Shown: in pieces, positions 1 through 33,271 of the stretch | How the letters are laid out: every line of letters starts with the position of its first letter | Numbering within the stretch: position 1 is the stretch's first letter | Assembly (NCBI GenBank): GCA_025210965.1 | Contig: JAOAQY010000108.1 | Coordinates: 1 to 33,271, forward strand | Length of the DNA: 33,271 nucleotides | Direction: 5' to 3' | Origin: Tissierellales bacterium | GTDB taxonomy: Bacteria; Bacillota; Clostridia; Tissierellales; JAOAQY01 | Notes under the pieces: generated by a model | The model's input: only the letters and a program-made list of their open reading frames with translations | Told to the model about the DNA's origin: nothing | Databases searched by the model: none | Program-made: the position numbers and the translations under genes

Positions 1-183
1 GAAATACGGATTGTAGATAGGTGGTATCCATCATCAAAACTATGCTCATGTTGCGGGCACATAAAGAAAGACTTAAAACTTTCTGATAGAGTTTATATCT
101 GCAATGAATGTGGTTTAGTTATTGACAGGGATCTACAAGCAAGTATTAATCTTAGAGATGCAAAAACTTACAAAATAGCATGA
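1..183 (+). CDS. tnpB: TnpB (OrfB) RNA-guided nuclease, C-terminal fragment cut by window edge
   Basis: The first 60 codons visible are the C-terminal end of TnpB, the transposon-encoded RNA-guided endonuclease ancestral to Cas12. The fragment shows the zinc ribbon, with Cys pairs at fragment positions 15/18 (in the CSCCG context) and 34/37 (CNECG). It is followed by IDRD and then a SINL variant of the usual DRDxNAAxN motif, which carries the third RuvC acidic residue. The reading frame enters from position 1 with no start, so the 5' part lies upstream of the window. The stop is TGA at 181-183. The visible segment is intact, with no frameshift, so the element could be active. Whether tnpA accompanies it is unknown. 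Confidence 0.88.
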   Translation, partial: EIRIVDRWYPSSKLCSCCGHIKKDLKLSDRVYICNECGLVIDRDLQASINLRDAKTYKIA

Positions 184-306
184 TAAAGCTGTTGTAAGTA
201 TGTACGGATGGCTAGTTCGGAATTTACGCCCTCGGAGTGTTATAGCAAATGAGAGTAGTGTACTCCTGCAGTCACAAAATCAGACACGCTGAACAGGGAA
301 TAATCT
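184..306 (+). ncRNA. Candidate omega-RNA (reRNA) of the TnpB element
   Basis: TnpB guide RNAs are made from the 3' end of tnpB plus the right end of the element. Just after the tnpB stop, a structured-looking non-coding stretch contains a small hairpin around 222-240 (ACGCC...GGAGTGT with a CTCG-type loop), a pattern I associate with right ends of this family. The guide would begin where the element ends, so it would match the start region of the neighbouring dehydrogenase gene. Boundaries are estimated; no alignment was possible. Confidence 0.42.
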
Positions 307-342
307 CGATATGGGTAGATTTGTCCATATTTTGAGTAGCAG

Positions 343-1467
343 ATGTTTGATATGAAAGCGTTTAACTATTCTATGCCGGTTGAAATTTTGTCTGGTAAAA
401 ATATTATTTGTGATAAATATGAGATTTTTGGAAAACATGGCAAACGAGCGATGATTATTACTGGGGGATCTTCTTCGAAGAAAAATGGTTCGCTAAGCGA
501 TGTAGAATTTGCTTTGAAAAAGAGTAAAATAGATTATTTTATATTTGATGAAGTAGAAGAAAATCCAAGCATTGAAACAGTCGAGAAAGCAAGGAAATTA
601 GCGCAGAGATTTGATGTTGATTTCATAGTTGGGATTGGCGGAGGCTCACCCATTGATGCTGGAAAAGCAGTGGCTATATTATTAGCTAATCTAGACATGG
701 ATGCTAAGGACATATTTGATACTCCAAATTTAAATTCAATACCACTTATAGCAGTTCCGACTACAGCGGGTACAGGTACAGAAGTTACTCAATATGCTAT
801 ACTTACAGACCATAGAGCGAAAACAAAGAGAAATTTCAATCAGAGTGTATTTCCTAAAGTAGCATTTTTGGATGCTAGCTATTTGATGACAACACCAGAT
901 GAAGTTACTATAAATACTTCAATAGATGCACTTTCACATTTGATAGAGGGATATTTGTCATCTAAATCGAATTTCATGAGTGATATATTTGCAAGAGAAG
1001 GATTGAGACTGTTTTCAGAAGTAAAAGATAGTATTAAAAAAAGGGCGTTTGATTTTGATGTAAGAGAAAAATTATTATGGATATCGACATTGGCAGGAAT
1101 AGTAATTGCTCAATCGGGGACATCATTGCCTCATGGAATGGGTTATGCACTCACATATAATAAGGGATTGAAACATGGTATGGCCAATGGGATTCTTTTA
1201 GCAGAGTATTTAAATTGTTCAAAATCGCTTTATAAAGTAGAGGATATAATAAATTTGATGAGATTTGCTAGCATAGAAAATTTTGGAATATATTTGAAGA
1301 GCTTGTTTGGAGATATTAATTTAGAAATTGATGAAAGTGAATTAAGGGACTATGCAAATTCTATGATGGAGAATAAGGGAAAATTAAAAAATCATCCATT
1401 GGATATAAATTTTGACCAAATGTACGATATATATTTTCAGAGTTTAAAAAAATATATAATTAAATAG
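343..1467 (+). CDS. Iron-containing alcohol dehydrogenase family protein
   Basis: A 374-residue group III (iron-dependent) alcohol dehydrogenase, likely a cytosolic NAD(P)H-linked oxidoreductase of short-chain alcohols or aldehydes; substrate unknown. The nucleotide-binding GGGS is at 99-102 with Asp105 (GGGSPID), followed by TTAGTGTEVT at 140-149. The four metal ligands expected from the family are present: Asp195, His199, His264 and His278. Length is typical. Family members usually begin with a sequence like that at Met4 (ATG at 352: MKAFNYSMP), so the true start may be 352 rather than 343. Neither ATG has a clear Shine-Dalgarno site. The insertion sequence ends immediately upstream, so the gene may have lost its own promoter and ribosome binding site. 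A perfect terminator follows, so it is probably monocistronic. Confidence 0.88.
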   Translation: MFDMKAFNYSMPVEILSGKNIICDKYEIFGKHGKRAMIITGGSSSKKNGSLSDVEFALKKSKIDYFIFDEVEENPSIETVEKARKLAQRFDVDFIVGIGGGSPIDAGKAVAILLANLDMDAKDIFDTPNLNSIPLIAVPTTAGTGTEVTQYAILTDHRAKTKRNFNQSVFPKVAFLDASYLMTTPDEVTINTSIDALSHLIEGYLSSKSNFMSDIFAREGLRLFSEVKDSIKKRAFDFDVREKLLWISTLAGIVIAQSGTSLPHGMGYALTYNKGLKHGMANGILLAEYLNCSKSLYKVEDIINLMRFASIENFGIYLKSLFGDINLEIDESELRDYANSMMENKGKLKNHPLDINFDQMYDIYFQSLKKYIIK

Positions 1468-1481
1468 AAATATAATATTTG

Positions 1482-1540
1482 CAGGTGCTTTTTTCAAAAA
1501 TAAGTTTTTAATTTTATTTTTGAAAAAAGCACCTGTTTTT
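1482..1540 (+). terminator. Rho-independent terminator after the alcohol dehydrogenase
   Basis: A perfect 22-bp inverted repeat (arms 1482-1503 and 1514-1535) with a 10-nt loop is followed by TTTTT at 1536-1540. The rest of the 334-bp gap to the next gene holds one good promoter (1643-1671) and AT-rich sequence in which I see no other gene. Confidence 0.93.
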
Positions 1541-1642
1541 GTATTCAAAAAATTAAATATAAAAGAAAAATGAGCAATAATAATTTAATGGAAATCTAAA
1601 TAATAATTTCAATATATTAAAAATATGTAATCGGATTAACGG

Positions 1643-1671
1643 TTGAATTTTTTGAAAATTAATACTATAAT
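1643..1671 (+). promoter_or_regulatory. Predicted vegetative promoter of the pepP-POT operon
   Basis: TTGAAT (1643-1648), a 17-bp spacer, then a consensus TATAAT (1666-1671). Transcription would start near 1678, giving a leader of about 120 nt before the aminopeptidase gene. No riboswitch fold was recognised in the leader. Confidence 0.6.
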
Positions 1672-1801
1672 TACAGTGAAACTTATAAAATTTCAGTATT
1701 ATAAAATTTTTTGCAACAGAAAAGTGATAAATGTTATGAAACTGGATGAATAAGGTGGGGTCATATTTTTAGAATTATTATTTGAAAGCGAGGGGAATAA
1801 G

Positions 1802-3601
1802 ATGGGCGAAAGTGTAAAAAGTAGAATTTCAAAACTTAGAGAGTTAATGAATCAAAATGGTATGGATGCTTACGTAGTACCGTCAGCAGATAATCATCAA
1901 AGTGAATACGTTGGTGAATTTTTTAAGGCTAGAGCTTTTGTAACCGGTTTTACAGGATCAGCTGGAACTGCAGTTATAACTAAAGACGAAGCTGGTCTTT
2001 GGACAGACGGTAGATATTTTCTTCAAGCAGAAAAGCAATTAGAGGGAAGTGGTATTAAGCTATTCAAGATGGGAAATCCAGGAGTGCCTACAGTAAATGA
2101 GTTTATAGAAGAGAAGATGCCTCAAAACGGGACATTAGGTTTTGATGGAAGACTTATGGCTATGGGCGAAGGCAATGAATTTGTAAAGCAACTCGAATAC
2201 AAAAATGTAGGTATTGAATATAGCCATGACTTAGTAGATAAGGTATGGGAAAACAGACCAGAGATTGCAAAAGAGCCTGTATTTTTACTTGATGAAAAAT
2301 ATTCAGGGGAATCAAGAGCTTCAAAATTAAAAAGAGTAAGAGAAGTAATGAGAGAGAATAAAGCTAGCCATCATGTAATCACAAGCTTAGATGATATTGC
2401 ATGGCTATTAAATGTAAGAGGTAGCGATGTTTTGTATTCTCCTTTAGTTCTTTGCTATGCAGTAGTTGGTTTAGAAAGTGTTGAATTATTTATTGATCAA
2501 AGTCGTTTGAACAACGAAGTAAAATCATCACTAGATAAAGATAGAGTTACATTAAGACCTTATAACGATATATATGAATATGTAAAATCATTTAATAGTG
2601 AAGATGTTGTAATGATAGATCCAGATAGAGTAAATTATGCATTATATAAAAACATACCTACTTCAACTAAAAAAGTAGAGCGTGAGAATCCAACAACACT
2701 TTTCAAGGCAATAAAAAATGATATTGAGCTTGCAAATATAGAAAAAGCTCATATAAAAGATGGAGTTGCAATTACTAAATTTATGTATTGGCTAAAGCAA
2801 AATGTTGGCAAAAATACAGTAACTGAAATTAGTGCATCTGACAAATTGAGATCATTTAGAGAAGAACAAGAAGGGTACCTATGGGAAAGTTTTGCTCCAA
2901 TTTGTGCGTTTAAAGATCATGCAGCTATGATGCACTATTCTGCAACACCAAAGTCTGATGTAGAGCTTACAAAGGGACATTTGTTCTTAACTGATACTGG
3001 TGGAAACTATTACGAAGGAACTACAGATATTACTAGAACTTTTGCATTAGGCGAAATTTCTAGAGAAGTGAAAAAACACTACACTATAGTAGCTAAGAGT
3101 ATGATGAGTTTAGCTCGAGCTAAGTTCTTATATGGTTGTAGAGGATACAACTTAGATGTATTAGCTAGAGAGCCAATTTGGAATTTAGATATAGACTACA
3201 AGTGTGGAACAGGACATGGTGTTGGATATTTGCTTAATATACACGAAGGTCCAAGTGGTTTTAGATGGCAAGTAGTGCCTTCAAAACATGAAACACATAT
3301 ATTAGAAGCTGGAATGGTAATAACTGATGAGCCAGGAATATATATCGACGGTTCACATGGTATTAGAATTGAAAATGAGCTAATACTTAGAAAAGGTGTA
3401 GAAAATGAGTTTGGACAATTTATGCATTTTGAACCTGTGACTTATGCACCTATAGACTTAGATGCTATTGATCCAGCAGAGCTAAATGAAGACGATAGAG
3501 CTTATTTAAATAGCTATCATGAGACAGTTTATAACAAATTATCTGAGCATTTGACACAAGAAGAGAGAGAATGGTTAAAAGAATATACAAGAGCTATTTA
3601 G
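1802..3601 (+). CDS. pepP: Xaa-Pro aminopeptidase (aminopeptidase P, M24B family)
   Basis: This 599-residue cytosolic metallopeptidase removes N-terminal residues that precede proline. It is the long, three-domain form: two creatinase-like N-terminal domains (about 1-160 and 160-310), then the pita-bread M24 catalytic domain (about 315-540) and a C-terminal extension. All five metal ligands are visible: Asp398 (TDTGG), Asp409 (TTDITRTF), His472 (GTGHGVG), Glu510 (TDEPGIYI) and Glu524 (RIENEL). The start ATG has a good GAGGGG ribosome binding site at 1791-1796. It is followed after 55 bp by a proton-coupled peptide transporter, which suggests one transcript for importing peptides and then hydrolysing the proline-containing ones. 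Confidence 0.94.
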   Translation: MGESVKSRISKLRELMNQNGMDAYVVPSADNHQSEYVGEFFKARAFVTGFTGSAGTAVITKDEAGLWTDGRYFLQAEKQLEGSGIKLFKMGNPGVPTVNEFIEEKMPQNGTLGFDGRLMAMGEGNEFVKQLEYKNVGIEYSHDLVDKVWENRPEIAKEPVFLLDEKYSGESRASKLKRVREVMRENKASHHVITSLDDIAWLLNVRGSDVLYSPLVLCYAVVGLESVELFIDQSRLNNEVKSSLDKDRVTLRPYNDIYEYVKSFNSEDVVMIDPDRVNYALYKNIPTSTKKVERENPTTLFKAIKNDIELANIEKAHIKDGVAITKFMYWLKQNVGKNTVTEISASDKLRSFREEQEGYLWESFAPICAFKDHAAMMHYSATPKSDVELTKGHLFLTDTGGNYYEGTTDITRTFALGEISREVKKHYTIVAKSMMSLARAKFLYGCRGYNLDVLAREPIWNLDIDYKCGTGHGVGYLLNIHEGPSGFRWQVVPSKHETHILEAGMVITDEPGIYIDGSHGIRIENELILRKGVENEFGQFMHFEPVTYAPIDLDAIDPAELNEDDRAYLNSYHETVYNKLSEHLTQEEREWLKEYTRAI

Positions 3602-3656
3602 AAACTAATTAAGTTATATTCAAATGTTATTCAAAATTTGATTTGGAGGGGAATCT

Positions 3657-5036
3657 ATGTCTAATACAGCAGTAAAAAACAAAAAACCATTTGGATTTTA
3701 TGTATGCAGTTTAGCATTTACATTTGAGAGAATGGCGTATTATTCAGCTAAATTCTTGATATTTGCTTTTGTTGCTGCAACAATTATTGAGGGTGGACTT
3801 GGCCTTACAAAAATAGAAGCAGCAGCGCTTCAGGCAAACCTTGTTGCATTTACTTATTTGGCACCTATAGTTGGTGGATATATTTCAGATAACTATATAG
3901 GAGCTAGATATTGCGTTCCAGTCGGACTTATACTTATGGCAGGTGGCTATTTCTTTGGAAGTACAGCTACAAGCGCGGCGGGAATCAATATAATGATAGT
4001 ATTAGTATCAATTGGTACAGGTTTATTTAAGGGGAATGTATCTGCGATAAGTGGTTATCTCTTTGATAATGAAAAACAGCTGGATTCAGCGTTCTCACTT
4101 CAGTACTCATTTGTAAATGTAGGATCGTTTATAGGGACTACGGTAGTGGGGTATTTAGTTACTAGTACATTTGTACATGGCTCAGTTCAAGGTTTTAGAC
4201 CAGCATTTCAGCTTTGTGCAGCATTTTGTGTGGTAGATGCTATTTGGTTTTTATTAGGAATGAAACATCTAGGAGATATCGGTAAAAGACCATTTAAAGC
4301 CGGTAAGCACGTAGAGGGAGAAGTGTCAACAATTGAAAATAAACCTCTTAATACATCAGAGAAAAAGAGAATATTTGCAATTATATTGATTTCATTATTC
4401 TCAGTAGTGTTCTGGGTATTTTGGTATTTGACTTATCTTGCAGTCTATGACTATGCAGAGAGTTTTATACAGCTTCAATATGGAAACTTTGAAGTACCTC
4501 TTTTATGGTTTGACTCTCTAAATGCATTTGTTTGTATTGCTATGGGTCCAATCTTAGGAGCTCTTTGGTTTAAACTTTCAAAGAGACCACAAGGAGATTT
4601 GAGTTTGTTCAAAAAGTTAGCTCTTGGGCTTAGCTTCTTGGCATTTGCATTTTTAACATTAGTTGGTGCTGAAATTTCAAGAGGAGTAGGTGCAGATCCT
4701 AGTTCAAAAGCTAGTATAATTTGGATAATTGCATTTGGAATACTATTGACTATTGGAGAAATGCTATTCTCTCCACTTGGAAACTCATTTGTTACAAAAT
4801 ACGCTCCTGCTAAAATGTTTGCACTTTTGATGGGTGTTTGGACATTTGCATCGTTCTTAGCTGGTAGATCATATGCTTGGATTTATGCTATTACGTCAAA
4901 AATGCCAATAATGAAAGCGTATACTGTTATTCCGGCGATATTATTTGTTTGCGCGGTATTGTTATTTGTATTCGATAAGAAATTGATGAAATTACTTGAA
5001 GAAGATGACAAAAAGAAAGTGAAACAAACAGCATAA
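3657..5036 (+). CDS. POT/PTR-family proton-dependent oligopeptide transporter
   Basis: A 459-residue, multi-pass membrane protein of the POT (PTR2) branch of the major facilitator superfamily, expected to import di- and tripeptides with protons. The signature around residues 20-30 (TFERMAYYSAK) matches the POT helix-1 motif. A second family-like segment GLFKGNVSAI follows around residue 122, where POT proteins carry their GxGxxKxNVS-type motif. The usual ExxER proton-coupling motif is incomplete: Glu24-Arg25 are present but the first Glu position (21) is Phe. A strong GGAGGGG site precedes the ATG. It sits 55 bp after pepP and ends just before a bidirectional terminator. The substrate is inferred from family and neighbour only. 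Confidence 0.9.
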   Translation: MSNTAVKNKKPFGFYVCSLAFTFERMAYYSAKFLIFAFVAATIIEGGLGLTKIEAAALQANLVAFTYLAPIVGGYISDNYIGARYCVPVGLILMAGGYFFGSTATSAAGINIMIVLVSIGTGLFKGNVSAISGYLFDNEKQLDSAFSLQYSFVNVGSFIGTTVVGYLVTSTFVHGSVQGFRPAFQLCAAFCVVDAIWFLLGMKHLGDIGKRPFKAGKHVEGEVSTIENKPLNTSEKKRIFAIILISLFSVVFWVFWYLTYLAVYDYAESFIQLQYGNFEVPLLWFDSLNAFVCIAMGPILGALWFKLSKRPQGDLSLFKKLALGLSFLAFAFLTLVGAEISRGVGADPSSKASIIWIIAFGILLTIGEMLFSPLGNSFVTKYAPAKMFALLMGVWTFASFLAGRSYAWIYAITSKMPIMKAYTVIPAILFVCAVLLFVFDKKLMKLLEEDDKKKVKQTA

Positions 5037-5047
5037 AGATAGAAAAG

Positions 5048-5090
5048 AAACTAGCTGTCACATGATTTTTTCATGTGACAGCTAGTTTTT
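5048..5090. terminator. Shared bidirectional terminator between converging genes
   Basis: An 18-bp inverted repeat (5048-5065 with 5071-5088) has a T-run on the plus side (5086-5090) and a T-rich tract on the minus side. It serves the peptide transporter and the converging ureohydrolase gene, whose TAA stop at 5089-5091 touches the hairpin. Confidence 0.9.
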
Positions 5091-6129
5091 AAATATCGTA
5101 TATGATAGAAAGATTGTGCTCTGATGCGAGAGTACTGACTATACTAAATATCAAAACTGCTGCTAAGCTAGCAGTTGAATTATCTAAGTCAAATCTTGGA
5201 GAAACTTCAGCTATGTCGAAACTTATGAGTTTTCCTGATTTAACTATGTGTTTGATTAGCTTTATAGCTCTTTCAGGATCAATGCCAAGTGGCTGAGGGG
5301 CACTTACTCCAGGTGCATTTGCAGAAGAAAAAACATCAGCACAAATAGTCATATATATATCAGTATTTTGTTTTATAAAATCATCTATTTTTTCTGTAAT
5401 ACCCCATAAATCAGCATTTTGTATATCTTTTGCGAGAAGATATTGAGCACCTAATTTGTGAGCAGTTTTGAATAAATCAACGGTATTTCCACTGCGCTGA
5501 ATTCCGAGGCAAAGATAATTGTATGGAAGTTGATTTGCAATACAATAGTCAGCAATCTGTCTGAACATAGTTCCAGAAGTTCCGCCATTATTGTAAGGTC
5601 TGATGTCAAAATGAGCATCAAAATTTATTATGCCCAATTTACTTTTATCATTATCATTTAGTAAATATTGTTTTAGACCATGATAGTGTCCTAATGCAAC
5701 AGCATGGCCACCTCCCAAGATTATTGGAAATAAGCCTAAGTTTAAAATACGATTGACCATGTGTGATAAATCTTTTTGCGCCCGTTCTAAATCTTTTCCA
5801 AAAGGTATTATATTTCCAGCATCGTATATCTTTAAACTTTTATCAAAAGCACAGGGTCTATTCATAAGTTCTTTTCTTATACTATTCGGTCCATTTGCAG
5901 TACCTATTCGTCCCTTATTTCGTTCAACGCCTATATCACTACAAAAACCAATTATGGCGATTCCAAGTTTATGATTAAAGTTTTCTTTTTTTATATTATT
6001 CAGATCAATACATTGTACCCATTGATGCCAGCGGAAGGCATCGTAATTATCTTTGCTATCAATTCTGCCCTTCCAAAAAGATTGGGAGATAGTTTCGTAT
6101 CCTACAGGAAGATTTTCGTTTCTATTCAT
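5089..6129 (-). CDS. Ureohydrolase, formimidoylglutamase-like (arginase superfamily)
   Basis: A 346-residue binuclear-manganese hydrolase of the arginase/agmatinase/formimidoylglutamase superfamily, which cleaves C-N bonds of guanidino or formimino substrates. Ligand motifs are GGGH (His142) and DAHFDIR (Asp171, His173, Asp175); the third motif reads TICADVF (Asp265). At position 263 a Cys stands where arginases have a metal-binding Asp. Glu308 matches the conserved acidic residue downstream. The APGVSAPQPLG segment (272-282) resembles HutG-type enzymes more than arginase or agmatinase, hence the call, but the substrate is not proven and no other histidine-degradation genes are nearby. An AGAGGTC site precedes the start. 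The gene diverges from the molybdopterin-binding protein gene, and its predicted promoter contains a perfect palindrome. Confidence 0.82.
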   Translation of the reverse strand: MNRNENLPVGYETISQSFWKGRIDSKDNYDAFRWHQWVQCIDLNNIKKENFNHKLGIAIIGFCSDIGVERNKGRIGTANGPNSIRKELMNRPCAFDKSLKIYDAGNIIPFGKDLERAQKDLSHMVNRILNLGLFPIILGGGHAVALGHYHGLKQYLLNDNDKSKLGIINFDAHFDIRPYNNGGTSGTMFRQIADYCIANQLPYNYLCLGIQRSGNTVDLFKTAHKLGAQYLLAKDIQNADLWGITEKIDDFIKQNTDIYMTICADVFSSANAPGVSAPQPLGIDPERAIKLIKHIVKSGKLISFDIAEVSPRFDLDNSTASLAAVLIFSIVSTLASEHNLSIIYDI

Positions 6130-6219
6130 GATTTAGAGACCTCTTTTCTAAAAAAATTTAAAAATGGTAAACTTAGTCGAAAATATAATAACATGATTTG
6201 AAAGATGTGGCTAGCGAAA

Positions 6220-6247
6220 ATTATAGTTTTACATGTAAAAGAATCAA
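6220..6247 (-). promoter_or_regulatory. Predicted promoter of the ureohydrolase gene with palindromic operator
   Basis: Read on the minus strand: TTGATT (6247-6242), a 16-bp spacer, then TATAAT (6225-6220). The spacer is almost filled by the perfect 14-bp palindrome TTTTACATGTAAAA (6227-6240), an obvious repressor-type operator position. A half-site, ATGTAAAA, recurs at 6261-6268. The regulator is unknown. Confidence 0.5.
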
Positions 6248-6278
6248 AAGATTGAAAAAAATGTAAAACAGGAGTATT

Positions 6279-6332
6279 ATGAACTTAGGTACTATAAAAA
6301 ATGTCAATACTAAAATGGGTAGTATTGGTTAA
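6279..6332 (+). other. Possible 17-codon leader ORF with internal hairpin
   Basis: ATG at 6279 is preceded at good spacing by AGGAG (6270-6274) and opens a 17-codon frame ending TAA at 6330-6332 (MNLGTIKNVNTKMGSIG). An 8-bp inverted repeat lies inside it (CAATACTA 6305-6312, TAGTATTG 6320-6327, 7-nt loop). It sits upstream of the best promoter for the molybdenum operon, so it would need its own upstream promoter. It could be chance. Confidence 0.25.
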
Positions 6333-6346
6333 GCTTGGCTTTAGTT

Positions 6347-6376
6347 TTGGAAAAGATATTTTAGGTATAGTATAAA
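6347..6376 (+). promoter_or_regulatory. Predicted promoter of the molybdenum operon
   Basis: TTGGAA (6347-6352), an 18-bp spacer, then TATAAA (6371-6376). The resulting leader would be only about 20 nt, leaving no room for a molybdenum-cofactor riboswitch between this promoter and the gene. Confidence 0.42.
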
Positions 6377-6403
6377 ATGTATTTAAAGAACGGAGGAAGC
6401 AGT

Positions 6404-7426
6404 ATGTTTAAGACAGTAAAGGTGGAAGATGCCATAGGGATGGCAATTGCACATGATTTGACGAAGATAGTTCCAAATGAGTATAAGGGGCCTGCATTTA
6501 AAAAAGGCCACATAATAAGTAGCGATGATGTACAAAAATTAAAGGATATGGGGAAGTATCATATTTATGTATTAGAAATTGAAGAGGGAGTAATACATGA
6601 AAATGAAGCAGCAGATAGAATTGCAGCTTGTGCTGTCGGAAATGGATTGATTTGCAGTAAACCTTCTGAAGGGAAAATTACAATAAAATCAAGTATAGAT
6701 GGAGTTCTTAAAATAAATAGTGAAGCACTTTTTGAAGTTAATAGCGTGGATCAAGTAATGTTTTCTACTATTCATGGAAATAGTGTGTTAGAAAAAGATA
6801 AAAAGGTTGCAGGAACACGAGTAATCCCTCTTGTAATAGATGAAAAACAAATTGAGAAGGTTCAAAATATATGTCGTGAAAAAGGTCCATTAATATGGGC
6901 AAGACCGTTTTTAAATAAAAAAGCTGGAATCGTGGTTACTGGAAGTGAAGTATTTGATGGAAGGATAAAAGATAAATTTGGTCCAGTAATGGAAGAAAAA
7001 TTTAGAAAATTAGGTATAGAAGTTTTAGCTACTGAATATTCAAGAGATGATGCAGAAATGACTGCTGGAAAGATTGAAAATTTAATAAAACAAGGTGCTG
7101 AAATAATAATATGTGCAGGTGGAATGTCTGTTGATCCAGATGATTTGACACCAGCAGCTATAAAAGCAGTAAGTGATGAAGTGGTTACTTACGGAGCACC
7201 TGTACTTCCAGGGGCGATGTTTATGCTTGCTTATAAAGGGGACGTTGCTATAATGGGTGTACCAGCCTGTGCAATGTTTCACAGGGCAACAGCTTTAGAA
7301 CTAGTCTTACCACGTATAATTACTGGAGAGCGTATGAGTAAGGGGGATATAGTTCGCATGGGAGAAGGTGGATTTTGTTTAGGATGTGATGTTTGTACGT
7401 ATCCAGTATGTCCATTTGGAAAGTAA
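6404..7426 (+). CDS. Molybdopterin-binding protein (MoeA/MogA-fold) with C-terminal Cys tail
   Basis: A 340-residue cytosolic protein with a MoCF-biosynthesis (MogA/MoeA-like) domain at about 165-310, marked by the cofactor-binding segment CAGGMSVDPDD near 245. It probably handles molybdopterin or its metal-loaded form, matching the molybdate transporter genes downstream. The N-terminal half is not the normal MoeA domain set. The last 20 residues carry Cys325, Cys328, Cys331 and Cys336 (C-x2-C-x2-C-x4-C), a likely metal or Fe-S site. The start at 6404 is preferred because GGAGG (6392-6396) lies 7 nt upstream; an in-frame ATG at 6377 lies upstream of that site, at the end of the predicted promoter. 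It is 23 bp from modA, so they are co-transcribed. The precise step in Mo/W cofactor assembly is not known to me. Confidence 0.85.
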   Translation: MFKTVKVEDAIGMAIAHDLTKIVPNEYKGPAFKKGHIISSDDVQKLKDMGKYHIYVLEIEEGVIHENEAADRIAACAVGNGLICSKPSEGKITIKSSIDGVLKINSEALFEVNSVDQVMFSTIHGNSVLEKDKKVAGTRVIPLVIDEKQIEKVQNICREKGPLIWARPFLNKKAGIVVTGSEVFDGRIKDKFGPVMEEKFRKLGIEVLATEYSRDDAEMTAGKIENLIKQGAEIIICAGGMSVDPDDLTPAAIKAVSDEVVTYGAPVLPGAMFMLAYKGDVAIMGVPACAMFHRATALELVLPRIITGERMSKGDIVRMGEGGFCLGCDVCTYPVCPFGK

Positions 7427-7449
7427 TATTATAGTTTTGGAGGATGAAA

Positions 7450-8244
7450 ATGCTTAAATTAAGAAAAATACAGTCTATGATAGTAGCTATGGTGGTATCT
7501 GGTGCTGTTCTGACGGGTTGTACAGGGCAGACAGAAGAGGCTGAACTCAGTCAGCTCAATATATTTGCCGCCGCAAGCTTGACCAATGCTTTAGAAGAAA
7601 TTGAAAAGAATTTTGAAAATAATAATAGTGAGATTGACTTGATATTGAACTTTGGTTCATCTGGTTCGCTTCAAAAGCAAATACAACAAGGAGCACCAGT
7701 TGATGTTTTCTTCTCAGCTAGTAAGAAAAAGCTTGAAAGTGTAATTGAAACAGGAGAAATAGAAGCTGATGATGTAGTGGAACTTTTGAAGAACAATTTA
7801 GTAGTTATTACACCTTTTACATTGGATTATCTTCCTACTAAACTAGAGGATTTAAGTAGCAAATATATAAGAAAAGTATCGATAGCGGCTCCGGAATCTG
7901 CACCAGCAGGAAGATATGCAAAAGAAAGTCTTGAAAAAAGTGGGCTTTTTGAAACGCTGAAGGATAAGATGGTTTATGGGAAGGATGTAAGACAGACATT
8001 AAATTATGTTGAAACTGGAGAAGTTGAAGCTGGTATAGTTTACTCAAGCGATGCAGTAGTATTAGATGGAGGAAGTATAGCGTTTGAAATTCCAGAAGAG
8101 ATGCATTCTGAAATAGTATATCCAGTTGCAACATTAAAGGATTCACCTAATAAAGAGCTAGCTCAGAAATTTTTAGATTATTTGCAAGAAAAGGAATCAG
8201 AAGAGATATTTGTTAAGTATGGTTTTAAAGTAAAGGAAGATTAG
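7450..8244 (+). CDS. modA: Molybdate ABC transporter substrate-binding lipoprotein ModA
   Basis: The protein is 264 residues and has a lipoprotein signal: basic N-terminus, hydrophobic stretch to about residue 20, then lipobox LTGC with lipidated Cys24. It should sit on the outer face of the membrane and deliver molybdate (or tungstate) to ModB. Family motifs are visible: FAAASLTNALEEI just after the linker, NFGSSGSLQKQIQQGAPVD, then FFSAS, and PESAPAGRYA. Start 7450 is chosen over 7444 because the GGAGG at 7439-7443 would directly abut the latter. ModB follows after 4 bp. Tungstate specificity cannot be excluded. Confidence 0.92.
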   Translation: MLKLRKIQSMIVAMVVSGAVLTGCTGQTEEAELSQLNIFAAASLTNALEEIEKNFENNNSEIDLILNFGSSGSLQKQIQQGAPVDVFFSASKKKLESVIETGEIEADDVVELLKNNLVVITPFTLDYLPTKLEDLSSKYIRKVSIAAPESAPAGRYAKESLEKSGLFETLKDKMVYGKDVRQTLNYVETGEVEAGIVYSSDAVVLDGGSIAFEIPEEMHSEIVYPVATLKDSPNKELAQKFLDYLQEKESEEIFVKYGFKVKED

Positions 8245-8248
8245 ATTT

Positions 8249-8902
8249 ATGTGGGAGCCTATAATTATTTCTATAAAGACCGCATTTGTAGCAACTATTA
8301 TAGTACTAATAATAGGTGTGATTTGTGCCTTGATTTCAGTTAATAAAGAATTCAAAGGGAAGGTTGCTTTTGAAACAATTATGACGATGCCATTGGTTAT
8401 TCCGCCATCGATTACAGGTTATGTATTACTTGTATTATTAGGCAAAAATGGTCCAATTGGAAAAGCAATATTTGAATTAACTGGTCATAGAATAATATTT
8501 ACGTGGGGCGCTGCGGTTATAGCCGCTGTAGTTGTTTCACTTCCACTAATGTATCAGAGCATAAGGGCATCCTTTTTATCTGTAGAAAAAGCATATTTTG
8601 AAGCTGCTAAGTTAGTTGGGGCTAATAACAGACAATGTTTTTTTCACGTTATGTTGCCATTGTCATTTAGAGGCATTTTGGCGGGAACAGTCCTATCGTT
8701 TTGTCGTGCTATGGGTGAATTTGGAGCAACACTTATGGTTGCTGGAAATATTCCGGGGAAAACTCAAACTATACCTATTGGAGTTTATTTTGCTGTTGAA
8801 GCAGGAGATTGGAATAAAGCAAATTTATTATTAGCTGTAGTTGTAATATTTAGTTTTGGAGCAATATATACTATTGATTATTTTAATAAAAAAGTAAAAT
8901 AA
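8249..8902 (+). CDS. modB: Molybdate ABC transporter permease ModB
   Basis: The protein is 217 residues with about five membrane segments, typical of ModB/CysT-type permeases. The ATPase-docking EAA loop is clear (EAAKLVGANNR near residue 114, followed by PLSFRGILAG), and the downstream MGEFGATLMVAGN segment is a strong ModB hallmark. The start is 4 bp after modA, with GGAAG at 8236-8240 as ribosome binding site. The expected ATPase gene modC is absent; the next gene is an unrelated D-aminoacylase. The permease must borrow an ATPase from another locus, unless modC was lost here. Confidence 0.93.
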   Translation: MWEPIIISIKTAFVATIIVLIIGVICALISVNKEFKGKVAFETIMTMPLVIPPSITGYVLLVLLGKNGPIGKAIFELTGHRIIFTWGAAVIAAVVVSLPLMYQSIRASFLSVEKAYFEAAKLVGANNRQCFFHVMLPLSFRGILAGTVLSFCRAMGEFGATLMVAGNIPGKTQTIPIGVYFAVEAGDWNKANLLLAVVVIFSFGAIYTIDYFNKKVK

Positions 8903-8952
8903 AAATGAAAGGGAAAACTACTTTGGAAGTTAGTAAGTAGCTAGACAAGAAA

Positions 8953-10554
8953 ATGTTAGATTTGCTAATTAAAAATGGAAAAATAATAGATGGAACAGGA
9001 AGTAAAGCTTATAAAGCTGATATTGCTATAAAAATGGGCAGAATTTTAGATATTGGAGAGAAAATTGAATACAAAGCAAAAACAACAATAGACGCGTCCG
9101 GTTTGATTGTATCACCGGGTTTTATTGATGTTCATAGCCATAATGATTTGGTTCCATTTATGGAAAAAGATATAAAAGATTTGAAGATTGGTCAAGGAGT
9201 TACCACTGAACTTGTTGGACAGTGCGGATTAGGTGTAGTACCATGTGTAGAACCTAACGATATTACTTGGAAAAATTATATAAGTGGTGTAGTTGGCAAA
9301 ACAAAATTTCCTTTTGCATTTGATACATTGGATAATTATTTCAAAAAAATAGAATCAGTTGGTTTGAGAAATAATGTTAGTGCATTAATATCACATGGTG
9401 CTATTCGATGCAAAGTGATGGGATTTTCTGATAGAGAGGCAACTCCATATGAGGTACAACTCATGAGCAAATTTGTTGAAATAGCTATGAAAGAGGGAGC
9501 ATTTGGAATGTCACTGGGGCTTCAATACATGCCAGGAATAGTTAGTGGTAAGGATGAATTAGTTGAATTGTCAAAAATAGTTGCAAAATATGATGGTGTT
9601 GTCATGGTCCATCTTAGAAACCATAATAATACAATATTAGAGGCTCTTGATGAAATGATTGATGTAGCAAAGGGTTCAGGTGTCAGTTTACACATATCAC
9701 ATATGAGATCGTACAATTCAAGAGAATTGGGATGTATAGCAGAAGATTTAATAGAAAAAGTTGAAAATGCACATAAAAATGGAGTGAAAATTAGTTTTGA
9801 TGAACACTTGTATCTATCTGGTAGTACTTTAATGAGTCAATTGTTACCGCCTTGGGCGACCGCTGGTGGTAGTTCTGATATGCGATTTAGATTTGAGGAT
9901 GAGAGAAATAGAGAGAGATTGAAATTAGAACTTGAGGATAAAAATACAAGTTACAGTGGCTGGGATAACTATTCATATATAACAGGTTGGGATGGAGTCC
10001 TCATTACTGCTGTTAAACTTGAAAAAAATAAGAAATACCAAGGTAGAACGGTTGGCGAAGTCGCTCGTGAATTAAATATTTCGCCGATAGACTTTGTAAT
10101 TGAGTTGTTAATTGAAGAAGATATGGGTGTCGCTATAGTAACACTAGACGTATTTTCAGAAGAAGATACGATAAAATTGATAAAACATCCACTCCAAATG
10201 GTAGGTTCAGATAGTATACCAGCAGGGACACCACATCCAAGGTTATACGGAAATTTTCCTATGTATATAGGTAAGTTTGTGAGGGAGAAGAAAGCCATAT
10301 CAATTGAAGAGGCAATATATAAGGCAACCTATTATCCGGCTAAGACATTTGGATTTGAAAATATTGGACGAATAGCACCAAACTATAATGCTGATATAGT
10401 TATATTTGATTATGATAAAATCAAAGGATATGAAGATTACTTCAATCCTAGAAAAGTACCTGAAGGAATAGAGCATGTTATAATTAATGGTAAAATAGCT
10501 ATTATAGATGGTATTATGTGTGAAAATTTTGATGGAAGGGTATACAAGAAATAA
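8953..10554 (+). CDS. N-acyl-D-amino-acid deacylase (D-aminoacylase), amidohydrolase superfamily
   Basis: A 533-residue, zinc-dependent, cytosolic amidohydrolase that should release D-amino acids from N-acyl (or related carbamoyl/dipeptide) forms. The composite beta-sandwich plus TIM-barrel layout is evident. Metal and catalytic residues fit D-aminoacylases: His61 and His63 (VHSHND), Cys91 (GQCG), His220, His250 (HISHM) and Asp420 (GSDS), then HPRLYG. The N-terminus (LLIKNGKIIDGTG) supports this start, although the ribosome binding site (ACAAGAAA) is weak. The gene lies 50 bp after modB on the same strand with no terminator between, so it may be expressed with the molybdenum genes. Substrate and the reason for that link are unknown. 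Confidence 0.88.
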   Translation: MLDLLIKNGKIIDGTGSKAYKADIAIKMGRILDIGEKIEYKAKTTIDASGLIVSPGFIDVHSHNDLVPFMEKDIKDLKIGQGVTTELVGQCGLGVVPCVEPNDITWKNYISGVVGKTKFPFAFDTLDNYFKKIESVGLRNNVSALISHGAIRCKVMGFSDREATPYEVQLMSKFVEIAMKEGAFGMSLGLQYMPGIVSGKDELVELSKIVAKYDGVVMVHLRNHNNTILEALDEMIDVAKGSGVSLHISHMRSYNSRELGCIAEDLIEKVENAHKNGVKISFDEHLYLSGSTLMSQLLPPWATAGGSSDMRFRFEDERNRERLKLELEDKNTSYSGWDNYSYITGWDGVLITAVKLEKNKKYQGRTVGEVARELNISPIDFVIELLIEEDMGVAIVTLDVFSEEDTIKLIKHPLQMVGSDSIPAGTPHPRLYGNFPMYIGKFVREKKAISIEEAIYKATYYPAKTFGFENIGRIAPNYNADIVIFDYDKIKGYEDYFNPRKVPEGIEHVIINGKIAIIDGIMCENFDGRVYKK

Positions 10555-10577
10555 TCAATGTAAGAAAGGGTGGCGTG

Positions 10578-10919
10578 ATGGAATACAATGCTTATGGTCT
10601 GAATGTGAAAAGTGATTTTGATGTAAAGAGAGCTAGAGAGTGGGATTGTGATGAAGATTTGTTAGTTATATTGGATGACAGATGTGTCAACTTGAAAATT
10701 GAAGGAGTTGAGATGCAGATTTTATCTAGAATACAATTGCCAAAAGTTCGAGAAATTATGATCAGGCATTGTAAGAGTGATTTATCAAATATAGCTACAA
10801 TTCATTTCTTAGGAGACGATGGTTTAGATTCTACTATGATGAATTTTGAAATTGATTATAGTGATAAATGTATAGAAATTATAGATAAAGAATTTTTTGT
10901 AGAAATGAATATAAAGTAG
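10578..10919 (+). CDS. Hypothetical protein, 113 residues
   Basis: I do not recognise this protein. It is acidic, soluble and has no signal peptide, membrane segment or clear zinc motif; its three Cys residues are scattered. ATG at 10578 is preferred to the GTG at 10575 because of spacing from the AAAGGGTGG site (10565-10573). It lies 23 bp downstream of the D-aminoacylase gene on the same strand and just before a terminator, so it is the last gene of this long operon. Confidence 0.6.
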   Translation: MEYNAYGLNVKSDFDVKRAREWDCDEDLLVILDDRCVNLKIEGVEMQILSRIQLPKVREIMIRHCKSDLSNIATIHFLGDDGLDSTMMNFEIDYSDKCIEIIDKEFFVEMNIK

Positions 10920-10927
10920 AAGTGATT

Positions 10928-10980
10928 ATACGTTGAACCTATGCTTAAAGCTGATATATTGGTTCAACGTATTTTATTAT
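10928..10980 (+). terminator. Terminator at the end of the molybdenum/D-aminoacylase operon
   Basis: A 12-bp inverted repeat (10928-10939 with 10961-10972) with a 21-nt loop is followed by a T-rich tail. The Crp/Fnr gene on the other strand ends 12 bp further on; the minus side lacks a clear T-run. Confidence 0.8.
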
Positions 10981-10991
10981 TTGGATGAAGT

Positions 10992-11696
10992 TTAATTGTC
11001 TATTGTCGAACAAATGCTTTTAATTTTTTCAATACTAAGCAGTTTAAAAGCATTTCTATCATAATCTATGAGATTATCATCTTTCATTTTCATAAGTTCT
11101 CTAGAAAGAGAGGGACGAGAAACATTTAAAAATTCAGCTAATTCAGATCGATTAAGAGGTATTATGAATTGATTTGATTGATGCTTTCTATAAAATTCAA
11201 GAAGATAGTTGCAAATTTTAGTTCTAAGATTTTTCATTGAGAGATAATCTATTTTTTTATTCAACTTTAGTGCTTTCTGAGAAACTATTTTTAACATATT
11301 TTGAATTAACGTCTTATGCCCAATACACATATTAGGACAATTTCCTATAATCTTTTCTGTTGGCAAAAATAATATTGTGCAATTAGTCGATGCAATTACA
11401 GTTGCTGGCCATTTATTTTGATTTGAGAAAGCTATTATTTCTCCAAACATTTGTCCGGATTTTAATTTAGATATTATTATTCTATCGCCTGCAAAATTTT
11501 CCTTTGTTACAACAACCTCTCCTTCAACTAATATTCCGATACCAGAAAATTCGCTGCCAGCTAGGGTTATTATTTCCTTTTTTTTATAATTTGCTATAGA
11601 AGGATGTAAACACAATAGCATTCGATTCAGTTCACTAGATTCAATATTGTAAAAAAGAGCAACTGTTTTTAGGGTGTCTAACCATTTGTCGTACAT
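10992..11696 (-). CDS. Crp/Fnr-family transcriptional regulator
   Basis: The protein is 234 residues, with an N-terminal cyclic-nucleotide-binding-type beta barrel (about 20-120; GEVVV and GQMFGE are typical), a long dimer helix (about 125-160) and a C-terminal winged helix (recognition region around 180-205, ELAEFLNVSRPSLSRELMKM). The N-terminal Fnr Fe-S Cys cluster is missing; a CPNMC pair (Cys119, Cys123) lies near the dimer helix. This layout resembles the Crp/Fnr paralogues that control nitrosative or redox genes in anaerobes, but the effector cannot be read from sequence. A GGAGG site precedes the start. It diverges from a small zinc-ribbon gene across a dyad placed exactly as a class II activator site, so that gene is its likely target. 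Confidence 0.87.
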   Translation of the reverse strand: MYDKWLDTLKTVALFYNIESSELNRMLLCLHPSIANYKKKEIITLAGSEFSGIGILVEGEVVVTKENFAGDRIIISKLKSGQMFGEIIAFSNQNKWPATVIASTNCTILFLPTEKIIGNCPNMCIGHKTLIQNMLKIVSQKALKLNKKIDYLSMKNLRTKICNYLLEFYRKHQSNQFIIPLNRSELAEFLNVSRPSLSRELMKMKDDNLIDYDRNAFKLLSIEKIKSICSTIDN

Positions 11697-11765
11697 AAGA
11701 GCCTCCTGTAAATATTATTTGTATATTAATACTATCACATTGTAATCTAAAAAGGGGAAAATACT

Positions 11766-11807
11766 GTAACATAGGTTACCGATAATATTAGAAAAATATT
11801 ATATGAT
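11766..11807 (+). promoter_or_regulatory. Crp/Fnr-type operator and -10 box upstream of the zinc-ribbon gene
   Basis: A perfect dyad GTAAC-N4-GTTAC occupies 11766-11779, the 5-4-5 spacing of Fnr-like sites. A -10 hexamer TATGAT lies at 11802-11807 with no good -35. A transcript starting near 11814 puts the dyad centre (11772.5) at about -41.5, the position used by class II Crp/Fnr activators. The divergent Crp/Fnr gene is the obvious candidate regulator. Confidence 0.6.
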
Positions 11808-11838
11808 TTAGAAAAGATTAATAAAAGGAGGTTTTAAC

Positions 11839-12081
11839 ATGCACGATGGTTGTTCAGCTAGTTTTAGTTCAGGAAAAGAAGTAGTAGATAAAGTCAGAAT
11901 GATGGGGTTTGACAAACAATTAATGCCAATGCCACTTATTATAATATGTAAAAATTGTAGTTCGGAATTCGAAATGACAACATATGAACATACTTGTCCT
12001 AAATGTGGAATGGTTCATGGTGTAACTCCATGTCATGCGTTTGATCCTGAGAATGTTCAAGCGGCAGGAATAGAATATTAA
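11839..12081 (+). CDS. Small zinc-ribbon protein, function unknown
   Basis: The 80-residue protein has a zinc-ribbon core, Cys37-x2-Cys40 and Cys53-x2-Cys56 (CKNC, CPKC), plus further candidate ligands Cys5, His60, Cys65 and His66. There is no signal peptide or membrane segment. An AAAGGAGG site (11824-11831) is at ideal spacing. It is monocistronic, ending at a terminator. Its position opposite a Crp/Fnr regulator and a matching operator suggests it is induced under the signal sensed by that regulator, perhaps redox or nitrosative stress. The extra Cys and His could bind a second metal. No enzymatic motif was seen. Confidence 0.75.
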   Translation: MHDGCSASFSSGKEVVDKVRMMGFDKQLMPMPLIIICKNCSSEFEMTTYEHTCPKCGMVHGVTPCHAFDPENVQAAGIEY

Positions 12082-12093
12082 TACGATAGTAAG

Positions 12094-12140
12094 AAACGAG
12101 TAAATTTTAGATTCTATAAAAATTTCTCGTTTTTTATTTT
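12094..12140 (+). terminator. Terminator after the zinc-ribbon gene
   Basis: AAACGAG (12094-12100) plus AAATTTT pairs, across one bulged base, with AAAATTT plus CTCGTTT (ending 12132), followed by a T-rich tail. Confidence 0.8.
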
Positions 12141-12185
12141 TGATAGACTTTTATTTTGAATAATCTACATATTAATTTATAGAAG

Positions 12186-12194
12186 TGATATAAT
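12186..12194 (+). promoter_or_regulatory. Extended -10 promoter of the SNF2 helicase gene
   Basis: TGATATAAT is a consensus extended -10 (TGnTATAAT). The -35 region (around 12166-12171) is weak, as is usual with extended -10 promoters. Transcription would start near 12201, about 33 nt before the ATG. Confidence 0.5.
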
Positions 12195-12233
12195 TAAATG
12201 ATAAGTATTTTTTGATAAATTCGAGGTGGGGAA

Positions 12234-15200
12234 ATGTTTAAAATAGATAGTGATTTAGTGGAACAAGAGGCAGCCACAGAAGCTGTTTATCAACGGGGAA
12301 AATTGTATTATAGTAAGGATAGAATAAGATCACTGAGATGGAATCATGCGGAAAAATGCATAACTGGAGAAGTCAGAGGAGTATCGGGAATTTATGAGAC
12401 GAATGTTTGGTTTGAGCCAAATGGTAATTTTCATAGAGTAAATTGTACTTGTCCAGCTTTTCATAAGTTTGATGGTTTATGCAAACATTTAGTGGCAACG
12501 CTTATTGCAGCTAAGGCACATGAAAAGGCTATTGGAAAATTAGTACATACTGATAAGGCGGAAAAAAAATCAGAAGATATAATAAATGTTAACGATGAAT
12601 TTTTTAAATCTGTAGACAAGTATTACAGAAAACCTACAGAGCTTTTGAATTTAGAAGTAACATATATTGCAAATCATAATGCATCTAAGACAGAACTTGA
12701 GCACTTCTTGAAATTCAGAATCGGACAAGAAAGACTCTATGTAATTTCAAATATAAAAGAATTTTTAGATAGTGTTGACAGAGGCGATAGAATAAATTTT
12801 GGCAAACAATTTGAATTTGTACCTGATAAGCATAAATTTTCTAAAATAGATTTAGAGCTAATGCAATTTTTGAGAAAACTTCAAAATATAGAAAATTCAT
12901 TTTTTGAGAGCACGTATTATAAAAGTGAACCCAAAAGTTTATTTGTCGGAAAAGAACTTAAAATTCCAAATGGTTTTGTAAATGAATTATTTGGGATACT
13001 TGAGAAAAAGAAATTTATAGCTGAAATCTTGGGTGAAACATATATTAGTAGGCATATAGAAGAGGCTTACGTGCCAATTAATGTTGAAATTATTCAGGCT
13101 AGTAATAAATTAATTGCAAAGTCTATGTGTAATACTAATTTTGTATTTTTATCAGATGATGGTAAATATTTATTGTTAGGTGAAGATATAGTGATGCTAT
13201 CAAGGAGGCAACAAGAATTCATGCCTATTGTTCTAAAACTATTTGATAGAACGCTTACTAGTGTTATCAAAAATGAATATATAGAAAGATTTTTTTCACA
13301 GGTTATTCCATGTATACAAAAGATTTGTAGTGTGAAAATAGGTGGAAAAGTTAAAGACAGAATAGTTGAGACAGATCTTGAAACAAAAATATATCTAGAT
13401 GTTAGTGGTAAAAATGTAACTGCTATACCTATATTTAAGTATGATGATTATGAAATCAACCCATTTTTAGATAGAACGGAGTATAAAGAAGAGACAATAA
13501 TAGTTAGAGATGTACTTGGTGAAAAAAAAGTAATAGCAGAAATAGAGGATATGAATTTTAATAAAAAGAAAGAAGCGTATAGATTGTCAACGGAAGAAAA
13601 AATATTTGATTTTGTGTACAATGATCTTAGTAAACTACAAGATTTTGCCAAAATATATTATTCAGATGCATTCAAAAAAATGAAAATTAGAAACCCTAAA
13701 GAGTTTAAATCAGGAGTTAGTCTGAATCAAGAGTCAGATTTGTTAGAATTTACATTTGAGCATGAAGCATTTGGTCCGGATGAGTATTCAAAAGTATTAA
13801 ATGCAATAAAACAGAAGAAGAAGTTTTATAGATTAAAAGACGGATCATTTTTGCCACTAGAGAGTTTTGAATTAAACTCAGCTATGTCAATTATGGAAGA
13901 TTTAGGGATAGAACAATTAGAAAATGCGGTAGTCAAATTACCAAAATATCATGCGATGTTTTTGGGACAAAAACTAAAAGAATATGAGATAAAGCAGATT
14001 GAAAAGGATGCGTTGTTTAACAATTTTGTAGAAAAATTGTCAAATTCACATGAAGTAGATTATACTATGCCAAAAAATTTAAATGGAGATTTGAGAGATT
14101 ATCAAAAAAAGGGATTTAAGTGGTTAAAAACGCTCGCTAGCTATGGTATGGGGGGAATACTAGCTGATGATATGGGGCTAGGAAAGACTATACAAGCCAT
14201 CGGTTTTTTGCTTTCAGAAAAAGAAAGAGCTACTAAGATAAAAACTTCATTAGTAGTAGCGCCTACGTCGCTAGTGTATAATTGGGAAGCTGAATGCAAG
14301 AAATTTGCACCAAATTTGAATGTAGGACTTCTAATTGGTACTAAAGCGAATAGAAGAAAAGAAATGAATAAAATGAGTGAATATGATCTAATGATTACAT
14401 CATATGGTCTTATTAGAAGAGATGTTGATTTATATAGTGATAAACAATTTGAATACTGCTTTTTAGACGAGGCGCAGCATATTAAAAATCCTTATTCTAA
14501 AGGTGCTAAAGCGGTTAAACAAATCGATGCAAAAAACAGATTTGCATTAACGGGGACGCCTATGGAGAATAGTTTGTCGGAGCTATGGTCTATATTCGAT
14601 TTTATAATGCCAGGTTATCTCTCAACACATTCAAAATTTGTAGAGAAGTATGAAGGACCTATTGTTAAGAAGCAAGATAAAGAAGCTATGACACTCTTAA
14701 CGAATCAAATAAAACCATTTATAATGAGAAGAATGAAGAGTGAAGTATTGCTTGAGCTTCCAGAGAAAATAGAAACTCAGATAACTACAGAGCTTACTCA
14801 AGAACAAAAGAAAGTTTATATGGCATTTTTGAAGCAAGCTAAAGGTGAAATGTCTCAGGAAATAAAGGAAAATGGTTTGGCTAAAAGTCATATAAAAATA
14901 CTGACATTGCTTACGAGATTACGTCAATTATGTTGCGATCCTAATGTGTTTTTAGAAAATTACTCTGGTGGAAGTGCTAAAATGGATTTGCTAGAGGAGA
15001 TAGTAGCTGAAGCTATAAGTGGAAATCATAGAATGCTTATATTTTCACAATTTACCAGTATGTTAGATGAGATTGGAGAGAGACTTCAAGGGATGAATAT
15101 AGATTATTTTAGACTAGATGGATCTACTCTTATGAAGAGAAGAGGCGATATGGTAAATTCATTTAACGATGGAGAAAATTCTGTATTTTTGATATCATTG

Positions 15201-15485
15201 AAGGCAGGTGGAACTGGTTTAAATCTAACTGGAGCAGATATGGTTATTCATTTTGACCCTTGGTGGAACCCAGCAGTTGAAGAGCAGGCAACAGATAGAG
15301 CTTATAGAATGGGTCAAAATCAAAAAGTTCAGGTTTTGAAGTTAATTGCAAAAGGTACTATTGAAGAAAAAATAGCAAAACTTCAAAAAAAGAAAAAAGA
15401 GATGGCTGAAGCGGTTCTTAAGCCTGGTGAAAATATGCTTTCGAAAATGACAGAAGAAGAGATAAAAGAATTATTTGATATGTAA
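12234..15485 (+). CDS. SWIM zinc-finger SNF2-family DNA-dependent ATPase/helicase
   Basis: A 1083-residue Swi2/Snf2 (HepA-like) DNA translocase. The N-terminus carries a SWIM zinc finger, Cys71-x-Cys73-x9-Cys83-x-His85, typical of nucleic-acid-binding regions in bacterial SNF2 proteins. Residues 100-600 form the poorly conserved SNF2-associated region. The ATPase core starts near 620: Walker A DDMGLGKT around 643-650, DEAQ box near 745 (rather than DEAH), LTGTPMEN, and in lobe 2 LKAGGTGLNL, then HFDPWWNPAVEEQATDRAYRMGQ, which carries the arginine-finger motif VI. All motifs are intact. It may remodel DNA-protein or RNA polymerase complexes; the specific task is unknown. GAGGTGGGG precedes the ATG. 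The phosphatase gene follows at 14 bp. Confidence 0.93.
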   Translation: MFKIDSDLVEQEAATEAVYQRGKLYYSKDRIRSLRWNHAEKCITGEVRGVSGIYETNVWFEPNGNFHRVNCTCPAFHKFDGLCKHLVATLIAAKAHEKAIGKLVHTDKAEKKSEDIINVNDEFFKSVDKYYRKPTELLNLEVTYIANHNASKTELEHFLKFRIGQERLYVISNIKEFLDSVDRGDRINFGKQFEFVPDKHKFSKIDLELMQFLRKLQNIENSFFESTYYKSEPKSLFVGKELKIPNGFVNELFGILEKKKFIAEILGETYISRHIEEAYVPINVEIIQASNKLIAKSMCNTNFVFLSDDGKYLLLGEDIVMLSRRQQEFMPIVLKLFDRTLTSVIKNEYIERFFSQVIPCIQKICSVKIGGKVKDRIVETDLETKIYLDVSGKNVTAIPIFKYDDYEINPFLDRTEYKEETIIVRDVLGEKKVIAEIEDMNFNKKKEAYRLSTEEKIFDFVYNDLSKLQDFAKIYYSDAFKKMKIRNPKEFKSGVSLNQESDLLEFTFEHEAFGPDEYSKVLNAIKQKKKFYRLKDGSFLPLESFELNSAMSIMEDLGIEQLENAVVKLPKYHAMFLGQKLKEYEIKQIEKDALFNNFVEKLSNSHEVDYTMPKNLNGDLRDYQKKGFKWLKTLASYGMGGILADDMGLGKTIQAIGFLLSEKERATKIKTSLVVAPTSLVYNWEAECKKFAPNLNVGLLIGTKANRRKEMNKMSEYDLMITSYGLIRRDVDLYSDKQFEYCFLDEAQHIKNPYSKGAKAVKQIDAKNRFALTGTPMENSLSELWSIFDFIMPGYLSTHSKFVEKYEGPIVKKQDKEAMTLLTNQIKPFIMRRMKSEVLLELPEKIETQITTELTQEQKKVYMAFLKQAKGEMSQEIKENGLAKSHIKILTLLTRLRQLCCDPNVFLENYSGGSAKMDLLEEIVAEAISGNHRMLIFSQFTSMLDEIGERLQGMNIDYFRLDGSTLMKRRGDMVNSFNDGENSVFLISLKAGGTGLNLTGADMVIHFDPWWNPAVEEQATDRAYRMGQNQKVQVLKLIAKGTIEEKIAKLQKKKKEMAEAVLKPGENMLSKMTEEEIKELFDM

Positions 15486-15499
15486 ATGGAGGAATGATT

Positions 15500-16132
15500 G
15501 TGATAAAAGCAGTACTATTTGATTTGGATGGAACACTTATAAATACGAATGAATTGATAGTAAATACATTTCAATATATATTTAAAAAACACTTAAATAT
15601 TGATGTCGATAGAAAAGAGATCACAGATAACTTTGGAGAGTTATTGAGTGATACTATAGAGAGATATGCTCCAAATGATGTAGAATTTATGGTGAAAAAA
15701 TATAAAGAGTATAATGAGATTATGCACGATGAGCTTACGATGCCTATAATAGGTGTTAAAGAGGGCATCAAAAAACTTAGAGATAGTGGTTATAAAATGG
15801 GAATTGTAACTTCTAAGAGAAGGGCTATGACAGAAAAGGGACTTAGACTTTTTGATTTATACGATGATATGGATGTCATAGTCACGCCAGAAGATACGAA
15901 GAGACATAAGCCAGAGGCTGATCCGATACTCAAAGCATGTGAGTTACTAAAATTAAACGTTGATGAAGTAATAATGGTTGGAGACACTCATAATGACATA
16001 CTTGGAGGGAAAGCAGCCAAATGTAAAACCTGCTTGGTTAGATATACTGGGGCTCCGTTAGATAAACTTTTGGAATTAGAACCAGATTATGTGATAGATA
16101 GTATAGATGAAGTTTTGGATATAATAAAATAA
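15500..16132 (+). CDS. ppaX: HAD-family phosphatase, PpaX/Gph-like
   Basis: A 210-residue HAD hydrolase. Motif I is DLDGT (residues 8-12) followed by LINTNEL, which is very like the pyrophosphatase PpaX that recycles PPi from HPr(Ser-P) dephosphorylation. Motif II is VTSKRR, motif III Lys is in KRHKPEADP, and motif IV is GDTHND. A phosphoglycolate phosphatase role is the main alternative, since the subfamilies are close. The GTG at 15500 is preferred: GGAGG at 15488-15492 lies 7 nt upstream of it but only 1 nt from the ATG at 15494. The gene is 14 bp after the helicase gene and shares its transcript; a terminator follows. Confidence 0.8.
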   Translation: MIKAVLFDLDGTLINTNELIVNTFQYIFKKHLNIDVDRKEITDNFGELLSDTIERYAPNDVEFMVKKYKEYNEIMHDELTMPIIGVKEGIKKLRDSGYKMGIVTSKRRAMTEKGLRLFDLYDDMDVIVTPEDTKRHKPEADPILKACELLKLNVDEVIMVGDTHNDILGGKAAKCKTCLVRYTGAPLDKLLELEPDYVIDSIDEVLDIIK

Positions 16133-16157
16133 TAAAAAGACATGTTGTGTGTATTGT

Positions 16158-16222
16158 AACCTTCGGAGTATAATCCGTCTAATGAATTAGATTTAGATAA
16201 ATTTACTCTGAAGGTTTTTTTT
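16158..16222 (+). terminator. Terminator after ppaX with a branched loop
   Basis: A 13-bp stem with one mismatch (16158-16170 with 16204-16216) encloses a 33-nt loop that contains its own 6-bp hairpin (TCTAAT 16178-16183, ATTAGA 16186-16191), and runs into an eight-T tract (16215-16222). Confidence 0.85.
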
Positions 16223-16223
16223 G

Positions 16224-16268
16224 TTTTCTGCAAGAAAATATAACAGGCAATCGGTTTCTTGTAAGAAA
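16224..16268. promoter_or_regulatory. Two similar dyads upstream of gltB, candidate operator pair
   Basis: TTTTCT-GCA-AGAAAA (16224-16238) and TTTCTT-GT-AAGAAA (16255-16268) are two related inverted repeats, matching at about 12 of 15 positions. Their centres lie about 30 bp (three helical turns) apart, roughly 108 and 77 bp upstream of the predicted gltB start site. They do not match the GlnR or GltC boxes I know. Confidence 0.35.
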
Positions 16269-16303
16269 ACATAGTGAAATACGCTTTAATTCATTTGTGA
16301 ACA

Positions 16304-16332
16304 TTGAAAAAATACATAATACGTGCTATAAT
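16304..16332 (+). promoter_or_regulatory. Strong predicted promoter of gltB
   Basis: TTGAAA (16304-16309), a 17-bp spacer, TATAAT (16327-16332) with an extended TGC before it (16324-16326). Transcription would start near 16339, leaving a leader of about 50 nt. Confidence 0.72.
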
Positions 16333-16389
16333 CTTGCACAATACAAAAAATTCTGAAAATATAATTAGGGGTTATTATATTTAGAAAGC

Positions 16390-19300
16390 ATGATTGAAAG
16401 GATGCGAAATGTTATGGATTTAAATGGATTACCAAAAAAACAAGGATTATATAATTCATCATGGGAACATGATAATTGTGGAGTTGGTTGTGTGACAAGT
16501 ATCAAGGGGGAGAAAAGTCATACTATACTTAATAAGGCACTTGAAGTGCTTAAAAATTTGAAGCATAGAGGAGCAGTTGGTGCTGATGAAACCACTGGAG
16601 ATGGCTCTGGAATAATGGTACAGATACCACATGAATTTTTAAAAGGTGAGACTAAAAAAATAGGATTTGAACTGGGAATGGAAGGAAACTACGCAGTTGG
16701 AATGTTATTTTTACCGAGATTTCCTAGCGCTAGAGTTTTTTGCGAAGGTGTATTTGAAAGAGTTGTCAGAGAGGAGAATCAATTACTGATAGGTTGGCGA
16801 GAAGTGCCAGTAGATGAGCGTGAATGCGGAGAGTCTGCAAGAGCAACAAGGCCTGTAGTAATGCAGGTTTTTATTGATAAAAATGGGCAAAGTGATGATG
16901 AATTTGAAAGAAAACTTCTGATAGTTAGGAAAAGAGTTCAGCGTGAGATTTTAGAAAGTAAACGTCAATATGTTACAAATTTTTATGTATGTAGTTTATC
17001 GAATAAAACAATTGTTTACAAGGGGCTTGTTTTAGGTTATAAATTAGGATTGTTTTATAGAGATTTGCAAAACTCTAATTTCAAAACGGCAATAGCAATA
17101 GTTCATGAAAGATATAGTACGAACACATTTCCTTCATGGCAGTTAGCTCAACCTTTTAGATATTTAGCACATAATGGTGAAATTAATACAATTAGAGGAA
17201 ATGTGAATTGGATGAATGCACGAGAGGGTGTTATGTATTCAGGAGTATTTGGTGAAGAGTTTGAAAAGACACTACCTATAATAGAGCCTGGTGGTAGTGA
17301 TTCTGCATCATTAGACAATGCACTAGAGTTATTTAAGACCAATAATCATCCAATGGAACGAGCTATGATGATGTTGATGCCACAGGCTTGGCAACAAGAT
17401 GAAAATATGGATAAAAATCAAAAGGGATTTTATGAATATTTTGCAAGGCTTATGGAACCTTGGGACGGTCCGGCGACTGTAATTTTTAGTGACGGAATAA
17501 AGGTAGGTGTTACATTAGATAGGAATGGACTTAGACCAGCAAGGTATTTGATTACAGATGATGAGGTGTTAATTGTAGCGTCAGAAGCTGGTGCTGTAGA
17601 TATAGAATCTCAGAAAATAGTTAAAAATGGTTTGGTTGAGACTGGAAATATGATATTAGTTGATACATTAGAAAAACGTTTAATTTCTGATTCTGAAATA
17701 AAATCATCGACTAGTTCATCGATAGATTTTCAAAAATGGATTAGCGAGAACAAACTAACGCTTGAAGATATAAAGGCACCATATGAGATAAAAAAAATGA
17801 GAAGAGAGACAATTGCATTTAAAGAACAAATTTTTGGATATACAAAAAATGAAATAAATACAATTATAAAACCAATGATAGAGAATGGAAAAGAACCCAT
17901 TGGTGCAATGGGCATGGATTTACCAATTGCTATTTTATCAAATAATCCACAATTATTATTTAATTATTTTAAGCAGACATTTGCTCAGGTCACCAATCCT
18001 CCTATTGATCCAATTAGAGAAAAAATGGTTATGTCACTTACTCAGTATATAGGTGGGCACGAGAAGTTATTAGATGAGATAGAGATAGAGAAGACACATA
18101 AATATATAGAAATAGAAAGACCTATATTGAGCAATTATCAGATAGAGGATATTAGGCATTTACAGAATGAATTCAAGGCAACAACCATACCTATAAGTTT
18201 TCAATTAGATCAAAAGGAAGGTCTTAGAAAAGCATTAGATGCACTTTGTAAAAGAGCAGAATTAAGTGTTAAAGATGGATGTAATTTAATTATATTGAGT
18301 GATAGAAACTGTGGTAGATATGATGCTCCGATGCCTAGTTTGCTAGCACTTGGAGCGGTTCATCATCATCTAATTAGAAAGAAACTTAGAACGTCAGTTG
18401 ATTTGATTGTTGAAACTGGAGAAGCAAGGGATGTCATGCATATGGCATTATTGATTGGATATGGTGCTAAGGCTATAAATCCATATATGGTACATGAGAT
18501 GATAAGAAATCTTTTTGAAGAGGGGAATTTGTCTGATGAAATTGATAGTGTTGAAGATGGATTTGAGAACTATTGTAAGGCGATTTCATCTGGAATATTG
18601 AAAATACTTTCTAGAATGGGAATTTCGACATTACAAAGTTATACTGGAGCACAGATATTTCAAATAATTGGATTAAACCAAGATCTTGTAAATCAATATT
18701 TTTCAGATACACCAACTAGATTATCGGGACTTGACTTAAATAAAATAGCAGAATCAATAATTGCTAGGCAGAAAAAAGCATATAGAAATAAAGCTATTGG
18801 TATAATGAAAACGGAAGATAAGATTGGAGAAAATGAGAGCAGATTACTAGAAAAAGAAGCAGTAAATAGGTTGAGACAGGCTTCTAAAGATAAGGATTAT
18901 TATATATATAAAGGATATGCAAAGCTCGTAAATGAAGAAAATGAGAATGTAAAAACTATAAGGGGGTTACTAGACTTTAAGAAACGTGAATCTATTAGTT
19001 TGGAGGACGTAGAATCAGTTGATGAAATTGTAAAAAGATTTACTATAGGTGGAATGTCATTTGGTTCTCTTAGCAGAGAGGCTCATGAAACTATAGCTTT
19101 AGCGATGAATTCTATTGGAGCTCGAAGCAATTCAGGAGAGGGGGGAGAGGATCCTAAAAGGTATATAAAAGATGGGAAAGAAGTATCTAAAAATAGTGCA
19201 GTAAAACAAGTTGCATCGGGACGATTTGGAGTAACAGCCAATTATTTGGTAAATGCAGAAGAGTTGCAAATAAAAATGGCGCAGGGAGCTAAGCCAGGAG

Positions 19301-20880
19301 AAGGCGGTCATTTGCCAGGAGAAAAAGTTAGCGATGAAATTGCAAAGGTGAGACATGCAGTGCCTGGAATAGACTTAATTTCACCGCCTCCACATCATGA
19401 CATTTATTCAATAGAGGATTTGGCACAGCTAATATTTGATTTGAAAAATATAAATCCGAAAGCTGATATAAATGTAAAGCTAGTAGCTGAAGCTGGAGTT
19501 GGAACAGTAGCAGCAGGTGTTGCTAAGGGATTTGCAGATGTGATAATGATAAGTGGGCACGACGGAGGAACTGGTGCATCACCTATAAGTTCAATGAAGT
19601 ATGTTGGTATGCCTTGGGAATTGGGATTAGCTGAAACGCAGCAAACGCTTTTATTAAATGATTTAAGAAGTAGAGTTAAATTACAAGTTGACGGCAAATT
19701 AAGATCTGGTAGAGATGTAGTTGTGGCGGCACTATTGGGTGCGGAAGAGTATGGATTTGCAACTACAGCCCTTATTTCACTTGGGTGCGTATTTTGTAGA
19801 AAATGTCATCTAAATAAGTGTCCTGTTGGAATAGCAACTCAAGATATAGGTAGACGTAAAAAATTTAGAGGAAAACCAGAAGATTTAGTAAGTTATTTAA
19901 AGTTTATGGCACAAGAAACAAGGGAAATTATGGCAGAACTTGGTTTTAAAAACATTGAGGATATGATTGGTAGAGTAGACGTGCTAAAGCCCAAATCAGA
20001 TATAGAGAACATAGATGTTTCGTCGGTATTATATATGCCTGAATTGCCTTCTAGAATCAAAATGCATAAAGTGTTTAATCAGGAACATAAAATAGAAAAT
20101 GTGCTTGATGTAAGTGTTTTAGACAAATTGAATGAGGCAATAACTGCTAGTAAGAAAATGAAAATAGAGTGCAATATAAAAAATACAGACAGGTCAGTCG
20201 GAGCTATGTTGAGTGGTAAAATAGCTAGTATATATGGAGAAGAGGGTCTTAAGGAAAATACTTTTGACATTGAGTTTAATGGATCTGCTGGTCAGAGCTT
20301 TGGCGCATTTTTGGTCAATGGAGTCAAATTTAAACTTGTCGGAGAGGCAAATGATTACGTTGCCAAGGGATTATCAGGTGGTAAAATAGTTATAGTACCG
20401 CCTGATAATAGAAAATTTATAGCAGAGGATAATGTAATTGCTGGCAATACGATATTGTATGGGGCTACAGCTGGAGAAGTATATATAAATGGACGAGCTG
20501 GTCAAAGGTTTGGTGTTCGAAATAGTGGCGCAATAGCCGTTGTTGAGGGAATAGGTAACCATGGATGTGAGTATATGACTGGTGGAATAGTTGTGGTTCT
20601 AGGTAGAGTTGGGAAAAATTTCGGAGCTGGAATGAGTGGTGGAGTTGCATATATATACGATCAAGATGGCGATTTTAGAAAGTATTGTAACAATGATATA
20701 GTTGAGATTAAAAATTTAAATAGTGAGGAATATGATGAACTGAAACATATACTAGAGAACCATAAAGTATATACAAATAGTGAAAAAGCAAAAACTATAC
20801 TAAAAAAATGGGATGAAAATAAAAATTGCTTTTTGAGGGTAGTATCACCAGTTTATGAGCAAAAACTTAAAGATATTTAA
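16390..20880 (+). CDS. gltB: Glutamate synthase, large (alpha) subunit
   Basis: At 1496 residues, the large subunit of glutamate synthase makes glutamate from 2-oxoglutarate and the amide of glutamine. Domains in order: N-terminal glutaminase with nucleophile Cys30 (DNCGVG), central domain, FMN-binding synthase barrel (about 830-1200; GEGGEDPKRY, QGAKPGEGG, SGHDGGTGASP), and the C-terminal GxGxG beta-helix. The [3Fe-4S] ligands Cys1133, Cys1139 and Cys1144 are present (C-x5-C-x4-C). The insertion that forms the ferredoxin loop in plant and cyanobacterial enzymes is absent between GGEDPKRY and QVASGRFG, so this looks like the NADPH-type subunit needing GltD, yet gltD is not adjacent. The start is uncertain: ATGs at 16390, 16402 and 16414 are in frame and none has a strong ribosome binding site. 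The most family-like is 16414. Confidence 0.95.
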   Translation: MIERMRNVMDLNGLPKKQGLYNSSWEHDNCGVGCVTSIKGEKSHTILNKALEVLKNLKHRGAVGADETTGDGSGIMVQIPHEFLKGETKKIGFELGMEGNYAVGMLFLPRFPSARVFCEGVFERVVREENQLLIGWREVPVDERECGESARATRPVVMQVFIDKNGQSDDEFERKLLIVRKRVQREILESKRQYVTNFYVCSLSNKTIVYKGLVLGYKLGLFYRDLQNSNFKTAIAIVHERYSTNTFPSWQLAQPFRYLAHNGEINTIRGNVNWMNAREGVMYSGVFGEEFEKTLPIIEPGGSDSASLDNALELFKTNNHPMERAMMMLMPQAWQQDENMDKNQKGFYEYFARLMEPWDGPATVIFSDGIKVGVTLDRNGLRPARYLITDDEVLIVASEAGAVDIESQKIVKNGLVETGNMILVDTLEKRLISDSEIKSSTSSSIDFQKWISENKLTLEDIKAPYEIKKMRRETIAFKEQIFGYTKNEINTIIKPMIENGKEPIGAMGMDLPIAILSNNPQLLFNYFKQTFAQVTNPPIDPIREKMVMSLTQYIGGHEKLLDEIEIEKTHKYIEIERPILSNYQIEDIRHLQNEFKATTIPISFQLDQKEGLRKALDALCKRAELSVKDGCNLIILSDRNCGRYDAPMPSLLALGAVHHHLIRKKLRTSVDLIVETGEARDVMHMALLIGYGAKAINPYMVHEMIRNLFEEGNLSDEIDSVEDGFENYCKAISSGILKILSRMGISTLQSYTGAQIFQIIGLNQDLVNQYFSDTPTRLSGLDLNKIAESIIARQKKAYRNKAIGIMKTEDKIGENESRLLEKEAVNRLRQASKDKDYYIYKGYAKLVNEENENVKTIRGLLDFKKRESISLEDVESVDEIVKRFTIGGMSFGSLSREAHETIALAMNSIGARSNSGEGGEDPKRYIKDGKEVSKNSAVKQVASGRFGVTANYLVNAEELQIKMAQGAKPGEGGHLPGEKVSDEIAKVRHAVPGIDLISPPPHHDIYSIEDLAQLIFDLKNINPKADINVKLVAEAGVGTVAAGVAKGFADVIMISGHDGGTGASPISSMKYVGMPWELGLAETQQTLLLNDLRSRVKLQVDGKLRSGRDVVVAALLGAEEYGFATTALISLGCVFCRKCHLNKCPVGIATQDIGRRKKFRGKPEDLVSYLKFMAQETREIMAELGFKNIEDMIGRVDVLKPKSDIENIDVSSVLYMPELPSRIKMHKVFNQEHKIENVLDVSVLDKLNEAITASKKMKIECNIKNTDRSVGAMLSGKIASIYGEEGLKENTFDIEFNGSAGQSFGAFLVNGVKFKLVGEANDYVAKGLSGGKIVIVPPDNRKFIAEDNVIAGNTILYGATAGEVYINGRAGQRFGVRNSGAIAVVEGIGNHGCEYMTGGIVVVLGRVGKNFGAGMSGGVAYIYDQDGDFRKYCNNDIVEIKNLNSEEYDELKHILENHKVYTNSEKAKTILKKWDENKNCFLRVVSPVYEQKLKDI

Positions 20881-20884
20881 TAAA

Positions 20885-20912
20885 AAAAGAGCAGCTTTAT
20901 AGCTGCTCTTTT
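20885..20912. terminator. Bidirectional terminator between gltB and the phosphatase
   Basis: A 12-bp stem (20885-20896 with 20901-20912), loop TTAT. T-runs follow on both strands. The stop codon of the minus-strand gene (20897-20899) lies in the loop. Confidence 0.92.
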
Positions 20913-21991
20913 AATATCCATCCAAATTCATTGTCATGCTTTATGAGAACGCAATCATCATAAGTTTTGCAAACTTCAACGACTTCACCAGGATTTAGAT
21001 TGAAGAATTTGTTTACATATATAGTTTTTAAGCTAGTTTCACGTCCGTTGTTCTCTAGAAGAGAATTGAAAACTGACAGGTATTGATTTGTTTTTTTATG
21101 TTTGCAAAGAGAAATTCTATCTCCTTTTTCTATGACTTCAACTTCAAAATTTGGATAATTAACTATGATAGTTTTTTCTTTTTTAAATTTATGCCCTCGA
21201 TTTATAGTTTTTAATTCAAAATCATTTTGTTGTAGACAATCGTAGTGAATTTGACCATTTTTTTTCTCTATTATAAAGGCATTTAATTCACCAGATGTTT
21301 TGACGCCTAATCCACCGTCTATAGTTATTATATTTTTTTGAGTATTAAAAAGAGGCAGATTGGTTAGTATAGTGTGTCTTAGGTTACTTGCAGGCCAGTG
21401 ACCAACTACAACCATTTTGTTATTTATACCACTAACCTTATTGTAATTATCGTATTTTAAGAATCTTCCCTCGTCTTCTGGCAATTTGAAAGCGGGATCA
21501 TATCCGCCATGTACAAATATGAATTCATCAAAATTAACCATTACAGGCAGTGAATTTATAAATTCAAGTGTTTCAAAATGATGATCAAAAATATTTTTTT
21601 GGAACGCTATACCTGAGGTACAATTTTGAAAGTCAAAATTAGATAATTGTACGAAGTCATCTATGATAGTTTTATAGTGAGGCGCTTTAAAGTGCTCTAG
21701 AAAGACATCAGCTCTTTTTTTATCTTTTAAACTATTGTATATAAAGGATTCGTGATTTCCTTTGAGTATTATTGTGTTAGGTCTAGTGCTTAGATTTTTT
21801 ATAAAAGAGTAAGTTTCGTAACTATTAGGTCCTCTATTTATAAAATCACCTATAATTATTAGATAATCACTTGACTTTAAAGACAGCTTATCAATAAGTT
21901 TTTTAAAATGATCAAAGTGACCATGTATATCACTTATAGCTACTATTTTATAGTTATCTTTGCAGTCTATATTGATAATTTTATTGCTCAT
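20897..21991 (-). CDS. PPP-type metallophosphoesterase (calcineurin-like) with C-terminal SH3-like region
   Basis: This 364-residue cytosolic phosphoesterase resembles bacterial serine/threonine or diadenosine-tetraphosphate phosphatases. Metal-site motifs of the PPP family are complete: DIHGH (Asp21, His23), GDFINRG (Asp49, Arg53), GNHE (Asn79, His80), then VHGGYDP and VVGHWPAS carrying the two later His ligands. The C-terminal 90 residues are extra. Their end, NPGEVVEVCKTYDDCVLIK then EFGWI, looks like a small SH3-like beta barrel, possibly for target binding. GGAGG lies upstream of the ATG. It is convergent with gltB and divergent from the stressosome operon. The substrate, protein or nucleotide, is not determined. 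Confidence 0.85.
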   Translation of the reverse strand: MSNKIINIDCKDNYKIVAISDIHGHFDHFKKLIDKLSLKSSDYLIIIGDFINRGPNSYETYSFIKNLSTRPNTIILKGNHESFIYNSLKDKKRADVFLEHFKAPHYKTIIDDFVQLSNFDFQNCTSGIAFQKNIFDHHFETLEFINSLPVMVNFDEFIFVHGGYDPAFKLPEDEGRFLKYDNYNKVSGINNKMVVVGHWPASNLRHTILTNLPLFNTQKNIITIDGGLGVKTSGELNAFIIEKKNGQIHYDCLQQNDFELKTINRGHKFKKEKTIIVNYPNFEVEVIEKGDRISLCKHKKTNQYLSVFNSLLENNGRETSLKTIYVNKFFNLNPGEVVEVCKTYDDCVLIKHDNEFGWILKEQL

Positions 21992-22051
21992 GTTTCAGCC
22001 TCCTATGAGTATAATTACTATGATTATAACATATTAATCGGGGTATAAGGG

Positions 22052-22070
22052 AATCGATTGCGATTATAAT
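22052..22070 (+). promoter_or_regulatory. Possible -10 and overlapping dyad upstream of the stressosome operon
   Basis: A consensus TATAAT lies at 22065-22070 without a convincing -35. A dyad AATCG-N4-CGATT (22052-22065) overlaps its first base. This may be a regulated promoter; there is no direct evidence beyond the pattern. Confidence 0.35.
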
Positions 22071-22112
22071 TTTTTTCGAAATACAGTGTTTTATTTATTG
22101 GGGAGGGGTTTT

Positions 22113-22901
22113 ATGAAAATTGATAAAGAATTGCAAAAAAAATTGAAAAAGCAAATTTTAGAGCAAATACCAGCACCGGTAATGGCAGTTAACAATGATT
22201 TTGATATATTGTACATAAATGATAAAACGAGAGAGTTATTAGATAGAGATGATGATGATATTATAGGAAAAAAATGTAGTAAATTATTTAATTCGACGCA
22301 TTGTGGCGGTAATTGTTGTATGAAGCAAGCTATGAAAGAGCTGAAAACTTGTTCTAGTAGAAGTGAGATAAGGATAGATGGTAGAGATGTTCCGGTGGAA
22401 TGTTATGCCGTTCCTTTAAAAAATGAAAGTGGGGAAGTAATAGGGGGATTGGAGTTTATACTAGATATAACTGAGCAGTATAAATACGAGCAGAGACTCA
22501 AAGAACAAAGTCATACCATAAGAGAGATGTCTACTCCAACTATTAAACTTTGGGAGGGGGTACTTGTACTACCTGTAGTTGGGGTAGTTGATTCTGTGAG
22601 AGCACAATATATGATGGAGAGTATATTAGAAAAAATTGTTCAAACATATGCAAAAGTGATAATACTAGATATTCAAGGTGTAGCTGCAGTTGATACGGCA
22701 GTTGCAAATCACTTAATAAAAATAACAAATGCGACCAAATTGATGGGTTGTCAGTGTATAATGTCTGGAATTTCGCCAGCGGTAGCTCAAACTATAATAC
22801 ATTTAGGCATTGATATGCATGGAATTTGCACCAAAGCAACACTTAGTGATGCTTTAGAGGAAGCATTTTCAATATTGGATATGAAGGTGGTTTCGAAATA
22901 G
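22113..22901 (+). CDS. RsbR-like stressosome sensor: Cys-rich PAS domain plus STAS domain
   Basis: A 262-residue soluble protein. Residues about 15-120 form a PAS domain; 135-255 form the STAS domain that builds the stressosome core. In STAS, DIQGVAAVDTAVANH contains Thr195, matching the RsbT-phosphorylated Thr171 of B. subtilis RsbR. Thr227 (VAQTII) is near the place of its second site, Thr205. The sensor is unlike the globin-fold N-terminus of B. subtilis RsbR: it is a PAS with Cys55, Cys64, Cys68 and Cys69 (C-x8-C-x3-CC), suggesting redox, metal or Fe-S sensing. The start at 22113 is chosen for the GGGGAGGGG site at 22100-22108; a GTG at 22086 would lie upstream of that site. It is the first gene of a five-gene operon, 20 bp from the next. 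Confidence 0.88.
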   Translation: MKIDKELQKKLKKQILEQIPAPVMAVNNDFDILYINDKTRELLDRDDDDIIGKKCSKLFNSTHCGGNCCMKQAMKELKTCSSRSEIRIDGRDVPVECYAVPLKNESGEVIGGLEFILDITEQYKYEQRLKEQSHTIREMSTPTIKLWEGVLVLPVVGVVDSVRAQYMMESILEKIVQTYAKVIILDIQGVAAVDTAVANHLIKITNATKLMGCQCIMSGISPAVAQTIIHLGIDMHGICTKATLSDALEEAFSILDMKVVSK

Positions 22902-22921
22902 ATTATTAGGAGATGAAAAGG

Positions 22922-23284
22922 ATGCTATTAGATACCTCTATGAAGAAGATCAATGACAAATTGATAGTTTCACTAAAAGCTGATCTATCAGATAGAGATT
23001 TAGGGATTATGGTCGGAGAAGTAATAAATAAAGTTGATTCCGAGGGTGTAGATGGAGTAGTAATTGATTTTTCTATGATACGAGTTATTACGGCTTATTC
23101 TTATGATATTTTCATGAATATGACAAAAGCAATAAGGCTTATGGGATCAGACGTGGTGTGGGTGAGTCTAAGACCGGGGGTAGTTGTGTCATTGATAGAT
23201 TTAGACTTAGTTGATTCTATGGCAAATATCAGAACTAGCATGACAGTAGAACAGGGGATTTTATTATTAGAAAAAGGAGTTTAG
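22922..23284 (+). CDS. RsbS-like stressosome STAS scaffold, lacking the canonical phosphoserine
   Basis: A 120-residue single-STAS protein that aligns along its length with RsbS (121 residues in B. subtilis), which holds the RsbT kinase inside the stressosome until phosphorylated on Ser59. Anchors are GVVIDF (45-50), RLMG and a C-terminal EQGILLL. In this alignment, the Asp-Ser pair of RsbS (58-59) is Thr57-Ala58, so the normal phosphoacceptor is absent. Thr57 or Ser60 might substitute. The start at 22922 is preferred because GGAG at 22909-22912 would touch the ATG at 22913. It lies between the RsbR-like and RsbT-like genes and stops 4 bp before the latter. Confidence 0.85.
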   Translation: MLLDTSMKKINDKLIVSLKADLSDRDLGIMVGEVINKVDSEGVDGVVIDFSMIRVITAYSYDIFMNMTKAIRLMGSDVVWVSLRPGVVVSLIDLDLVDSMANIRTSMTVEQGILLLEKGV

Positions 23285-23288
23285 AACT

Positions 23289-23780
23289 ATGCTAGTAAAT
23301 GAATTTGATGATAATACTATAAATTCTAAAATTGAACAAAAAGAATATCGAACATTGAACAAAAAGACTATAGATATATTATTTGAAACTGACAATGAGT
23401 ATGTCATATATTGTGTTAGACAACTATGTAAATCAGTTCCTTTTGAAAAAATGGAATCGACACTTATAGCTACTGCAGCATCAGAATTGGCAACTAATAT
23501 CATAAGATATGCTAAGAACGGAATTGTAGAGATTAAGGTGATTGAAAATATTGATTCGAAAAACATTGGGATTGAAATTTATGCTCATGATCAAGGTCCA
23601 GGTATAGAAAATATAGAGATTGCTATGGGCGATAATTATACTACGTGGAATAATAGTTTAGGATTTGGATTAGCGAGTATTAAAAGGATTATGGATGAAT
23701 TTTATATCTATTCTAAGGTTGGTAGTGGAACAAAAATTTTAGTGCGAAAATGGAAAGTAGAGAAGGGATTTTATGATTAG
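23289..23780 (+). CDS. RsbT-like switch kinase (GHKL/HATPase family)
   Basis: The 163-residue serine/threonine kinase of the RsbT/RsbW type is expected to phosphorylate the STAS domains of its neighbours and then leave the stressosome to bind an output protein. The N-box is ELATN with Asn70, the G1 box DQGPG (Asp101, Gly103, Gly105), and the G2 box LGFGLASIKR (124-133), so the ATP site looks functional. It has an N-terminal extension of about 30 residues relative to the 133-residue B. subtilis RsbT. GGAG at 23276-23279 gives the ribosome binding site. Its last 8 bp overlap the start of the kinase gene, implying translational coupling. No RsbU homologue is present; the coupled hybrid kinase is the likely output. 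Confidence 0.88.
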   Translation: MLVNEFDDNTINSKIEQKEYRTLNKKTIDILFETDNEYVIYCVRQLCKSVPFEKMESTLIATAASELATNIIRYAKNGIVEIKVIENIDSKNIGIEIYAHDQGPGIENIEIAMGDNYTTWNNSLGFGLASIKRIMDEFYIYSKVGSGTKILVRKWKVEKGFYD

Positions 23781-26700
23781 ATTAGGAGAGCTAAAAATAT
23801 ATGATAGTCATTCACTTATAAATGCTCAATTGAAAATTAGGAGAATATTACCTAAATTAAATTATGTAGAGATATTAGCTGTAAAAATAGAGGCTATAAT
23901 AGAAAATTTATTTAGAGAAATATTGGGAAGACAAGAAGAAATTGATGCTGAAGTTTTTATAGATAATGATTTTGCTGATAAGAAATTTTTGATTCGAATT
24001 GAAGTTAGAGATGAAGAAAACCTGCCTTTTGTGTATTTGTTTGATTTGTTTGAATCAAAAGTGATTGATGGCAAAAAAAATATATATGTAGGATTTGATA
24101 TAGAAAGTCATAATATATTTAGCGATGAGGCTATAGAGCAAATTAAAACGCAATTTGATATAAAAACAAGATCTGAACTTATGCTAGAGCTAAATCACAA
24201 GAATGATCAGCTTGAAAAAAGCGAACAATTTTTACAGTCATTATTGAGCAATATAAAATCTGCTATATATACCAAAAATTTAATTGGAGAATACACATAT
24301 GTAAATAGTGAATGCGAAAAACTAGTTCAGCGAGAAAAAAAAGATCTCATTGGGAAAACGGACAAAGAGTTATTTGAAAAACAGGTTTGTGAGGAATTGG
24401 AAAAAAATGATGAACTAGTTGTAGAAAAGAAGAAGAGCATTACGACTGAGGATAGGATAGTAGATAATCACGGAGATGTATTTTATTTTCTAACTACAAA
24501 AGTTCCAATGTTACAAGACAATAAAGTGGTTGGAATATGCTGTATTTCTATAGACATAAGCGAGAGAAAACAAATGGAAGAGGAGCTAGTTATTGCAAAA
24601 AGTATTGCAGAAGAAGCTTCGAGAGCTAAGGCAGATTTTCTCGCTAACATGAGTCATGAAATAAGAACTCCTATGAATGCTATTATGGGAATGAGCTATC
24701 TTATGCAGAAGACAGATCTTACATCTAAGCAAAAAAATTATTTAGATAAGATATGTAAATCAAGTCAGCATTTATTGGGAATAATAAATGATATTCTTGA
24801 TTTTTCAAAAATAGAAGCTGGTAAACTAGAGATTGAAAAGATTAAATTCAAGTTAAGTGATGTTTTGGATAATCTAGCTACACTAGTGGGACAAAAATGT
24901 TCTGAAAAGGGGCTAGAGTTAGTATTTGATGTGGAACCTAGTTTGTCAAATACATTCTTAGGAGATCCACTTAGATTGGGTCAAATTTTAATTAATTTTA
25001 CAAATAACGCGGTAAAATTTACAGAAAGTGGACAAATTATAATTAGAATAAGAAAATATTCAAAAAAAGAGAATAAAGAAGTTATAAAATTTGAAGTTGA
25101 AGATAGCGGTATAGGGATCAAAAAAGAGCATTTAGCTAGTTTGTTTAAATCATTTCAGCAAGCAGATACATCTACAACTCGTAAATATGGAGGGACAGGA
25201 CTCGGGCTTGCTATATCGAAAAATTTGGCAGAGTTAATGAACGGTGAAGTTGGTGTTAAATCTGAATATGGAAAGGGAAGTGTATTTTGGTTTACTGCAG
25301 AACTTATTGAAGATTATGAAATGAAGGCGATGGATATACTTAAAAAAATGCCGAAAAAATACAGAGTACTTGTAGTAGATGATAATGAAAATTCTAGAGA
25401 CGTACTAAAAGAGATGCTTTCATATATGGGATGTGTTGTTGAAACTGCAGATTCTGGAGAAATAGCTGTTGAGAAAGTTCGGAGGTATTTAGAAAAAGGA
25501 ATATTGTTTGATATAGTATATATGGATTTTCAATTAGTAGAGATAAATGGTATAGAGACATTTAAAAGAATAAAAGAAATTACTAAATTAGGTGTACCTA
25601 AAGGAATAATGGTAACAAATTTTGGACGTGAAGAAATTATATTAGAAGCTAAAAATACAGGTTTTGAGATGGTTTTAGTAAAACCAGTTAATCCTATTAT
25701 ATTATATGAATCAACTATGGAAGTGTTGGGCATCAAAGAGAAAGACGAGAGAGCGTTTGAAGAGATTGTAGAGGATGGTAGCTCGAAACTTTTAACCAAA
25801 AATATAAATGTTTTATTAGTTGAGGATAATGAATTAAATCAAGAAGTAGCAAAGGAAATTATAGAGTCGTTTGGTTTTATAGTTGATATAGCTGAAAATG
25901 GCGAAAAATCACTAGATAAAGTGAGTAATAATGACTACGATATAGTTCTAATGGATATGCAGATGCCAGTTATGGACGGTATTAGTGCAACAAAAAAAAT
26001 AAGAAATGATTTAGGTAAAATAGACATTCCAATTATTGCAATGACCGCTAATGCGATGGAAGAGGATAAAGAAAAATGCAGTTTAGCAGGGATGAATGAT
26101 CATTTATCAAAGCCTATAAATCCAGAGCATTTATTTGAAATAATAAAAAAATGGTCAAATATCAGTCAAGTTGTGGTGAATGAAAACTTGGAAGATTTAA
26201 AAGAACCTTGTAATTTAGAGCATTTATTGCATGTAGATGGACTTGATGCAAAAGCTGGATGTGATAGGGTTATGGGCAAAAAAAAGACTTATATTAGATT
26301 ACTAAAGAGGTTTGTAGAAGAAGAAGCATTTTCTGTTGATAATATAGAGCATGCTATAGTTAAAAAAGACTATGAAAAAGCTGAATATTTGACACATACG
26401 CTTAAAGGCGTGACGGGGAATATAGGAGCAACAAGAATTTTTGAGCTGGTTTTGGATTTTGAAAATACATTGAAAGATCATAAAAATGACAAAACTTTAT
26501 TTAAAAAGATACCTGAGTTAAAATCGGTATATAACAAGTTAATAAGAGATTTAGATGACATAATGGAAAAAGATTCTGAAGACGAAAAAACTTCTGATAT
26601 TAGAAGTGCCAAACAAATGGATGATTTGATTTCAAGATATAGAATATTTATTGAAAAAAGGAAGACTAGGGAATGCAAAGAGTTTGCTAAAAAGTGCAAA

Positions 26701-26826
26701 TCATTTATTTGGCCAGAATATATGGCAGAAGATGTTAGTAAATTAGGTAATATGTTAGAGCGCTATAGATACAAAGATGCTCTTGTTCTATGTGATCAAT
26801 TGGAAGAAAAACTAAGGGAGGCATAG
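23773..26826 (+). CDS. Soluble hybrid histidine kinase (RsbT-like?-PAS-HisKA-HATPase-REC-REC-HPt)
   Basis: A 1017-residue cytosolic phosphorelay kinase without membrane segments. Order: an unusual N-terminal domain (about 1-130), a coiled linker, PAS (about 150-270), HisKA with His295 (MSHEIRTP), HATPase (N-box FTNNAVKF, G1 EDSGIGI, G2 GGTGLGLAI), receiver 1 with Asp585 (YMDFQL), receiver 2 with Asp728 (LMDMQMPVMDG), an HPt domain with His875 (THTLKG), and a C-terminal tail of about 90 residues. All phospho-sites are present, though receiver 1 is less canonical. The N-terminal domain may be a degenerate RsbT-like fold: Asn45 and Asp80 line up with the ATP-site Asn and Asp of the neighbouring kinase, but the Gly boxes are gone. 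It overlaps the preceding gene by 8 bp. The REC-HD-GYP gene begins 1 bp after its stop. Confidence 0.93.
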   Translation: MIRLGELKIYDSHSLINAQLKIRRILPKLNYVEILAVKIEAIIENLFREILGRQEEIDAEVFIDNDFADKKFLIRIEVRDEENLPFVYLFDLFESKVIDGKKNIYVGFDIESHNIFSDEAIEQIKTQFDIKTRSELMLELNHKNDQLEKSEQFLQSLLSNIKSAIYTKNLIGEYTYVNSECEKLVQREKKDLIGKTDKELFEKQVCEELEKNDELVVEKKKSITTEDRIVDNHGDVFYFLTTKVPMLQDNKVVGICCISIDISERKQMEEELVIAKSIAEEASRAKADFLANMSHEIRTPMNAIMGMSYLMQKTDLTSKQKNYLDKICKSSQHLLGIINDILDFSKIEAGKLEIEKIKFKLSDVLDNLATLVGQKCSEKGLELVFDVEPSLSNTFLGDPLRLGQILINFTNNAVKFTESGQIIIRIRKYSKKENKEVIKFEVEDSGIGIKKEHLASLFKSFQQADTSTTRKYGGTGLGLAISKNLAELMNGEVGVKSEYGKGSVFWFTAELIEDYEMKAMDILKKMPKKYRVLVVDDNENSRDVLKEMLSYMGCVVETADSGEIAVEKVRRYLEKGILFDIVYMDFQLVEINGIETFKRIKEITKLGVPKGIMVTNFGREEIILEAKNTGFEMVLVKPVNPIILYESTMEVLGIKEKDERAFEEIVEDGSSKLLTKNINVLLVEDNELNQEVAKEIIESFGFIVDIAENGEKSLDKVSNNDYDIVLMDMQMPVMDGISATKKIRNDLGKIDIPIIAMTANAMEEDKEKCSLAGMNDHLSKPINPEHLFEIIKKWSNISQVVVNENLEDLKEPCNLEHLLHVDGLDAKAGCDRVMGKKKTYIRLLKRFVEEEAFSVDNIEHAIVKKDYEKAEYLTHTLKGVTGNIGATRIFELVLDFENTLKDHKNDKTLFKKIPELKSVYNKLIRDLDDIMEKDSEDEKTSDIRSAKQMDDLISRYRIFIEKRKTRECKEFAKKCKSFIWPEYMAEDVSKLGNMLERYRYKDALVLCDQLEEKLREA

Positions 26827-26827
26827 T

Positions 26828-27916
26828 ATGGAAAAAACTTTGACAGATTGTAAAGTACTGATAGTAGATGATACTGAAATGAATATAGATATTTTAGTTG
26901 AAACATTGGAGGATAAGTATGAACTGTCAGTGGCCATGGATGGAAGTTCTGCATTAGAGTGTGTTGAACTCGAAAAACCTGATTTGATTTTATTGGACAT
27001 AATGATGCCGGATTTGGATGGTTATACAGTTTGTAAGAAACTTAAAAAAGATGAGACAACGAGAGATATACCAATAATATTTTTAACTGCTATTACAGAT
27101 GTTGGAAGCAAGGCAAAAGGATTTGAAGCTGGAGCAGTGGATTATATAACAAAACCCTTTGAGAGTATAGAAGTGCAAGCAAGAGTCAAAACTCATCTGT
27201 TACTTGAGAGAGCTAGAAAAGAACTTTTGAATCAAAATGAAATATTAGAAGAGCGTGTTAAGGAGAGAACTAGAGAGATTGAATTGACTCAGGAAGCTAT
27301 GATAGATGCCTTTGCTACCTTGGCAGAATATAGGGATCCAGAAACTGGCGGACATATAAAGCGCACTAAAAATTATGTGAAAGTTATGGCAACAAAATTG
27401 AGCACATTGAATGAATATAAAGAGTTTATTACAAAAGATGTAATTGAAAAATATTATAGTTCAGCTCCACTCCATGACATAGGTAAAATTGGGATAAGAG
27501 ATGAAATTTTACTTAAACCTGGACGATTAACTAGTGGAGAGTTTGATGAGATGAAAAAACATACAGTCTTGGGTCTAAAAGTTTTGGAAGAAGCTTCGCA
27601 GAATTTAGGAGAAAAATCATTTTTAAAATATGCTATGGAATTTTCGAAATATCATCATGAAAGATGGGATGGAAAAGGTTATCCAGAGGGACTTTCAAAA
27701 TCAGATATTCCACTAGCTGGCAGAATAATGGCAATTGCGGATGTTTACGATGCGCTGATAAGTAAAAGAGTTTATAAACCTGCATTTTCTCATGAAGAAG
27801 CAGTCGAAATGATAAGGCAAGGAAGTAATAGTCAATTTGACCCTTCATTGGTAGATGTTTTTTTAGATATAAGTAATCAGTTTTATGATATATCTCAAAA
27901 ATACAAAGATGAATAA
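26828..27916 (+). CDS. Response regulator with HD-GYP output, predicted cyclic di-GMP phosphodiesterase
   Basis: A 362-residue RpfG-like protein: receiver domain (about 8-125) with phospho-acceptor Asp57 (LLDIMMPDLDG) and switch Lys109, a coiled-coil linker (about 125-155), and an HD-GYP domain (about 160-350). Catalytic residues are complete: His216-Asp217 with Lys220 (LHDIGK), His245, His276-His277, GYP at 284-286 and Asp305, so it should hydrolyse c-di-GMP when phosphorylated. GGGAGG at 26817-26822 lies in the tail of the kinase gene. The adjacent phosphorelay kinase with its HPt is the natural phosphate donor. A strong terminator closes the operon. It may also act on related cyclic dinucleotides. 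Confidence 0.94.
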   Translation: MEKTLTDCKVLIVDDTEMNIDILVETLEDKYELSVAMDGSSALECVELEKPDLILLDIMMPDLDGYTVCKKLKKDETTRDIPIIFLTAITDVGSKAKGFEAGAVDYITKPFESIEVQARVKTHLLLERARKELLNQNEILEERVKERTREIELTQEAMIDAFATLAEYRDPETGGHIKRTKNYVKVMATKLSTLNEYKEFITKDVIEKYYSSAPLHDIGKIGIRDEILLKPGRLTSGEFDEMKKHTVLGLKVLEEASQNLGEKSFLKYAMEFSKYHHERWDGKGYPEGLSKSDIPLAGRIMAIADVYDALISKRVYKPAFSHEEAVEMIRQGSNSQFDPSLVDVFLDISNQFYDISQKYKDE

Positions 27917-27920
27917 ATCT

Positions 27921-27972
27921 AAAAAATAGTGATAGCTCAAATAAATGTTTATTTGAGCTATCACTATTTTTT
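27921..27972. terminator. Bidirectional terminator, 25-bp perfect stem
   Basis: Arms 27921-27945 and 27948-27972 are perfectly complementary, flanked by A-run and T-run so that it can work from both sides. It ends the stressosome operon and the converging DUF5320 gene, whose stop lies at 27971-27973. Confidence 0.94.
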
Positions 27973-28219
27973 ATTTAACTTTTGCTTCTAGTGATTCAAT
28001 TTTTCCTTTTAGTTCTTTAATTTCTGATAACAAAGGATTATTAAAGTTATTATTAGAAATATTACGACGGCAAAATCTATTACCTTTTTTAAATCCTCTT
28101 CCGTTTCTGCAACCAAAATCTAGTTCATTAGCAGATTTTGAATTCCCTGTACACGTACCGAGTCCTCTTCCTGTCATAGTTCCTTGTCCCATAGGTCCTG
28201 TTCCATCAAATCGTGGCAT
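27971..28219 (-). CDS. DUF5320 family small Gly-rich protein
   Basis: An 82-residue protein starting MPRFDGTGPMGQG and continuing MTGRGLGTC, the hallmark of the DUF5320 family common in anaerobes, often near dinitrogenase iron-molybdenum-cofactor-like (NifX/NifB-related) proteins. The middle is basic with Cys residues at about 23, 37 and 54; the last 20 residues form a short coiled coil. Function is unknown. The start at 28219 is chosen for the AGGAGG site right upstream and the family N-terminus; a longer in-frame version from 28264 would lack both. A strong promoter with paired CATATGCCC elements lies upstream. Confidence 0.85.
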   Translation of the reverse strand: MPRFDGTGPMGQGTMTGRGLGTCTGNSKSANELDFGCRNGRGFKKGNRFCRRNISNNNFNNPLLSEIKELKGKIESLEAKVK

Positions 28220-28258
28220 AAAATTACCTCCTAAATGAATTTTCAAGTAATAAGTTAC

Positions 28259-28309
28259 GGGCATATGCTCTTTATATTTACATTATAACATGTTTTGGGC
28301 ATATGTCAA
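28259..28309 (-). promoter_or_regulatory. DUF5320 promoter bracketed by two CATATGCCC elements
   Basis: On the minus strand: TTGACA (28309-28304), 16-bp spacer, TATAAT (28287-28282), a near-consensus promoter. The 9-bp element CATATGCCC occurs twice on that strand, at 28305-28297 (overlapping the -35 and spacer) and 28267-28259 (about +9 to +17), 38 bp apart. This arrangement is typical of repressor operators; the regulator is unknown. Confidence 0.6.
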
Positions 28310-28318
28310 ATATCTTTT

Positions 28319-28360
28319 TTGTTCTAATTATCTAGATTAGGGTACAAAATAACTAGATTA
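28319..28360 (+). promoter_or_regulatory. Weak promoter and direct repeats upstream of the GGDEF gene
   Basis: TTGTTC (28319-28324), an 18-bp spacer, TACAAA (28343-28348) is a possible promoter. The 8-mer CTAGATTA occurs at 28332-28339 and 28353-28360, 21 bp (two helical turns) apart, as response-regulator sites often are. Confidence 0.3.
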
Positions 28361-28372
28361 ACTGAGGTGAGG

Positions 28373-30166
28373 ATGAAGAAAATGAAGAATATAAAGATAT
28401 TGTCAGAGATTGCTATGAAATTTATTTCATCAGATTCATTTGATTTGCAAATTAAAGAAACACTTGAGCTTATTGGAAATTATTTTTCCGTTAGTAGGGT
28501 CTATATTTTTATTGATAGTGATGATGGTGAAACTACAAGCAATACTTATGAATGGTGTGCAAATGGAGTAGAATCTGAGATATATAAGTTGCAAAATATA
28601 GGTTATAAACAATTTCCAAATTGGAGAGAAGAATTAATAGAAAAAGGAATGTTATGCTATGAGGAGATAGACAATCTTGACGAAGATTTAAGGGAGTTTT
28701 TAAATAACCAAAATATAAAATCACTAGTTATATATCCTATATATATAAATAAAAAATACAAAGGTTTTATAGGGTTTGATGAGTGTTTTAAAAACAGAAA
28801 ATGGATAGAAAAAGAATTTGAAATGCTTAAAATAATATCGGGAATAATTTCAACTGTCTATGAAAAAAAAATGTATCAAGACAATCTAAAGTTAGCATTA
28901 AATCAATTTAAGATATTGTTTGATTATAATCCAGAGCCCATGGCAATAAACGATTATGAAAGAGAAGTGTTTCTTGATGTAAATCAGGCATTTTTATCAA
29001 AAATGCATTACAAAAGAGATGATGTTATAGGAAAAACTCCAAAAGAAATAGGTATAACTTCACTAGATGGTTCTGATTTTAGATTAATAGGTTTAATTAA
29101 GCGAAGAAAAACAATCAAAAATGCGCGGCTAGAATTTTTGGTAAAAGAAAAACAAGAACTTGTAGGTATATTTTCGGGAGAAATAATTGAAGTTGAAGGA
29201 ATAAAGAAAATTTTGACAGTAATGAATGATATAAGCGAAGAGATAAAATTGAATAAAGAATTAGAAATTCAAAAGCAGAGATTAGAACACATAATAGAGG
29301 GAACTCACATGGGAACATGGGAGTGGAATATCCCAAATGGAACTGTGAGATTCAATGAAAGATGGGCAGAAATTATAGGCTATACGCTTGAAGAGCTTGA
29401 GCCAATAACTATAGAGACTTGGATAAAATATGCAAATAAAGAAGATTTAAAGAGGTCAAATGAGCTTTTACAAAAACATTTTAGAGGTGAAACTCCAAAC
29501 TATGATTTTGAGGGAAGAATGAAACATAAAAATGGAAATTGGATTTGGATACTAGATAGAGGACGAGTTATGAAGTGGAGTGAAGATGGAAAACCAATAG
29601 AGATGTTTGGAACACATACAGACATAACAGAGAAGAAAAAACTACAAAATCAAATAGAAGAAATGGCCATAAGAGATGGACTTACTGGTATTTACAACAG
29701 GAGATATATATTTGACCGATTGAGAAAAATGTATTCAGAGTATAAACGAACAGGCAATAATTTTTCGGTAGCAATAATAGATATAGATTATTTTAAGAAG
29801 ATAAATGATAATTATGGTCATATAGGCGGGGATCATGTACTAAAAGAGTTTACTAAATTGATACAAAATATGATTAGAGATTATGATTTGTTAGGTCGTT
29901 ACGGCGGGGAGGAATTTATAGTTGTATTTCCAAATACGAAAACATCTAAAGCAGCAATGGTAGTAGAACGAATATTAAATAGAGTTAGGCAAAGTTGTTT
30001 TAGATATTCTGATAAAGATATTTGTTTTACGTTTAGTGCAGGAGTATATGATGCTTCTGAAATAAGTGGTGATAGTTCATCTATTGAAGAAATTATAGAG
30101 GGCGCGGACAATAGACTATACAAAGCAAAAAGAGGAGGAAGAGATAATATAATGATAAATGGATAA
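28373..30166 (+). CDS. Diguanylate cyclase with GAF and two PAS domains
   Basis: A 597-residue soluble protein, predicted to make cyclic di-GMP from two GTP. Domains: GAF (about 10-165), PAS (about 175-290), PAS-PAC (about 300-425, FEGRMKHKNGNWIW then DITEKK), and GGDEF (about 430-595). The active site is GGEEF at 511-515, and a feedback I-site RDYD lies at 502-505, five residues before it, so the enzyme should be product-inhibited. There are no membrane segments, so the signals are intracellular. Start codons at 28367 (GTG), 28373 and 28382 are possible; 28373 is chosen by its spacing from GAGGTGA. It is near the HD-GYP enzyme with the opposite activity. Confidence 0.93.
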   Translation: MKKMKNIKILSEIAMKFISSDSFDLQIKETLELIGNYFSVSRVYIFIDSDDGETTSNTYEWCANGVESEIYKLQNIGYKQFPNWREELIEKGMLCYEEIDNLDEDLREFLNNQNIKSLVIYPIYINKKYKGFIGFDECFKNRKWIEKEFEMLKIISGIISTVYEKKMYQDNLKLALNQFKILFDYNPEPMAINDYEREVFLDVNQAFLSKMHYKRDDVIGKTPKEIGITSLDGSDFRLIGLIKRRKTIKNARLEFLVKEKQELVGIFSGEIIEVEGIKKILTVMNDISEEIKLNKELEIQKQRLEHIIEGTHMGTWEWNIPNGTVRFNERWAEIIGYTLEELEPITIETWIKYANKEDLKRSNELLQKHFRGETPNYDFEGRMKHKNGNWIWILDRGRVMKWSEDGKPIEMFGTHTDITEKKKLQNQIEEMAIRDGLTGIYNRRYIFDRLRKMYSEYKRTGNNFSVAIIDIDYFKKINDNYGHIGGDHVLKEFTKLIQNMIRDYDLLGRYGGEEFIVVFPNTKTSKAAMVVERILNRVRQSCFRYSDKDICFTFSAGVYDASEISGDSSSIEEIIEGADNRLYKAKRGGRDNIMING

Positions 30167-30180
30167 ATATATATCAAAAC

Positions 30181-30209
30181 TTGATGTGATTATAGTTCTG
30201 TGTTAAAAT
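30181..30209 (+). promoter_or_regulatory. Predicted promoter of the EamA transporter gene
   Basis: TTGATG (30181-30186), a 17-bp spacer, TAAAAT (30204-30209). No terminator is visible between the GGDEF gene and this promoter, so read-through is possible. Confidence 0.5.
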
Positions 30210-30244
30210 ATTCAAATTAAAATATTTGAGGTGGTGTAGTTTTT

Positions 30245-31108
30245 ATGAAAGAAAAATTTGCTATTGTTTTTTCAATGGTGTTATGGGGAAGTTTAGGTTT
30301 GTTTGTAAAAAATATAAAACTTCCAGCGATTGAAATAGCATTTGTCAGAGCACTGGTTGCAACAATTACTTTTATATTATTAAAATTTTTTCTTAAAAAT
30401 AGGATAGGAAAAGTTAGGAAAAAAGACATAATTATATTAATTTTTTCAGGAATAGCTCTAGGAATTAATTGGATACTTCTATTTGAGGCATTTAAATACA
30501 CTAGTATAACGAATGCTATTTTGAGCTATTATATGGCGCCTATAGTAGCAGTAATTTTGGGAATAGTATTTTTAAGAGAAAAAATCAGTGGTAAAGAAGT
30601 GGTTTCAATACTTATAGCAATCAGTGGTCTAGTTTTAATATTATTGCAAAATGATAGTTCACATACTGGGAGTGGAAGTATAGTGGGAATTATTTATGGA
30701 TTAACTGCAGCTGTGTTTTATGCCATAGTAATGGTACTAAATAAGCAAATAGAAGATTTAGATTCTATAAATAAAACACTTTTGCAGATGGGGATAGCTT
30801 GTCTGATATTGCTGCCATTGGTTTATGGAAGACAGATGTTAGTTGTAAGTGATACTAAAGATTTTATTTTTATCCTGTTGATAGGAATAGTACACACAGC
30901 TATACCGTATGCACTTTATTTCGGCAATATTCCCAAAGTAAAAATACAAACAGTTGGTGTTATGAGTTACTTAGATCCAGTAACTGCATTGGTTTTAGGA
31001 ATAATAGTTTTAGGAGAACCATTTACTGTATTTCATGCAGTGGGGATTGGATTTATAATTTTTGCTACTATTATTCAAAATAGAGAAAGAGAAAAGCTTG
31101 CTAATTAG
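30245..31108 (+). CDS. EamA/DMT-family transporter
   Basis: A 287-residue protein with about ten hydrophobic helices formed by two EamA repeats (about 1-130 and 145-280). N-terminal WGSLGLFVK and the repeat-end segments (LSYYMAPIVAVILGIVFLREK and MSYLDPVTALVLGIIVLGE, quoted in part) are typical of drug/metabolite transporters that export amino acids or other small metabolites. The substrate is unknown. GAGGTGG is the ribosome binding site. It converges on, and overlaps by 8 bp, the YdcZ-type gene; both stop codons lie in one terminator hairpin. Confidence 0.9.
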   Translation: MKEKFAIVFSMVLWGSLGLFVKNIKLPAIEIAFVRALVATITFILLKFFLKNRIGKVRKKDIIILIFSGIALGINWILLFEAFKYTSITNAILSYYMAPIVAVILGIVFLREKISGKEVVSILIAISGLVLILLQNDSSHTGSGSIVGIIYGLTAAVFYAIVMVLNKQIEDLDSINKTLLQMGIACLILLPLVYGRQMLVVSDTKDFIFILLIGIVHTAIPYALYFGNIPKVKIQTVGVMSYLDPVTALVLGIIVLGEPFTVFHAVGIGFIIFATIIQNREREKLAN

Positions 31109-31121
31109 TAGCAAGCTTTTC
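31091..31121. terminator. Bidirectional terminator containing both stop codons
   Basis: A 13-bp stem (31091-31103 with 31109-31121) and 5-nt loop. The EamA stop (31106-31108) and the opposite gene's stop (31101-31103) are both inside the hairpin. Confidence 0.88.
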
Positions 31122-31559
31122 ATTTATTCTATCAATCCATAGATTATAGGTTAGACCAAATAATACTAATAGACCTCCTATTATTTTGCCTATAGAGAAC
31201 TCATTTAAAGTGAAGTAATCTATTAAACTGCCAGAAAATATTTGTCCAATAAATATTAGAAGAGTAAGGTAAAATGCAGAAATCTTGTGTGTAATATAAT
31301 TTGATAGCAAAACGACAAATATACCTGCTGCACCACCAAAATATGCCCAAATTGGAACTAAAGGAAGTTCGCTTTTTATATTTCCAATTGAAGGAATAGA
31401 AAATATAAAAAAGAGTATAGATGTTAAAAGTCCCATTGAATAATGGATGAAAGAACCTTGTATCAATCCTGTATGCATAGATAAAGTTGCGCCTAAGATT
31501 CTAGATAGAACGATAAATACTCCAGCTAGTAGTGAAACAATTATAGCAAATAAAATCAT
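31101..31559 (-). CDS. DMT-family transporter, YdcZ (DUF606) type, half-size
   Basis: A 152-residue membrane protein with five predicted helices, matching the YdcZ/DUF606 half-size members of the drug/metabolite superfamily (IVSLLAGVFIVLSRILGA at the start, YFGGAAGIFVVLL in the middle, a DYF then GGLLVLFG segment at the end). Half-size members function as pairs, and the adjacent upstream gene encodes a second such half, 11 bp away with its own GGAGG site in the gap. Together they probably form one heterodimeric exporter of unknown substrate. Confidence 0.82.
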   Translation of the reverse strand: MILFAIIVSLLAGVFIVLSRILGATLSMHTGLIQGSFIHYSMGLLTSILFFIFSIPSIGNIKSELPLVPIWAYFGGAAGIFVVLLSNYITHKISAFYLTLLIFIGQIFSGSLIDYFTLNEFSIGKIIGGLLVLFGLTYNLWIDRINEKLATN

Positions 31560-31570
31560 AAAATACCTCC

Positions 31571-31993
31571 TTAAAAAACAGTCATTATAATTATGCCAAA
31601 ACTTATTATTATCAATCCAACGATTTTTCTCCTATCAAATCTGATAATTTCCATTTCAAATAATCCAAAATGATCTATTATTATCGAAGTTATAGATTGA
31701 CCCAAAAGGCTTAGTGCAATCGGAATAGATAATCCAAGAACTGCAAAACCAATGTTGTTGAAATATATGGGCAAAATACCTATAGCACCAGATAACAAAA
31801 GATAGATTGGGAATTTTTTCTTTAAATTAATTTTAGACTTCGAGATAATCATTATTACAAGAAGTATAGAACATCCAAGCAAATGAAATATAACAGTTGT
31901 AGTCGAATTACCAATATGTTTAGATAATGTTCCATTAAAAAGAATCATTATAGAAATAAATACACCTATTAGTGATGATAAAAAATTATTCAT
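31571..31993 (-). CDS. DMT-family transporter, YdcZ (DUF606) type, half-size partner
   Basis: A 140-residue membrane protein with five predicted helices, the first gene of a two-gene operon with the 152-residue homologue. Features of the family include the N-terminal GVFISIMILFNGTLSK, the middle LSGAIGILPIYF and the later LLGQSITSIIIDHFG. The two proteins are only modestly alike, as expected for antiparallel partners. AAAAGGAGA precedes the ATG. A TTGACA-type promoter lies upstream. The substrate is unknown. Confidence 0.8.
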   Translation of the reverse strand: MNNFLSSLIGVFISIMILFNGTLSKHIGNSTTTVIFHLLGCSILLVIMIISKSKINLKKKFPIYLLLSGAIGILPIYFNNIGFAVLGLSIPIALSLLGQSITSIIIDHFGLFEMEIIRFDRRKIVGLIIISFGIIIMTVF

Positions 31994-32040
31994 AAAAATT
32001 TCTCCTTTTCTTATTGCTAGCAGAGATAATGTAACATGAA

Positions 32041-32070
32041 ATTAGACATAAAAAGAATGACGCCTGTCAA
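32041..32070 (-). promoter_or_regulatory. Predicted promoter of the YdcZ pair
   Basis: On the minus strand: consensus TTGACA (32070-32065), an 18-bp spacer, TCTAAT (32046-32041), about 48 bp upstream of the start codon. Confidence 0.45.
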
Positions 32071-32083
32071 CAATTTTGAAAAT

Positions 32084-32127
32084 AAAAAAAGAAACATCGA
32101 AAATTATCATATTCGATGTTTCTTTTT
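32084..32127 (-). terminator. Terminator of the GyrI-like gene
   Basis: A 16-bp stem (32112-32127 with 32086-32101) and 10-nt loop. On the minus strand it runs into a T-rich tract. It separates this gene from the YdcZ promoter. Confidence 0.9.
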
Positions 32128-32129
32128 GA

Positions 32130-32588
32130 TTATTTAAGGGATATAAGTATGTCAGTTTGAAGTTCTTCGGGAGGAGTTTCAGCAGGGTCGTTTAAATAAA
32201 ACTCATAAGAAACACCATCCCACTGCAAATTATTATCATCCATATATTTCATCAAGTCATTATAAGCTGCTTCAATATTGTTGTAAGCTCCTGTATACAT
32301 TGTTTCTAAATAGTCACCTGCTAATATTTCATTACATTTTATATCTTGGCTAGGGGGCAATGGAATGTTTACTGGAAAGCCAATTTCAATATCCAAATCA
32401 TCCATATCCATATTATAATATGCTACAAATGGAGGTCCTGATGGTTCTTCGTGAAGCTGAGTTATATAATTAAAAATTTTACCATAAGCTTTGCCAAGAA
32501 CTTCGGGCAGATCTTTAACTGCACTTCTAGTTCTTATAGATAGTACACTTTGAGCTTCTTTTTCTACTACTTTACATTCATAAGGCAT
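32130..32588 (-). CDS. Stand-alone GyrI-like / AraC effector-binding domain protein
   Basis: A 152-residue protein made of a single GyrI-like (AraC-type effector-binding, SOUL-fold) domain. Segments such as the LGKAYGKIFNYI helix, FVAYYNMD, DIEIGFPV, LAGDYLETMYTGAYNNIEAAYNDLM and YEFYLNDPAETPPEE (parts quoted) are typical. It lacks a DNA-binding domain, so it is likely a small-molecule-binding or ligand-sequestering protein. The usual alternative in the fold is a hydrolase-like activity. An AAAGGAG site precedes the ATG. It has its own promoter and terminator, so it is monocistronic. Confidence 0.85.
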   Translation of the reverse strand: MPYECKVVEKEAQSVLSIRTRSAVKDLPEVLGKAYGKIFNYITQLHEEPSGPPFVAYYNMDMDDLDIEIGFPVNIPLPPSQDIKCNEILAGDYLETMYTGAYNNIEAAYNDLMKYMDDNNLQWDGVSYEFYLNDPAETPPEELQTDILISLK

Positions 32589-32624
32589 ATAACCACTCCT
32601 TTAAGTATATTATTTTAGATACAT

Positions 32625-32654
32625 ATCTTAAATACCCTCAAAATAATACATCAA
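32625..32654 (-). promoter_or_regulatory. Predicted promoter of the GyrI-like gene with an overlapping dyad
   Basis: On the minus strand: TTGATG (32654-32649), an 18-bp spacer, TAAGAT (32630-32625). A dyad AGATA-CA-TATCT (32617-32628) overlaps the -10 and may be an operator. Confidence 0.4.
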
Positions 32655-32676
32655 AACCTAGTAAATAATTTGATTA

Positions 32677-32705
32677 TTGACAATACATAGTGAATTGAAT
32701 AAGAT
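32677..32705 (+). promoter_or_regulatory. Predicted promoter of the GNAT gene
   Basis: Consensus TTGACA (32677-32682), a 17-bp spacer, TAAGAT (32700-32705), about 30 bp before the start codon. Confidence 0.55.
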
Positions 32706-32734
32706 TATATGTAAAAAAGCGAGGTGGAAAGAAA

Positions 32735-33259
32735 ATGGAATTCAATTTAGATAGTTTGATTATAAGAAAAGCTGATATATCTGATGCCAAAAATATAATA
32801 GATTATGTTAATAAAATAGGTGGAGAATCTGATTTTTTGACATTTGGAGAAAATGAATTCAATGTAAGTGTAGAGAACGAAGAGAGCTACTTGGAAAGCA
32901 TATTGAAATCCGATAATAGCCTGTTTATAATAGCAGAGGTTGATGGGAAAATAGCTGGAAATTTAAATTTTTCAGGTGGAGGAAGAACGAGAATCAAACA
33001 TACTGGTGAATTTGGAGTTAGTGTACTTAAAGAATATTGGGGAAATGGAATTGGGAGATTATTAATAGAATATTTAATAGATTGGGCTAAAAAAAATGAT
33101 GTGATAAAAAAGATAAATCTTAGGGTTAGAGAAGATAATCTTAAAGGAATAGAACTTTATAAAAAGCTAGGTTTTATAGAAGAAGGAATTATATCGAGAG
33201 ATTTTATTGTTGAAGGCAAATTTTATAGTTCTATATGTATGGGATTGGAAATAGAATAA
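32735..33259 (+). CDS. GNAT-family N-acetyltransferase
   Basis: A 174-residue acetyl-CoA-dependent N-acetyltransferase. The acetyl-CoA binding loop is visible in motif A (YWGNGIGRLLIEYL, about residues 99-112), followed by the motif B region (NLRVREDNLKGIELYKKLGFIEEG), a standard GNAT ending. It resembles RimJ/PhnO-type or diamine/aminoglycoside acetyltransferases too broadly to give a substrate. GAGGTGG at good spacing supports the start. It ends 12 bp before the window edge, so any downstream partner gene is unseen. Confidence 0.9.
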   Translation: MEFNLDSLIIRKADISDAKNIIDYVNKIGGESDFLTFGENEFNVSVENEESYLESILKSDNSLFIIAEVDGKIAGNLNFSGGGRTRIKHTGEFGVSVLKEYWGNGIGRLLIEYLIDWAKKNDVIKKINLRVREDNLKGIELYKKLGFIEEGIISRDFIVEGKFYSSICMGLEIE

Positions 33260-33271
33260 AAAAGACTTGAC

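Follow-up and report, generated by a model that had tools for sequence, protein, structure and literature searches.

A PAS-type stressosome operon whose RsbS lacks the canonical Asp-Ser phospho-acceptor motif

Can a stressosome still signal when its RsbS has lost the canonical phospho-acceptor residue, and by which route? The question is raised by an rsbS gene in the window, that is, the whole stretch of 33,271 nucleotides analysed here. The open reading frame at 22913-23284 (+ strand) encodes a protein of 123 residues. An AGGAG motif abuts the ATG at 22913 but sits 9 nt ahead of the ATG at 22922; because of this spacing, the latter is likely to be the real start, which gives a predicted gene at 22922..23284 and a product of 120 aa, with ATG 22913 as the alternative start. 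The product is a single-STAS protein, and its earlier identification as RsbS was borne out by phmmer, by the predicted fold and by the place of the gene between rsbR and rsbT. The best PDB matches (phmmer) were the RsbS proteins of B. subtilis (6jhk, E = 2.9e-11), V. vulnificus (7o0i_a, E = 4.5e-11), Listeria and Moorella. An AlphaFold model built from three sequences showed a STAS fold with a mean pLDDT of 84 and a helix at residues 58-73, and its top VIA-align match was B. subtilis RsbS (Z 17.8, 115 residues, 2.1 Å).

Positions 23090..23101 (+ strand) encode Thr57-Ala58-Tyr59-Ser60, counted from the ATG at 22922, as the earlier note had written. Gap-free phmmer alignments with the RsbS of B. 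subtilis, V. vulnificus and Listeria placed Ala58 on Ser59 of the B. subtilis protein and Thr57 on Asp58, Ser60 being at the +2 position, and multiple alignments agreed. A shifted alignment with Thr57 or Ser60 on Ser59 was dropped, as it needs paired gaps. Ala58 is the opening residue of the helix in the model. Beyond the acceptor serine, the adjoining Asp is also gone, and the typical Asp-Ser/Thr phospho-acceptor motif is replaced by Thr-Ala. This motif is typical of RsbS and not universal; it is not essential for RsbS membership, because the V. vulnificus RsbS, whose structure within the stressosome is solved, has no Ser there either.

The Thr-Ala form comes from a single genome, and it might be thought an alignment or sequencing artefact. 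It had been suggested that homologues with Ser at position 58 would reveal a sequencing error; instead, the nearest homologues carry Thr there, in a fast-evolving RsbS lineage. Because both residues differ from those of the Asp-Thr orthologues, and the change from Asp to Thr alone takes at least two base substitutions, neither chance nor a single-base error accounts for Thr-Ala. The gap-free alignments are also anchored on both sides and agree with the structure match, so an artefact is extremely improbable.

An alignment of 72 RsbS loci was assembled. They came from genomes that share the window's class or phylum, from plasmids and from a single Nitrospira contig; phyla beyond that of the window were sampled through the plasmids, the Nitrospira contig and the PDB only. 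The motif at positions 58-59 was DS in 58 loci, DT in 10, and DR, DI, DV and TA in one each, the last being the window. Asp58 was present in all 71 other loci and Ser or Thr59 in 68. The acceptor Ser is truly absent from the window RsbS, and the window is the sole locus of 72 without Asp58. The DR motif belonged to Vibrio sp. THAF191d (L033), DI to Flammeovirga and DV to L047, and Gly occupies the acceptor position in the PDB entry for V. vulnificus RsbS. The window protein keeps 38 of the 47 otherwise conserved columns, and Asp-Thr orthologues keep 37, 38 and 41. This similar score shows that the motif was lost in an otherwise preserved RsbS and not through general decay. The L047 locus (G312; 5158-5991, - strand) pairs an rsbS whose acceptor position holds Val with an rsbT, and has neither rsbR nor rsbX; it lies downstream of a CheB-like gene, and a kinase gene and chemotaxis-like genes follow it.

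A tree was built on the RsbR STAS domain, RsbS and RsbT. The sister of the window was a group of eight genomes, all from a single different genus of its class (L039-L046; support 100), and the next branch out comprised Vibrio and Flammeovirga (support 100), V. vulnificus being outside the tree sample. The motif was DTYTY in the sister genus; the acceptor was R and I in the Vibrio/Flammeovirga branch, to which the Gly of V. vulnificus may be added, and groups outside this whole clade had DS or DT, save L047. From these states on the tree, Thr-Ala is most simply explained as a derived loss. Among 249 genomes of the window's order scanned with a profile, and 60 relatives searched with the RsbS sequence alone, only the window's own genome had the operon; an RsbR search of viral contigs found none.

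The loss of the canonical acceptor in RsbS has a precedent. A V. brasiliensis RsbS without canonical phospho-sites was reported in 2016 (PMC4976288); it was weakly phosphorylated when RsbR was present, and the residues were not pinned down (PMC4976288). Gaidenko and Price (2014, PMC3944199) found that S59A in B. subtilis blocks mild-stress responses only, and that 13%, 33% or 63% of the 4% ethanol response is left, depending on the RsbR complement (PMC3944199). The earlier statement that S59A keeps the B. subtilis pathway off was thus overstated. Even a T171A-S59A double mutant remains able to signal in a B. subtilis strain that has RsbRA only (PMC3944199), and from S59A stressosomes the authors proposed a second, phosphorylation-independent mechanism (PMC3944199). 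The earlier note named the right two alternatives: either a different residue accepts the phosphate, or the system signals with RsbS unphosphorylated. New here are a PAS-type stressosome that has lost Asp, acceptor and rsbX together, and the RsbT-like N-terminus on the kinase.

The partners of RsbS are well preserved. Upstream lies an RsbR-like co-antagonist gene (22113..22901, + strand), whose product has a PAS domain (about residues 13-125; Pfam PAS_4, 6e-18) and a C-terminal STAS domain (4e-15); the STAS half matches V. vulnificus RsbR (7o0i_B, E = 2.9e-44). By alignment, RsbR Ser161 (22593..22595, + strand) occupies the position of Thr171 in B. subtilis RsbRA and Thr175 in Listeria, and Ser199 of V. 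vulnificus RsbR has been named as the equivalent site (PMC9237108). Thr195 (22695..22697, + strand), at the position of Thr205 in RsbRA and Thr209 in Listeria, and Thr227 (22791..22793, + strand), at that of Listeria Thr241, are kept. Downstream of rsbS is a gene for an RsbT-like serine kinase (23289..23780, + strand; HATPase_c_2, 2.5e-9; NCBIfam spIIAB, 6.4e-15; matches to SpoIIAB structures), in which the N-, G1- and G2-box residues are intact and all residues invariant in the RsbT alignment are kept.

This pattern could mean that RsbR phosphorylation is the sole switch, RsbT modifying Ser161 and Thr195 and so governing its own binding, with RsbS passive. Such a scheme fits the three retained RsbR sites and the identity between window and sister operons, which is 81-83% for the RsbR STAS domain against 31-36% for RsbS. 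However, the B. subtilis double mutant described above still signals, modification of Thr205 in B. subtilis dampens the output, and the dephosphorylation of RsbR would be left without explanation, as no RsbX orthologue was found in the assembly. We consider RsbR as the sole switch improbable.

The rsbX gene, which encodes a PP2C phosphatase, is absent after rsbT in the window operon, where the start of the kinase gene overlaps the rsbT stop; the orthologous operons L044 and L040-L043 carry rsbX between these two genes. Elsewhere in the assembly, three SpoIIE-domain proteins (frames of 384-432 residues) were found, none of them RsbX-like. A calcineurin-like metallophosphoesterase gene (20897-21991, - strand) is divergent from the operon; it was dropped as a substitute for RsbX, adjacency being its sole support. 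Among the eight sister genomes, rsbX is intact in five, frameshifted in one (L039) and absent in two (L045 and L046). The split gene in L039 (5520-6135) may have become a pseudogene, or the assembly may be at fault there. The idea that rsbX loss is a strict partner of acceptor loss was rejected, since all four combinations occur: L045 and L046 have no rsbX yet keep Asp-Thr, and L033 and L034 have no acceptor yet keep rsbX.

With acceptor and phosphatase both lost, the operon might be decaying, the stressosome being locked or dead and RsbT permanently held. The fast evolution of RsbS could be read in the same way, as the mean ratio of RsbS to RsbR distances, taken over non-independent pairs, is 4.25 in the window's clade versus 1.16 in the Asp-Ser group, and so could the frameshifted rsbX of L039. 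However, all five genes of the operon are open and tightly spaced, and RsbS, RsbT and RsbR each retain their conserved columns. RsbS and RsbT are both fast relative to the RsbR STAS domain in this clade, and RsbT is about as fast as RsbS (RsbS/RsbT distance ratio 1.19 versus 0.89 in the Asp-Ser group, again from non-independent pairs), a pattern as compatible with co-evolution as with decay. A decaying operon is thus very unlikely.

It is also possible, if rather doubtful, that the acceptor has moved and that RsbT phosphorylates either Thr57 or Ser60, which lies in the helix's first turn, so that classical release survives. Ser60 would be the best alternative candidate, because at +2 every one of the eight sister genomes has Thr and V. 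vulnificus has Ser (DGES); that residue is hydrophobic in nearly all Ser59 RsbS proteins. The V. brasiliensis RsbS, phosphorylated although its canonical sites are not conserved (PMC4976288), points the same way. On the other hand, the +2 residue is Asp in Vibrio sp. THAF191d and Flammeovirga, so the wider clade does not conserve a hydroxyl there; the Asp just before the acceptor, which every one of the other 71 loci has, is lost too, and no rsbX is left to undo a phosphate at a moved acceptor.

Because Asp and rsbX are lost as well, we lean to a system without RsbS phosphorylation, which we favour only moderately. Several points count against this reading: other acceptors can exist, as V. brasiliensis indicates; Ser60 aligns with hydroxyl residues in V. 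vulnificus and all the sister genomes; loss of rsbX and loss of the acceptor do not go hand in hand; and the Thr-Ala form is known from one genome.

Downstream of rsbT there is no rsbU/V/W-sigB, the SigB operon of Bacillales; a hybrid histidine kinase gene and a REC-HD-GYP gene are found there instead. The kinase (23773..26826, + strand; Pfam) comprises an RsbT-like region, PAS, HisKA, HATPase, two receivers and HPt. In profile comparison (hhalign), about the first 80 residues of its N-terminal region (23773..24160, + strand) aligned with the RsbT profile at a probability of 95.8% (E = 7.9e-9), and the RsbS profile, as a control, gave 0.5%. This RsbT-like domain is degenerate in its N-box and lacks ATP-binding motifs; its model is of low confidence (pLDDT 51), and the best, non-significant matches were SpoIIAB, SiaB and RsbW. 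A degenerate RsbT-like start was also seen on downstream hybrid kinases at L044:2827, L045:2387, L046:2308, L033:7344 and L002:3227. The V. vulnificus downstream kinase has no RsbU_N domain (PMC9237108), and it is therefore plausible that the pseudo-RsbT domain acts as a coupling or docking module. The last gene (26828..27916, + strand; Pfam Response_reg, 3.4e-27; HD_5, 8.2e-29) encodes a REC-HD-GYP response regulator, a probable c-di-GMP phosphodiesterase output. A PAS-GGDEF diguanylate cyclase gene (28367-30166) follows soon after, so that genes for c-di-GMP synthesis and breakdown neighbour each other.

Taken from sequence and models, our best explanation, to which we give an even chance, is a PAS-sensing stressosome in which RsbS, no longer open to phosphorylation at the canonical site, serves as a preserved scaffold and RsbT-binding subunit, and RsbT is released or gated through RsbR without a phosphate on that site. 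At rest, RsbT would be seated on the RsbR/RsbS core. A PAS signal would shift the core, helped by RsbR phosphorylation at Ser161 and Thr195, and RsbT would be freed or re-oriented as in B. subtilis S59A under strong stress. It would then act on the hybrid kinase, the RsbT-like N-terminus being the likely contact, and the phosphorelay would end with the HD-GYP protein and the turnover of c-di-GMP. A switch that has neither a phospho-RsbS step nor RsbX would be less sensitive, and its reset would not involve dephosphorylation by RsbX. It is unlikely, though conceivable, that signalling proceeds without any RsbS phosphorylation or RsbX, with the kinase using its RsbT-like domain to dock directly either on RsbT or on the RsbR/RsbS core; the core would then control the phosphorelay by occupancy and not by phospho-release.

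Among known systems, the PAS-type rsbRST(X) operons L039-L046 are the closest relatives (100% support), with the same PAS-STAS RsbR, kinase and HD-GYP partners. However, their RsbS carries Asp-Thr-Tyr-Thr, and rsbX is intact in most of them. The O2-sensing stressosomes of V. vulnificus and V. brasiliensis (rsbRSTX with downstream D1/D2) resemble the window in an RsbS without the canonical phospho-serine, and in Vibrio sp. THAF191d the RsbR STAS domain is 53% identical to that of the window and a hybrid kinase is likewise followed by REC-HD-GYP. The Vibrio stressosomes differ in that the RsbR sensor is a globin and not PAS, rsbX is present, Asp58 is kept, and Gly or Arg stands in place of Ala. 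The B. subtilis and Listeria RsbRST systems share the STAS scaffold and the RsbT kinase, and their engineered S59A and S56A forms mimic the natural residue of the window; they differ in the Ser acceptor, in RsbX, in the SigB pathway via RsbU and in non-haem globin sensors.

Engineered S59A mutants in B. subtilis raised the question of whether RsbS phosphorylation is an essential step or a sensitiser. The window is a natural case: kinase and sensor are present, but the site, the adjoining Asp and the phosphatase gene are missing. Among its close orthologues, which have an Asp-Thr acceptor, some carry rsbX and others do not. The RsbT-like N-terminus of the kinase suggests a route by which a stressosome without an RsbU_N target may reach a two-component output.
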